Assembly (NCBI RefSeq): GCF_018326265.1
Contig: NZ_AP023360.1
Span: 412,501 to 476,500 of the forward strand
Direction of reading: 5' to 3'
Source: Catellatospora sp. IY07-71
GTDB taxonomy: Bacteria; Actinomycetota; Actinomycetes; Mycobacteriales; Micromonosporaceae
Length of the DNA: 64,000 nt
The position numbers and the translations under genes were made by a program. Of the stretch, positions 1 through 64,000 are shown piece by piece. Position 1 is the stretch's first letter, and each line of letters begins with the position of its first letter. The notes beneath the pieces were generated by a model. It worked only from the letters and a program-made list of their open reading frames with translations, ran no database searches and was not told the DNA's origin.

Positions 1-713
1 TCGACTACGGCAACTCCATCCGCGGCGAGGCCCAGCTCGGCGGGTACGACCGCGCGTTCGCGTTCCCGGGCTTCGTGCCCGCGTACATCCGGCCGCTGTT
101 CTGCGAGGGCAAGGGCCCCTTCCGCTGGGCCGCGCTGTCCGGCGACCCGGCCGACATCGCCGCCACCGACCAGGCCGTGCTCGACCTGTTCCCGGAGAAC
201 GAGTCGCTGTCGCGCTGGATCCGGATGGCGCAGGAGAAGGTCGCCTTCCAGGGCCTGCCCGCCCGCATCTGCTGGCTCGGCTACGGCGAGCGCGACAAGG
301 CCGGGGTGCGCTTCAACGAGATGGTCGCCGACGGCACGCTCAAGGCGCCGATCGTCATCGGCCGCGACCACCTCGACTGCGGCAGCGTCGCCTCGCCGTA
401 CCGGGAGACCGAGGCGATGCTCGACGGCTCCGACGCGATCGCCGACTGGCCGCTGCTCAACGCCCTGGTCAACACCGCCTCCGGCGCGTCGTGGGTGTCC
501 ATCCACCACGGCGGCGGCGTCGGCATCGGCCGCTCCATCCACGCCGGGCAGGTCACCGTCGCCGACGGCACCGCCCTGGCCGCCCAGAAGATCGAGCGCG
601 TCCTCACCAACGACCCCGGCATGGGCGTCATCCGCCACGTCGACGCCGGCTACGACCAGGCCGTCGACGTCGCCGCCGCCCGCGGCGTCCGCACCCCGAT
701 GCGCGAGTCATGA
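1..713 (+). CDS. hutU: Urocanate hydratase, C-terminal part (5' truncated by window edge)
   Basis: HutU converts urocanate to 4-imidazolone-5-propionate, the second step of histidine degradation, in the cytoplasm with tightly bound NAD+. The reading frame is already open at the left edge and begins [11 protein letters not shown], so the start is outside the window. About 236 residues of a roughly 550-residue family are present. Typical C-terminal stretches are visible: [51 protein letters not shown] and [13 protein letters not shown]. It is the first visible gene of a hut cluster on the same strand. The next gene follows after about 150 nt that hold palindrome F. Confidence 0.96.
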
Positions 714-741
714 TCCGCCCGCCGCTCCGCCTCCGGCGCTG

Positions 742-799
742 CAGTTTCGGGGAAACTGCAGGTAAGACGGGCTTCGTTCGTGCACTTTCCCCGAAACTG
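742..799. repeat. Palindromic element F between hutU and the M20 gene
   Basis: The 14-nt arms CAGTTTCGGGGAAA and TTTCCCCGAAACTG bound a 58-nt segment. The left side contains a second, smaller palindrome, CTGCAGTTTC-GGG-GAAACTGCAG (739-761). There is no run of T after it, so it does not look like an ordinary terminator. It could be an mRNA processing or attenuation structure inside the hut transcript, or a single copy of another repeat family. No second copy was noticed in this window. Confidence 0.7.
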
Positions 800-864
800 A
801 ACCGCGAGCCCGACCTCGCCCCGCGCGGGGCGGGGCGGGTTTCGGCGTGTGGCGAGGGGGCGGC

Positions 865-2064
865 GTGAGCGGGTTCGCGGAGTTGTGGGCGGAGATCGCG
901 CCGGTCGGGCGGGACGCGCAGACCGGCGGGTACCTGCGGTATGCGTACGCCCCGGCGGAGCAGGCCCTGCGGGCCTGGTTCCTGGACCAGGCCCGCGCGC
1001 GGGACCTCCTGGTCGAGGAGGACGGCAACGGCAACGTGTTCGCCTGGTGGGGTGACCCGTCGGCCGGGGACGCCGTGCTGACCGGCTCGCACCTGGACTC
1101 GGTGCCGCACGGCGGCGCGTACGACGGCCCGCTCGGCGTGGTCAGCGCCCTGCTGGCGGTGGACGCGCTGCGCGAGCGCGGGGTGCGGCCGGTCCGGCCG
1201 ATCGGCATCGCCGTGTTCGCGGAGGAGGAGGGCTCCCGGTTCGGGCTGGCCTGCCTGGGCTCGCGGCTGCTCGCGGGCGCGGTCGACCCGGCCGCCGCGG
1301 CGGCGCTGACCGACCGCGACGGCGTCACCCTGGACGAGGCCATGCGGGCGGCGCTGGGCCACGGCCCGCGCGGCGCCCGCCCGGACCTGCTCGCCCGGAT
1401 CGGCTGCTACGTCGAACTGCATGTGGAACAGGGCCGCGCGCTGCTCGACCTGGACCGCGCCGTGGGCGTGGCCAGCGCCATCTGGCCGCACGGCCGCTGG
1501 CGGCTGGACTTCACCGGCGAGGCCAACCACGCCGGCACCACGCTGATGGCCGACCGGCGCGACCCGATGCTGACCTTCGCGGCGACCGTGCTGGCCGCCA
1601 ACGAGCAGGCCAAACGGCTGGGCGCGCACGCCACCGTCGGCCGCGTGCAGGTCTACCCCAACGCCACCAACGCCATCCCCGGCAAGGTCAGCGCGTGGCT
1701 CGACGCCCGCGCCGACTCGACGGAGACGGTGGAGCAGGTCGTCGCCGCCGTACACCTGCACGCCCAGGCCCGGGCCGCCGAGGACGGCACCACGGTCACC
1801 CTGACCGCCGAGTCGGTCTCCCCGGAGACCGAGTTCCACGGCGGCCTCCGCGACCGCCTGTCCAAGCTCCTGGACGGCGCCCCCATCCTGCCCACCGGCG
1901 CGGGCCACGACGCGGGCGTCCTCAGCGCCTTCGTCCCGACGGCGATGCTCTTCGTCCGCAACCCCACCGGCGTCTCCCACTCCCCCGCCGAGCACGCCCC
2001 CGACGCCGACTGCGAGGCCGGCATCGCGGCCCTCGCCGCGGCCCTGGAGGAACTCGCGTGCTGA
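865..2064 (+). CDS. M20 family amidohydrolase (allantoate amidohydrolase-like) in the hut operon
   Basis: This is a metal-dependent amidase of the M20/AllC type (hydantoinase-carbamoylase family). Metal-binding and catalytic motifs are visible: GSHLDSVPHGGAYDG, then FAEEEGSRFG, then ELHVEQG, and near the C-terminus GAGHDAGVLS. The GTG at 865 is preferred because GAGGGGG lies 4 nt upstream and the protein then begins MSGFAELW; an upstream in-frame GTG at 847 lacks a ribosome binding site. The stop overlaps the hutF start, which implies translational coupling. HutF makes N-formimino-derived N-formyl-L-glutamate and no HutG deformylase is visible here. I infer that this enzyme may remove the formyl group to give glutamate, rather than act on allantoate. 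Confidence 0.85.
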   Translation: MSGFAELWAEIAPVGRDAQTGGYLRYAYAPAEQALRAWFLDQARARDLLVEEDGNGNVFAWWGDPSAGDAVLTGSHLDSVPHGGAYDGPLGVVSALLAVDALRERGVRPVRPIGIAVFAEEEGSRFGLACLGSRLLAGAVDPAAAAALTDRDGVTLDEAMRAALGHGPRGARPDLLARIGCYVELHVEQGRALLDLDRAVGVASAIWPHGRWRLDFTGEANHAGTTLMADRRDPMLTFAATVLAANEQAKRLGAHATVGRVQVYPNATNAIPGKVSAWLDARADSTETVEQVVAAVHLHAQARAAEDGTTVTLTAESVSPETEFHGGLRDRLSKLLDGAPILPTGAGHDAGVLSAFVPTAMLFVRNPTGVSHSPAEHAPDADCEAGIAALAAALEELAC

Positions 2065-3443
2065 TCCACTGCCAGTACGCCTGGCTCCCCGGCGGCATCG
2101 CTCCCGACGTGACCCTGGAACTCCGGGACAGCCGCGTGGTCCGCGTGTGCCACCCCCAAGATCGCGTCGATCTTGCGCGAAGTGTTAGGGATATGCCCGC
2201 TAAGGGCGTGTCGCACCCACAGTTCACGCAAGATCAACGCACTTCAGGGGCCGCGTCGGGGGCCGAGTATCGCGCCGGGGTGACGATGGCGGGGTTTGCC
2301 AACGCGCACTCTCACGCGTTTCACCGGGCTCTGCGGGGGCGGACCCATGGGGACCGGGGGAGCTTCTGGACCTGGCGGGAGCAGATGTACCGGGTCGCGG
2401 CGGCGCTGGATCCGGACTCGTACTACCGGCTGGCGCGCGGGGTCTACGGGGAGATGGTGCTGGCGGGGATCACGGCCGTGGGCGAGTTCCACTACCTGCA
2501 CCACGGGCCGGGAGGGGTGCCTTATGCGAATCCCAACGCGATGGGTGAGGCGCTCGTCGCCGCGGCGAAGGATGCGGGGCTGCGGATCACGTTGCTGGAC
2601 ACGCTGTATCTGACGGCGTCGGTGGACGGGAAGCCGCTGGAGGGGCCGCAGCTGCGGTTCGGGGACGGGGATGCGCTGCGCTGGGCGGAGCGGGTGGATC
2701 TGCTGGCCGAGCAGCCGCATCTGCTGACGGGCGCGGCGATCCACTCGGTGCGGGCGGTGCCGCCGGCGCAGATGTCGACGGTGGCGGCGTGGGCGGCGGG
2801 GCGGCCGCTGCACGCGCACGTGTCGGAGCAGCGCGCGGAGAACGAGGCCTGCCTCGCCGAGCACGGGCGTACGCCGACCGAGGTGCTGGCGGACTTCGGG
2901 GCGGTGCACGAGATGTTCACGGCGGTGCACGCCACGCACCTGACGCACAACGACATGGCGCTGCTGTCGGCGTCGTACGCCTGCTTCTGCCCGACGACCG
3001 AGCGGGACCTGGGCGACGGCATCGGCCCGGCGCGGGCCCTGGCCGACGCCGGGACGCGGCTGACCTTGGGCAGCGACAGCCACGCGGTCATAGACTTCTT
3101 CGAGGAGTCGCGAGCCCTGGAGCTGCACGAACGCCTCGCGACCGAGCAGCGCGGGCACTTCACCGCAGTCGAGTTGCGGGCCGCGGCGACGGCTGCCGGG
3201 CACGCGAGCCTCGGCTGGCACGACGCCGGCCGGATCGAGGTGGGCGCGCGCGCCGACCTGGTGACGGTGGCACTGGACAGCCCGCGCACCGCCGGGATCG
3301 ACCCCGAGGGCGTGCTGTTCGCGGCGAGCCCCGCCGACATCACCCACGTGCTGGCCGACGGGCGGGAGGTCGTCCGGGACGGGCGGCACACCGGCATCGA
3401 CGTGGCCCGCGAGCTGCAGGAGGCGATCACGTGTCTCTTCTGA
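2058..3443 (+). CDS. hutF: Formimidoylglutamate deiminase carrying an in-frame palindromic repeat
   Basis: HutF deaminates N-formimidoyl-L-glutamate to N-formyl-L-glutamate and ammonia. It is an amidohydrolase-fold protein. The zinc motif [14 protein letters not shown] is near residue 84, followed by [24 protein letters not shown] and [10 protein letters not shown]. The GTG at 2058 overlaps the M20 stop by 7 nt. Between the short N-terminal beta domain (ending RDSRVVRV) and the amidohydrolase domain lies repeat A1 (2156-2240). It is translated without a stop or frame change, adding about 30 residues including [10 protein letters not shown] and [10 protein letters not shown]. From memory of other actinobacterial HutF proteins, this insert is absent. 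It sits in the small outer domain, so activity may be kept. The stop overlaps hutI. Confidence 0.92.
2156..2240 (+). repeat. Repeat A1 (GATC-bounded 67-nt family), inside hutF
   Basis: The core is 2169-2235, exactly 67 nt, starting GATCTTGCGCGAA and ending TTCACGCAAGATC. The left flank CCAAGATCGCGTC is shared with copies A2 and A5, read on the opposite strand. The element is read through as protein in hutF. Confidence 0.9.
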
Positions 3444-4630
3444 TCACCGGCATCGGCGAGCTGACCACCAACGATCCCGAGCTGGGCATCCTGCGCGACG
3501 CCGCGCTGGTGGTGGACGGCGACCGGGTGGCGTGGGTCGGCCCGGCCGCGGGGGCGCCCGCCGCCGACGAGCGCCTGGACGTACGCGGCGCGGCCGTGCT
3601 GCCCGGCTTCGTCGACAGCCACAGCCACCTGGTGTTCGCCGGGGACCGGGCGCCGGAGTTCGCGGCGCGGATGGCCGGCGAGCCGTACACGGGCGGCGGC
3701 ATCCGCACCACGGTGGCCGCCACCCGCGCGGCGACCGACGACCAGCTGCGCGCCAACGTGGCCCGGCTGGTCGGCGAGGCGCTGCGGCAGGGCACCACGA
3801 CCATCGAGATCAAGAGTGGGTACGGCCTCAGCACGCTCGACGAGGCTCGCTCGGTGCGGATCGCCGCGGAGTTCAGCGACGAGGTCACCTTCCTCGGCGC
3901 GCACGTGAAACCGGCGGAGGACGCCGACGGCTACGTCGACGAGGTGACCGGCCCGATGCTGGACGCCTGCGCGAAGTACGCGGGCTGGGTGGACGTGTTC
4001 TGCGAGCGGGGCGCGTTCGACGTCGCCGAGTCGCGGCGGGTGCTCCAGGCGGGCATCGCGGCGGGCCTGCGTCCCCGCATCCACGCCAACCAGCTCACCA
4101 TGGGCGGCGGTGTGCAGCTCGCCGTCGAGCTGGACTGCGCCAGCGCCGACCACTGCACCCACCTGTCCCCCGCCGACGTGGACGCACTGGCGAACTCGAA
4201 CACGGTGGCCACGCTGCTGCCCGGCGCGGAGTTCTCCACCCGCGCGCCCTGGCCGGACGCGCGCCGCCTGCTCGCCGCCGGGGTGACCGTGGCGCTCGCG
4301 ACGGACTGCAACCCCGGCTCGTCGTACACCTCGTCCATGCCCTTCTGCATCGCCCTGGCGGTGCGGGACATGAAGCTCACCCCCACCGAGGCGGTCTGGT
4401 CGGCCACCAAGGGCGGCGCCCTCGCGCTGCGCCGGCTCGACCTCGGCCACCTCGCCCCGGGCGCGTCCGCGGACCTGATCGTCCTGGACGCCCCCTCCCA
4501 CCTGCACCTGGCCTACCGGCCCGGCGTGCCGTTGATCAACACCGTGGTAAGGAAGGGCACCCTCCAATCGCTTTCCGTCGAGGAAGGTGCCCTTCTTAAC
4601 CCCTCTCCGCACAAGGGAGTGCTGTCATGA
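3431..4630 (+). CDS. hutI: Imidazolonepropionase with a repeat-derived C-terminus
   Basis: HutI hydrolyses 4-imidazolone-5-propionate to N-formimidoyl-L-glutamate, between HutU and HutF. Amidohydrolase motifs are visible: [41 protein letters not shown] and [11 protein letters not shown]. The GTG at 3431 lies inside the last codons of hutF. The normal end of the family is reached at about [15 protein letters not shown]. The next codons come from repeat D1 and give [17 protein letters not shown], then a short tail that runs into the hutH start (ATGA overlap). So the repeat has replaced or extended the C-terminus, and it also joins hutI to hutH in translation. Confidence 0.95.
4548..4600 (+). 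repeat. Repeat D1, forming the 3' end of hutI
   Basis: The arms AAGGAAGGGCACC and GGTGCCCTTCTT face each other around CGCTTTCCGTCG. The same unit occurs in fdhD (D2), downstream of fdhD (D3) and after 54605 (D4). Here it is translated in the same frame as D2. Confidence 0.88.
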
Positions 4631-6162
4631 CCGTCATCGTCGAACCCACCGGCATCGCCCCGGGCGACGTCGCCGCGGTGGCCCGCGCCGACGCGCAGGT
4701 CGCCATCAGCGACGCCGCCATCGCGGCCATGCAGGCCAGCCGCGCCATCGTCGATGACATCGAGCGCGACGGCCGCCCCGTGTACGGCGTCTCCACCGGC
4801 TTCGGCGCGCTGGCCAACACCTTCATCGCACCCGAGCGCCGGGCCGAGCTGCAGCACGCCCTGATCCGCTCGCACGCCTCCGGCGTCGGCGCGCCGATGC
4901 CCCGCGAGGTCGTGCGCGCGATGATGCTGCTGCGCGTACGCTCCCTCGCGCTCGGCCACTCCGGCGTACGCCCGCTCATCGCGCAGGCGCTCGTCGACCT
5001 GCTCAACCACGACATCACCCCGTGGGTGCCCGAGCACGGCTCGCTCGGCGCGTCCGGCGACCTGGCCCCGCTGGCCCACTGCGCGCTGGCGCTGATGGGC
5101 GAGGGCTGGGTGCTCGGCAAGGACGGCGCGCGGCTCAACGCGGCCGACGCGCTGCACGCCGCCGGGCTGACCCCGATCACGCTCAGCTCCAAGGAGGGCC
5201 TGGCGCTGATCAACGGCACCGACGGCATGCTCGCCATGCTGCTGCTGGCCTGCGACGACCTCGGCCACCTGTGCACCATGGCCGACATCACCGCGTCGCT
5301 GTCGATCGAGGCCATGCTCGGCACCGACCGGCCGTTCCACCCGTCCATCCACGAGATCCGGCCACATCCCGGCCAGGGCGCCAGCGCCGCCAACATGTAC
5401 CGGCTGCTGCAGAACTCCTCCATCATGGACAGCCACCGCGACGACATGGCGCACGCGGTGCAGGACGCGTACTCGATGCGCTGCGCCCCGCAGGTCGCCG
5501 GCGCGGCCCGGGACACGCTGGAGTTCGCCCGCACCGTCGCCGCCCGGGAGCTGGTCAGCCTCGCCGACAACCCGGTGGTGCTGCCCGACGGCCGCGTCGA
5601 GTCGACCGGCAACTTCCACGGCGCGCCGCTCGGCTTCGCCGCCGACTTCCTGGCCATCGCCGCCGCCGAGATCGGCTCGATCAGCGAGCGCCGGGTGGAC
5701 CGGCTGCTCGACGTGTGCCGCTCCCGCGACCTCCCGCCGTTCCTCAGCCCCGACGCGGGCGTCAACTCCGGCCTGATGATCGCCCAGTACACGGCGGCCG
5801 GCATCGTGGCCGAGAACCGCCGCCTGGCCTCCCCCGCGAGCGTGGACACCATCCCCACCTCGGGTATGCAGGAGGACCACGTCAGCATGGGCTGGGCCGC
5901 CGCCAAGAAGCTGCGCACCGTCCTGGACAACCTCACCAGCCTGCTCGCGGTCGAGCTGCTCGCCGCGGTCCGCGGCCTCCAGCTGCGCGCCCCCCTGGTC
6001 CCGTCCCCCGCCGGCCAGGCCGCCATCGCCGCGATCACGCCCATCGCCGGCGAGCCCGGCCCCGACGTCTTCCTCGCCCCGGTCCTGGAACAGATCCGCG
6101 CCGTCGTAGCCGGCAACACCCTCCTCGACGCCATCGAGTCCAAAACAGGCCGCCTCGCCTAA
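4627..6162 (+). CDS. hutH: Histidine ammonia-lyase
   Basis: HutH removes ammonia from L-histidine to give trans-urocanate, the first step of the pathway encoded by this operon. The 511-residue length is normal. The tripeptide Ala142-Ser143-Gly144, which cyclises to the MIO electrophile, is within [14 protein letters not shown]. Other family blocks are [12 protein letters not shown] near residue 55, the [10 protein letters not shown] segment, and the ending region that contains [20 protein letters not shown] lies 8 nt before the ATG, and the ATGA overlap with hutI implies coupling. Confidence 0.98.
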
Positions 6163-6207
6163 CCACCCCACGCCACGCCGCCCCGCCCGCCCCGCGCTCA
6201 CCAGGTG

Positions 6208-6291
6208 CGTCGATCTTGCGTGAACTGTGGGGATGACACGCCCTAATCGGGCATATCCCTAACACTTCGCGCAAGATCGACGCGATCTTGG
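6208..6291 (-). repeat. Repeat A2 (67-nt family), downstream of hutH
   Basis: The core is 6212-6278 (67 nt), bounded by GATC and lying in the opposite direction to A1. It sits between the convergent hutH and FAD monooxygenase genes, where it may also act as a transcription stop. Read in the A1 frame it has an in-frame TAG, so it is not fully open. Confidence 0.88.
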
Positions 6292-6316
6292 CGGGCCGCA
6301 GCGCGGGCTGGGTGGG

Positions 6317-7531
6317 TCAGGTCAGGTGTTCGGGGCGGAGGCCGATGCCCATGGCGCGGGCCGGGAGGGCCTGGAGGGCGGGGAGGCGCTGGAGGAGTTT
6401 GATGACGGCGGGGGCCGTGGGGGGTGCGTCGGAGCGGAGGACGGTGCCGACGACGCGCTGCTGGGCCAGGCGCTGGAAGCGCTGGGTGGCGCGGGTGGGC
6501 AGGCTGCGGCGCTCGCGGACCAGGTCCAGGTCCTCGGTACGCAGTGCGCCTGCCTTGATCTTCGGGCCGAGCAGGCGGGCGGTGGCGACCGCGTCCTGGA
6601 CGGCGAGGTTGACGCCCACGCCGCCGACGGGGCTCATCGCGTGCGCCGCGTCGCCGATGCAGAGCACTCCGGGGGCGTGCCAGACGGGGAGCTGGTTCAC
6701 GCGTACCGTCAGCAGTTTGATCTGGTCCCAGTCCTGCAGCTCGCCGACCTGGGCGGCCACCGGCGGGGCGAGTCTGGCCACGGACTCCCGCAGGTGGTCC
6801 AGGCCGGCCGCGCGGACGGTGTCGTAGCCGCCCTTGGGGATGACGTACGCGCACTGGTAGTACTCGCGGCGGTCGATGAGGATCATCAGCGCGCCCGCGC
6901 CGACCCGCAGCTCGAGCCGGTCGGGGTCGGCCGCCGGGCGGGACAGCCGGAACCACAGCACGTCCATGGGCGCGCCGTACTCGACCGGCACCAGCCCGGC
7001 CTTCTCCCGGATCACCGAGTCGCGCCCGTCGCAGGCCACCGTCAGCGGCGCGGTGACCCGCACCGGCTCCCCGTCCGGGCCGGTCGCGAGCACCCCGGTG
7101 ACCGTTCCGGACTCGTCGCGCAGCAGGTCGACGGCCTCGGTGGAGCGCAGCAGCCGGAACGCGGGCAGCCGCGACGCCTCGTCGGCCAGCAGGTCCAGGA
7201 AGTCCCACTGCGGCAGGAACAGCAGGTAGTTGCGCGGCTTGGGCAGCCGGGTGAAGTCGGCCACCGGGTACGTCCCGTCGGCGAACGTCACGCTCATCCG
7301 GGCCTGCTTACGCCCCGGCAGCCGCTCGATCTTCTCCCCGAGCCCGAGCTCGTCGAGCAGGTTCAGCGTCGACGGATGGATCGTGTCGCCCCGGAAGTCA
7401 CGCAGGAAGTCCTCGTGCTTCTCCAGCACCACGACCTCGATTCCCTGCCGGGCCAGCAACAACCCCAGCATCAACCCGGCCGGCCCACCCCCGACGACAC
7501 AGACCTCCCCCGCCAGCGCCCTCTCCGCCAC
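6317..7531 (-). CDS. FAD-dependent monooxygenase (PHBH-like)
   Basis: This is a flavoprotein aromatic hydroxylase-type enzyme of 404 residues. It has the N-terminal dinucleotide-binding motif VVGGGPAGLMLGLLLARQG (about residues 12-30), a DG motif TVACDGRDS and the FAD ribose-binding CIGDAAHAMSPVGGVGVN (about residue 290). The substrate cannot be told from sequence. The GTG at 7531 is used. It stands alone: hutH is convergent across repeat A2, and rdgB is upstream on the same strand beyond repeat A3. Confidence 0.88.
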   Translation of the reverse strand: MAERALAGEVCVVGGGPAGLMLGLLLARQGIEVVVLEKHEDFLRDFRGDTIHPSTLNLLDELGLGEKIERLPGRKQARMSVTFADGTYPVADFTRLPKPRNYLLFLPQWDFLDLLADEASRLPAFRLLRSTEAVDLLRDESGTVTGVLATGPDGEPVRVTAPLTVACDGRDSVIREKAGLVPVEYGAPMDVLWFRLSRPAADPDRLELRVGAGALMILIDRREYYQCAYVIPKGGYDTVRAAGLDHLRESVARLAPPVAAQVGELQDWDQIKLLTVRVNQLPVWHAPGVLCIGDAAHAMSPVGGVGVNLAVQDAVATARLLGPKIKAGALRTEDLDLVRERRSLPTRATQRFQRLAQQRVVGTVLRSDAPPTAPAVIKLLQRLPALQALPARAMGIGLRPEHLT

Positions 7532-7565
7532 CTCACCCGCCCCCTGCCTAGCTCATGATCACGAC

Positions 7566-7632
7566 GATCTTGCGCGAACTGTTGCTGTTATGCCGGTTTT
7601 GCGCGTGTCGCACCCACAACCCGCGCAAGATC
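7566..7632 (+). repeat. Repeat A3 (67-nt family)
   Basis: Exactly 67 nt from GATC to GATC. The arms GATCTTGCGCGAACTGT and CCGCGCAAGATC are kept but the centre has diverged. It lies between the FAD monooxygenase start and the rdgB stop. Confidence 0.85.
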
Positions 7633-7663
7633 GCCGCGGGAGAGGGGCGGGTCAAGGGGTGGG

Positions 7664-8283
7664 TTAGGCGAGGTTTTTGGCGATGACGGCGGCTAGGGCG
7701 CGGAAAGCCTTGCCGCGGTGGCTGATGGCGTCCTTTTCCGCGGGGGTGAGTTCGGCGTTGGTGCGGGTGTTGTTTTCGGCTATGAAGATGGGGTCGTAGC
7801 CGAAGCCGTTCTCGCCGCGGGGGGCGCGGATGAGGCGGCCGGTCATTTTGCCGCTGACCAGGTGTTCGCGGCCGTTGGGGGAGGTGGCGCCGCCGGGGAG
7901 GACCAGGGCTGCCGCGCAGACGAAGGAGGCGCCGCGGTGCTCGTCGGGGACGTCGCCGAGCTGGGCGAGGACGAGGTCCAGGTTGGCCTTGTCGTCGCCG
8001 TGGCGGCCGGACCAGCGGGCGCTGAACACGCCGGGCATGCCGTTGAGGGCGTCCACGGCCAGGCCGGAGTCGTCGGCGACGGTGGGCAGGCCGGTGTGCT
8101 TGGCACCCTCGCGCGCCTTGAGCAGCGCGTTCTCGGCGAAGGTCAGGCCGGTCTCGGGGACCTCGACGTACGGCGGGACGTCGTCGAGGCCGACCAGCTC
8201 GACCTTGAGCAGCTCGGGCGAGGCGGCCAGAATGCGGCGCAGCTCGTCGAGCTTCTTCGCGTTGCGCGTGGCGAGCAGCACCT

Positions 8284-8287
<4 letters not shown>
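7664..8287 (-). CDS. rdgB: XTP/dITP diphosphatase (HAM1/RdgB)
   Basis: RdgB hydrolyses ITP, dITP and XTP to monophosphates and so keeps deaminated purines out of DNA and RNA. The family N-terminus [20 protein letters not shown] is present, with [45 protein letters not shown] and [10 protein letters not shown] near the end. The length of 207 residues is normal. The ATG overlaps the rph stop by 4 nt. Pairing with rph downstream of murI is a common actinobacterial gene order. Confidence 0.97.
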
Positions 8288-9060
<773 letters not shown>

Positions 9061-9078
9061 GCCGTAAACCCTATGGGG

Positions 9079-9825
9079 TCAAACTTCGTACCGGGAACCG
9101 GGTCGGACGATCTCGACAGGCCCGGCGAACGTGGCGCTCGCGTTGTTCAGCGTCTCGGCCTCGGAGCCCCACGCGGTGACCAGGTGGGTCAGCAGCAGGC
9201 GCCGCACCCCGGCCTTGGTCGCGATCTCGCCCGCCTCGCCGCCGGTCAGGTGCAGGTCCGGCGGGTTGTCCACGCCGTCGAGGTAGCTCGCCTCGCACAG
9301 GAACAGGTCCGCGCCCTGGGCCAGCCGCAGCAGCGCGTCACAGCCGGCGGTGTCGCCCGAGTACGCCAGCACCCGGCCCTCGTGCTCCAGGCGCACGCCG
9401 TACGTCTCCACGGGGTGGTTGACCCGGTCCACGCTCACCTGGAACGGGCCGATGGGGAAGCTGCCCGGCTGCAGCGCGTAGAACGTGTAGATGTCGTCCA
9501 GCGGCCCCTCGTCGAGGCTGTACGCGGTCGCGATGCGCTCCGGCGCGCCGGCCGGCGCGTACACCGGGATCGGCGGGTACGGCCCGTCGGGGGCGTAGCG
9601 GCGCACCACCACGTACGAGCAGGCGTCGAGCATGTGGTCGCAGTGCAGATGGCTGAGCAGGATCGCGTCGACCGACTTCAGGCTGGCGTAGCGCTGCAGC
9701 GCCGACAGCGAGCCGGTGCCGAAGTCCAGCAGCAGCCGGAAGCCGTCTGCCTCCACCAGGTACGCCGAGCAGGCCGATTCCGGCCCCGGGAAGCTGCCCG
9801 CGCAGCCCAGCACCGTAAGTCTCAT
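9079..9825 (-). CDS. MBL-fold metallohydrolase (RNase Z-like)
   Basis: This 248-residue beta-lactamase-fold hydrolase has the metal-binding motif LSHLHCDHM (the HxHxDH form), a second metal Asp in YSGDTAG, and a late His in LLLTHLV. Proteins of this type are usually found beside murI and rph in actinobacteria. A nuclease or phosphodiesterase role is possible, but the substrate is unknown. The ATG overlaps the murI stop (ATGA). Confidence 0.88.
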
Positions 9826-10616
9826 GCACTCGCTCCTGCGGGGTCCAGCGCGGTCCCGAGGAACCGCTTCGCCAGCCGGTCGAAGATCTCCTGGTCGCCG
9901 GTGCACAGCAGCTCGTGGTCCGGCGCCGGGGCGTCGTCCGGGCGCAGCAGGTCCCGTTCGACGAGCACTCGGTAGACGTCCCGCGCCGTCTCGTCCGCGC
10001 TCGACACCAGGGTCACCTGGTCCCCCATCACGAGGCTGATCACACCGGTGAGCAGCGGGTAGTGCGTGCAGCCCAGCACCAGCGTGTCCACCTGGGCCCG
10101 CTGTAGCGGCTCCAGATAGGCGCTGGCGAGGCCGAGCAGGGCCCGGCCGGAGGTGACGCCCCGCTCGACCAGCCCGACGAACTGCGGGCACGCCGCCGCG
10201 GTCACCGCGATGTGCGGCGCGGCGGCGAACGAGTCCTGGTACGCCCCGGAGTTGATCGTAGCGGTGGTGGCGATCACGCCGACCCTGCTGTTGCGGGTCG
10301 CGGCCACGGCACGCCGCACCGCGGGCCGGATCACCTCCACCACCGGCACGTCGTACCGCTCCCGCGCGTCGTGCAGGCACGCGGCGGAAGCGGTGTTGCA
10401 GGCGATGACGAGCATCTTCACGCCGCGCTCGACCAGCCGGTCCAGGCAGTCCAGGGCGTAGCGGCGCACGTCGGCGATCGGCTTCGGCCCGTACGGCACG
10501 TGTGCCGTGTCGGCCAGATAGACGGTCCGTTCATGCGGCAGCTGGTCGAGAATGGCGCGGGCCACCGTCAGCCCGCCGACCCCCGAGTCGAAGATGCCGA
10601 TCGGCGCGTCCGTCAC
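9822..10616 (-). CDS. murI: Glutamate racemase
   Basis: MurI supplies D-glutamate for peptidoglycan. Both catalytic cysteines are visible, in IACNTASAA and in LGCTHYPLL, along with the N-terminal [13 protein letters not shown] and the ADTAHVPYG block. It is 264 residues from a GTG at 10616. It is the first gene of the apparent murI-MBL-rph-rdgB operon, transcribed leftward and tightly overlapped. Confidence 0.97.
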
Positions 10617-10783
10617 GCTGCGCAGCCTACTTGCCCGAGGCCCCTTCCGGGGAACGGTCGGTTCCGAGATGTCGCGAACGTGACACCGCTCTCACCCTGC
10701 CGTTACGGACGGTCGCCGCCGACCGTTGCACAGTGTGCACGGCCCGATCGGCGGGCAGGTCAGGCACGAGGACGGCGAGCACA

Positions 10784-11278
10784 GTGCGTACTGAGTCAGA
10801 CTCCGAGCGCGACGCCGAGGGCGGGCTCGCCATCGCGGACCCCGCCAGCACCGCTGGCAACAGCGCAAACACGGCCCGTGACGACCACGCCATGGCTCCC
10901 GCCGCCCGCACCTCGCCCGACTACCAGAACGCGCGCGGCTCCGGCGGCCTGCGCAACGCCGTCTCGTCGCGCTTCCGCCTGCCCGGCGAGGACGACCCGT
11001 CCCCGCGCAGCGGCCGCCTGCTCGGCCTGTGCACGTGGGCCGCCGCGATGGCCTTCCTCGGCCTCATCCCCGGCGGCCGCCTCGCCTTCTCCCTCGCCCT
11101 GAACCTGGACCTGCCCCCCTGGTACGCCCCCGTCTCCCTCACCCTCGGCGTCCTCGGCGTCGCCGCCGTCGCGGCCGGCTTCTTCGCCGTCCACCGCCAC
11201 CGCCTCCCCCTCTACCTCTTCACCGCCGCCACCCTCCTCCTCCTCACCAACCTGGTCCTCGTCTACACCGCCCTCTGA
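10784..11278 (+). CDS. Small three-span membrane protein, unknown function
   Basis: I do not recognise a family. The chosen GTG at 10784 (product begins MRTESDSERD) follows GGCGAG; the open frame runs further upstream but without good start signals. The 164-residue product has an acidic and polar cytoplasmic-looking N-terminus of about 75 residues, then three hydrophobic segments: LLGLCTWAAAMAFLGLIPGG, VSLTLGVLGVAAVAAGFFAV and LYLFTAATLLLLTNLVLVYT. It is divergent from murI and convergent with cysM across repeat B1. Confidence 0.75.
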   Translation: MRTESDSERDAEGGLAIADPASTAGNSANTARDDHAMAPAARTSPDYQNARGSGGLRNAVSSRFRLPGEDDPSPRSGRLLGLCTWAAAMAFLGLIPGGRLAFSLALNLDLPPWYAPVSLTLGVLGVAAVAAGFFAVHRHRLPLYLFTAATLLLLTNLVLVYTAL

Positions 11279-11301
11279 CCGGCCCCCGCCTTTACTGCGT
11301 T

Positions 11302-11356
11302 GATCATGAACTTATGGCCGTGTTCGACGGCGTGTCGCTGCCATAACTTCATGATC
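11302..11356. repeat. Repeat B1 (GATC-bounded 55-nt family)
   Basis: Exactly 55 nt. The arms are GATCATGAACTTATGG and CCATAACTTCATGATC, with the centre CCGTGTTCGACGGCGTGTCG. It lies between convergent genes. The same 55-nt element occurs on the other strand at 20812-20866. Confidence 0.9.
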
Positions 11357-11431
11357 AACACCATTTAGGCGGGTACACAGCAGCGAGCCCCGCGCGGCAG
11401 GGCTTGAGTTCTAGTGGTTGATGCGGGCGGG

Positions 11432-12496
<1,065 letters not shown>

Positions 12497-12521
12497 GGCG
12501 CGGGAGAGAGGCCGTGAGAGG

Positions 12522-12836
12522 TCAGCGGCCCAGGACCGCGGCGGCGGCGGCGAGGCCGAAGGCGCCGCCGGCGACGGCGGGCAGGATCGTCACCGTGTCG
12601 CCGTCGCTGATCTTGGCGTCGAGGGAGCCGAGGAAGCGGACGTCCTCGTCGTTGACGTAGATGTTCACGAAGCGGTGCAGGCCGCCCTCGGGCGTGATAA
12701 GCCGGCCGCGCAGGCCGGGGTAGCTGCCGTCGAGGTTGGTGAGCAGGTCGGCGAGGTTGTCCCCGGCGCCGGAGACGGCCTTCGCGCCGCCCGTGTACGA
12801 GCGGAGGATGGTGGGGATGCGGACGTCGATAGCCAT
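12522..12836 (-). CDS. cysO: CysO sulfur-carrier protein with residues after the Gly-Gly
   Basis: This is a ubiquitin-like ThiS/MoaD-family sulfur carrier for cysteine synthesis. It matches CysO through IPTILRSYTGG, LHRFVNIYVNDEDVRF and the terminal ILPAVAGG. In M. tuberculosis CysO ends at that Gly-Gly, where the thiocarboxylate forms. Here 13 more residues follow (AFGLAAAAAVLGR), giving 104 in total. The tail would have to be cleaved before activation, and the Mec peptidase encoded just upstream is the natural candidate. No frameshift is visible. Confidence 0.93.
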   Translation of the reverse strand: MAIDVRIPTILRSYTGGAKAVSGAGDNLADLLTNLDGSYPGLRGRLITPEGGLHRFVNIYVNDEDVRFLGSLDAKISDGDTVTILPAVAGGAFGLAAAAAVLGR

Positions 12837-12896
12837 GGCGGAACACTCCTGAAGAAGAAAAAGTCGAACGGGACGGGCGGACCGGGATGAGTCAGC

Positions 12897-13412
12897 TCAG
12901 TGCTGACACTCGTAGTCCACCGTCGCCGGGCTCTGCCCGAACATGAACGACTGCACGGCGTGCGGGTCGCCGCTCTTCTCGATGCTCCGCATGGGGTCCA
13001 TGCTCTCATCAACGAGCTGGACCGGCTCCTCGGACACCTGTCCGTCCACGATGCGGAACGAGCGGATCTCCGCCGTGTGCTCATCGCGGGTCGAGACCAG
13101 CAGATAGTGCGCGTTGGGCTCGCCGGCGTACGAGACGTCCGTGCGCGAGGGATACGGCTCCGTCGCCGTGTGCGAGTGGTAGATCACCACCGGCTCCTCG
13201 TCGCGGTCGTCCATCTCCCGCCAGACCCGCAGCTGCTCGGTCGAGTCGAACCGGTAGAACGTGGTGGAGCGCTCGGCGTTCTCCATGGGGATGTGCCGCA
13301 GCGGCGCGTCCGAGCCCACGGGACCGGCCACGACGCCGCAGGCCTCGTCCGGGTGGTCCCGGCGGGCGTGGGCGACGATCGCCTCGATGATCTCCCTGTG
13401 GATGGTCAGCAC
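12897..13412 (-). CDS. mec: JAMM metallopeptidase Mec (CysO-cysteine hydrolase)
   Basis: Mec is a zinc peptidase of the JAB1/MPN+ family that releases cysteine from the CysO-cysteine adduct. The JAMM motif is complete: the glutamate is in DEACGVVAG and the zinc ligands are in HSHTATEPYPSRTD. The GTG at 13412 gives MLTIHREII, as in homologues I recall; an in-frame ATG at 13454 would add 14 basic residues. After the usual end the protein continues about 40 residues, ending VDYECQH. Stop to cysO start is 60 nt, so the genes form one operon. Confidence 0.93.
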   Translation of the reverse strand: MLTIHREIIEAIVAHARRDHPDEACGVVAGPVGSDAPLRHIPMENAERSTTFYRFDSTEQLRVWREMDDRDEEPVVIYHSHTATEPYPSRTDVSYAGEPNAHYLLVSTRDEHTAEIRSFRIVDGQVSEEPVQLVDESMDPMRSIEKSGDPHAVQSFMFGQSPATVDYECQH

Positions 13413-13470
13413 GGCGACCAGCCTACCGACCCGTGCCCGTGCGCGGACAGCCATGTGATCCGCCGCACGA

Positions 13471-13983
13471 TCACCGGTTGTTGACCCCGATGATCGCGTC
13501 GAGCAGGGACTCCTGGAGGTAGCCCAGGTAGGAGTACACGCTGAGCTGGAAGACGCGCGCGGAGCCGGCGTCCTGCTCCAGGGCCTCCTCCAGTTCGTAC
13601 TCCACCACGGTGTCGTCGGTCAGCTCCAGGCGGATGCCGAGCGCGAGCCGCGCGTCGTTGATGGCGCGCAGCCAGGCCTCGGCCGACTCGGCGTCCAGGC
13701 GCACCTCGCCCTTGCCGGCCTCGGGCAGCCCGGCCAGCACGGCCCCCGCCTGATCGATCTTGGCGGTCTTGAGGTCGCCCTCGGTGAAGCGGCGGAACTC
13801 GGCGGAGTCCTTGGCGTCGGCGGGGTAGACGTCGGGGAACAGGCGTTCGACGACAGGGTCCTCGCGGTCGAAGCCGTCGGTCAGCAGGCCGACGACCTCC
13901 TCGGCGACCTTGCGCAGCACCCGTACCTCGTCCTCACGGAAGTCCGCCACACACTCCGACCCGACCCGGCGGAAGATGGTCAT
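13471..13983 (-). CDS. DUF2017 family protein
   Basis: This 170-residue conserved actinobacterial protein usually sits beside clpS. The start MTIFRRVGSECVADFRE and the end YSYLGYLQESLLDAI fit the family as I recall it. It is largely helical, without membrane spans or catalytic motifs that I can recognise. The function is unknown. It lies 10 nt after clpS on the same strand, so the two are almost certainly co-transcribed. Confidence 0.88.
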   Translation of the reverse strand: MTIFRRVGSECVADFREDEVRVLRKVAEEVVGLLTDGFDREDPVVERLFPDVYPADAKDSAEFRRFTEGDLKTAKIDQAGAVLAGLPEAGKGEVRLDAESAEAWLRAINDARLALGIRLELTDDTVVEYELEEALEQDAGSARVFQLSVYSYLGYLQESLLDAIIGVNNR

Positions 13984-13993
13984 GCGCGCTCGC

Positions 13994-14296
13994 TCACTGT
14001 CGGTCGACCGTGGCCCACAGCCCGTACGAGTGCAGCCTGGTGGCGTCGTGCTCCATGCGCTCGCGAGCGCCCGCGGAGACGACGGCACGGCCCTTCTGGT
14101 GCACGTCGAGCATCAGCAGTTCGGCCTTGTCCCTGCTGTAACCGAAGAGCTGCTGGAAAACCCAGGTCACATAGCTCATCAGGTTCACCGGATCGTTGTG
14201 CACGATGGTGACCCACGGTCGGGCGAACTCCGACGCTTCGTCTATGTCCGGTTTGTCGACCGGTACGGTCTGTGGGGCGGCGGTCACGTCCCCCAT
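13994..14296 (-). CDS. clpS: ATP-dependent Clp protease adaptor ClpS
   Basis: ClpS delivers N-degron substrates to ClpAP/ClpCP. It is 100 residues. The core block [22 protein letters not shown] contains the N-degron binding residues (the NDP segment), followed by the helices [15 protein letters not shown] and [19 protein letters not shown]. The ATG at 14296 is used. It is divergent from pncB across about 120 nt. Confidence 0.96.
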
Positions 14297-14416
14297 CCTA
14301 CGAGTTGATTCCGGCAACACACAGGTACGGACGAGCCCATGCCGTGCCGAGATGTGGAGGACCATCCGGTACGGGGCAGGCCTCCGCAAGATCGGGCCGC
14401 ACCATAGGCTGTCGGG

Positions 14417-15769
14417 ATGCAAAAGACGGGTGCGGGAGCACCGGCGCTGCTGACGGACCACTACGAACTCACCATGATCAGCGCAGCGCTGCGCGACGGC
14501 ACGGCCCACCGGAGCAGCGTGTTCGAGGTCTTCGCACGCCGGCTGCCGCAGGGCCGCCGCTACGGCGTGGTGGCCGGCACGGGGCGGCTGCTGGAGCAGC
14601 TCGCCGCCTTCACCTTTCCCCCGGACGAGGTCGACTTCCTGCGCCGCACCGGCGTGGTCGACGACGCGACCGCCGAGTGGCTGGCCGGGTTCCGCTTCTC
14701 CGGGGACGTCGACGGTTACGCCGAGGGTGAGCTGTTCTTCCCCAACTCCCCCATCCTGACCGTCTCCGGCACGTTCGCGGAGTGCGTGATCCTGGAGACG
14801 CTGCTCCTGTCCGTGCTGAACCACGACTGCGCGATCGCCGCGGCCGCGGCCCGCATGGTCACCGCGGCCCGGGGCCGCCCGCTGATCGAGATGGGCTCGC
14901 GCCGGGCGCACGAGGAGGCCGCCGTGGCGTCGGCGCGCGCGGCGTACCTGGCCGGTTTCGCCTCGACCTCGAACCTCGCCGCCGGGCTGCGCTACGGCAT
15001 CCCGACCGCGGGCACCGCGGCCCACGCGTTCACCCTGCTGCACGACGACGAGAAGGCGGCGTTCGCCTCCCAGGTCGCGGCGCTGGGCGAGCAGACCACG
15101 CTGCTGGTCGACACGTACGACATCAGCCAGGGCATCCGCAACGCGATCGCGGTGGCCGGCCCCGGCCTGCGCGCGGTGCGCATCGACTCCGGCGACCTGT
15201 CGGTGCTGGCGGCGCAGTCGCGCGCACTGCTCGACGAGCTGGGCGCGCCCGACGTCAAGATCGTGGTCAGCGGCGACCTGGACGAGTACGCCATCGCCGC
15301 GCTCGCCGCCGAGCCGGTCGACGTGTACGGCGCGGGCACCGCGGTGGTGACCGGCTCCGGCGCGCCGACCGCTGGCCTGGTCTACAAGCTGGTCGAAGTG
15401 GACGGCCGGCCGGTGGTGAAGCGCTCGGAGAACAAGGCGACGGTGGGCGGGCGCAAGACGGCGTACCGCCGCCACAAGCCGACCGGGACCGCGGTCGAGG
15501 AGATCGTGCTGACCGGCGCGTCCGCGGTGACGGCCGACCCGCAGCCGGGCGACCGGCTGCTGCAGCGCCCGCTGGTCCGCGGCGGCGAGCCGGTCGCCGA
15601 CCTGCCGACCCTGGAGCAGAGCCGGACCCACCTGCGCGACTGTCTGATCACGATCCCGTGGGAGGGTCTGAAGCTGTCCGCGGGCGATCCGGCGGTGCCC
15701 GTCACCGTGACCGCCGTCGCCCGCGATAGCGACCGCTCGGTGTCTTCCCGTAGCGAAGCGGAGGGATGA
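14417..15769 (+). CDS. pncB: Nicotinate phosphoribosyltransferase
   Basis: PncB converts nicotinate and PRPP to nicotinate mononucleotide in NAD salvage. It is 450 residues. Family signatures are [15 protein letters not shown] at the N-terminus, [13 protein letters not shown], the [14 protein letters not shown] block, [33 protein letters not shown] and VSGDLDEY. The last 15 codons ([15 protein letters not shown]) lie within an inverted repeat. The nicotinamidase pncA follows about 130 nt later, so the two act in sequence (nicotinamide to nicotinate to NaMN). Confidence 0.96.
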
Positions 15770-15792
15770 CACCGATTAAGGTCGCGGTAGCC
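15724..15792. repeat. Imperfect inverted repeat overlapping the 3' end of pncB
   Basis: GCGACC-GCTCGGTGTC-TTCCC faces GGGAT-GACACCGATTAAGGTCGC, with outer GATAGC / GGTAGC. The pncB stop (15767-15769) lies in the right arm. There is no T run after it. It may be a processing site or a weak terminator between pncB and pncA, or another repeat family that has grown into a coding end. No second copy was seen. Confidence 0.55.
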
Positions 15793-15899
15793 GGCGAGCA
15801 TGAGATGGGCCACGTGATCGTTGCGCGGGGCAGCCGAACCGGAGCAGCATGAGGGGCGGTGGTGAGCGCACCACCGCCCAGCCGTCCGGGGAGGCCGCC

Positions 15900-16472
15900 A
15901 TGTCCCGCGCACTGATCATCGTCGACGTGCAGAACGACTTCTGCGAGGGCGGATCGCTGCCGGTCACCGGCGGGGCCGCGGTCGCGGCGGCGGTGTCCGC
16001 GCACCTGGCCCAGGACGCGGCGGCCGAGCAGCGGCGCTGGGACCACATCGTGGCCACCAAGGACCACCACCAGGACCCGGGCCCGCACTTCGGCAACCCG
16101 CCGGACTACTCCGCCAGCTGGCCGGTGCACTGCGTCGCGGACACCCCCGGCGAGCAGTTCCACCCCGACTTCGACACCGAACGCGTCGACGCCGTGTTCC
16201 TCAAGGGTGAGTACGCCGCGGCGTACTCCGGCTTCGAGGGGGCGTGCAACGGGGAGAGCCTGACCGCATGGCTGCGCGCGCGGGACGTGACCGAGGTCGA
16301 CGTGGTGGGCATCGCCACCGACCACTGTGTACGGGCGACCGCGCTGGACGCCGCGCGCGAGGGCTTCCGGACCACCGTCCTGCTCGACCTGACCGCCGGA
16401 GTCGCTCCGGAATCGACGGAGCGGGCACTCGGCGATCTTCGCGAGGCGGGCGTGGAGATCGTTAAAGCGTAA
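15900..16472 (+). CDS. pncA: Nicotinamidase (isochorismatase fold)
   Basis: PncA hydrolyses nicotinamide to nicotinate and ammonia. The catalytic triad is visible: Asp in IIVDVQNDFCEGG, Lys in VFLKGEY, and Cys in GIATDHCVRAT. The metal-site residues fit TKDHHQDPGPHF. GGGGAGG lies 5 nt before the ATG at 15900. An in-frame ATG at 15849 would add a 17-residue polar tail and has no ribosome binding site. The 190-residue length is normal. Confidence 0.96.
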   Translation: MSRALIIVDVQNDFCEGGSLPVTGGAAVAAAVSAHLAQDAAAEQRRWDHIVATKDHHQDPGPHFGNPPDYSASWPVHCVADTPGEQFHPDFDTERVDAVFLKGEYAAAYSGFEGACNGESLTAWLRARDVTEVDVVGIATDHCVRATALDAAREGFRTTVLLDLTAGVAPESTERALGDLREAGVEIVKA

Positions 16473-16491
16473 CGAAATAGCAGTTCAGGGC

Positions 16492-16546
16492 TCCTTAAGA
16501 GAGGTTTTAGGCAAGCGCTCTTCCTTTTTAAGGAAAGTTAACTTAA
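16492..16546. promoter_or_regulatory. AT-rich dyad upstream of the chitinase gene
   Basis: In a GC-rich setting this segment holds TCCTTAA (16492-16498) facing TTAAGGA (16528-16534), then the perfect palindrome AAGTTAACTT (16535-16544). The string TAAGGAAAGTTAACTTA resembles GGAAAGT..TTAACT on the minus strand upstream of the ROK gene at 46396. A ROK-type or other sugar repressor site is plausible (inference). Confidence 0.5.
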
Positions 16547-16593
16547 TGTTTGGCGCCATCGGGGGGATAGGTGTCAATCACTAAGGGAGAGCC

Positions 16594-18228
<1,635 letters not shown>

Positions 18229-18246
18229 TCCAGCAGGGCTTTTCCA

Positions 18247-18286
18247 GGCGGCCCGCCAGGAACCTCGGGGTTCCGGGCGGGCCGCC
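18247..18286 (+). terminator. Terminator after the chitinase gene
   Basis: The arms GGCGGCCCGCC and GGCGGGCCGCC, with an inner GGAACC / GGTTCC pair, are followed by GCCTTTGT. It lies 19 nt after the chitinase stop. Confidence 0.85.
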
Positions 18287-18390
18287 GCCTTTGTGCTCCG
18301 GTGTGATCGAGATGACCATCGCGGCGCCGACAACCACTGCCGCAAGGTCAGGGTGCTCGGGCAGGATGGCTGCCGGAGGTAAAGACCCAA

Positions 18391-19680
18391 ATGACCATCG
18401 AGCCTTACCGCAAGATTCTCGGACTCCCCGGCGTACGCGCATTGCTGCTGGTGGGGTTGGTGGCTCGTGTCCCGGTCATCGCCACAGGCATCGTGCTGAC
18501 CCTGCACGTGGTGAACACGCTGCACCTCGGCTTCGCCCAGGCCGGCCTCGTCGGCACCGCCTCCACCCTCGGCTCCGCGATCGGCTCCCCGCTGGCCGGG
18601 CGGCTGATGGACCGGCACGGGCTGCGTCCCGTGCTCGCCGTGACCACCGTCGCCCAGCTGCTGTTCTGGATCGCCGCGCCGCGGCTCGGATACCACGCCC
18701 TGCTGGCCGGCGCCCTCATCGCCGGGGTGCTCGCACTACCCGTGTTCAGCCTCGTCCGGCAGTGCCTGGCCGCGCTCGTCCCGGCCGACCAGCGCCGCCC
18801 CGGGTTCGCCCTGGACTCGATGGCGGTCGAGCTGTCGTACATGCTCGCCCCCGCCGCGGCCGTCGCCGCCGTCACCGCCTTCGGCAGCCGCCCCACCATG
18901 TACGCCGTCGGCATCGGCGTGGTCGGCGCGGGCCTGCTGCTGATCGTGCTCGACCCGCCGACCCGCTCCGCGGCCGAGGCGGACGCCGGGGACGCCGCCG
19001 TGCCGCGCCGCCAGTGGCTGCGCCCGCGCCTGTTCGCGCTGCTCGGCGTCAGCTCCGTGCTGACCTTCGTGCTCACCGCCACCGACCTCACCGTGATCGC
19101 CTCGCTCAAGGAGACCGGCCAGACCGGCTGGACCGGCCTGGTCATCGCCGTCTGGTGCGGCTACTCCCTGATCGGCGGCTTCGTGTACGGCGCGCTGCAC
19201 CGCAGCGTGTCGCCGCTGCTGCTGGCCGGTGGCCTGTCGCTGTTCACCATCCCCGTCGGCCTGGTCGGCGGCGGCTGGTGGTGGCTGCTGCTCGCGCTGA
19301 TCCCGGCCGGGGTGCTGTGTGCGCCGTCGCTGTCGGCGTCCATCGACACCATGAGCAAGTGGGTGCCGTCCGGAGCCCGCGGCGAGGCGATGGGCCTGCA
19401 CGGGACCGCGCTGACGGTCGGCGTCGCGGCGGGCGCCCCGTTCGCCGGCGCGATCATCGACGGGTACGGGCCGCACTGGGCGTTCGCCGCCACCGGCGCG
19501 GCGGGCCTGCTCCTGGTCCTGATCGCACTCCCCCTCTGGCGCCTGGCCGGCGCCGGCACCCGCCCCCGTCCCGCCCACAAGCCCGAGACGTCCGTCGACG
19601 CCGGGGTGATCCTCGCCGAGGCCCCCATCGCGGGCGCTGGAGCCACCCTCCCCTCCGTCGAGCCCGTCGCGCCCCGGTAA
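18391..19680 (+). CDS. MFS transporter
   Basis: This 429-residue integral membrane protein has about 12 hydrophobic spans and MFS-type loops, including GRLMDRHGLRPVLA (motif A-like) after the second span. The substrate is unknown; the family members it recalls are drug or solute exporters. The ATG at 18391 begins MTIEPYRKILGLPGVRAL, and a weak GGAGGTAAAG precedes it. It is monocistronic, between the chitinase terminator and a pair of C repeats. The C-terminal 45 residues are a Pro/Ala-rich cytoplasmic tail. Confidence 0.85.
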   Translation: MTIEPYRKILGLPGVRALLLVGLVARVPVIATGIVLTLHVVNTLHLGFAQAGLVGTASTLGSAIGSPLAGRLMDRHGLRPVLAVTTVAQLLFWIAAPRLGYHALLAGALIAGVLALPVFSLVRQCLAALVPADQRRPGFALDSMAVELSYMLAPAAAVAAVTAFGSRPTMYAVGIGVVGAGLLLIVLDPPTRSAAEADAGDAAVPRRQWLRPRLFALLGVSSVLTFVLTATDLTVIASLKETGQTGWTGLVIAVWCGYSLIGGFVYGALHRSVSPLLLAGGLSLFTIPVGLVGGGWWWLLLALIPAGVLCAPSLSASIDTMSKWVPSGARGEAMGLHGTALTVGVAAGAPFAGAIIDGYGPHWAFAATGAAGLLLVLIALPLWRLAGAGTRPRPAHKPETSVDAGVILAEAPIAGAGATLPSVEPVAPR

Positions 19681-19719
19681 CAGCCGCCACCCCGTGCGGC
19701 CTGCCCGCCGGTCCGCGAT

Positions 19720-19780
19720 GATCGCTGTCTCGTGTCGAAATCTGCGCTCCAGCCCCACTTTGCGACACGAACCAGCGATC
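19720..19780. repeat. Repeat C1 (GATC-bounded 61-nt family)
   Basis: Exactly 61 nt. The outer arms are GATCGCTGTCTCGTGTC and GCGACACGAACCAGCGATC. It is the first of two C copies in the 262-nt gap between the MFS and nei genes. Confidence 0.88.
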
Positions 19781-19834
19781 TTCGGCCACCGGACGTGGGC
19801 CGTCGGCTCCGCCTAGGGCCGCCACCTCCACGGA

Positions 19835-19895
19835 GATCGGTGTCTGGTGTCCAGATCTGCGGTCTGGCCAGAGGTTCCGACACGAAACGCCGATC
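19835..19895. repeat. Repeat C2 (61-nt family)
   Basis: 61 nt, GATCGGTGTCTGGTGTC to GACACGAAACGCCGATC. The inner TCTGGCCAGA is also palindromic. It lies 54 nt after C1. Confidence 0.85.
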
Positions 19896-19942
19896 ATGGC
19901 CCAGGCCGCGTGGCCCAGGCCGCGGGACCGGGGCCGGGTAGC

Positions 19943-20740
19943 TCAGGTTGTGTGGTGGGTGGGCTGGCAGTGGGGGCACCAGTAGGTGATGCGCTCGCCC
20001 TCGCCGTCCTTGCTGATGGGCCCGGCACAGCGGCGGCAGGGCTGGGCGCGGCGGCCGTACACGTAGCTGGTCTCGCCGCGGCGCAGGGAGCCCGTGGTGG
20101 ACTGGGTCCACCGGCCCCGGTTCGCGGACAGGAGGCGCTGGCCGAGCGTCACCATGCCGGGCAGGTCGGGCACGTCGCCGACGGGGGTCCACGGCCACAC
20201 CCCACGCAGGAACAGCAGCTCGCATTTGTAGAGGTTGCCGATCCCGGCGAGGTTGCGCTGGTCGAGCAGCGCCTCGGCGACCGGGCGCGCCGGGTCGGCG
20301 GACAGCCGCCGGACCGCCTCGGCGGGATCCCAGTCGGATCCGAGCAGGTCCGGCCCGAGATGGCCGACCAGCTCCGCCTCCCGGTCGGTGGGCAGCAGCT
20401 TGAGATCGTGCAGGTGATAGCCGACGGCTACCGAGCCCGGTGTGCGCAGCACCACGCGGATCAGATGCGCGGGACGCCCGGTCCAGCGCTCGCCGGGGGC
20501 GTACACCCGCCAGGCGCCCTCCATCCGCAGGTGGGAGTGCAGGCTCACCGCACGCCCCTCCGGCGAGACCAGGCGCAGCAGCAGGTGCTTACCCCGGCTC
20601 GCGGACTCGGCCACGGTCCACCCGCCGAGGTCCACGGTGGCCAGCTGCGGCACCCGAAAGTCCGAGCCGGTCAGCACCGCGCCCAGCAACCCGTCACGCA
20701 GCACCTTGGCCGTGTTCCAGACGGTGTCCCCCTCCGGCAT
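19943..20740 (-). CDS. nei: Fpg/Nei-family DNA glycosylase
   Basis: This base-excision repair glycosylase/AP lyase removes oxidised bases. It begins MPEGDTV, so the catalytic Pro2-Glu3 pair is exposed after Met removal. The H2TH region has RNLAGIGNLYKCELLFL, and the C-terminal zinc finger has CRRC and CPHC spaced 16-17 residues apart. The length of 265 residues and the PEGDT start fit the actinobacterial endonuclease VIII (Nei2-like) group. An upstream in-frame GTG would hide Pro2, so 20740 is the start. Confidence 0.93.
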   Translation of the reverse strand: MPEGDTVWNTAKVLRDGLLGAVLTGSDFRVPQLATVDLGGWTVAESASRGKHLLLRLVSPEGRAVSLHSHLRMEGAWRVYAPGERWTGRPAHLIRVVLRTPGSVAVGYHLHDLKLLPTDREAELVGHLGPDLLGSDWDPAEAVRRLSADPARPVAEALLDQRNLAGIGNLYKCELLFLRGVWPWTPVGDVPDLPGMVTLGQRLLSANRGRWTQSTTGSLRRGETSYVYGRRAQPCRRCAGPISKDGEGERITYWCPHCQPTHHTT

Positions 20741-20811
20741 GCCCCTATCCTGCCCCAGCCCACCCCCCGCCAACCCCGCCCACGGCCCGCGCGGCCCCGC
20801 CGAACGAGATC

Positions 20812-20866
20812 GATCATGAAGTTAGGGCAGCGACACGCCGTCGAACACGTCCATAAGTTCATGATC
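20812..20866. repeat. Repeat B2 (55-nt family)
   Basis: Exactly 55 nt, GATCATGAAGTTAGGG to CCATAAGTTCATGATC, and the reverse complement of B1 apart from a few bases. It lies between the nei start and the ctaD terminator. Confidence 0.9.
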
Positions 20867-20880
20867 AACGCACAGAAAGC

Positions 20881-20911
20881 GGGGCCCGGCCGCGGGGAGC
20901 GGCCGGGCCCC
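20881..20911 (-). terminator. Terminator of ctaD
   Basis: Perfect 13-nt arms GGGGCCCGGCCGC and GCGGCCGGGCCCC surround a 5-nt loop; on the minus strand it is followed by GCTTTCTG. It lies 19 nt after the ctaD stop. Confidence 0.85.
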
Positions 20912-20929
20912 GGTGGGGCTGGTGAGGGC

Positions 20930-22654
20930 TTAGACCTCGTGGTCGCCGCCCTGCTTGCCGTGGGAGTAGCTGGGGGCCTCGATGACGGGGGCCTTGGTGC
21001 CGGTGGAGACGGCCAGGTGGGGGAACTTGGCGTCGAAGGCGGGGCGCTCGGAGCGGATGCGGGGCATCCGGTCGAAGTTGCGCAGCGGCGGCGGGCAGCT
21101 GGTCGCCCACTCCAGGGAGTTGCCGTGGCCCCACGGGTCGTCGACGGTGACCACCGGGCCGGTCCGGTACGACTTCCACACGTTGTACAGGAACGGCAGT
21201 GTGGAGGCGCCCAGGATGAACGCGCCGACCGTCGAGATCATGTTCAGCGCGGTGAAGCCGTCGGACTCCAGGTAGTCGGCGTAGCGGCGGGGCATGCCCT
21301 CCGCGCCGAGCCAGTGCTGCACCAGGAAGGTGGCGTTGAAGCCGATCACGGTCAGCCAGAAGTGCACCTTGCCGAGCTTCTCGTCGAGCATCCGGCCGAA
21401 CATCTTCGGGAACCAGAAGTAGACGCCGGCGTACACGGCGAACACGATGGTGCCGAAGAGCACGTAGTGGAAGTGCGCGACGACGAAGTACGAGTCCGAG
21501 ACGTGGAAGTCGATCGGCGGGCTGGCCAGCAGCACGCCCGACAGGCCGCCGAAGAGGAAGATCACCAGGAAGCCGAGCGAGAACAGCATCGGCGTCTCGA
21601 AGGTGATCTGCCCGCGCCACATGGTGCCGATCCAGTTGAAGAACTTCATACCGGTGGGCACGGCGATCAGGAAGCTGAGGAACGAGAAGAACGGCAGCAG
21701 CACCTGGCCGGTGGCGAACATGTGGTGCGCCCACACGCTCATCGACAGCGCGGCGATCAGCAGGGTCGCGGCGACCAGACCGGTGTAGCCGAAGATCGGC
21801 TTGCGGCTGAACACCGGGATGACCTCGGAGATGATGCCGAAGAACGGCAGCGCGACGATGTACACCTCGGGGTGGCCGAAGAACCAGAAGAGGTGCTGCC
21901 ACAGCATGGGGCCGCCGGTGGCGGGGTCGAACACGTGCGCGCCGAGGCGGCGGTCGGCCAGCAGCGCCAGCAGCGCGGCGGCCAGCAGCGGGAAGACCAT
22001 GATCACCAGGAGGCTGGTGACGAGGATGTTCCAGGTGAAGATCGACATCCGGAACATCGTCATGCCGGGCGCGCGCAGGGTCAGGATCGTCGTGATCATG
22101 TTGACCGCGCCGAGGATGGTGCCCAGGCCGGACAGCACCAGGCCGGCGATCCACATGTCGGCGCCGACGCCGGGCGAGTTGATCGCGTCGTTCAGCGGCG
22201 CGTACGCGAACCAGCCGAAGTCCGCCGCGCCACCCGGGGTGATGAAGCCGGCCGTGGCCAGGCTCGCGCCGAACAGGTACAGCCAGTACGCGAAGGAGTT
22301 CAGCCGCGGGAACGAGACGTCCGGCGCGCCGATCTGGATCGGCACGACGTAGTTCGCGAAGGCGAACACGATCGGCGTCGCGAAGAACAGCAGCATGATC
22401 GTGCCGTGCATGGTGAACAGCTGGTTGTACTGCTCCGGCGAGAGGTACTGCATGCCCGGCTGCGCCAGCTCGGCGCGCATGAGCAGCGCCATCAGGCCGC
22501 CGATCAGGAAGAACACGAAGGCGGTGACCATGTACATGATCCCGATCTGCTTCGCGTCCGTGGTGCGCAGCAGCCGTGCGATCGCGGAACCCTTGGTGAG
22601 CTTGCGCACGGGGTATGGCCGGGTCGCGATCGGCTGCGGTGCGACGGTGGTCAC
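20930..22654 (-). CDS. ctaD: Cytochrome c oxidase subunit I (aa3 type)
   Basis: CtaD is the catalytic subunit of the terminal oxidase in the cytoplasmic membrane. It reduces oxygen at the heme a3-CuB centre and pumps protons. The ligands are visible: TMHGTIM (heme a His), the FGHPEVYI loop (CuB His and cross-linked Tyr), VWAHHMF (CuB His pair) and AHFHYVLFG (heme His pair). About 12 spans, 574 residues. The GTG at 22654 has AGGAGG 6 nt upstream; the frame is open further but without such a site. No other cta genes lie next to it. Confidence 0.97.
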
Positions 22655-22808
22655 GTCTGGCCTCCTGTAGCTGGCCCGGCTGCCGCGGCGCCCCACTCTC
22701 GCGCCGCCACCCGGATTGATCATTCGAGGCGTACCTCGGAGGCAGAATAATCCTTCGCGAGGGGCCGCGGACCACGGGGTGCACCTGGCACGCCGGTTTA
22801 TCCACGGG

Positions 22809-22850
22809 GACGGCCCGGCACCCTCCCCTCCGGAGGGCCGCCGGGCCGTC
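22809..22850 (-). terminator. Hairpin downstream of the 95-residue membrane protein gene
   Basis: GACGGCCCGGC faces GCCGGGCCGTC with an inner CCTCC/GGAGG pair. It lies 21 nt after the stop of the small gene and has no T run. Confidence 0.6.
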
Positions 22851-22870
22851 GCTCGTGGACCGCGCGCAGG

Positions 22871-23158
22871 TCAGCGAGTGCCCGCCGAGGCGCCGAGGTT
22901 GAACTCGATGGCACCGGCCGCGACCGCGCCCAGCGCCAGCAGGATCACGCCCCAGCCGATGAGCCGGTCGGCCGCGTTGATGCGGTGCAGCCAGCGCGAG
23001 AACCGGTTGCCGTTGCTGGTGGCGGTCCCGCCCAGCGGGTCGGTGGTCGTGGCCCCCGCGGGGTCCGGCGTGAGGGTCTTCACCACGGTCACCGTGGCTC
23101 CGGCCAGGACGAGCAGGGTGCCCAGCACGGCCAGCAGGCCGGCGATCCAGTCCTTCAT
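22871..23158 (-). CDS. Small two-span membrane protein, unknown function
   Basis: The product is 95 residues, from the ATG at 23158 with GGGGAGG 6 nt upstream; the ATG at 23164 touches the ribosome binding site and is rejected. There are two hydrophobic spans (WIAGLLAVLGTLLVLAGATV and LIGWGVILLALGAVAAGAI), joined by a Thr/Asp/Asn-rich loop of about 45 residues, so both ends are on the same side. I do not recognise a family. It is transcribed toward ctaD but separated from it by a hairpin. Confidence 0.75.
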   Translation of the reverse strand: MKDWIAGLLAVLGTLLVLAGATVTVVKTLTPDPAGATTTDPLGGTATSNGNRFSRWLHRINAADRLIGWGVILLALGAVAAGAIEFNLGASAGTR

Positions 23159-23265
23159 GATCATCCTCCCCAGATAGGGATGCCGCCGGTCGGGGTGCCG
23201 GCGACGCCTCAGGTTAGTCCCGGCCCCGCTCGGCAGCGCGGCCCGGACGTGAGATCGTTTGAGGT

Positions 23266-25535
<2,270 letters not shown>

Positions 25536-25536
<1 letters not shown>

Positions 25537-26498
25537 TGGGCGCGGCCAGCTCCCGGCGGCAGGTGACCCGCATCGACCTCGGCGGGTCCGCTCCGCTGCG
25601 CCGCCAGGACGCCCTCACCGCCGAGGAGCCCCTGGAGATCCGCGTCGGCCACCGCGGCGGCCCCCGCCCGCCGCTCGCCGTCACCATGCGCACCCCCGGC
25701 GACGAACTCGACCTCGCCCTCGGCTTCCTCCTCACCGAAGGCGTCATCACCCACCCCTCCGACGTCCTCACCGCCCAACTCTGCGCCCAGGAAAGGAAGG
25801 GCACCTTCTTAACGCTTTCCGTAGAGGAAGGGCACCTTCTTAACGCCTCGCAGGCCATGGGTGGCGGCCCCGGCAGCGCGCCCGAGCCGATCGGCGGCGG
25901 CCTTGTCGACGCGAGGCCGCCTGCCGGCACGTACAACGTGGTGGACGTGGTGCTCGCCGACCACGTCGCGCCACCGGACGCCGGGGTGGAGCGCAACTTC
26001 TACACCACGTCCTCGTGCGGCGTCTGTGGCAAGGCCAGCATCGATGCGATTCGCACCCGTTCGCGGTTCGACGTGGCCGCCGATCCGGTCACCGTCGACG
26101 CCCGGATCCTGGCGGGTCTGCCGGACCGGCTGCGGGCCGCCCAGCGCACGTTCGAGCGCACGGGAGGGCTGCACGCGGCCGGGCTGTTCACCGCGGCCGG
26201 GGAGCTGGTCGCGGTCCGCGAGGACGTGGGCCGGCACAACGCCGTCGACAAGCTGATCGGGATGCAGTTGCGAGCCGGGCGGCTGCCGCTCGCGGGGCAC
26301 GTGCTGCTCGTCTCCGGCCGGGCGAGTTTCGAGCTGACCCAGAAGGCCTGGATGGCCGGGATCAGCGTCATGGCCGCGGTCTCCGCGCCCAGCACGCTGG
26401 CCGTCGACCTGGCCGAGGAGTCCGGAATGACCCTGGTCGGCTTCCTGCGGGGGCAGACCATGAACGTGTACGCGGGACACCAGCGCATCCTGGCCTGA
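25536..26498 (+). CDS. fdhD: Formate dehydrogenase accessory sulfurtransferase FdhD with in-frame repeat
   Basis: FdhD moves sulfur from a cysteine desulfurase to the molybdenum cofactor of the partner dehydrogenase. The conserved Cys pair is in TTSSCGVCGKAS (near residue 160), and VREDVGRHNAVDK and VSGRASFELTQKA follow. Between GFLLTEGVI...LCA and YNVVDVVLA, normally joined by about ten residues, there are about 48 residues. Roughly 20 of these are encoded by repeat D2 (RKGTFLTLSVEEGHLLNA), and the rest is Gly/Pro-rich. The frame is intact and all later motifs are present, so the protein may still work with an extra surface loop. The start overlaps the upstream stop by one base. Confidence 0.95.
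25793..25850 (+). repeat. Repeat D2, inside fdhD
   Basis: The 22-nt unit beginning AGGAAGGGCACCTTC occurs twice in direct order (25794-25815 and 25825-25846), separated by TTTCCGTAG. Each unit contains the self-complementary GAAGGGCACCTTC. It is translated in frame. Confidence 0.92.
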
Positions 26499-26543
26499 GG
26501 CCGCCCCGCGCAGGTCCACTCCTCGACGCCAGCCGCACCTGAA

Positions 26544-26600
26544 GCGTTAAGAAGGTGCCCTTCCTCTACGGAAAACGATAAGAAGGTGCCCTTCCTTTCC
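26544..26600 (-). repeat. Repeat D3, 45 nt downstream of fdhD
   Basis: This is the reverse complement of D2, with the same two units (26544-26565 and about 26576-26600) and the same spacer type. It ends exactly at the stop codon of the Nudix gene. D2 and D3 thus stand inverted to each other, about 700 nt apart, around the 3' two-thirds of fdhD. Confidence 0.9.
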
Positions 26601-27418
26601 TACCAGTGGAGGGCGTGGGAGTGCTGGTAGTCGCCGTCGGCGGCGACGAGCCAGCTGTGCTGGGGGCCGTCGGCGACCAGGGCGGTGGTGCCGGTGAGGC
26701 GGCACAGGCGGGTGGCGAGTTCGAGTTCGCTGACGCCGGTCGCGCGGGCTAGGGAGTCACCAGCCGAGAGTTCGCAGCCGTACGAAGGGTCGCCGGCGTC
26801 GGGGTTGATCCACACGGTGGCGCTGACGTCGGCCGCGCTCATCAGCTCGTCGGCCGTGCCCACGAAGACGTCCGCGGGGTCGAGGCCGTACGCCTCGTGC
26901 AGGGCCTGCCGCAGCACCCCGGCCGGGGTCGCCGAGGCGAAGGAGACGCTGTACGCCGCCCGGCCGTCCTGGGCGGCCTGCCACACCTGGTCGATCGCCC
27001 GGCGCAGGTAACCGGCGACGCCCGCGGGCTGCAGGTTCAGCTCGTCGATCGTCTCGGCCGTGAACGGCACCCGCACCACGTCGTAGGTGCCCTTCGCCGG
27101 GTCGGCGAACTCGTGCCCGTACCGGCCGGCGAAGTCCATCGAGACCAGACGGCAGGCGAACAGGTGATGCCGCTGCCAGCCGTCCTCGCGGGGCGCGTCG
27201 ACGAAGGTGAGCGGCACGGGTGGGGTGACCACGGCCCGCAGCTCCTCGTCCAGCTCCCGGTAGAGCGCCGCCAGCAGGTTCGCGTCGCCGGGCTCCACCC
27301 CGCCGCCGGGCACCGACCAGTAGCGCGGCACGCCGGGCCGGGTCCGTTCGAACAGGAGCACGTCGTCGCCGTCGAGCAGCACGGCGCGGACGCGGTGACG
27401 GTGCGGGACGGCGACCAT
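26600..27418 (-). CDS. Nudix-like hydrolase fused to an unknown C-terminal domain
   Basis: Residues 1 to about 140 are a Nudix fold: RHRVRAVLLDGDDVLLFERT, RYWSVPGGGVEPGDANLLAALYRELDEEL. The REL-EE part of the Nudix box is kept, but the earlier Glu of the Gx5E pattern appears replaced (GVEPGDANLL), so hydrolase activity is uncertain. Residues about 150-272 form a second domain, with VSFASATPAGVLRQALHEAYG, TVWINPDAGDPSYG and HSWLVAADGDYQHSHALHW, which I do not recognise. The ATG at 27418 is used. Its stop touches repeat D3. Confidence 0.78.
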   Translation of the reverse strand: MVAVPHRHRVRAVLLDGDDVLLFERTRPGVPRYWSVPGGGVEPGDANLLAALYRELDEELRAVVTPPVPLTFVDAPREDGWQRHHLFACRLVSMDFAGRYGHEFADPAKGTYDVVRVPFTAETIDELNLQPAGVAGYLRRAIDQVWQAAQDGRAAYSVSFASATPAGVLRQALHEAYGLDPADVFVGTADELMSAADVSATVWINPDAGDPSYGCELSAGDSLARATGVSELELATRLCRLTGTTALVADGPQHSWLVAADGDYQHSHALHW

Positions 27419-27590
27419 GACTTCAGCGTCGTACGCCGCGACGGCTTTGTCGACCGGAAGACGGATTCTCAGCCGTACGCGCGGCGTCTGTCAGGAAACG
27501 TGATTGAGTCTCGCCAGAGGCGTCCGCTGCTGGTATATGTGATGGGCCGTAAGCCAGGTCACAGGAAGCCGGGTTCAGGAAGTGGTCGCC

Positions 27591-28280
27591 ATGGTCAGCT
27601 CACCCAGCCCTTCCCCGGGCGAGGACGAGACGATCGACATGCTGTTCCACCTGTCGCGGCGCTCGCAGGCGATGGTGGACCGGCTGATCAGCTGCCTGGA
27701 CCGGATGGAGCAGGTCGAGCCGGACGCCGACCGCATGAAAGACGTCTTCGAGCTGGACTTCCTCGCCATCCGGATGCGGCGCAACGACGAGAGCCTGCTG
27801 GTGCTCGCGGGCGGCGAGTCGGCCCGGATCCGGCGCGACCCGGTCACCCTGGTCGAGGTGCTGCACGGCGCCCGCTCCGAGGTCGAGGACTACCGCCGGG
27901 TCGAGTTCGGCGTGATCGACGAGAGCCTGCTGGTGGCCGCGCCGGTCGTGAACGACCTGGTGCATCTGCTGGCCGAGCTGTTCGACAACGCGGCCGCGTT
28001 CTCCCCGCCGGACAGCGCGATCCTGGTGGAGGCCCGCAAGGTGGCCGACCGGGCGGTGCTGCTGGTGGAGGACCGGGGCATCGGCATGGGCGCGCAGCGG
28101 CTGCGCGAGCTGAACCAGCGCCTGGCGCAGCCCAGCCCCATCACCGCGGCGACGGTGCGCCAGATGGGCATCGAGGTGGTCAGCCGCCTCGCCCAGCGCC
28201 ACGAGATCCGCGTAGAGCTGGAGTCCCTGGAACGCGGCATCGCCGCCTCCGTAGTCCTCCCCTCCCACGCCCTCGTCTAA
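27591..28280 (+). CDS. Orphan ATP-binding (HATPase_c) protein of conservon type
   Basis: This 229-residue soluble protein resembles the cytoplasmic kinase-like half of conservon (Cvn) sensor proteins. An alpha-helical N-terminal part (FHLSRRSQAMVDRLISCLDRMEQ, then LDFLAIRMRRNDESLLVLAG) is followed by a GHKL ATPase domain with LLAELFDNAAAFSPPDS (N box) and LLVEDRGIGMG (G1 box). No sensor domain, membrane span or classical phospho-His is clear. No roadblock, DUF742 or GTPase gene is beside it, as would be expected in a full conservon. The ATG at 27591 has AGGA 10 nt upstream; GTG 27582 is too close to it. Confidence 0.82.
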   Translation: MVSSPSPSPGEDETIDMLFHLSRRSQAMVDRLISCLDRMEQVEPDADRMKDVFELDFLAIRMRRNDESLLVLAGGESARIRRDPVTLVEVLHGARSEVEDYRRVEFGVIDESLLVAAPVVNDLVHLLAELFDNAAAFSPPDSAILVEARKVADRAVLLVEDRGIGMGAQRLRELNQRLAQPSPITAATVRQMGIEVVSRLAQRHEIRVELESLERGIAASVVLPSHALV

Positions 28281-28324
28281 CCCCACCCCACCCACCCCGC
28301 CGCCGCCCGAGGCGCGTCCCGTGG

Positions 28325-28407
28325 CCAAGGTCATCGGACTTGCCTGGCAAGTGGGGGAAACCGCGGCCAAGATACGCCCATGTGCCAGGCAAGTCGGGCG
28401 ATCTTGG
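28325..28407. repeat. Palindromic element E before lysS
   Basis: The arms CGGACTTGCCTGGCA and TGCCAGGCAAGTCGGGCG, with outer CCAAGGTC / GATCTTGG, enclose about 20 nt. It ends with the same GATCTTGG edge as A2 and A5, so it looks like a relative of the GATC-bounded families. A single copy was seen. Confidence 0.75.
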
Positions 28408-28539
28408 GGCCCGCGCCACGGGCCGGGGCGCGGTTGGGGCGCGGTTGGGGTGGGGGTGGGGCGAGGGCGGGGAGGGGCGTCGTGAAAGTGGGTTGGGCGA
28501 TCCGGGAGAATGGGGGCGTTCGCTTTCTCATGGAAGGAC

Positions 28540-30279
28540 GTGCCGATCGTGGCCGCAAACCCGGAGGCCGACTGGGTCTCCCGCTTCGCTGACGAGGTCA
28601 TCGCCGAGGCAGAGCGTCGCGCTCCGGGCAAACCGATCGTCTGCGCGTCGGGACTGAGCCCGTCCGGCCCGATCCACCTGGGCAACCTGCGCGAGGTGAT
28701 GACCCCGCACCTGGTCGCCGACGAGGTCCGGCGGCGCGGGCACGAGGTCGTGCACATCATCAGCTGGGACGACTACGACCGCTACCGCAAGGTGCCGGTC
28801 GGCGTCGCGGGGGTGGACGAGTCCTGGGCCGCGCACATCGGCAAGCCGCTGACCTCGGTCCCGGCCCCGGCCGGCAGCGCGTACCCGAACTGGGCGGAGC
28901 ACTTCAAGGCCGCGATGATCGAGTCGCTGGCGCAGCTGGGCGTCGAGTACCGCGGCATCAGCCAGACGCAGATGTACACCTCCGGCGCGTACCGCGAGCA
29001 GATCCTGCTGGCCATGCGCGAGCGCAACAAGATCGACGCGGTGCTGGACCGTTACCGCACCAAGGGCCGCACGGCGGGCGCCCCGCAGCAGGGCAAGCTG
29101 GACGAGGAGGAGGCCGCGGCGGCGCAGGAGGCCGCCGAGGGCTCCGGCGCGGCGAGCGAGGACGACGGCACCGGCGCAGCGGGCTACTACCCGTACAAGC
29201 CGTACTGCTCGGTCTGCGAGCGCGACCTGACCACGGTGGTGTCCTACGACGACGACACGACCGAGCTGGTCTACACCTGCCAGTGCGGGCACACCGAGAC
29301 GATCCGGCTGTCCGAGCACGACCGCGGCAAGCTGGTGTGGAAGGTCGACTGGCCGATGCGCTGGGCGTACGAGGGCGTGGTGTTCGAGCCGAGCGGCGTC
29401 GACCACTCCTCCCCCGGCTCGTCGTTCCAGGTCGGCGGGCAGCTCGTGGGTGAGGTCTTCGGCGGGCAGCAGCCCATCGGCCCGATGTACGCCTTCGTCG
29501 GCATCTCCGGCATGGCGAAGATGAGCAGCTCACGGGGCGGCGTGCCGACGCCCGCCGACGCGCTGCAGATCATGGAGCCGCCGCTGCTGCGCTGGCTCTA
29601 CGCCCGCCGCCGCCCCAACCAGGCCTTCAAGATCGCCTTCGACCAGGAGATCCAGCGCCTGTACGACGAGTGGGACACCCTCGGCCGCAAGGTCGCCGAG
29701 GACGCCGCGAACCCGGCCGACGCCGCCGCGTACAGCCGCGCCGTGGGCACCGCCGCCGGCCCGCTGCCGGTGACGCCGCACCCGCTGCCGTACCGGACGC
29801 TCGCCTCGATCGTCGACATCACCACCGGCGACCCGGAGCAGACCCTGCGCATCCTGCGCGACCTCGACCCGGCCGACCCGGTCGCCTCGCTCGACGAGAC
29901 CCGCCCCCGCCTGGACCGCGCCCAGCACTGGATCACCACCCAGGTCCCCGCCGACCAGCGCACCCGCGTCAACGCCGAGCCCGACGCCACCCTGCTCGCC
30001 AAGCTCGACGACACCGAGCGCGAGAGCCTCCACCTGCTCCTGTCCGGCCTCGACGACCACTGGTCCCTGGAGGGCCTGACCACCCTCGTCTACGGCGTCC
30101 CCAAGCAGCGCCTCGGCCTCCCCATGGACGTCAAGCCCACCCCCGAGCTCAAGGTCGCCCAGCGCGAGTTCTTCGCCCTCCTCTACCACCTCCTGGTCGG
30201 CCGCGACACCGGCCCCCGCCTCCCCACCCTCCTCCTCGCCGTCGGCCCCGACCAGGTCCGCAAACTCCTCACCCCCTGA
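28540..30279 (+). CDS. lysS: Class I lysyl-tRNA synthetase
   Basis: This enzyme charges tRNA-Lys. It is the class I (Rossmann) type, so unrelated in fold to the class II LysU type. The HIGH-like motif is in SGLSPSGPIHLGNL and the KMSKS-like motif in GMAKMSSSRGG. A zinc-ribbon-like insert carries CSVC and CQCGH, preceded by a low-complexity Glu/Ala stretch. The GTG at 28540 begins MPIVAANPEADWVSRFADEV like actinobacterial homologues I recall; GGAAGG is only 2 nt away, so the ATG at 28510 cannot be excluded. Actinobacteria with this gene usually also keep a class II enzyme. Confidence 0.94.
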   Translation: MPIVAANPEADWVSRFADEVIAEAERRAPGKPIVCASGLSPSGPIHLGNLREVMTPHLVADEVRRRGHEVVHIISWDDYDRYRKVPVGVAGVDESWAAHIGKPLTSVPAPAGSAYPNWAEHFKAAMIESLAQLGVEYRGISQTQMYTSGAYREQILLAMRERNKIDAVLDRYRTKGRTAGAPQQGKLDEEEAAAAQEAAEGSGAASEDDGTGAAGYYPYKPYCSVCERDLTTVVSYDDDTTELVYTCQCGHTETIRLSEHDRGKLVWKVDWPMRWAYEGVVFEPSGVDHSSPGSSFQVGGQLVGEVFGGQQPIGPMYAFVGISGMAKMSSSRGGVPTPADALQIMEPPLLRWLYARRRPNQAFKIAFDQEIQRLYDEWDTLGRKVAEDAANPADAAAYSRAVGTAAGPLPVTPHPLPYRTLASIVDITTGDPEQTLRILRDLDPADPVASLDETRPRLDRAQHWITTQVPADQRTRVNAEPDATLLAKLDDTERESLHLLLSGLDDHWSLEGLTTLVYGVPKQRLGLPMDVKPTPELKVAQREFFALLYHLLVGRDTGPRLPTLLLAVGPDQVRKLLTP

Positions 30280-30302
30280 CCCCGCCCGACCTCTACCGCG
30301 TC

Positions 30303-30382
30303 GATCTTGCGTGAACTGTGGGGATGACACGCCCCTTCCGGGCGTATCCCTAACAGTTCACGCAAGATCGACGCGATCTTGG
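30303..30382 (-). repeat. Repeat A5 (67-nt family), downstream of lysS
   Basis: The core is 30303-30369 (67 nt), with the shared flank (on the minus strand CCCAAGATCGCGTC). It lies between the convergent lysS and phosphatase genes. Confidence 0.9.
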
Positions 30383-30395
30383 GCGCGGCGGCGAG

Positions 30396-31133
30396 TCACG
30401 GGGTGAGGAGGGTGGCGCGGAGTGCCGCGACGTAGGGCTCGTCGATGTCGAGGCGCTGTTCGGCGTAGCCGCGCAGCGAGCCGTAGTTGTCGTTGACCCA
30501 GGCCAGGAACAGGGTCATCACCTCGGCGGGGGCGCGGCCGTAGCCGCGCCAGTTCGGCGGGCTTCCGTCGCGGGCGATCCAGTCGGCGACCAGGCGCTCG
30601 CTGGCCAGCTCGGTCAGCGCGTAGTCGGCCACGATGACGTCCTCGGGCACGTCCAGCAGGGCCAGCACCAGCGCGGCGATCAGGCCGGTGCGGTCCTTGC
30701 CGGAGGCGCAGTGGAACACCACCGGCGCGTTCTCGTCGGCGACGATCACGTCGAGCGCCTGGCGCAGCTCGGCCACCCCGTCCTCGGCCACCTCGGCGTA
30801 CTTCTCCGCCAGGAACGGCCCGATGGGCAGGTCGGCGTCCTGACTGGCCTGCCGGTACGGCCGGTGCTCGATGCTGAGGTTGTGGTACGCCAGCTCGGCG
30901 TGCTCGCGTACCCGCCCGGCGCGTTCGATCTCCCACGGGTAGCGCAGGTCGATCACGGTGCGCACGCCCAGCTCGGCGAAGCGCGCCCAGTCGGCGTCGT
31001 CCATCTTCGACAATGCGTCGGACCGGTAGAGCCGCCCCCACCGCACGGTCCTGCCCTCGTGCCCGCGATAGCCGCCCAGGTCCCGGAAGTTGTGTACGCG
31101 TCCGAACGCGATGTGTCTGTCCACACGCGGCAC
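30396..31133 (-). CDS. Tyrosine/serine protein phosphatase (DSP-like)
   Basis: This 245-residue cysteine phosphatase has the signature loop FHCASGKDRTGLIA (nucleophile Cys and P-loop Arg) and the N-terminal block NFRDLGGYRGHEGRTVRWGRLYRSDAL found in the bacterial group that includes the M. tuberculosis PtpB type. The substrate may be a phosphoprotein or phosphoinositide-like lipid. The GTG at 31133 begins MPRVDRHIAF; a second GTG 9 nt later is possible. It is divergent from geosmin synthase. Confidence 0.9.
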   Translation of the reverse strand: MPRVDRHIAFGRVHNFRDLGGYRGHEGRTVRWGRLYRSDALSKMDDADWARFAELGVRTVIDLRYPWEIERAGRVREHAELAYHNLSIEHRPYRQASQDADLPIGPFLAEKYAEVAEDGVAELRQALDVIVADENAPVVFHCASGKDRTGLIAALVLALLDVPEDVIVADYALTELASERLVADWIARDGSPPNWRGYGRAPAEVMTLFLAWVNDNYGSLRGYAEQRLDIDEPYVAALRATLLTP

Positions 31134-31138
31134 GGTAG

Positions 31139-33475
<2,337 letters not shown>

Positions 33476-33494
33476 ACGGGCGGGCCCGTACGGC

Positions 33495-33538
33495 GGCGGC
33501 GCGGGGTCGGGGAGGGTGCTCCCCGACCTCGCGCCGCC
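33495..33538 (+). terminator. Terminator after geosmin synthase
   Basis: A 20-nt stem (GGCGGCGCGGGGTCGGGGAG with its complement, one G-U pair) and a 4-nt loop. No T run follows. Confidence 0.8.
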
Positions 33539-33584
33539 GCGTGCTCGGCCCCACCAGCGAGCCCGTGAGCTGTGCCAGAAGCTC

Positions 33585-33720
33585 ACAATGTATCGATGTT
33601 AATAGATTGTTTCAAGCCCGGGGCGGACATTGATATCTGACACTCTATCGATCTATGGCCACGCTTAGTATATCGGCGATCGCCGAAGAGTCACATTCGG
33701 TGATCTCCGTCCCCGTCCGT
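33585..33720 (+). promoter_or_regulatory. AT-rich promoter region of the secreted-protein gene
   Basis: This segment is much richer in A and T than its surroundings. It contains GTATCGATGTTAATAGATTG and, about 50 nt later, CTCTATCGATCTATGG, so TATCGAT occurs twice in direct order, and TAGTATATC follows. It lies between the geosmin terminator and the ribosome binding site GGAGG at 33731. Promoter elements are likely but cannot be fixed by eye. Confidence 0.4.
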
Positions 33721-33740
33721 CCCCGACACCGGAGGCCCTC

Positions 33741-34277
33741 GTGGTCCGACTCGCCCGCGCCGCCGTCACCGCCATCCTGGCGATCGGCGGCACCCTCATC
33801 GCGGCCGCCCCCGCCGAAGCCGCGGTCATCGACGTCACCTGCACGTCGCCCAACAGCACCAACGTCATCACGTTCAGCCCGCCGCTGACGCTGGTGAACC
33901 AGCTCACGGTCGTGTCTCGCGCCACCAAGTACGAGCCCTGCCGGGCGCCGCGCTGGCCCAACCTGGTCGCCGGCAAGGAGAGCAAGACGATCACGATGTT
34001 CGACGACTGCACCATGGTCCTCGGCACGCTGAACGTCAACTTCACCATCACCTGGAACACCGGCCAGACCACCACGGTCAGCGCCGTGCGCACGGCGTCG
34101 CTGTCCGGCTCCAGCCTCGTGGTGACCTTCAACGGCACCGTGACCGCCGGCCTCTTCCTGGGCAGCAACGTCAACCAGGTGTTCGTCGGATCCGGCGTCG
34201 ACCTCATCAACTGCCTGAACGGGCGCGGCGAGGTCAAGAGCATCGTGTCCCGGGTCAACCTGACCATCTCGCACTGA
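33741..34277 (+). CDS. Secreted protein of unknown function
   Basis: The 178-residue product starts with a clear signal peptide (MVRLARAAVTAILAIGGTLIAAAPAEA, cleavage after AEA near residue 27). The mature part is rich in Thr, Val, Ser and Asn and looks like a beta sandwich. It has four Cys (VTCTS, EPCRAP, DDCTM, INCLNG), enough for two disulfides. I recognise no family. GGAGG lies 5 nt before the GTG. It stands alone between the geosmin gene and the tRNA. Confidence 0.8.
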   Translation: MVRLARAAVTAILAIGGTLIAAAPAEAAVIDVTCTSPNSTNVITFSPPLTLVNQLTVVSRATKYEPCRAPRWPNLVAGKESKTITMFDDCTMVLGTLNVNFTITWNTGQTTTVSAVRTASLSGSSLVVTFNGTVTAGLFLGSNVNQVFVGSGVDLINCLNGRGEVKSIVSRVNLTISH

Positions 34278-34319
34278 CGTGTGCCGGCCGCGGCGGCCCC
34301 GCCCCTGGCCGCCGCACCT

Positions 34320-34380
34320 GATCGCGGGTTCGTGTCAGAAAGTGTGGCCCCACCGCAGGTTCTGACACGAGACAGCGATC
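34320..34380. repeat. Repeat C3 (61-nt family)
   Basis: Exactly 61 nt, GATCGCGGGTTCGTGTC to GACACGAGACAGCGATC, between the secreted-protein gene and the tRNA terminator. Confidence 0.88.
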
Positions 34381-34414
34381 TTCAGCGCCGGAGCGGTCGA
34401 GCTCCGGACAAAGC

Positions 34415-34445
34415 GAAACGCCCAGGTCGTTGACCTGGGCGTTTC
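34415..34445. terminator. Two-way terminator after tRNA-Ala
   Basis: Perfect 14-nt arms GAAACGCCCAGGTC and GACCTGGGCGTTTC with a 3-nt loop. It works on the minus strand for the tRNA (followed by GCTTTG) and possibly for the plus-strand gene. Confidence 0.8.
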
Positions 34446-34450
34446 TTCGG

Positions 34451-34523
34451 TGGAGCCGAGGGGACTCGAACCCCTGACCCCCACACTGCCAGTGTGGTGC
34501 GCTACCAGCTGCGCCACGGCCCC
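34451..34523 (-). tRNA. tRNA-Ala (anticodon GGC)
   Basis: On the minus strand the acceptor arms are GGGGCCG and CGGCTCC with discriminator A. The anticodon stem-loop is CCACA-CTGGCAG-TGTGG with anticodon GGC (34488-34490), reading GCC. The T arm GGGG-TTCGAGT-CCCC is normal. CCA is not encoded. Confidence 0.96.
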
Positions 34524-34656
34524 TTGTTACTGGTAAGTCCCCGTTTGACGTTTCCGTGTCCCGGGCACCTGCGAAATAGTACACGGCCCCGGGCCCCTCG
34601 CAAAAACGGGTATCCCGGCGAGTTGACCAGGAGGTTGTGCACCCGCCACGCCGGTC

Positions 34657-34680
34657 GATCATGAACTTGAGTTCATGATC
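34657..34680. repeat. Repeat B3: collapsed B element (24 nt)
   Basis: GATCATGAACT and AGTTCATGATC meet with only 2 nt between them, so the tips of family B are kept while its centre is missing. GACCAGGAGGT occurs on both sides (34625-34635 and 34681-34691). Confidence 0.75.
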
Positions 34681-34698
34681 GACCAGGAGGTGGACGGG

Positions 34699-35319
34699 TC
34701 AGTTGAGGGAGACGTCCGGGGGGTAGTTGGCCACGGCGGCGGTCATGCCGCCCTGGCGGCGCAGGACCAGGGACCACAGCTCCTCGGGCTGGGTGCGGAA
34801 CGGGTCGCTGGGCAGGGCCTCGAACACCAGCCAGGCGTTCTCCTCGATCTCCTGCTCCAGCTGCCCGGCGCCCCAGCCGGCGTAGCCGTGGTAGACCCGC
34901 ACGCACTCCAGCCGCTGGCCGATGCGGGCCGGATCACGGCTGAGGTCCACGGTGCCGATCTGGCCCATCACCCGGCTGAAGCCGACGAACCCGGCCACGC
35001 CCGCGCGGGCACGGGCCACGCAGATCGCCGAGTCGGTGCCGACCGGGCCGCCCTCGAACAGCACTCCGGGCTCCCGCAGCAGCGGCTCCCAGCCGGGCAG
35101 GATGTCCCCGACCACCGCCTCGGTGGGCCTGTTCAGCACCACCCCGAGCGCCCCGTCCGCCTCGTGGGCCAGGACGAAGACGACCGTACGTTCGAAATTG
35201 GGGTCTCGCAGCGAGGGCAGGGCAACCAGCAGGTGCCCGGTCAGTGACTCCACCGCGTCCCGCCCCGTGCCCTTCCCCGCCTTGTCGTGCCGCGTTATGT
35301 GCGGCTCTCCCGACGCCAT
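34699..35319 (-). CDS. YqgE/AlgH family protein
   Basis: This conserved protein of 206 residues has family blocks SLTGHLLVALPSLRDPNFERTVVF, GALGVVLNRPT, LFEGGPV and CVRVYHGYAGWGAGQLEQEI. No catalytic residues are known for the family and the role is unclear. The ATG at 35319 (MASGEPH) has AGGGTG at a good distance; GTG 35328 has none. Divergent from the nucleosidase gene. Confidence 0.93.
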   Translation of the reverse strand: MASGEPHITRHDKAGKGTGRDAVESLTGHLLVALPSLRDPNFERTVVFVLAHEADGALGVVLNRPTEAVVGDILPGWEPLLREPGVLFEGGPVGTDSAICVARARAGVAGFVGFSRVMGQIGTVDLSRDPARIGQRLECVRVYHGYAGWGAGQLEQEIEENAWLVFEALPSDPFRTQPEELWSLVLRRQGGMTAAVANYPPDVSLN

Positions 35320-35470
35320 GTCTGGCACCCTATCCGTCCGGAGGCGGCACGGTCAGGGTCTCCGCGCGGCAACTGCGCCAAAGTTCCCCGTCTCGGTGAA
35401 CCCGACCGCGCTGACCTGCTTGCGCCGCACGGTCTGAGACCAACCCGACACGCCGCCTACACTTCCCGGC

Positions 35471-36049
35471 ATGAAACTCACCGGCACCGTGACCCCCGAC
35501 CGGCCGCTGATCGTCGTGGCGCTGCCGGAGGAGGCGGCGCATCTGCGCACGGATCACCCGGTGCTGCTGACCGGCGTGGGCAAGGTGCACGCGGCGCTCG
35601 CGGTGACCCGGGTGCTGGCGGCAGGCCCGCTGCCGCGCGAGATCCTGAACCTGGGCACGGCCGGGGCGCTGCGCCCGGGGCTGGCCGGCACGCACGAGAT
35701 CAGCCGGGTGATCCAGCACGACTTCGACTCGGCGACGATCCAGGCGCTGACCGGCCGCACCTTCGGCGCGCCCCTGGATCTGGCCGGGTCCGGTCCGGTG
35801 CTGGCCACCGGCGACGTCTTCGTCTCCGACCCCGCGCTGCGCGCCGCCCTGGCCGAGCACGCCGGGCTGGTGGACATGGAGGGGTACGCGGTCGCGGCGG
35901 CGGCCGCCGAGCACGGCGTGCCCGTCCGCATGATCAAGCACGTCAGCGACGAGGCCGACGACACCGCCTTCCAAAGCTGGGCCCAGTCCGTCGACGCCTG
36001 CGCCCGCACCCTGGCCACCTGGCTCACCACCTACCACCACACCCACTGA
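35471..36049 (+). CDS. Nucleosidase (MTA/SAH nucleosidase-like)
   Basis: This 192-residue member of the purine nucleoside phosphorylase superfamily has TGVGKVHAAL, LGTAGALRPGL (phosphate/ribose site) and the VDMEGYAVAAAA segment carrying the ribose-binding Glu. SDEADD, near the end, holds the purine-contacting Asp. It is shorter than typical MTA/SAH nucleosidases. Activity on a nucleoside is likely; the exact substrate is unknown. It is monocistronic, followed by repeat C4. Confidence 0.85.
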   Translation: MKLTGTVTPDRPLIVVALPEEAAHLRTDHPVLLTGVGKVHAALAVTRVLAAGPLPREILNLGTAGALRPGLAGTHEISRVIQHDFDSATIQALTGRTFGAPLDLAGSGPVLATGDVFVSDPALRAALAEHAGLVDMEGYAVAAAAAEHGVPVRMIKHVSDEADDTAFQSWAQSVDACARTLATWLTTYHHTH

Positions 36050-36068
36050 CCAGCGCCCCCGCCGTCAA

Positions 36069-36129
36069 GATCGCTGTCTCGTGTCAAGATCTGCGCTCTG
36101 ACCAGAGCTTCCGACACGAGACCGCGATC
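36069..36129. repeat. Repeat C4 (61-nt family) with a duplicated right half
   Basis: The full 61-nt element is followed by a second copy of its right end: GACACGAGACCGCGATCTTC plus CACCACC occurs at 36113-36138 and again at 36154-36179 (26 nt identical). Confidence 0.88.
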
Positions 36130-36191
36130 TTCACCACCGCGACCCCACATCGCGACACGAGACCGCGATCTTCACCACCAGGGGTGGCGGG

Positions 36192-37193
36192 TCAGGGCAT
36201 GGTCTTGGTGACGGGCTGGCCGGTGACCGCGTCGAGGATGACGCGGTCGGCAAGCGGGCCGGTCAGGGTCACCTCGACGGGGGCGAACTTCAGCATCGCC
36301 ACGCAGGCGCGGTCGCCGTCCGGAGGGCTGGCGCTGCCGCCGATGACGACCACGTCGGCCGACTCCCAGACCAGCGGCGCGATGTCCTTGTCGCAGGCGC
36401 CGACGCCGACCCGGTAGGCGACGGTCCGCTCCTCGACCCGGTCCAGCGTCTGCGTCGCCACCAGCAGGAAGTCCTGCTCCTGCGGCACCGGCGACACGGG
36501 CAGCTCGGGCAGCGGCCGGACCGCCTCCGGCGCCACCGCCACGCGCACCATCGGATCGGGCAGCTCCTTGACCGTGAAGATCCATGCGGGCACCGTGGCC
36601 AGACCTCGGCTGGTGCGCAGCTGGGCCGTGCCGAGCTTCACCCCTGTGACGGTCAGCACGCCGCACGGACCGGCCGGCGCGGAGACCGACCCGTCGGTGC
36701 CGGTGGTGGAGCTTGGCGCGGGCGCGGGGTCGCACTGCGGCTGCCCGCCGTGGGCGAGCGCCCGGTACGCCGCGTCCGCGCTGACCACCGGCACCGGGAG
36801 GTCGCTGCCGTCAGGGAAGGCGATCGTGCCGTTCCCGGCCTGCTTCGGCAGTGTGGTGCTCAGCCGGTACCACCCGGCGGAGGCGGCGATCTTCGTCGTG
36901 TCGTCGGGGTAGCCCCGTTCGGGCTCGATGGTGAGCGGCGCCAGCGGCACGAAGCCCTCGCGCCAGGCGGTGGTGAGGCCGGAGTCGCGCCACTGCTGCG
37001 CGACCTGGGCGGCGCGGCGCTCGAAGGCGGCGGCCGCGGCGGCGGGTGCGGTGGTGGCGCCGGGGCCCGCGGCGTCACCGGCGGGCCGGCCGCAGCCCGT
37101 GGCGAGCAGGGCGGGCAGCAGCGCCAGCAGCAGGAGCCGGCGGATGGGGGTAGCCGTCGCGGCACGCCGCGAGGGACCGGATGCGGAAGCCAT
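36192..37193 (-). CDS. Putative lipoprotein of unknown function
   Basis: The 333-residue product has a basic start (MASASGPSRRAATATPIRR), a hydrophobic core (LLLLALLPALL) and the lipobox ATGC, so it is probably lipid-anchored on the outer face of the membrane at Cys34. An Ala/Pro-rich stretch follows, then a soluble domain with several Cys (QCDP, GPCGV, GACDKD, RACVA). I do not recognise a family. A small coiled-coil-type gene lies 25 nt upstream on the same strand. Confidence 0.8.
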   Translation of the reverse strand: MASASGPSRRAATATPIRRLLLLALLPALLATGCGRPAGDAAGPGATTAPAAAAAAFERRAAQVAQQWRDSGLTTAWREGFVPLAPLTIEPERGYPDDTTKIAASAGWYRLSTTLPKQAGNGTIAFPDGSDLPVPVVSADAAYRALAHGGQPQCDPAPAPSSTTGTDGSVSAPAGPCGVLTVTGVKLGTAQLRTSRGLATVPAWIFTVKELPDPMVRVAVAPEAVRPLPELPVSPVPQEQDFLLVATQTLDRVEERTVAYRVGVGACDKDIAPLVWESADVVVIGGSASPPDGDRACVAMLKFAPVEVTLTGPLADRVILDAVTGQPVTKTMP

Positions 37194-37218
37194 GCCGGTC
37201 AGACGCGGCGCGCGGGGC

Positions 37219-37485
37219 TCAGGTTTCCCCGCCGAGGTCGACGCCGTACGCCTGGTAGAGGACGTCGGCGCTGCGCTGGCGGTAGGCGGACAGCTTGCGC
37301 GCCAGCGCCTCCTCGCTGTGCCGGTCCGCCGGGCGGGAGGTCACCGCGTCGAGCAGCGCCCGCCGGTCGGACTCCAGCGCCTGCACGCGGTGTGTCAGCC
37401 GTGGCGCGTCGGCGATCACGTCGCCGAGTCGGCCGGCGGGGCCGAGCACGGTGTTCGACAACTCGTCCATTGGATCGGTGGCCAT
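37219..37485 (-). CDS. Small alpha-helical protein, unknown function
   Basis: The product has 88 residues, from the ATG at 37485. It is charged and predicted helical, with a heptad-like stretch (RLTHRVQALESDRRALLDAV). It ends with LYQAYGVDLGGET. It has no signal peptide or membrane span. It lies just upstream of the lipoprotein gene, probably in the same transcript. No function can be assigned. Confidence 0.7.
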   Translation of the reverse strand: MATDPMDELSNTVLGPAGRLGDVIADAPRLTHRVQALESDRRALLDAVTSRPADRHSEEALARKLSAYRQRSADVLYQAYGVDLGGET

Positions 37486-37616
37486 ACGTCACCCCCGGGA
37501 CCGCGAAACGTCCTTGCGTTCGATGGTCACGCCGCCGGGGTCCGATGTCCATAGTTTCGCCCAGGTTTGAACGGTCGTTCAGTCGGTCACCGAGGCAGGA
37601 AAGGCCTGGTCATGAC

Positions 37617-37651
37617 GAAGGCCCCGATCCCAGGTCGGGATCGGGGCCTTC
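37617..37651. terminator. Terminator of tmRNA
   Basis: Perfect 15-nt arms GAAGGCCCCGATCCC and GGGATCGGGGCCTTC with loop AGGTC. It lies 7 nt from the tmRNA 3' end. Confidence 0.88.
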
Positions 37652-37657
37652 GGTAGG

Positions 37658-38030
37658 TGGAGGTGCCGGGAATCGAACCCGGGTCCATCGCCGCATTGCC
37701 AGGGCTTCTCCGAGCGCAGCTCACTATGCCTCTACTCGGCCCCACCGATCACGTGAGCGAGACGGTGTGACGGGCCCAGTCGCGATTGATCTCGCCTCAG
37801 CAGCCCCGCGACGGGACTGAATCGGCCAGCCTACTAACTGATGCCGGTACATGGGCCGTAGGCACTCCCAGACCGACAGACCTGCTACTCGCCTCAGGCG
37901 GCGAGAGCGAGGTCGCGCTTCACGTAAGTGTTGGCGCTTATGGTTTTCCGACGATGATTATCGAGACAACGTCGGCTTCCTCGGCTCGCTTCTCCTGCCT
38001 CAACGTACGATGTCGAAACCTGTCACCCCC
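37658..38030 (-). ncRNA. ssrA: Transfer-messenger RNA (tmRNA)
   Basis: tmRNA rescues stalled ribosomes together with SmpB, whose gene is 3.4 kb away on the same strand. The 5' end GGGGGTGACAGGTTTCGAC pairs with the 3' acceptor CACCTCC (discriminator A, CCA not encoded); the T arm GGGTTCGATTCCC is present. The tag reading frame (37894-37935) gives ANTYVKRDLALAA then TGA, with the usual ALAA degron. About 373 nt. Confidence 0.95.
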
Positions 38031-38116
38031 TCGTCGTGCGCGAACGCACTCGCGGTGGCGATCACCGCGCTCATAAAGAGTAACGCTCGGGCGCGGCGAA
38101 GTCATTCCGGTATCGG

Positions 38117-39241
38117 TCAACGCCCCGTACAGGCGATCCCGTCGACGGTGCACGCGGTGATCGACTGGCCCAGCGCCAGCAGCGCCGGGAAGCGGATGGT
38201 GAAGGTCACCGAGCCGTCCGCGGCCAGGGACGCCAGCGGTGTGACGGTGACCTCGGCGCCCGACTGCGCCATGCCGACCACCGCCGGGGAGCGGTTCTCC
38301 ACGGTCTTGACGGCCGGCATGGTCAGCACCACGGTCCAGCGGTCCACGGCGGCGGCGCCCGCGTTGCGCACGGTCACCTCGGTGTCGAAGCCGCCCAGGC
38401 CGAGCAGCGCGACCGTCTTGTACGACGCGGCCAGCGGCGCCCCCGCCCCGGCCGACCCGGTCGCCTCCGGCAGCGGCGTGCCGCTCACCAGCGGCGTGGC
38501 ACCCGGCGAGGCCGTCCCGCCGGAGAGGCCCGGCTGCGGCGTACCCGATCCGGTCGCGGCGGGCACGGTCGCCGCCGCCTGCACGCCGGAGTCGAGGCCG
38601 TGCGCGGCCTCGGTGTCCGGCCCGGGGTCCGCGCCGCCGCCGATCATGACCGCGGCGGCCGTGCTCACCAGCACCACCAGCACCACGGCACCGGCCAGCG
38701 AGAGCAGCCGCATCCGCCGGGAGCCGCCCTCGGCCGCCGCCGGCGGCTCGTCGAGCGGGACCGCCTCGCGCCGCCGCGGGATGGCCGTGTGCAGGTCGGC
38801 CACCACGCCGCCCAGATCCACCTCGCCGGTGGCCAGCCGGTCCAGGGTCAGCGGCAGCTGCTCGCCGAACATGAACTGGTATGACCGGCGCAGCTCCCGG
38901 CGGCGCCGGGTGCCGTCCACCCCGAAGAAGCCCGCCTGCAGCAGGGTCAGCCGGGTGCCCTGCTCGTGATCGGCCAGCTCCCAGGTCACCTCGGTGTGGG
39001 TGTGGTCGTCGCGCCAGTGCATCGCCATGCGCCGCTGCGCCGTCACCTCCACCACGTCGAGGTCGAACGGCGTGGCCAGCCCGGCCAGCCCGGGCGGCGG
39101 GAACGCGCGGAACGTCTCCCCCGGATGCGGGGCGAGATCCGTCGGCACGAACCACTCGCGCAGCAGCCGCTGCTCGGTGAGCGCGCGCCAAACCCGAGCG
39201 CGGGGATGGGGAAGATCGACGTCGAGTCGCAGCTCGGTCAC
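38117..39241 (-). CDS. SRPBCC (AHSA1-like) - transmembrane - CBM2-like protein 1
   Basis: Order of parts in 374 residues: a cytoplasmic SRPBCC/START-like domain (about 1-145, with ARVWRALTEQRLLREWFVPTD and QAGFFGVDG), a linker, one membrane span (LLSLAGAVVLVVLVSTAAAVMI, about 180-200), a Ser/Pro/Gly-rich outer linker, and a C-terminal beta domain of about 105 residues shaped like CBM2. The CBM2-like domain ends CTVDGIACTGR, like the CTINGANC of the chitinase CBM, but keeps few aromatic residues. There is no signal peptide, so the span acts as an anchor with the N-terminus inside. It is the last of three similar genes. The GTG at 39241 is used. The function is unknown. Confidence 0.82.
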   Translation of the reverse strand: MTELRLDVDLPHPRARVWRALTEQRLLREWFVPTDLAPHPGETFRAFPPPGLAGLATPFDLDVVEVTAQRRMAMHWRDDHTHTEVTWELADHEQGTRLTLLQAGFFGVDGTRRRRELRRSYQFMFGEQLPLTLDRLATGEVDLGGVVADLHTAIPRRREAVPLDEPPAAAEGGSRRMRLLSLAGAVVLVVLVSTAAAVMIGGGADPGPDTEAAHGLDSGVQAAATVPAATGSGTPQPGLSGGTASPGATPLVSGTPLPEATGSAGAGAPLAASYKTVALLGLGGFDTEVTVRNAGAAAVDRWTVVLTMPAVKTVENRSPAVVGMAQSGAEVTVTPLASLAADGSVTFTIRFPALLALGQSITACTVDGIACTGR

Positions 39242-39320
39242 GGACCGACTATAGGGTCGGCGCGACGGCGGCGGCAGCCCCGAATTCGACCATGCACACC
39301 GGACGGGTGTCGGCTGCCCG

Positions 39321-40490
39321 TCAGGAGCAGGGCGTGCCGTTCACCGCACAGCCTTCGGGCCGGGTCGCCCCGGACTGGTCCCCGACCTGGAACGCGAACG
39401 TGAAGTCCTGGTCCGCCGGGAGCCTGCGGTGCACCTGCTGCGGGATGAACGTGACCCGCCCGCCGCCCTGCCGGAAGTCGATCCGGTCCCAGGCGCTGGT
39501 GACCCGCGCCTCCGCCGGGAGGTCCACGGTGGCGGTCCAGCCCGTCAGCCCGCCCGGACCCGGCCGGATGGTGATCTCGCCGATGTAGCCGCCGGTGAAC
39601 GACTCCACCGTCCGGTAGGAGACCGACAGGCCGGGGACCGTCTTCACCCCGGTCTCACCGGTCCCGGTGGCGGGCGACGGCAGGGCGCTGGGCGGCGGCA
39701 GGGCGCTCGCGGACGGCACCGGGACCCCCGCCGGGGGCGTGGGCGACACCGAAGCCATGGGTGACGCCGGTGCCGCGGACGACGTGGACACGGCCGGATC
39801 GCCCGCCTGCACCCCACCGCCGGGACCACGACCCGGCGCCCCGGCCGACGGGCCGGGCGTACGCAGCAGCAGGGTGGTCAGCGCGGTGACGGCCAGCACG
39901 GTGAGCACCATCGCGCCCCCGACGGAGAGCAGGCGCAGGCGGCGGTCCCCCGGCATGCCGCCGAGGCGGCGCAGCAGGCCGTGCCTCGGGGACGGATCCT
40001 CGAACGGCTCCGGCTCGCGGCCCGGCGCGAAGACGGGCGGCCCGACCGGCACCGACACCGGCGGTGCCGGCTGTACCTCGTCCAGCCACTCCAGCAGCTC
40101 GGGCAGCCGCTGCTCGAACATCAGCTCGTACGCCTGCCGCAACTCGGCGCGGCGCTCGTCGCCCGCGATGCCGAGGAAACCCGTCTGGCTCACCCGCAGC
40201 AGGCAGCCCGTGCCGTCGGCCGCCAGCTCCCAGACCACATCGGAGTGCAGCTCCTCGCCGCGCCAGCGCAGGACGAGCCGAGCCGGCCGGACCGCCTCGA
40301 TCACGTCCATCTCGAACGGCACCGTGAACCCGGGGATGCCGGGCGTGGGGAACGCGCGGAAGACACCACCCGGCTCGGGCCGCAGATCGGTCCGCAGGAA
40401 CCACTCGGTGAGCAGCTGCTGGTCCGTCAGCGCCTGCCAGACCAGCTCCACCGGGAACGGGAGCGTCACCTCGAGCCGCAGCACGGTCAC
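39321..40490 (-). CDS. SRPBCC - transmembrane - CBM2-like protein 2
   Basis: This 389-residue paralogue of the next gene has the same layout. The SRPBCC domain (about 1-140) aligns closely: VWQALTDQQLLTEWFLRTDL, FRAFPTPGIPGF, QTGFLGIAG, LRQAYELMF. The span is LLSVGGAMVLTVLAVTALTTLL (about 187-208). A Pro/Ser linker leads to a CBM2-like domain with GWTATVDLP, TSAWD and the end CAVNGTPCS. AHSA1-like domains bind hydrophobic ligands or client proteins, and CBM2 domains bind chitin or cellulose. A sensor or tether joining the two sides of the membrane is an inference. The gap to protein 1 is 79 nt. Confidence 0.82.
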   Translation of the reverse strand: MTVLRLEVTLPFPVELVWQALTDQQLLTEWFLRTDLRPEPGGVFRAFPTPGIPGFTVPFEMDVIEAVRPARLVLRWRGEELHSDVVWELAADGTGCLLRVSQTGFLGIAGDERRAELRQAYELMFEQRLPELLEWLDEVQPAPPVSVPVGPPVFAPGREPEPFEDPSPRHGLLRRLGGMPGDRRLRLLSVGGAMVLTVLAVTALTTLLLRTPGPSAGAPGRGPGGGVQAGDPAVSTSSAAPASPMASVSPTPPAGVPVPSASALPPPSALPSPATGTGETGVKTVPGLSVSYRTVESFTGGYIGEITIRPGPGGLTGWTATVDLPAEARVTSAWDRIDFRQGGGRVTFIPQQVHRRLPADQDFTFAFQVGDQSGATRPEGCAVNGTPCS

Positions 40491-40554
40491 GGCCCGAATA
40501 TAGAGCGGTTGTGGCCGATGCGCCGCTGGCTTTAGGGCCGGTTTAAGGCTCCTG

Positions 40555-41325
40555 TCAGGCGGCCTGGCATGCCGTCCCGTTCACCGTGCAGGTCACCGTG
40601 AAATCAGCGCTCGAGCCGCGCTGGCCGATGAACCCGAAGACGTACGTCGCGCCCGGCGCGAGCGGTCCCCGGTCCGGGGTGAACACCCACCCGCCGTCCT
40701 GCGTGGCACGGTCGGCCTCCCAGTCGCCGCTCACGGTCGTGCCCGCCGGCAGCTGGATCCGCACCGTCCACTGCAGCGGCTCGCTGCCCGTGTTGCGCAC
40801 CTGCACGCTGACCACGTAGCCGCCCGGCCAGGTGTCGGCGTCGTACACCGCGGCGACCGAGGATCCTCCCGGCGGCGGTGCGCCCGGGGGCGGCGCGCCG
40901 ACGGTGGCACGCGACGGACTCGGCGCGGCCACGCTGGGGCTGGCCAGGGGCGACGCGCCGGACGTGGCCGTGGGACTCGCCGGCGGCTGGGCCGGGGCAA
41001 CCGAGGCGAGCTGGGTCGGGCTCGGCGTGACCACCCCGAAGCCGTCCACGAACCCGGCGCCCGGCGTCGACGCCAGGACGTCGGGCAGGGCCACCGTCGG
41101 CTTGGTCGGGGCGGGCTTGGCCAGCGCCCACGCCGCCGCGCCGGACAGCAGCAGCCCGGTGGTCACGATCGCGATCACGACCGGCGCGCGCCGGGAGGGC
41201 CGCTGCGGGTCGTCCTCGACCCCCGGCTCCTCGACCGCCGGCTCCTCGACCGCACGGGGCAGCAGGGTGGTCTCGTCGTCCTCACGAAGCCGATGCTTGC
41301 TCACGTTCGGCGAGGCTACCGGCAC
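40555..41325 (-). CDS. Transmembrane - CBM2 protein 3 (no SRPBCC domain)
   Basis: The product has 256 residues. The cytoplasmic part is short and acidic (about 1-47, with repeated VEEP), followed by a span (VVIAIVTTGLLLSGAAAWAL, about 49-69), a Pro/Ser/Ala linker and the best-preserved CBM2 of the three. Aromatic residues expected for sugar binding are present (ADTWPGGY, LQWTVRI, SGDWEAD, GGWVF), as are FGFIGQ and the closing CTVNGTAC. It is first in the row of three. The GTG at 41325 is taken; GTG 41304 (MSKHRL) is an alternative. Confidence 0.8.
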   Translation of the reverse strand: MPVASPNVSKHRLREDDETTLLPRAVEEPAVEEPGVEDDPQRPSRRAPVVIAIVTTGLLLSGAAAWALAKPAPTKPTVALPDVLASTPGAGFVDGFGVVTPSPTQLASVAPAQPPASPTATSGASPLASPSVAAPSPSRATVGAPPPGAPPPGGSSVAAVYDADTWPGGYVVSVQVRNTGSEPLQWTVRIQLPAGTTVSGDWEADRATQDGGWVFTPDRGPLAPGATYVFGFIGQRGSSADFTVTCTVNGTACQAA

Positions 41326-41379
41326 GGGTCACCCGTGCGCGATCGGCCATCCGACTGCAACCGGCCGGGCGGACGCCCG

Positions 41380-41856
41380 TCAGCGGATCCCCTTCGCGCG
41401 GCGGCCCAGCTCACGCTGGATCTCGCGGTCCGAGTCACGCTTGGCGATGTCCTGCCGCTTGTCGTAGGTCTTCTTGCCCTTGGCCAGCCCCAGCTCGACC
41501 TTGGCCCAGCCGTCCTTGAAGTACATGGACAGCGGCACCATGGTCAGTCCGCCCTCGCGGGTCTTGGTGAGCAGCTGCACGATCTCCTTGTGCTTGAGCA
41601 GCAGCTTGCGGGTGCGCCGCGGGGCGTGGTTGGTCCACGTGCCCATGGCGTACTCCGGGATGTGCAGCTGGTGCAGGTAGATCTCGCCGTCGCGCTCCTG
41701 GCCGAACGCGTCGACCAGCGACGCGCGCCCCGCGCGCAGCGACTTCACCTCGGTGCCCATCAGGGCGATGCCGGCCTCGAACGTCTCGAGGATGGTGTAG
41801 TCGTGGTACGCCTTGCGGTTGGACGCGATGACCTTGCGCCCCTTCTCCCGCGGCAT
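41380..41856 (-). CDS. smpB: SsrA-binding protein SmpB
   Basis: SmpB binds tmRNA and fills the decoding centre in trans-translation. It is 158 residues. Family blocks are [45 protein letters not shown] and the basic tail [28 protein letters not shown] lies 6-7 nt before the ATG at 41856. The three CBM2-like genes lie between it and ssrA, an unusual separation. Confidence 0.97.
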
Positions 41857-41941
41857 GACGGCCCTCCTCTCCTCGATCACCGAACCCGACAATGCTACCG
41901 ACCCCGGGTCCCGCATCGCGATCGAGATAGACGTCGCGGGT

Positions 41942-43183
41942 CTAACAGAGGCAGCCCGGCAGCCAGTCCAGGGGCTGGACGGGGGTGCCGTTGCGGCGGA
42001 CCTCGAAGTGCAGGTGGTAGCCGGTGGAGGCGCCGGTGGTGCCGACCCGGCCGATGAGCTGGCCGCCGCGCACCTTGTCGCCGTTCTTCACCAGGATCTT
42101 GGACTGGTGGGCGTAGCAGGTGGAGATCACCTTGCCGCCGGAGCGGCCGTGCGTGACGCACGTGTAGTTGCCGTACCCGCCGAGCCAGCCGGCGCTGCTG
42201 ACGGTGCCGCCGGCCGCCGCGTAGATCGGCTGGCCGCCGCCGGCCGCGATGTCGACCCCGGCGTGCAGCTGCCACACCCCGTAGTAGGGGTCGAAGCGGT
42301 TGCCGAAGTCGCTGGACTTCCAGCCCTTGGTCGGCATCAGGAACTTGGCTCCGGGCCGCAGCACCGGCACCCACTTGCCGTACTGCTCCTCCCAGACTCG
42401 CAGCTCCTGCGCGATGCGCTCGCTCTGCTCCTTGACCTCCGCATAGCGGCGCTTGACGTCCTCCTTCTCCTCGCGCGCCGCGGCCAGCGCCTTCTCCCGG
42501 CGCTCGGTGAGCGCGACGAGATCCCGCTGTGCCCGCTCGGCGTCCTTGCGGGCCTGCTCGGCGGCGAGCAGCGCGGCGCGGGCGGCGCGGGCCGCGTCGT
42601 CGGCCTCGCGCCGGATCAGCTCGGCCGCGCTGGTCACCTCCTTGGCCTCGCGGCGGGCGGTGACGTAGCCGTCGATGGCCTGGCGGCGGATCTGGCCGAG
42701 CTGGCTGATGTAGCTGCTGCGGTCGAGCAGCTCCTTGGGCCGGGTGGCGGCCAGCAGCGTGTTGAGCTCGGCGAGCCCGGCCCCGTGCAGGGTGGCGACG
42801 GCGAAGCGGGCCATCCGCTCGCGTCCCTCGGCGACCTGGCGTACGGCGGCCTGGTAGCGCTGGTCGGTGACGGCCCAGGCGGCGGTGGCCTTGTCGGCGC
42901 GGCGCTGGGCGGTGGCGGCCTTGGTCTCGGCGACGGTGACGGCGGCCCGGGTCGTGACGATGCGCTGCTGCGCGGCGGGCATGGCCTGCTCGGCCTGGGA
43001 CAGCTCGGCGGCGGCCGTGCGGGCCTTCGCCGAGACGGCTTCCAGCAGCGCGCCGGTCTTGGCCAGCTCGGCGTCGATGCGCTTCTTGTCCTGCTTGACG
43101 TCGTCGGGCGCGGCCTGTGCGGGCAGGCCGGCCGCGAGCACGGTCAGCAGGACCACCACCAGGTGTACGAGTTGCCGGCGCAC
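41942..43183 (-). CDS. Coiled-coil LytM (M23) peptidoglycan peptidase
   Basis: This secreted 413-residue protein has a signal peptide (cleavage near LPAQAA, residue 24), a long coiled coil (about 26-270, rich in Ala/Glu/Arg) and an M23 domain (about 300-413). Zinc ligands are in HAGVDIA and HLHFE. The coiled coil plus LytM layout is that of EnvC/PcsB/RipC proteins that FtsEX controls, and ftsE-ftsX lie directly upstream. The peptidase tail ends WLPGCLC. AGGAGG is 4 nt before the GTG. A terminator separates it from ftsX. Confidence 0.92.
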
Positions 43184-43281
43184 GGGACCTCCTGCGGCTC
43201 GCCTGTCCCGATCACCCTACTGCCGACATACAGCCTTATTCTACCCAAACCCGACATCAACCATGATCGGCGCAGAAAAGT

Positions 43282-43313
43282 GACGGCCCGCCCCTGAGCA
43301 GGGACGGGCCGTC
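43282..43313 (-). terminator. Terminator of ftsEX
   Basis: GACGGCCCG / CGGGCCGTC with an inner CCCCT/AGGG pair; on the minus strand it is followed by ACTTTTC. It lies 19 nt after the ftsX stop. Confidence 0.8.
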
Positions 43314-43331
43314 GCGCACGGGGTGCCGCGA

Positions 43332-44207
43332 CTAGACGCGGATGTAGAAGCGCAGCGTGATCCAGCCGGTGACGGCCGCGACCAGCGAGCCGATACCCGC
43401 CAGCACCGGCAGCATCAGGTTGACGTTGCCCCAGCTGACCGGCAGCAGCAGGTCCGTCAGCGCGGCCAGCTTCTGGTCGATCAGCACGACCTTGCCGATG
43501 ACCAGCATCACCCACGCCAGGATCGAGCCGAGCAGCGCGGCGAAGACCGCCTCCAGCACGAACGGCGCCTGGATGAACCAGTTCGACGCGCCGACCAGCT
43601 TCATGACCGCGACCTCGCGGCGCTTGCTGTACGCCGCGACCTGGATGGTGTTGGCGACCAGCAGCAGCGCGGCGATGCCCATGGCGCCGGCGACGACCAG
43701 CGACAGGTTCTGCACCGAGCCGAGGATGTCGAAGATCTTCTGGAGCAGCTTCTGCTGGTCCACGACGGTGTCGACGCCCTCGAGGTCGGCGTACGCGCCG
43801 CGGATCTGCTCGAACTGCTGCGGGTCCTTCAGCGCGACCCGGAACGACTCGGGCAGCTCGGTCGGGCCGATGGCGCTGACCAGGTCGGGGGCGTCCCGGA
43901 ACTGGTTCTTGAAGTTCTCGTACGCCATCTCCTGGGTCTCGTAGATGACGCTCTTCACCTTGTCGTCGGCGTCGAGCTGCGACTTGATCGCGGACCGCTG
44001 CTCGTCGTTGATCGACTTGTCCAGGTAGATCGAGACCTCGACCTGCTCGTAGTAGTGCCCCTTCATCTCGTTGACCTGCAGGTACATCAGCAGGCTCGCA
44101 CCGAGCATGGAGAGTGACACGATCATGGTGATGATCATGGCTACGGTCATCGTGACGTTGCGCCACAGCCCGACCAGCACTTCGGCCAGGACATACTTCG
44201 CACGCAT
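43332..44207 (-). CDS. ftsX: Cell division protein FtsX
   Basis: FtsX is the membrane half of the FtsEX complex, which passes a signal from FtsE and the divisome to a cell-wall hydrolase. It has 291 residues: the cytoplasmic start MRAKYVLAEVLVGLWRN, a first span (TMTVAMIITMIVSLSML), a large outer loop (about 45-165), then three spans (LVVAGAMGIAALLLVANTIQ, FVLEAVFAALLGSILAWVML and the final segment). The KRREVAVMKLVGASNWFI loop is the usual coupling helix. It is 66 nt after ftsE. Confidence 0.97.
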   Translation of the reverse strand: MRAKYVLAEVLVGLWRNVTMTVAMIITMIVSLSMLGASLLMYLQVNEMKGHYYEQVEVSIYLDKSINDEQRSAIKSQLDADDKVKSVIYETQEMAYENFKNQFRDAPDLVSAIGPTELPESFRVALKDPQQFEQIRGAYADLEGVDTVVDQQKLLQKIFDILGSVQNLSLVVAGAMGIAALLLVANTIQVAAYSKRREVAVMKLVGASNWFIQAPFVLEAVFAALLGSILAWVMLVIGKVVLIDQKLAALTDLLLPVSWGNVNLMLPVLAGIGSLVAAVTGWITLRFYIRV

Positions 44208-44273
44208 CGGGGGGAATCCTCCGGGGAGACGGTCAGGTCGTCAGGACTTGGGGGCTCAGGGGTCGGTTACGGC

Positions 44274-44954
44274 TCAGCCGTAGACGCCACGGGCCTGGTC
44301 GCGGACGATCCGGCCGCCCTCGATCTCGATGACGCGGCGGCGCATCTGGTTCACGATGTTCGAGTCGTGGGTGACCATGACGACGGTCGTGCCGGTCCGG
44401 TTGATCCGGTCCAGCAGGCGCATGATCTCGATGGAGGTGTCGGGGTCGAGGTTACCCGTGGGCTCGTCCGCCAGCAGGATCAGCGGCCGGTTCACGAACG
44501 CGCGCGCCACCGCGACACGCTGCTGCTCGCCACCGGAGAGCTCGTGCGGGTAGCGGTGCTCCTTGCCACCCAGGCCGACCAGCTCCAGCACCTCGGGCAC
44601 GACCCGGCGGGCGACCGCCTTGGACTTGCCGATGACCTCGAGCGCGAACGCGACGTTCTCGTATGCCGTCTTGTTCGGCAGCAGGCGGAAGTCCTGGAAG
44701 ACGCAGCCGATGGAGCGGCGGAAGCTGGGAATCTTCCACGACCGCAGCGAGCTGATCTCCTTGTTGTTCACGAAGACCTTGCCCTTGCTGGGCTTGATCT
44801 CGTGCAGCATCAGCTTGACGATGCTGGACTTGCCTGAGCCGGACGGACCGATGAAGAAGACGAAATCGCCCTTCTCGATCGAGACCGACACGTCGTCCAG
44901 TGAGGGCCGGGACGCCTTCGGGTAGGTCTTGGTCACGTGCTCAAGTCGAATCAC
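44274..44954 (-). CDS. ftsE: Cell division ATP-binding protein FtsE
   Basis: FtsE is the ABC ATPase partner of FtsX. In 226 residues: Walker [12 protein letters not shown] loop VFQDFRLLP, signature [14 protein letters not shown], Walker [15 protein letters not shown] loop VTHD. The N-terminus [23 protein letters not shown] is standard. It is first of the ftsE-ftsX pair. Confidence 0.98.
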
Positions 44955-45116
44955 GGCGGAGAGTCTACGCGGTGTCGCGGATTCGCCAAGCCCGCAGGGG
45001 TTGAGATGACGGTATTGCCGCGAATGTTCCTAGAAAATTCGGTGACCACACCGTGATCAACTTTCACGGACAGTAGTCATCTCACCCGCCAGGGCGATGC
45101 CATCCACCGACAGGAC

Positions 45117-45148
45117 GACGCCCCCGCCACGGATGGGGCGAGGGCGTC
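45117..45148 (-). terminator. Probable terminator of prfB
   Basis: GACGCCC and GGGCGTC arms with an imperfect inner stem, 20 nt after the prfB stop on the minus strand. Confidence 0.55.
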
Positions 45149-45167
45149 ACGACCGGCGGCCGGACGG

Positions 45168-46283
45168 CTACGCGGCGGCCTCGAGCTGCTGCTGCTTGCG
45201 CCAGCGGATGCCGGCCTCGACGAAGCTGTCGATCTCGCCGTCGAAGACCGCGTTCGGGTTGCCCGTCTCGAACTCGGTGCGCAGATCCTTGACCATCTGG
45301 TACGGGTGCAGCACGTACGAGCGCATCTGGTCGCCCCACGAACCGGCCGCGTCCGTCTTCAGGCCCTCCAGCTTGGCCCGCTCCTCCTGGCGCTTGCGCT
45401 CCAGGAGGCGCGCCTGGAGCACCCGCAGCGCGGACGCCTTGTTCTGCAGCTGCGACTTCTCGTTCTGGCAGGACACCACGATGCCGGTCGGGATGTGCGT
45501 GATGCGCACCGCCGAGTCGGTGGTGTTGACGCTCTGGCCGCCGGGGCCGCTGGAGCGGAAGACGTCGACCCGCATCTCGTTCTCAGGGATGTCGATGTGG
45601 TCGGTCTGCTCCACCACCGGCAGCACCTCGACGCCCGCGAAGCTGGTCTGGCGGCGGCCCTGGTTGTCGAACGGGCTGATGCGGACCAGGCGGTGCGTGC
45701 CGGACTCGACCGACAGCGTGCCGTAGGCGTACGGCGCCTTCACCGCGAAGGTCGCCGACTTCAGGCCCGCCTCCTCGGCGTACGAGGTGTCGTAGACCTC
45801 GGTCGTGTAGCCGTGCCGCTCGGCCCAGCGCAGGTACATGCGCAGCAGCATCTCGGCGAAGTCCGCGGCGTCCACGCCGCCCGCACCGGCCCGGATGGCG
45901 ACCAGCGCCTCGCGGGAGTCGTACTCGCCGGAGAGCAGGGTGCGCACCTCCAGCTCGTCGATCGCCTTGGCCAGATCGGCCAGCTCGGCCGACACCTCCG
46001 CCATGGAGGACGCGTCGCCCTCGGCCTCGGCCAGCTCCAGCAGCACTCCGGCGTCGTCGATCCGTCCGCGCAGCTTCGTGAGCTTGTTGATCTCGCTGCT
46101 GACATACGACAGCCTGGAGGTGACCTCCTGCGCCTTGGCCTGGTCGTCCCACAGGTCGGGAGCCGAGGCGGCCTGCTCCAGCTGCTCCTTGTCGCGGCGC
46201 AGCCGGGACAGGTCGAGCACGGTCTCGATGTTGCGCATGGTCGCGTCGAGGGACTTGAGCTGATCGGCGTAGTCGGCAGTCAC
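45168..46283 (-). CDS. prfB: Peptide chain release factor 2
   Basis: RF2 ends translation at UGA and UAA. It is 371 residues. The stop-reading tripeptide is in [11 protein letters not shown] and the peptidyl-hydrolysis motif in [14 protein letters not shown]. There is no internal stop or programmed frameshift site; the frame is continuous. The GTG at 46283 begins [12 protein letters not shown]. It precedes ftsE on the same strand by 213 nt, a common actinobacterial order (prfB-ftsE-ftsX-smpB). Confidence 0.98.
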
Positions 46284-46334
46284 ACAACCAGACTAGTGGT
46301 AACGGCGACCGACTTACCGGGGCGGCACCCTGAC

Positions 46335-46380
46335 TTGACAGCCGGGCCGGTCCGCCACAATAGTTAATCTACTTTCCTAT
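46335..46380 (+). promoter_or_regulatory. Promoter and candidate operator of the ROK gene
   Basis: A perfect -35 TTGACA (46335-46340) is followed after 17-20 nt by AT-rich sequence (CAATAGTTA). Overlapping it is AGTTAATCTACTTTCCTA. On the minus strand this reads TAGGAAAGTAGATTAACT, close to TAAGGAAAGTTAACTT before the chitinase. A site for the ROK protein itself is likely (inference). Confidence 0.55.
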
Positions 46381-46395
46381 TATGGAGGAGAACGC

Positions 46396-47589
46396 GTGGC
46401 ACGGCTCGCCGGATCGTCCAAGCTGCTCCGGGCCATGAACGAGAGCGCGACCATGGCGCTGCTCATCGACCGGGGCACGCTCACCCGCGGGGAACTGCGG
46501 GAGCTGACCGGGCTGTCCAAGCCCACCACGTCCGACGTGCTGCGCACGCTGACGGAGGCGGGGCTGGCCACGGTCGTCGGCCACACCAGCGGCGGGCCGG
46601 GTCCCAACGCGGAGGTGTACGCGGTCAACCCGGCGGCGGCACTGGTGGTGGCCGTCTCGGTACGGGACGTGTCCGAGACACTACACGCCCCGTTCGACGC
46701 CGCCCTGTGCGATCTGACCGGCGCCGTGCTGGCCCGCGCGGAGTATCCGGCCGACCCGGCCGCGGGCGACCCGGTCGCCACCGTGCGCGCGATCATCGCC
46801 GACCTGCGCGAGCGCGCCGGCATCCAGGCCGAGCGGCTCACCCACCTGCAACTCGGCGTGCCCGGCTCGTACGACCCCGGCACCGGCACGATCCGGCACA
46901 TCGACGTCGCGGGCTGGAGCCGGCCGGGCCTGGTCCCCGAGCTGGCCGCGGCGCTGGACGTCACGGTCGACGCCGACAACGACGTCAACCTGGCCGCCAT
47001 CGCCGAGCGCCACCGCGGGGTCGCCGCGGGCTCCGGCAGCTTCGCCCTGCTCTGGCTCGGCGCGGGCCTGGGCTGCGCCATCGACCTCGGCACCTCGCTG
47101 CTGCGCGGCGCCACCGGCGGGGCCGGCGAGATCGGCTACGTGCCGGTCGGGCTGGCCGCCCCCGGCCAGCCCCGGGATCTGCAGGGCCTGGCGGGCGGCC
47201 CGGCCGTGGCGGCGCTCGCGGCGACGTACGGCTTCCGCGGGGCCACCGCCGAGGAGATGATCGCCGAGGCGGTGGCCCGGGCGGGCGATCCGGAGGCGGA
47301 CGCCTTCCTCAGCGCGCTGGCCGACCGCATCGCGGTGGTGCTGGCCGTGGTCGCCGCGCTGGTGGACCCGCCGCTGGTGGTGCTGGCCGGGGAGCTGGCC
47401 CAGGCCGGCGGGCAGGTGCTGCGTGACCTGGTCACCGAGGCCTTCCACCGCAACACCCCGCTGCGCACCCCGGTCGAGGTGACCTCGCTCACCGACGACG
47501 CGGTGCTGCTCGGCGCCATGGACGCGGGCCTGCGCTCGGTGCGCGAGTCCCTGATCGACTCGCTGCGTTACGCGCTGACCCCCGCCTGA
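46396..47589 (+). CDS. ROK-family transcriptional regulator
   Basis: This 397-residue protein has an N-terminal winged helix (about 15-75, TRGELRELTGLSKPTTSDVLRTLTEAGL) and a ROK sugar-kinase-like domain with LGVPGSYDPGTG and GGAGEIGYVPVG. The classical ROK zinc motif CGC...C is not clearly present, and GCAIDLG stands in the region of the sugar site. It probably represses the following glycosidase and kinase genes in the absence of a sugar. GGAGGAG lies 6-8 nt before the GTG at 46396. Confidence 0.92.
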   Translation: MARLAGSSKLLRAMNESATMALLIDRGTLTRGELRELTGLSKPTTSDVLRTLTEAGLATVVGHTSGGPGPNAEVYAVNPAAALVVAVSVRDVSETLHAPFDAALCDLTGAVLARAEYPADPAAGDPVATVRAIIADLRERAGIQAERLTHLQLGVPGSYDPGTGTIRHIDVAGWSRPGLVPELAAALDVTVDADNDVNLAAIAERHRGVAAGSGSFALLWLGAGLGCAIDLGTSLLRGATGGAGEIGYVPVGLAAPGQPRDLQGLAGGPAVAALAATYGFRGATAEEMIAEAVARAGDPEADAFLSALADRIAVVLAVVAALVDPPLVVLAGELAQAGGQVLRDLVTEAFHRNTPLRTPVEVTSLTDDAVLLGAMDAGLRSVRESLIDSLRYALTPA

Positions 47590-47674
47590 CCACCGCGTGA
47601 CCCCCGAGGAGCCCGCCGCAGCCGCGCCGCCGGGCGGGCTCCACGTACCGAGAGCACCGACAGAGAGAGCACCG

Positions 47675-48934
47675 ATGAAGATCGCAGTCGTGGGTGGCGG
47701 TTCCACCTACACCCCCGAGCTGGTGGACGGGTTCGCCCGGCTCGCCGGCAGCCTGGACGTCACCGAGCTGTGCCTGATCGACCCGGCCGGGCCGCGGCTG
47801 GACGTGATCGGGCCGTACGCCCGGCGGCTGCTGGCGCACCACGGCCACCCCGGCACGCTGACCTGGACCACCGACCTCGACGCGGGCCTGACCGACGCCT
47901 CCGTGGTGGTGGTGCAGCTGCGGATCGGCGGGCAGGCGGCCCGGATCAGCGACGAGACGTTCCCGCTGGAGTGCGGTTGCGTGGGGCAGGAGACCACCGG
48001 CGCGGGCGGGCTGGCCAAGGCGCTGCGCACGGTGCCGGTGGTGCTGGACGTGGCCGAGCGGGCGGCGCGGCTGGCCGCGCCCGGCGCCTGGATCGTCGAC
48101 TTCACCAACCCGGTCGGCATCGTCACCCGGGCGCTGCTCGACGCGGGCCACCGCGCGGTCGGCCTGTGCAATGTGGCCATCGGCTTCCAGCGCCGGTTCG
48201 CCGCGCTGCTCGGCGTCGACCCCGGCGCGGTCACCCTCGACCACGTCGGGCTGAACCACCTCACCTGGGAGCGCGCCGCGTACGTCGACGGCGTCGACCG
48301 GCTGCCCGAGCTGCTCGCCGGGCACCTGGACGCGCTGGCCGGCCAGGTGCAGCTGCCCCGCGAGGTGCTGACCCTGCTCGGCGCGGTCCCGTCCTACTAC
48401 CTGCGCTACTTCTACTCCCACGACCTGGTGGTGCGCGAGGAGCGCGACGCGCCCACCCGCGGCCAGAAGGTGGCCGAGATCGAGGAGAAGCTGCTGGCGA
48501 TGTACGCCGACCCGGCCCTGACCACCAAGCCGGAGCTGCTCGGCCAGCGCGGCGGCGCGTTCTACTCCGAGGCGGCGGTCGGGCTGATCACCTCCCTGGT
48601 CGCCGGGGACGGCGCGGTGCACGCGGTGAACCTGCGCAACGACGGCCACCTGCCGTTCCTGCCCGACGAGGCGGTGATCGAGGTCAGCGCCCGGGTGGAC
48701 CGCGACGGCGCGGCACCGGTCGCGGCCGCGCCGGTCGGCCCCGAGCTGTCCGGCCTGATCGCCGGTGTCGCGGCGTACGAGGAGCTGGCGGTGCGGGCCG
48801 CGGTGCACGGCGGGCGCGACCGCGTCTACGCCGCGCTGCTGGCGCACCCGCTGGTCGGCCAGCACGAATACGCTGCCTCGCTCACGGACGGCCTGCTGGC
48901 CGCCAACGCCGCGCACCTGCCCTGGGCCCGGTGA
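47675..48934 (+). CDS. GH4 family glycosidase (6-phospho-beta-glucosidase-like)
   Basis: This NAD+- and metal-dependent glycosidase has 419 residues. It begins MKIAVVGGGSTYTPELVDGF, which binds NAD+. The metal-site Cys is in VGLCNVAIGF and the His in VGLNHLTWER; NPVGIVTRAL is also typical. GH4 enzymes cut phosphorylated or free disaccharides through an oxidation step. The genes around it (ROK regulator, sugar kinase) suggest a phosphorylated beta-glucoside or chitobiose-like substrate, but no transporter gene lies beside it. The ATG at 47675 is used; earlier in-frame codons lack a ribosome binding site. Confidence 0.93.
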   Translation: MKIAVVGGGSTYTPELVDGFARLAGSLDVTELCLIDPAGPRLDVIGPYARRLLAHHGHPGTLTWTTDLDAGLTDASVVVVQLRIGGQAARISDETFPLECGCVGQETTGAGGLAKALRTVPVVLDVAERAARLAAPGAWIVDFTNPVGIVTRALLDAGHRAVGLCNVAIGFQRRFAALLGVDPGAVTLDHVGLNHLTWERAAYVDGVDRLPELLAGHLDALAGQVQLPREVLTLLGAVPSYYLRYFYSHDLVVREERDAPTRGQKVAEIEEKLLAMYADPALTTKPELLGQRGGAFYSEAAVGLITSLVAGDGAVHAVNLRNDGHLPFLPDEAVIEVSARVDRDGAAPVAAAPVGPELSGLIAGVAAYEELAVRAAVHGGRDRVYAALLAHPLVGQHEYAASLTDGLLAANAAHLPWAR

Positions 48935-48977
48935 GCGGCGTGCGTGAAGTGACGGGATCCCGCGGCGAGGAGAAGGC

Positions 48978-49976
48978 ATGAGCCCGGCTGAACTGTTCCT
49001 GGCGATCGACGGCGGCAACTCCAAAACCGACGTGGTGCTCGCCGACTCGGCGGGCCGGGTGCACGGATACGTGCGCGGGCCCGGCTCCTGCCCACAGGTG
49101 ATCGGCCTGGACACCGCCGTCGCGCTGCTGGACCGGCTGGTCGGCGCGGCGCTGCGGCAGGCCGAGATGCCCCGGTCCGTGCCGATCGAGCGCGCCGAGG
49201 TCTACCTGTCCGGTCTCGACCTGCCCGAGGAGGTCGACGCGGCGGCCAAGGCCGTCGCCGGGACCGGCTGGGCCGAGTCGTACCGGCTCGACAACGACAC
49301 CTTCGCGCTGCTGCGGGCGGGCACGGACAGCCCCGACGCGGTCGCCGTGGTGTGCGGGGCGGGCATCAACTGCGTGGGCCGCGCCGCGGACGGGCGCACC
49401 GCCCGGTTCCCGGCGCTGGGCCCCATCTCCGGGGACTGGGGCGGCGGGCTGCACCTGGCCTCGATGGCGATGTGGCACGCGGCGCGGGCCGAGGACGGCC
49501 GCGGCCCGGCCACGGCGCTCGCCCCGGCGGTCGCCGCGCACTTCGGGCAGGCCCGGGTCGCCGACGTGATCACCGGGCTGCACCTGGGCAGCCTGAGCCA
49601 GGACCGGATGATCGAGCTGAGCGAGGTGCTGTTCGCCGTCGCCGGGCAGCAGGACGAGGTCGCCCGGCGCGTGGTGGCGCGACAGGCGACCGAGATCACG
49701 GCCTTGGTGACGGTCGCCGCGGACCGGCTAGGGCTGAGCGGAACGCCCTATGCCGTGGTCCTCGGCGGTGGTGTGCTGCGCGCCCGGCATCCGCTGCTGG
49801 AAGATGCCGTGTACGCGGGGGTGAAGGCCCACTCGTCGAGGGCCCGGCTGACCGTGCTCGCACAGCCGCCGGTGGTGGGAGCGGGCCTGTTCGCACTGGA
49901 CGCGCTGGGCGCGACGGCTGCCGCCGCGGCCGCGCTGCGTTCCGCGCTGGAGGAGGGGCGACCGCACCTCGCCTAG
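48978..49976 (+). CDS. BadF/BadG-family sugar kinase (N-acetylglucosamine kinase-like)
   Basis: This 332-residue ASKHA-fold kinase has the phosphate motif FLAIDGGNSKTDVVLAD, the adenosine-side VVCGAGINCVG and GPISGDWGGG, and LGGGVLRARHP. It resembles the GlcNAc kinase group. It lies 43 nt after the GH4 gene with GAGGAGAAGG before the ATG, so it is in the same operon. The exact sugar is not known. Confidence 0.88.
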   Translation: MSPAELFLAIDGGNSKTDVVLADSAGRVHGYVRGPGSCPQVIGLDTAVALLDRLVGAALRQAEMPRSVPIERAEVYLSGLDLPEEVDAAAKAVAGTGWAESYRLDNDTFALLRAGTDSPDAVAVVCGAGINCVGRAADGRTARFPALGPISGDWGGGLHLASMAMWHAARAEDGRGPATALAPAVAAHFGQARVADVITGLHLGSLSQDRMIELSEVLFAVAGQQDEVARRVVARQATEITALVTVAADRLGLSGTPYAVVLGGGVLRARHPLLEDAVYAGVKAHSSRARLTVLAQPPVVGAGLFALDALGATAAAAAALRSALEEGRPHLA

Positions 49977-49986
49977 CGCCGAGCGC

Positions 49987-50502
49987 TCACTTGGCGATGG
50001 CCGTCTTCAGCCAGTTCAGCGCGGCCTTGTGGTAGGCGACGGCGAACTCCAGCCCGGCGGCGGTGAAGTCGTCGCCTTCCTTCTTGGCCTCCTTGGCCTG
50101 CTCGCGGGCCTCCGCGAGCGCCTCCGAGTGGTGCGAGTTGGCGCTGTTGAGCAAGGTGTCGAACTGGTTGGTCGCGTGCGTGGATCCGAACGCGACGCGC
50201 AGCGCGTACGGGTTGCGCACCAGCTCGCGGCCGGGTTCCTCGTTCAGCCAGCGGGCGAAGGCGCGCTTGCCGGACGCGGTGATCGCGTACGGCTGGCTCG
50301 CCCGCGGGCCGGGCTTGCCGAGCTTGACGTAGCCGAGCTCGGCCAGGACCGGCAGTTCGCGGTAGACCTGGGACCGGGTCATCGACCAGTACGGGCTGAG
50401 CCGGCGCTCGGCCGCGGCCATCAGCTGACCGCCCGTCATGGGCCCATCGTGCAGCAGACCGAGCACGGCTGCTGCGGTAGCGTTGATTCCTACCTCTGCC
50501 AT
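49987..50502 (-). CDS. PadR-family transcriptional regulator
   Basis: The 171-residue product has a PadR winged helix (about 8-85: AAAVLGLLHDGPMTGGQLMAAAE, YWSMTRSQVYRELPVLAELGYV, YAITASGKRAFARWL) and a helical C-terminal dimerisation region. PadR proteins usually repress their own gene or a neighbour in response to small molecules. It is convergent with the kinase gene. A perfect 16-nt palindrome lies about 90 nt upstream. Confidence 0.92.
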   Translation of the reverse strand: MAEVGINATAAAVLGLLHDGPMTGGQLMAAAERRLSPYWSMTRSQVYRELPVLAELGYVKLGKPGPRASQPYAITASGKRAFARWLNEEPGRELVRNPYALRVAFGSTHATNQFDTLLNSANSHHSEALAEAREQAKEAKKEGDDFTAAGLEFAVAYHKAALNWLKTAIAK

Positions 50503-50589
50503 GACTCAACGCTGCCACTTCAACAGCCTTCTGTCCAGGATATCCGCCCATCCACAGTGCACATTCCGCGCCGGACAGTCCGGTCCCGA

Positions 50590-50605
50590 CTGTCTGATCA
50601 GACAG
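50590..50605. promoter_or_regulatory. Perfect 16-nt palindrome upstream of padR
   Basis: CTGTCTGATCAGACAG is a perfect dyad, about 88 nt before the padR ATG. ACAGTCC and GTCCG lie near it. An operator for PadR is plausible but not shown. Confidence 0.45.
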
Positions 50606-50778
50606 GAATATGTCCGTTTCATGCCCGGGAAGGCCTGGGTGACGGGATAGCACAAACCGCCCGATATCCCCCTCCCCGGCGTGTCGCCCCATTCCTCCCT
50701 TCCGGCGCGACACGATCTTGCGCCGCTCAACACCCATCGGCGCCACAAAAGGGACAAAATCTCTGCCCGAGGGAGGAT

Positions 50779-50839
50779 GATCGTTGCTTCGGGTCCGAAC
50801 CTCGCGTCCAACCACACCTATCGACATGAGATGGCGATC
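50779..50839. repeat. Repeat C8 (61-nt family, diverged)
   Basis: It keeps the 61-nt length and the GATC ends, but the arms are eroded (GATCGTTGCTTCGGGTC against GACATGAGATGGCGATC). Confidence 0.7.
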
Positions 50840-50863
50840 ACACCTCCGCCCGGCCCGCCGCGC

Positions 50864-51646
50864 TCAGAGGACGGCCCGCAGGTGCCAGAGGGCCGGGTAG
50901 AACCGCGCCTCGAGCCGCGACCGCAGGTAAGGGCTGCCCGCGGAGCCGCCGGTGCCGGTCTTGGTGCCGATCTGGCGCTCGGCCATCAGCACGTGCCGGG
51001 CCCGCCACAGTGCGCACGCCTGGTCGTGGGCGAGCAGCGCCTCGGCGAGGTCCCACAGCACGCCGTGGCGCTCCCGGTCGTGCGCGATCGCGACCAGGGA
51101 GGCGGTCAGCGCGTCGGCTGGCTCGGTCGCGAAGCCTTGCGCCTGGAGCAGCGCCAGGTAGCCGTCCCACAGCGTCGGCTCGGCCAGCCGGCGCCGCAGC
51201 CGCTGCTCCTCGCCCCGCTCCAGCCCGCGCAGCCGGTCCAGGAAGGCCGGGTCCTTGAGCCCCGAGATGAACTCGATCTCCCGGAACTGGGCCGACTGGA
51301 AACCCGACGCCGGGGCCAGCACGGTGCGGAAGGCGAGGAAGTCCTGCGGCGTCATCGTGTCGATCACGTCCACCTGCTGCACCAGCAGCTGCTCCACCAC
51401 GTGGCAGCGCTCCAGCCGGACCCGGGGCAGGTAGCCCTCCCCCGCCAGCATCCGGTCCCGGGCATCCTCCAGCTCGTGCAGCAGCAGCTTGAACCACAGC
51501 TCGTATGCCTGATGGATGGTGATGAACAGCAGCTCGTCGTGCGCCTCGGGTCCGGCCATCCGCACCTGCTGCGCGAGCAGCTGCGGCACCCGCAGGTAGC
51601 TGCCGTACGTCAGCCGCCCGCCTTCCTCACCGAAACTGCGCCCCAC
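50864..51646 (-). CDS. kynA: Tryptophan 2,3-dioxygenase
   Basis: This heme enzyme opens the indole ring of L-tryptophan to N-formylkynurenine. In 260 residues: LTYGSYLRVPQLL, FITIHQAYELWFKLLLHEL (with the active-site His), APASGFQSAQFREIEF and the C-terminal TKTGTGGSAGSPYLRSRL, which closes over the substrate. No kynB or kynU is next to it. It lies 77 nt downstream of pruA, so both amino-acid catabolic genes may share a transcript. Confidence 0.96.
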   Translation of the reverse strand: MGRSFGEEGGRLTYGSYLRVPQLLAQQVRMAGPEAHDELLFITIHQAYELWFKLLLHELEDARDRMLAGEGYLPRVRLERCHVVEQLLVQQVDVIDTMTPQDFLAFRTVLAPASGFQSAQFREIEFISGLKDPAFLDRLRGLERGEEQRLRRRLAEPTLWDGYLALLQAQGFATEPADALTASLVAIAHDRERHGVLWDLAEALLAHDQACALWRARHVLMAERQIGTKTGTGGSAGSPYLRSRLEARFYPALWHLRAVL

Positions 51647-51723
51647 CCCGTACCCCCCGCAAAATGATCTAGGAGTGGCGGCCCGGAAACGGGGCCACCA
51701 CTCCTAGACCGAGGCAGGAGGGG

Positions 51724-53370
51724 CTACGGACGCGGGTGGTCGGTGTCCATGTGCGGGTAGCGGTGGTCCGTCGGCGGGACGAACGTCTCCTTGATGGTCC
51801 GCGGCGACATCCAGCGGATCAGGTTGTGCCACGAGCCGGCCTTGTCGTTGGTGCCGGAGGCCCGGCCGCCGCCGAAGGGCTGCTGGCCGACGACGGCACC
51901 GGTCGGCTTGTCGTTGAGGTAGAAGTTCCCGGCCGCGAAGCGCAGCTGGTGGCTCATCCACTCCAGCGCCCGCCGGTCCTGCGCGAAGATCGCACCGGTC
52001 AGCGCGTACGGCGCGACGCCCTCGGCCTGCTTGACCACGGACTCGAAGTCGGCGTCGTCGAACACGTGCACGGCCAGGATCGGCCCGAAGTACTCCGTGG
52101 TGAAGACCTCGTTGGCCGGGTCGGAGCAGACGATCACGGTCGGCGAGACGAAGAAGCCCTCGCTGTCGTCCACGGTCCCGCCCGCGACGATCTCGCAGGC
52201 CTCCGACGCCTTCGCCTTCTCGATCGCGGCCGACAGCCGGGCGAACGAGCGGCCGTCGATCACCGCGCCGCCGAAGTTGCGGAAGTCGGTGACGTCGCCG
52301 TAGGTCAGCGACTCGGTGTCGGCGACCAGCTGGTCGCGCACGCCCGACTCCCACAGCGAGCGCGGCACGTACGCCCGCGACGCGGCGGAGCACTTCTGCC
52401 CCTGGTACTCGAAGGCGCCCCGGACCATCGCGGTGACCAGCGCGGCCGGATCGGCCGACATGTGCGCCACGATGAAGTCCTTGCCGCCCGTCTCGCCCAC
52501 GATGCGCGGGTAGGAGCGGTAGCCGGCGATGTTGTCGCCGACCTGCTTCCACAGGTGCTGGAAGACCTTGGTCGAGCCGGTGAAGTGGATGCCGGCCAGG
52601 TCCGGGTCGGCCAGGGCGACCTCGGAGACGGCCAGGCCGTCGCCGGTGACCATGTTGATCACACCCGGCGGCAGGCCCGCCTCCTCGAACAGCCGCATCA
52701 CGAAGTGCGCCGAGAACTGCTGCGTGTGGGCCGGCTTCCAGACCACGGTGTTGCCCATGAGCGCCGGGGTGGCCGGCAGGTTGCCCGCGATCGCGGTGAA
52801 GTTGAACGGCGTGATCGCGTAGACGAAGCCCTCCAGCGGGCGGTGGTCGAAGCGGTTCCACACGCCGGGCGACGAGACCGGCTGCTCGGCCAGCAGCCTG
52901 CGGCCGAACTGCACGTTGAAGCGCAGGAAGTCGATCAGCTCGCAGGCCGAGTCGATCTCCGCCTGCTGCACCGTCTTCGACTGGCCCAGCATGGTGGCGC
53001 CGTTGAGGGTGTCCCGCCACGGCCCGGCGAGCAGATCCGCGGCCTTCAGGAAGATCGCGGCCCGGTCGTCGAACGACATATCACGCCAAAGTGGGGCCGC
53101 TTTCTTCGCGGCCGTCACCGCCGCCACCGCATCGGCGTTGGTGGCATTGTGGGTGACTCCCAGCACATGCGAGTGCTTGTGCGGCTGGACGACGTCGATC
53201 GCGTCGCCGCCACCCATACGTTGCTGCCCGTCGATGGTCATCGTCAGGTCGAGGCGCTCGGCGGCCAGTTCGCCCAGCCGCTTCTGCAGCCGGGCGCGTT
53301 CGGGGGTCCCCGGCGCGTAGGTGTGCACCGGCTCGTTGCGGGGTTCGGGCACCTGGGATACGGCGTCCAT
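51724..53370 (-). CDS. pruA: L-glutamate gamma-semialdehyde dehydrogenase
   Basis: PruA oxidises glutamate semialdehyde (from proline) to glutamate with NAD+. It is the single-domain 548-residue type. The catalytic Cys is in YQGQKCSAASRAY and the general-base Glu in VGETGGKDF; the NAD site is in FTGSTKVF, with ITPFNFTAIAGNLP before it. GGAGGAG lies 6 nt before the ATG at 53370. An operator-like palindrome lies about 40 nt upstream. No proline dehydrogenase gene is beside it. Confidence 0.97.
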   Translation of the reverse strand: MDAVSQVPEPRNEPVHTYAPGTPERARLQKRLGELAAERLDLTMTIDGQQRMGGGDAIDVVQPHKHSHVLGVTHNATNADAVAAVTAAKKAAPLWRDMSFDDRAAIFLKAADLLAGPWRDTLNGATMLGQSKTVQQAEIDSACELIDFLRFNVQFGRRLLAEQPVSSPGVWNRFDHRPLEGFVYAITPFNFTAIAGNLPATPALMGNTVVWKPAHTQQFSAHFVMRLFEEAGLPPGVINMVTGDGLAVSEVALADPDLAGIHFTGSTKVFQHLWKQVGDNIAGYRSYPRIVGETGGKDFIVAHMSADPAALVTAMVRGAFEYQGQKCSAASRAYVPRSLWESGVRDQLVADTESLTYGDVTDFRNFGGAVIDGRSFARLSAAIEKAKASEACEIVAGGTVDDSEGFFVSPTVIVCSDPANEVFTTEYFGPILAVHVFDDADFESVVKQAEGVAPYALTGAIFAQDRRALEWMSHQLRFAAGNFYLNDKPTGAVVGQQPFGGGRASGTNDKAGSWHNLIRWMSPRTIKETFVPPTDHRYPHMDTDHPRP

Positions 53371-53407
53371 CGACGGCTCCTCCGATCGGAAGGTACGGCA
53401 ACGTTCT

Positions 53408-53417
53408 TTGTATACAA
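53408..53417 (-). promoter_or_regulatory. Operator-like palindrome in the pruA promoter
   Basis: TTGTATACAA is a perfect 10-nt dyad in AT-rich surroundings, 38 nt before the pruA start. Such TGTATACA sites are typical for GntR-type repressors. It also resembles a -10 box (TATACA), so it may overlap the promoter. No regulator gene is adjacent. Confidence 0.45.
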
Positions 53418-53660
53418 GTACGCAAAGTACCGCCAGGCGTCCCCACGGGTGCGGACATGTGATCCGTTCAACCCTCGGCGCAGCACCGGCGGGCCAGTCC
53501 CACCGGTCCAGACTACCCACCCTTCCGGCATGGCTAGGCTAGGTCGACCGAGCACCCCGACCCAGCCTCGCGAGCCGCTCAGGCCCTCACGACACGGGGC
53601 CGTCCCGACGGTGCGCACCGCGCCGCCGCCAGGCCCACTGTCGCCCCACAGGAGACCACG

Positions 53661-54605
53661 ATGACCGAGCCAGCGACCGCCACCTCCGCCCAGCAGCGCA
53701 CCGCCGGACCAGGTGCGCCCGACGGAGCGCACCGCCCCTCCCCGACCGGATGGCTCGCCTTCTCGGCGCTCGCCTGGCTGCTGGTCGCCCTGCTCTTCTA
53801 CCGGACCGCGTTCACCGGCGCCGAGGGCGACTACAACCTGGTGCTGGCGTCGCTGCTGCTGCCGCTGGTGGTGCAGGCCAGCCTGGTCGCCGGGGCGGCC
53901 GTCGGGCTGTGGTCGACGCTGGCGCTGGGCCGCCGCAGACAGTGGGCCGACCGTGGCGCCGGGCGCTGGGCGGTCGGCATCGCCGCCGGCCTGCTCACCG
54001 GCGCCGTGGCCAGCGGCGCGGTGCTGCTGGCGTACGGCATGTCGGCGCGTGCGGTGGGCGTGGTCGCCATCGCCATGGGCGCCTCCGGCGCGCTCGGCGG
54101 GGCGCTCGGCGCCGTCCGCCCCGCCCGCATCCTCGCCGCCGGGCTGACCGGGGCGCTGGCCGTGCTGGTCTTCCTCAACGTGATGGCGCTGTTCTCCACA
54201 CCGCTGCTGGACGCCTTCGGCGGCGGCGACACCGCGGCCGACCGGTACGAGGCCAACGGCCTGCTCGCCGGATCGCTCGCCGTCATCGCCGGGCTGATCG
54301 CCGGGTTCCTCGCCTACACCCGGCTCCGCCGCGCCGCCAAGCGGGCCGGGGACAGCCCGTCCTGGCCGGTCTACCTGGCCGCCGGCGCCGCCGCCGGGAT
54401 CATGCTGAGCGTGGCGGAGCTCGCCGTGCGCCTCGGCGTCGCCCAGCTGCTCGCCCTGGCCAGCGCCGACATCACCGCCGACGCGGAGATCCTGGACTTC
54501 ATCGCCGCCTCGCGGCGCAACACCGGCCTGGTGGTGCTGTTCGTCGGCGCGATCACCGCGATCATCGCGTACGGCCGCAGCCTGCCCAAGCCCACCCGCG
54601 ACTGA
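53661..54605 (+). CDS. Multi-span membrane protein, unknown function
   Basis: The product has 314 residues with about seven hydrophobic spans, starting with WLAFSALAWLLVALLFY after a 28-residue polar N-terminus. CAGGAGA precedes the ATG. Short loops carry Arg-rich positive-inside segments (LGRRRQWADRGAGRW, YTRLRRAAKRAGDS). I recognise no family or transporter motif. It is divergent from pruA and followed by repeat D4. Confidence 0.78.
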   Translation: MTEPATATSAQQRTAGPGAPDGAHRPSPTGWLAFSALAWLLVALLFYRTAFTGAEGDYNLVLASLLLPLVVQASLVAGAAVGLWSTLALGRRRQWADRGAGRWAVGIAAGLLTGAVASGAVLLAYGMSARAVGVVAIAMGASGALGGALGAVRPARILAAGLTGALAVLVFLNVMALFSTPLLDAFGGGDTAADRYEANGLLAGSLAVIAGLIAGFLAYTRLRRAAKRAGDSPSWPVYLAAGAAAGIMLSVAELAVRLGVAQLLALASADITADAEILDFIAASRRNTGLVVLFVGAITAIIAYGRSLPKPTRD

Positions 54606-54606
54606 C

Positions 54607-54690
54607 AAAAGGAAGGGCGCCTTCTACCTCGAAAAGCGAGCTGAGCTGCTGCTCATCTCGCTCCGCGAGCTCACGAAGGTGCCCTTCCTG
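54607..54690. repeat. Repeat D4 with enlarged centre
   Basis: The outer arms GGAAGGGCGCCTTC and GAAGGTGCCCTTCC are those of family D, but the centre is about 50 nt long and itself contains the inverted pair GCGAGCTGAGC / GCTCCGCGAGC. It lies between convergent genes. Confidence 0.8.
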
Positions 54691-54694
54691 ACGG

Positions 54695-55186
54695 TCATTG
54701 CCGCAGGAGGTCGTCCAGCTCCTCCGGCGCGTACCAGAGCAGGTCCAGATCTTCCGCCGAGTCGACGGTGAACTGCGCGTCCGGATCCCCGGCGGAGGCC
54801 TGCTCGACCACCTCGGCGGCGGCCGCCACCACGGACTCGCCGTCGGCCTCGTCGACATGGAACGCGGCGATGGCGCCCCGGGGCACCGCGCCGGACAGCC
54901 GCACCGTGCTCGTGCCGAGGTCACGGTCCTGCACGCTCACCTGCGACGCGGGCACGTCCGCCGAGACGACCACGCGCCGCCGCGGTGCCGCCGGATCGTC
55001 CCGCAGCAGGCGCAGCGCGTCCTGCGCGGCCCGCATGAACGCGACGTACTCCAGCTCCTCCTCGTCGCCCTCGGCGTACCACTCCCGCAGCGCCGGAGTC
55101 ACCGCGTGGGCCATGGCGCCCGCCAGCTCGCCGCCGTCGCGCAACGCCGCCACCAGCGGCACCGTCGCGGGCAGGTACACCCTCAC
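54695..55186 (-). CDS. DUF6912 family protein
   Basis: The 163-residue conserved actinobacterial protein begins [18 protein letters not shown] and has [24 protein letters not shown]-like features, VVSADVP, and the C-terminal [23 protein letters not shown]. The family has no known function. The GTG at 55186 is chosen to match the family start; in-frame GTG 55201 and ATG 55267 are alternatives. In other actinobacteria it lies near secA, as here. Confidence 0.82.
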
Positions 55187-55345
55187 GAGATCGCTCGCCA
55201 CGTCCCCGTCCTCTCCCGGCGCCGGCTCCGGCCGCCTAGTCGTCTGCTCAGTCTCGCATGTGCCCACCGGGCTCCCGTGTCACACCATCCGGTGGCAAAC
55301 TGAAGCAACCGCAAGCATTCCTCTTGCCACAGGAGAACCGCCGAC

Positions 55346-55579
55346 ATGACCCAGGCCCAGCCCCGCTTCCTGACCCTGGACCAGGTGGCCGAAGAACTCA
55401 GCACCACCACGGCGCAGATCTACGCCCTGGTCCGGCGAGGCGAGCTGCCCGCCATCAAGCTCGGCGGCCGCGGCCAATGGCGCATCGAGCGGACCCGGCT
55501 GGAGGAGTACATCCTGCAGCTGTACGGCGAGACCGAGCAGTACATCAGGGACAACCCGCTGACCGGCGGCGACGAGTGA
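55346..55579 (+). CDS. Small excisionase-type helix-turn-helix protein
   Basis: This 77-residue MerR/excisionase-like DNA-binding protein has FLTLDQVAEELSTTTAQIYALVRRGELPAIKLGGRGQWRIERTRLEEYI (positions about 8-56), the winged-helix pattern of such proteins. ACAGGAGA precedes the ATG. There is no integrase nearby, so it is more likely a chromosomal regulator of the conserved secA region than a phage excisionase. Confidence 0.88.
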   Translation: MTQAQPRFLTLDQVAEELSTTTAQIYALVRRGELPAIKLGGRGQWRIERTRLEEYILQLYGETEQYIRDNPLTGGDE

Positions 55580-55679
55580 GATCTTGGGATTGGCATTGAC
55601 CGATCGATGCTGGAGGCGCTACAAAGAATCAAACGAAGGCAAACTCAAGCAAACTCAAGATCAAAGGGTGGTGATCCCG

Positions 55680-56180
55680 ATGACGGTCGCACCGGCCGGG
55701 TCCGTCCGCATCCATCGCGCGCCGCGGCTCGACCCGCCGTTCGACGACGAGCTGCACCCCACCACCTACCGGCCCGCCCGAGCCGAACCCGCCGAGGCCG
55801 TGCCGCCGCAGGCCGTCGCCGGCGCCTCGCCCGAGTGCCACACCGCCGCGCACCGCTTCCTCAACCTCTGCCTGGAGCTGTTCAACGGCTTCCGCGCGCC
55901 CAGCCAGCTGCGGCCGCTGCTGCGCGTCACCGAGGCCCACGACCTGCTCGAAGAGCTGGCCCGCGCGCTGCGCCGACTGGCCCTCCTGCGCCGGACCGCC
56001 CCGGCCGGGACGACGCACCAGCCCGTGCGCCGCCGGCAGCTGCGCACCTGCGAGCCGCGAACCGGCGTCGCCGAGGTCGCCGCGGTGCTCAGCGACGGCC
56101 GCACCACCTGGTCTCTGGCGTACCGCCTGGAGCGCGACGGCACCACCTGGCGCTGCACCGCCCTCACCGTCCTCCTCTGA
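55680..56180 (+). CDS. Rv3235-family protein
   Basis: The 166-residue product resembles the conserved actinobacterial family named after M. tuberculosis Rv3235 (no known function). It has a disordered N-terminus (about 1-55) and a folded part with AAHRFLNLCLELFNGFRAPSQLRPLL, LLEELARALRRLALLR and a C-terminal beta part (EVAAVLSDGRTTWSLAYRLE). The ATG at 55680 follows AAGGGTGG. It lies between the HTH gene and secA, as in related genomes that I recall. Confidence 0.8.
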   Translation: MTVAPAGSVRIHRAPRLDPPFDDELHPTTYRPARAEPAEAVPPQAVAGASPECHTAAHRFLNLCLELFNGFRAPSQLRPLLRVTEAHDLLEELARALRRLALLRRTAPAGTTHQPVRRRQLRTCEPRTGVAEVAAVLSDGRTTWSLAYRLERDGTTWRCTALTVLL

Positions 56181-56268
56181 CGCCCACTCCGACCCCCGGG
56201 CCGGGCGCCCGCGAGCCACACCACCGCAACGCCCGTCCCGGGCTCCACCCCGCGCCCGGCCCGAGCAA

Positions 56269-56329
56269 GATCGGCACTTCGTGTCCAAACCTGTGGCCAG
56301 ACCCCACCTTTCGACACAAGACACCGATC
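56269..56329. repeat. Repeat C5 (61-nt family)
   Basis: 61 nt, GATCGGCACTTCGTGTC to GACACAAGACACCGATC. First of three C copies downstream of secA. Confidence 0.85.
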
Positions 56330-56383
56330 TCCCCCAGACACCCGGCCCCCGCCCGAGCCACACGGAAAGCCGAAGGCAGCCAA

Positions 56384-56444
56384 GATCGCGGTCTTGTGTC
56401 ACAACCTGCGGCTGGACCCGACCTTTGGACACCAAACAGCGATC
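56384..56444. repeat. Repeat C6 (61-nt family)
   Basis: 61 nt, GATCGCGGTCTTGTGTC to GACACCAAACAGCGATC, 54 nt after C5, the same spacing as C1 to C2. Confidence 0.85.
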
Positions 56445-56497
56445 TTGATCCGACGGACACCGGCTGGCCGGGATCCGCGGAGGCTGAGCACGCTGAA

Positions 56498-56558
56498 GAT
56501 CGCCGTCTCGTGTCGGAACCTATGGTTCAGCCTTAGCTTTGGACACGAGACGGCGATC
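56498..56558. repeat. Repeat C7 (61-nt family)
   Basis: 61 nt, GATCGCCGTCTCGTGTC to GACACGAGACGGCGATC: the most perfect arms of the family. 53 nt after C6. Confidence 0.9.
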
Positions 56559-56607
56559 ATGACCGCACCCGACGAAACCGGGCCGGGCAGGGGCGGGGTG
56601 GATACGG

Positions 56608-56642
56608 AGAAGGGGCCGACCCGTGCCGGGTCGGCCCCTTCT
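56608..56642. terminator. Terminator of secA
   Basis: Perfect 15-nt arms AGAAGGGGCCGACCC and GGGTCGGCCCCTTCT with loop GTGCC. It lies 18 nt after the secA stop. Confidence 0.88.
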
Positions 56643-56660
56643 GGTGCTGGTGGGCGCGGG

Positions 56661-59495
<2,835 letters not shown>

Positions 59496-59859
59496 GGGTG
59501 TTCATCGCTCCCTAGACAGTCTGCCGACCCATCGTAGGCGCATCGGACGGCGAATCGTCACCCCCGGGGAAGTGACCCAGCAGAATCGGTCAACAAGTCA
59601 CATACCCCCAACCATTCCCGGGTCGTCGAACGTCGGTGACACGGCCGCCCGCCGCAGGGGAGACGGCCGCCGCGCCGCAGCGCGCCGGCCGCCCCCGTAC
59701 CCCCTGACACCGGGCCGAGCCGCTCACCGTCACGACCATGGTGAGCAACGCTGCTGCCGCGCCGCTGCCGATATGCTGCCGACTGCTGCGCTCCGGCTGA
59801 CCCCTGCGCGTCCGCGCCGCTCAGCCGCGCGAGCAGCCACCCCGACCAGGAGGACCCCC
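59496..59859. other. 364-nt divergent intergenic region between secA and the BTAD gene
   Basis: No gene is visible. It must hold the secA promoter (leftward) and the BTAD-gene promoter (rightward). A hairpin GCTCACC / GGTGAGC lies at 59722-59746 within the likely leader of the BTAD gene. No member of the repeat families is present. Confidence 0.5.
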
Positions 59860-61494
59860 GTGACCGACAGGCCGCTGCGCTTCGAGCTGCTGGGCCCGCT
59901 GCGGGCGTGGCACGGCGGCCGGGAGCTCGACCTCGGGCCCGGCAAGCAGCGGGCGGTGCTGGCGATGCTGGTGCTCAACGCCAACCGGCCGGTGTCCCCC
60001 GCCGCCATCATCGACGCGGTGTGGCAGCAGGAGCCGCCCGAGAACGGCCCGAACGTGGTACAGAAGTACGTGGCCGGGCTGCGCCGCGCGCTCGACCCGG
60101 ACCACTCGCCGCGTACGCCGGGGCAGCTGATCACGCTGACCCCGGCCGGCTACGTGCTCACCGTGCCGGAGGGCAGCCTCGACACCGAGCGGTTCACCCG
60201 CGAGGTGGCCCGCGCCCAGGGCCTGCGCGCCGAGCGGCGGCTGCTGGAGGCGGCCTCGGTGCTGCGCGAGGCGGCGGGCGGCTGGCGGGCCGAGCCGCTG
60301 GCCGGGCTGACCGGCCCGGTGTTCGACGCGGCCCGGGAACGCCTGGTGGAGGGCCGGGCCGCGGCCCTGGAGGCGATGGTCGAGCTGGAGCTGGAGCTGG
60401 GGCGGCACGTGGACGCCGCGCCGCGCCTGGTGGAGCTGGTGGCCGAGTTCCCGCTCCGGGAGGGCCTCCGTTACCTGCTGATCCTGGCGCTGTACCGGTG
60501 CGGCCGGCAGGCCGAGGCGCTGGCGGCGTACCGGGACGCGCGGGCCCTGCTGGCGGACGAGTTCGGCGTGGAGCCGGGCGAGCGGCTGCAGCACCTGCAC
60601 CGCGGCATCCTGCAGGGCGACCCGGCGCTGCAGGCCCCTCCCCCGCCGGTGCCGAGCCAGGCCCCGCCCGCGCCGATGCACCAGCCGGTGGCCACCGCCG
60701 TAGCGACGGTGCTCGCCGGGCCGTATCCGGTGCCCGCGCCGCACGCCCCGCTGCCGGGCGGTCCGGCGGTGCCGGCCGGCTGGGCGCCGTACCCGGTGGT
60801 GCCGGGGTGGCCGGGGTATCCCGCGCCGCCGCCTCCGCCGCCGGTCTCGCCCGAGGACAGCGCGCGTACCCAGCGGATCATCCTGGCCGCGGTGGGCGGC
60901 GCGGTGCCGCTGCTGTCGTGCGGCTTCGCCAGCTTCGCCACCATGGGCTTTTTCGCCGCGTACCGCCGCAGCTGGTGGGTGGCCGGGTCGGCGGTCGCCT
61001 ACCTGGCCCTGAACGTCTTCGCTTGGACGAGCATGACCACCGGCGAGACCGAGGAGCTGACCCTGCGCGACGACCTGGCGCTGATGTCGATCCTGGTCGC
61101 CTGGGTCGGCGGCATCGCGCAGGGCCTGTTCCTGGGGCTCGACAAGCCCACTCGCACGCCGTCGGCCGCCGTGGTGCGCGCCATCGAGCTGCGGGTGCGC
61201 CGCGAGCAGGCACGCCACCTGCTGGCCCGGCACCCGGACATCGCCAAGCGGCTGCACATCGGGCGGCCCGACCTGGCCCCCGCCTTCGACGACGGCGGCC
61301 TGGTCGACGTCAACAGCGCCCCGGCCGAGGTGCTGGCCGCGGTGCCCGGCATCACCGCGGAGCAGGCGCGGCACATCGTCGCGCACCGCGCCGAGCACGG
61401 CCCTTTGCTGACGGTGGACCACCTGGCCCATCACCGGCTGCTGCCCGCGCAGGTCGTCGACGACCACCGCGACGTGCTGGTGGCGCTGGCCTGA
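59860..61494 (+). CDS. SARP-type BTAD regulator fused to a membrane segment and an HhH domain
   Basis: Order of parts in 544 residues: OmpR-like winged helix (about 4-95, RFELLGPLRAWHGGRELDLG, QKYVAGLRRALDP), BTAD domain (about 100-250, FTREVARAQGLRAERRL to DEFGVEPGERLQHLHR), Pro-rich linker (about 260-330), three hydrophobic segments (IILAAVGGAVPLLSCGFASF, WWVAGSAVAYLALNVFAW, LALMSILVAWVGGIAQGLFL), and a C-terminal ComEA-like helix-hairpin-helix (VDVNSAPAEVLAAVPGITAE). The first half is a typical antibiotic-pathway activator type, but membrane anchoring and an HhH tail are not typical. AGGAGG lies 5 nt before the GTG. Target genes are unknown. Confidence 0.85.
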   Translation: MTDRPLRFELLGPLRAWHGGRELDLGPGKQRAVLAMLVLNANRPVSPAAIIDAVWQQEPPENGPNVVQKYVAGLRRALDPDHSPRTPGQLITLTPAGYVLTVPEGSLDTERFTREVARAQGLRAERRLLEAASVLREAAGGWRAEPLAGLTGPVFDAARERLVEGRAAALEAMVELELELGRHVDAAPRLVELVAEFPLREGLRYLLILALYRCGRQAEALAAYRDARALLADEFGVEPGERLQHLHRGILQGDPALQAPPPPVPSQAPPAPMHQPVATAVATVLAGPYPVPAPHAPLPGGPAVPAGWAPYPVVPGWPGYPAPPPPPPVSPEDSARTQRIILAAVGGAVPLLSCGFASFATMGFFAAYRRSWWVAGSAVAYLALNVFAWTSMTTGETEELTLRDDLALMSILVAWVGGIAQGLFLGLDKPTRTPSAAVVRAIELRVRREQARHLLARHPDIAKRLHIGRPDLAPAFDDGGLVDVNSAPAEVLAAVPGITAEQARHIVAHRAEHGPLLTVDHLAHHRLLPAQVVDDHRDVLVALA

Positions 61495-61542
61495 GCCGAT
61501 AACGGGTACGCCCCCGGCCGCGCGATGTGCCAGGGTGGGGCC

Positions 61543-62109
61543 ATGAGCAACCCGTACGACCACCCCCAGCCCGTGCTGCGCACCGTCACCGCGCGCGGGG
61601 AGGCGCTGACCCTGCGCCTGCCGGAGCCCAGCGACGCCCCGGGCATCCTGGCCGCCTGCACCGACCCGGAGACCCTGCGCTGGACCACGGTGCCGCTGGA
61701 CTACGACCACGAGCGGGCGCTCGGCTTCGTGCACGACTACGCGCCCGGCTGGTGGCAGCGGCGCGAGGGCGCGGCGTTCGTGCTCGCCGACGCCGAGGGC
61801 TACGCCGGCCAGATCGACCTGCGGGTCGGCAAGGACCCCGAGGTCGCCGACGTGGGCTTCCTGACCGCGCCCCGGGCGCGCGGCCGCGGCTACATGAGCG
61901 CCGCGCTGCGCACGGTGGCCGAGTGGGGCATCCGCGAGCTGGGCCTGGCCCGGGTGGAGTGGAAGGCCCACGTGGGCAACGACGGCTCCCGCAAGGTCGC
62001 CGAGCAGGCGGGTTTCACGTACGAGGGCGTGCAGCGCAACGGCTGCGCGCACCGCGGCGAGCGCCGCGACGCCTGGACCGCCGCGCTGGTCCGCGAGGAC
62101 CTCCCGTGA
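61543..62109 (+). CDS. GNAT-family N-acetyltransferase
   Basis: The 188-residue product is a RimJ/RimL-type acetyltransferase. LRLPEPSDAPGILAACTDPET starts the fold, the acetyl-CoA motif is PRARGRGYMSAALRTVAEW, and NDGSRKVAEQAGFTYEGVQR is the usual C-terminal segment. The ATG at 61543 (MSNPYDH) follows GGTGGGG. The stop overlaps the next gene. Confidence 0.9.
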   Translation: MSNPYDHPQPVLRTVTARGEALTLRLPEPSDAPGILAACTDPETLRWTTVPLDYDHERALGFVHDYAPGWWQRREGAAFVLADAEGYAGQIDLRVGKDPEVADVGFLTAPRARGRGYMSAALRTVAEWGIRELGLARVEWKAHVGNDGSRKVAEQAGFTYEGVQRNGCAHRGERRDAWTAALVREDLP

Positions 62110-63230
62110 CCGAACCGGTGATCCTGGAAGGTGCGGGGGTGCGGCTGCGGCCGTTCGCGGCGCAGGACGCGCCGCGCGTGCGCGAGGCGTGCAACGATCC
62201 GCTGATCACGCACTTCATGGCACAGATGCCGAGCCCGTACACCGAGGCCGACGCGCAGTGGTGGATCAACGAGGGCGCCCCGGCGGCCTGGCGCAAGGGC
62301 GGTGCCGCCTGGGCGGTGGTCGATCCGGACACCGGCGACCTGCTCGGCGGCGCGGGCATGGGCCAGGTCCTGCCCGAGCGGGCGCAGGCCGAGGTCGGCT
62401 ACTGGGTCGCCCCGTGGGCACGCCGGCGGGGTGTGGCCACCGCGGCCACCCGGGCGATCACGGACTGGGCGTTCGCCGAGCGCGGCGTCGCGCGGATGGA
62501 GCTGGTCACCGCGCCGGGCAACGCGGCCAGCCAGCGGGTGGCCCTGGCGGCGGGCTTCACCCGCGAGGGGGTACGCCGCGGCGGCGCCACCCTGCGCGAC
62601 GGCTCCCGTGGGGACTACATCGTGTTCACCCGGCTCGCGACCGACCCGCCCGGCCCGGTCGCCCCCGGCCTGCCCGACCTCCCCGGCGGCGAGCTGACCG
62701 ACGGCGCGGTCCGGCTGCGCCGGCTCGGCCCCGGCGACGCCGAGGCGCTGTTCGCGCTGTCCCAGCTGCCGGAGGTGCGGCGCAGCAACATCGGCGGGCC
62801 GAGCACGCTGGACGGCGTACGCGAGCGCTGCGCGCTGGCCGAATCGGAATGGCTGGCCGGGGTCCGCGCCGTCTGCGCCATCGTGGACGCGGCCACCGGC
62901 GAGTTCGCGGGTGACATCGGCCTGTTCTACCAGGAGCCGTTCCTGCGGCAGGCGATCATGGGATACAGCCTGCGCCCGGAGTTCCGGGGCCGGGGCCTGG
63001 CCTCCCGGGCGGCCCGGCTGCTCAGCGACTGGGCGATGGCGGACGCGGGCGTGATCCGGGTGGTGGCCGGCACGTTCCCCTACAACGACGCGTCGCGCCG
63101 GGTGCTGGAGCGGGCCGGGTTCGAGCGGGAGGGCTACCGCACGGCCCGGCTGCCCGGACCGGACGGCACCCGCATCGACGACATCGAGTACGTGCGGATC
63201 GCGCCGCACCGCACGTCCGCCGACCAATGA
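62106..63230 (+). CDS. Tandem GNAT acetyltransferase (two domains)
   Basis: The 374-residue product has two GNAT domains. The first (about 1-178) has VILEGAGVRLRPFAAQDAPR and APWARRRGVATAATRAITDW. The second (about 195-370) has GAVRLRRLGPGDAEALFALS and RPEFRGRGLASRAARLLSDW. Both keep the acetyl-CoA loop, so both may be active. Together with the preceding gene this makes three RimL-type domains in a row, suggesting local duplication. The GTG at 62106 overlaps the upstream stop (GTGA). Substrate unknown. Confidence 0.9.
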   Translation: MTEPVILEGAGVRLRPFAAQDAPRVREACNDPLITHFMAQMPSPYTEADAQWWINEGAPAAWRKGGAAWAVVDPDTGDLLGGAGMGQVLPERAQAEVGYWVAPWARRRGVATAATRAITDWAFAERGVARMELVTAPGNAASQRVALAAGFTREGVRRGGATLRDGSRGDYIVFTRLATDPPGPVAPGLPDLPGGELTDGAVRLRRLGPGDAEALFALSQLPEVRRSNIGGPSTLDGVRERCALAESEWLAGVRAVCAIVDAATGEFAGDIGLFYQEPFLRQAIMGYSLRPEFRGRGLASRAARLLSDWAMADAGVIRVVAGTFPYNDASRRVLERAGFEREGYRTARLPGPDGTRIDDIEYVRIAPHRTSADQ

Positions 63231-63234
63231 GAAT

Positions 63235-63267
63235 CGGCCTGTCCCGCCGTCGTGACGGGACAGGCCG
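63235..63267. terminator. Two-way terminator between the GNAT gene and hpf
   Basis: CGGCCTGTCCCG and CGGGACAGGCCG arms around a 9-nt loop, shared by two convergent genes. Confidence 0.85.
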
Positions 63268-63278
63268 AAATGGTCATC

Positions 63279-63911
63279 TCACCAGGCGAGCGTCAGCAGG
63301 CCGTAGTCGTACGCCTTGCGGCGGTAGACCACGCACGGCCGTCCGCTGTCCTTGTCGTGGAACAGGTAGAAGTCGTGCCCGACCAGCTCCATCTGGTACA
63401 GCGCGTCGTCCACCGTCATCGGCTCGCCGGAGAACTCCTTCTCGCGCACGATGTGCCACGGCTGGTCCGCGTCCTCCAGCGCGTCCACCGCGCCGCCGGC
63501 GCCGTTGGCCGAGCGGATCATGGTGGCGGTCGATCCCGCGGCCGGGGGTTGGAACGCGGCCAGGCCCGCGGTCGCTTCGGCGACGGAGACCGGAGCGCGG
63601 CGTCCGCGGTGGACGCGGCGGCGGTCGGCGGCCTTGCGCAGGCGGCGGTCGAGGCGGTCCACGGCCTCGTCGAGGGCGGTGTAGAAGTCGCCGGCGGCAC
63701 CGGTGGCGCGGATGACGGGGCCGCGGGTGACGCAGGTGATCTCGATGTGCTGGCAGGAATCAGCCTGACGCGGGTTGCGCTCGTGGATTAGCTCGACGTC
63801 GATTTCAATGATCTTCTGGTCGTAACGCTCAACCTTCGCCAGCTTGTCTGCCACGTGTACCCGGAAATGATCCGGGACCTCGACATTACGACCCTTGACC
63901 TCGATGTCCAC
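63279..63911 (-). CDS. hpf: Long-form ribosome hibernation promoting factor
   Basis: HPF joins 70S ribosomes into inactive 100S dimers in slow growth. The product has 210 residues: an N-terminal S30AE domain (about 1-105, MDIEVKGRNVEVPDHFRVHV, EITCVTRGPVIRATG) and a C-terminal dimerisation domain (about 150-210, IVREKEFSGEPMTVDDALYQMELVGHDFYLFHD). GGGAGG lies 6 nt before the GTG. An upstream hairpin marks the end of the previous transcript. Confidence 0.97.
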   Translation of the reverse strand: MDIEVKGRNVEVPDHFRVHVADKLAKVERYDQKIIEIDVELIHERNPRQADSCQHIEITCVTRGPVIRATGAAGDFYTALDEAVDRLDRRLRKAADRRRVHRGRRAPVSVAEATAGLAAFQPPAAGSTATMIRSANGAGGAVDALEDADQPWHIVREKEFSGEPMTVDDALYQMELVGHDFYLFHDKDSGRPCVVYRRKAYDYGLLTLAW

Positions 63912-63947
63912 GCCTGACCTCCCACGGTCTGTCCGAGTGCGGAAACA

Positions 63948-63968
63948 CCCCGGCGACTGTGTCCGGGG
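63948..63968 (-). terminator. Possible terminator upstream of hpf
   Basis: CCCCGG / CCGGGG around a 9-nt loop; on the minus strand it is followed by TGTTT. It may end a gene beyond the window edge. Confidence 0.45.
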
Positions 63969-64000
63969 CGCACTTGTGTAAGCCCCTTCCGACGCTCCTG

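Follow-up and report, generated by a model that had tools for sequence, protein, structure and literature searches.

A dispersed palindromic repeat probably inserted in frame in HutF of Catellatospora

A 28-residue segment near the N-terminus of the formimidoylglutamate deiminase HutF of Catellatospora sp. IY07-71 is very probably a dispersed palindromic repeat that was inserted in frame long ago and has been tolerated since. The gene lies in a window of 64,000 nucleotides, corresponding to positions 412,501–476,500 of an 8.6-Mb single-contig genome (labelled G000 here). We propose that the element is a non-autonomous, hairpin-forming palindromic repeat of the REPIN/RPE type, which would have entered once into the loop between two strands of the HutF β-domain, in an ancestor of seven Catellatospora species. 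Because the net length of the insert is divisible by three and the frame is open, hutF would have remained translatable. The 28 encoded residues would form a disordered and functionally neutral loop, retained since only the frame and the stop codons are policed, and the same filter may have admitted other copies, as well as other families of repeat, into the linkers of other proteins.

A hairpin-forming element in hutF and across the genome

The hutF gene (positions 2058–3443, plus strand, 461 amino acids) was assigned from the list of open reading frames and from NCBIfam and Pfam matches; NF006681 (585 bits) and TIGR02022 (436 bits) both score over their cut-offs, and the PF01979 match begins at residue 77. 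The start codon is a GTG at 2058, overlapping the stop codon of the upstream gene (2062–2064), and the stop codon of hutF is at 3441–3443. The insert occupies positions 2157–2240 of the plus strand and is read as residues 34–61. Its 67-nt palindromic core, at 2169–2235 of the same strand, was recognized by a BLAST search of the genome, an exact pattern, a covariance model and its fold. The core has the sequence GATCTTGCGCGAAGTG...CACAGTTCACGCAAGATC, with the outer bases CAAGATCGCGTC on the left and AACGC on the right, and together with these outer bases the insert amounts to 28 residues in the frame of hutF, in agreement with a preliminary description of this DNA that had read a 67-nt element with its flank as about 30 residues of HutF.

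The element is a dispersed, multi-copy, hairpin-forming palindrome, and its family is termed family A here. The BLAST search gave at least 41 matches at E ≤ 0.001 (40 of 118 candidates were scored), with a best non-self E-value of 1.8e-24. The exact-arm pattern permitted lengths of 60–78 nt, and all 54 copies that it detected are 67 nt long. The covariance model located at least 115 distinct places in the genome, five of them slightly off in length. Among the 110 copies of equal length the arms are near-invariant, and the loop carries a mean of 7.4 substitutions relative to the consensus over 32 columns; the length of the element is therefore held more tightly than the sequence of its loop. 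Beyond a span from roughly −2 to +91 relative to the 87-nt model, conservation is down to background. Compared with shuffled sequences, the fold has a z-score of −7.7 for the given strand and −6.3 for the other (0 of 200 shuffles in each case). No gathering-level Rfam match was found near the element, and assignment to a known RNA family was rejected, the only two matches being to miRNAs at chance level (E of 0.4 and 0.55).

Further copies of family A are present in the window. Two were found with the exact pattern on the minus strand, at 6212–6278 (G000:418712–418778) and 30303–30369 (G000:442803–442869), each with convergent genes on both sides. On the plus strand, a copy at 12430–12496 (G000:424930–424996) was found with the exact pattern, and a diverged copy at 7566–7632 (G000:420056–420142 including flanks) with the covariance model. 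The window also holds other palindromes. An element of family C, 56 nt long, lies at 743–798 of the plus strand (G000:413243–413298). Palindromes of family D (GATCGCTGTCTCGTGTC...), 71 nt each, begin at 19713, 19828, 34313, 36062, 50772, 56262, 56377 and 56491, one of them roughly 70 nt away from a tRNA gene (34451–34523), and a further repeat of the GGAAGGGCACCTTCTTAACG type is found at 4546–4617, 25790–25861 and 26541–26601. Family D has 219 exact cores in the genome; of the approximately 100 cores listed, two depart from a length of 41 nt, and at least six pairs of cores are exactly 105 nt apart. Near-invariant length despite strongly differing loops was observed in families A (67 nt), C (56 nt) and D (core of 41 nt), and in a family B of other Catellatospora genomes (63 nt).

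The gene context of the copies was assigned with a home-made codon scorer, which classed the 115 family A copies as convergent (55), tandem (30), divergent (7), open through (14) or in the same frame with stops (9). Three of the 14 flagged as open through passed a stricter test and reading, and the rest were judged from the table to be tandem genes or noise; the scorer overlooked hutF, owing to a neighbouring gene no more than 300 nt away. Overall, 4 of the 115 copies are inside genes. The earlier view that copies other than that in hutF are intergenic holds for most of them, but three more are part of genes and in frame there, and about 14 of 115 apparently contain a neighbour's stop codon, as read from the context table. 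Examples of copies that seem to hold a neighbour's stop are those at 2866118, 4554025, 8118830, 2107219 and 7890865 of G000. If the stops are placed correctly, the repeat writes the C-terminus of the neighbouring protein.

One view of how the families are kept is as hairpins at 3′ ends between genes, serving as terminators or RNase barriers, with the in-gene copies as by-products; this view addresses why the families persist and is no rival to the explanation of the HutF insert. The convergent context seen in family A recurs, with the same scorer, in 19 of 40 copies of family C (one of them, in MptB, wrongly scored), 18 of 30 sampled loci of family D and 18 of 30 loci of family B (not all distinct). 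Fixed length with a varying loop likewise recurs, at 56 nt in 40 of 40 exact copies of family C and at 63 nt in 14 of 14 matches of family B, some of which are not distinct. However, the consulted part of a survey reports the same location bias for REPs in general (PMC3733652). Moreover, a run of five Ts within 20 nt past the right arm was found in 2 of 115 family A copies; at the left arm, none of the 115 has a run of five As at up to 20 nt. Given the scarcity of T runs, most family A copies are not classical intrinsic terminators. We consider upkeep as 3′-end hairpins possible but on balance unlikely.

The insert in related genomes and its age

Eleven genomes of Catellatospora, the genus of the nearest named relatives in a HutF search, were compared: the present one, C. 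methionotrophica (G001), C. bangladeshensis (G002), C. sichuanensis (G004), C. tritici (G005), C. coxensis (G006), C. vulcania (G007), strain KI3 (G009), C. paridis (G010), and the genomes G003 and G008. Family A lies in frame at the same site of HutF in seven species (G000, G002, G003, G004, G006, G007 and G010). It is missing at the orthologous site of C. methionotrophica and G008, and no family A element was found in 19 aligned HutF sequences from outside Catellatospora (the alignment holds 28 of the 32 sequences first listed). The gap at the element in these homologues and the dispersal of the same family through the genome bear out the earlier proposal of an inserted sequence. Matches to the family A model, in which both strands may be counted, number at least 150 in G000, 145 in G002, 131 in G006, 103 in G004, 97 in G003, 81 in G007 and 77 in G010. 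The genomes lacking family A in HutF have 5 (G001), 1 (G008) and 0 (G005 and G009). The rich genomes are exactly the seven with family A in HutF, so that presence in HutF tracks the richness of the family.

In C. tritici and strain KI3, the same HutF linker holds an unrelated 63-nt palindrome, that of family B, within about five codons of the family A site by eye. Family B has 79 matches in C. tritici, 80 in strain KI3 and 73 in G008 (both strands, 40 candidates scored in each); elsewhere, 7 were found in C. methionotrophica and none in G000 or C. bangladeshensis. Among 30 loci, family B was recognized in frame only at HutF, which the scorer left unflagged. That two relatives hold a repeat of another family in this loop suggests that repeated DNA enters proteins there repeatedly, apparently leaving them functional. 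Separately, in Nocardioides psychrotolerans and N. szechwanensis the corresponding HutF linker contains a pair of neighbouring hairpins, both in frame (L091, 1596–1650; L132, from 1596). In the N-terminal part of HutF at locus L047 (G034, another genus), a different loop of the protein holds an inverted repeat, CATTGTCCGGG...CCCGGCAATG, which is imperfect and in frame (by eye).

In a tree of the hut locus, G005, G009 and G008 group together (support of 100) against the rest (99), and C. methionotrophica falls outside the seven A-bearing species with a weak support of 45. One gain of family A and one of family B suffice to explain the distribution in HutF. The outer arms differ between species in a paired way, with CGTC...AACG in G000 and G002 and CGAC...GTCG in G003, G004 and G007, a difference for which two insertions, or conversion by other copies, could likewise account. 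Family A might thus have entered the linker twice, once in the ancestor of G000 and G002 and once in that of the remaining five species, and the linker would then be a genuine hot spot; the independent arrival of family B in the same linker and the weakly supported branching among the A-bearing species and C. methionotrophica point in that direction. However, the left edge CAAGATC and the frame are common to both groups, most members have loops that are alike (GGGATATGCCCG), and the double change is obtainable by two substitutions or by conversion, so that we regard a double entry as quite improbable.

The preliminary description had envisaged a recent insertion. This is ruled out by the seven species that share the site and by the comparison with C. 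bangladeshensis, in which all 17 family A copies of G000 with both flanks matched within 376 kb are kept in place, with 57–67 of 67 positions alike. These copies predate the split of G000 and C. bangladeshensis and have not moved since. No movement was observed, and the origin of the family A copies by transposition is inferred. An apparent missing stretch at G000:2152088 (−86 in length) proved to be adjoining sequence with one family C arm, the family A copy there being identical in both genomes. No target-site duplication, one of the marks of a MITE, was recognizable by eye at the HutF insert, because the linker has diverged.

Within a sample of Micromonosporaceae, 13 of 121 genomes match the family A model at E ≤ 1e-4 (stricter filters). 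The strong matches are in Catellatospora; seven genomes of other genera have weak ones, with best E-values of 6e-7 to 7e-5 and up to 27 matches each, which may represent distant relatives of family A. Among these other genera, G067, G092, G093, G110 and G136 have 5 to 27 weak matches per genome, with best E-values of 6e-7 to 1.5e-6.

The encoded residues and inserts in other proteins

Across the seven A-bearing species, the insert forms a CAA...CGC/CGT block of 84 nt that is stop-free in every one. The absence of a stop codon, to which the preliminary description had drawn attention, is correct but unremarkable, since 74 of the 115 family A copies are open in three or four of the six frames. 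The pN/pS ratio of the insert is 0.99 (pS of 0.126 and pN of 0.124; uncorrected, sum of 21 species pairs), and that of the HutF core is 0.13 (pS of 0.262 and pN of 0.035; uncorrected). Variable columns of the insert number 5, 11 and 9 at codon positions 1, 2 and 3, with no third-position bias, and its GC3 is 0.52 versus 0.93. Judged from these comparisons, the insert is free of amino-acid constraint. Its pS, about half that of the core, may reflect constraint at the DNA level or conversion.

The HutF model predicted with AlphaFold2 (28 sequences, mean pLDDT of 88.1) has three strands within residues 2–31, with a pLDDT of 94–96 over residues 1–30. These are followed by a helix at residues 33–43, by residues 44–66 with a pLDDT below 50, and by the next strand at residue 70. 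With ordered strands on either side of the low-pLDDT stretch, the insert loop would link two strands, and the N-terminus is part of the modelled fold; the insert itself is predicted to be disordered. The retention of the 84-nt block at unchanged length in all seven species of the clade could be taken as a sign of domestication, in which the 28 residues serve HutF as a linker, in an interaction or in regulation and are selected as protein. Against this stand the pN/pS contrast with the core, the predicted disorder and the unrelated peptide with which two other species fill this linker, and domestication is very improbable.

The N-terminal 33 residues of HutF are under weak constraint in the A-bearing clade (pN/pS of 0.83, or 0.66 without G000). 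A translation start past the element, for which GTG/TTG and ATG codons are available and which would make the element an untranslated leader between genes, could account for this fast evolution, but is hardly credible given the AWLP-type first strand in most outgroup HutF sequences, the well-modelled residues 1–30, the frame that stays open through the insert in all seven species, the same Met in C. methionotrophica without any insert, and the interior inserts of CitE-like, PxpC-like, AlkA-like and MptB proteins, which it leaves unexplained. On the preferred reading of a tolerated insertion, HutF with the insert is presumably made and active.

The genome contains at least seven in-frame inserts, of families A and C, in six genes, and HutF is therefore one case of a wider phenomenon. 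The three other in-frame copies of family A are in a PxpC-like protein (G000:1308659), a DUF5682/VWA_CoxE protein (3904750) and MptB (8208177). In-frame copies of family C occur in MptB, shortly past that of family A, and in two further proteins, one AlkA/Ada-like and the other a CitE-like lyase; in the cases read, the family C peptide is in the same frame, SFGE...SPKL. Comparison with solved homologues of the CitE, AlkA and PxpC types gives gaps around the insert places. The scorer had flagged 6 of 40 family C copies as open through, of which L348 and L364 were accepted and L343 and L360 were dropped on reading; L352 and L363 were dropped from the table, with a stop within 34–64 nt on one side, and the MptB copy was added by reading. 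No in-frame copy of family D was found in 30 sampled loci, the first 30 along the chromosome.

The occupancy of these linkers varies among species. The AlkA-like insert is present in C. bangladeshensis as well. The PxpC-like protein has family A in G000 and G002, and the linkers of the other species are short or different where a motif search located them. In the DUF5682/VWA protein, the linker has family A in G000 and G002 and family C in G005, G008 and G009, with neither visible in the other six genomes. MptB has family A in G000, G002, G003, G004, G006, G007 and G010, and additionally family C in G000 and G002; neither was found in MptB of G001 and G008, and no A or C peptide was recognizable in the MptB linkers of G005 and G009.

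Known repeats and the meaning of the inserts

Mycobacterial interspersed repetitive units are short actinobacterial repeats that touch the start and stop codons of their neighbours; they are not known to be palindromic, and lie between the genes of operons rather than, as far as is known, inside protein linkers. Family A resembles them as a short actinobacterial repeat at the ends of neighbouring genes, and differs in being palindromic and in occurring inside protein linkers.

The best-known repeats that enter proteins in frame are those of Rickettsia and Wolbachia, a setting in which importance was attached to small genomes and drift; Rickettsia genomes are AT-rich. The host here is a GC-rich, free-living soil actinobacterium, and the likeness to the Rickettsia palindromic elements (RPEs), suggested in the preliminary description, is good in behaviour and is drawn from behaviour rather than sequence. 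The relevant parts of two reviews record in-frame RPE, ERIC and Neisseria elements, and describe RPEs as approximately 105–150 bp long with close to half of them inside genes (PMC2229807, PMC10969869). As in Rickettsia and Wolbachia, according to the same parts, dispersed hairpin repeats lie both between genes and in frame in conserved genes, and the extra residues are tolerated (PMC2229807, PMC10969869). The present elements differ from RPEs as there described in their length of 56–67 nt and in the small share of family A copies inside genes (4 of 115); the core of 67 nt, and the conserved block of approximately 90 nt with flanks, fall short of 105–150 bp.

The best match to the element is the anatomy of REPINs. 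The portion of the source drawn on here gives REPINs and BIMEs inverted conserved ends, a less conserved spacer, a preferred spacing, many extragenic copies and a predicted hairpin, as in the present families, and, unlike these, makes no mention of in-frame coding copies for REPINs (PMC3116915). Family A has two inverted conserved ends, a variable loop, fixed spacing (67 nt in 54 of 54) and a hairpin fold. Each arm of family C resembles a separate hairpin (GCAGTTTC-GGG-GAAACTGC; by eye), and in family A an arm hairpin, CAAGATC-GCGTC-GATCTTG, is seen at the left end only (by eye). A RAYT-like HUH transposase is a candidate for the mover of the element, a guess to which we give somewhat less than an even chance.

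For GTAG/CGTC REPs, the consulted part of the survey describes a convergent or 3′-end location, REP-supplied stop codons, intragenic dimers that encode 20–30 amino acids, and different REPs at about the same recB site in two Xanthomonas species (PMC3733652). The convergent 3′ location, the copies internal to open reading frames, the element-supplied stops and the different repeats at the same protein site are features that the Catellatospora families share with these REPs as described there. Actinobacteria are absent from the phyla that the survey lists in the part consulted and go unnamed in its main text; the tags are given as a terminal CGTC on a stem of 8–9 bp and GTAG on a stem of 6–13 bp (PMC3733652). 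Measured against that description, no terminal GTAG/CGTC tag on such a stem was recognized by eye in family A or C; CGTC is common just outside the family A core, yet variable (CGAC, CGTT) and detached from the described stem (by eye).

In searches of the open-licence literature, no published case of in-frame palindromic repeats in Actinobacteria was found, and nothing relevant was found on Catellatospora palindromes, Micromonosporaceae repeats, RAYT in Actinobacteria or mycobacterial repeats. The preliminary description had likewise known of no actinobacterial case; it is the singularity of HutF that falls away, given the other inserts of this genome. In-frame palindromic repeats as a kind are known already, from Rickettsia, Wolbachia and other phyla. 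As far as these searches show, their occurrence in an actinobacterial genus, the several families of exact length and the repeated use of the same linkers are new.

In this 8.6-Mb actinobacterial genome, six genes together hold seven or more inserts from two families; there are relatives without them, and unrelated families occupy the same linker. Such a set offers a natural series on how selfish DNA adds loops to enzymes. Because HutF is assayable, tolerance would be measurable directly in natural orthologues with family A, with family B or with neither at that position. A bolder reading, which we hold to be improbable, is that the linkers are docking sites to which unrelated families of exact length are delivered in frame (A or B in HutF, A then C in MptB, A or C in the DUF5682/VWA protein), perhaps by a shared enzyme that recognizes context. 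If it is true, repeat insertion would time and again supply the proteins of Catellatospora, and maybe those of Nocardioides, with new loops.
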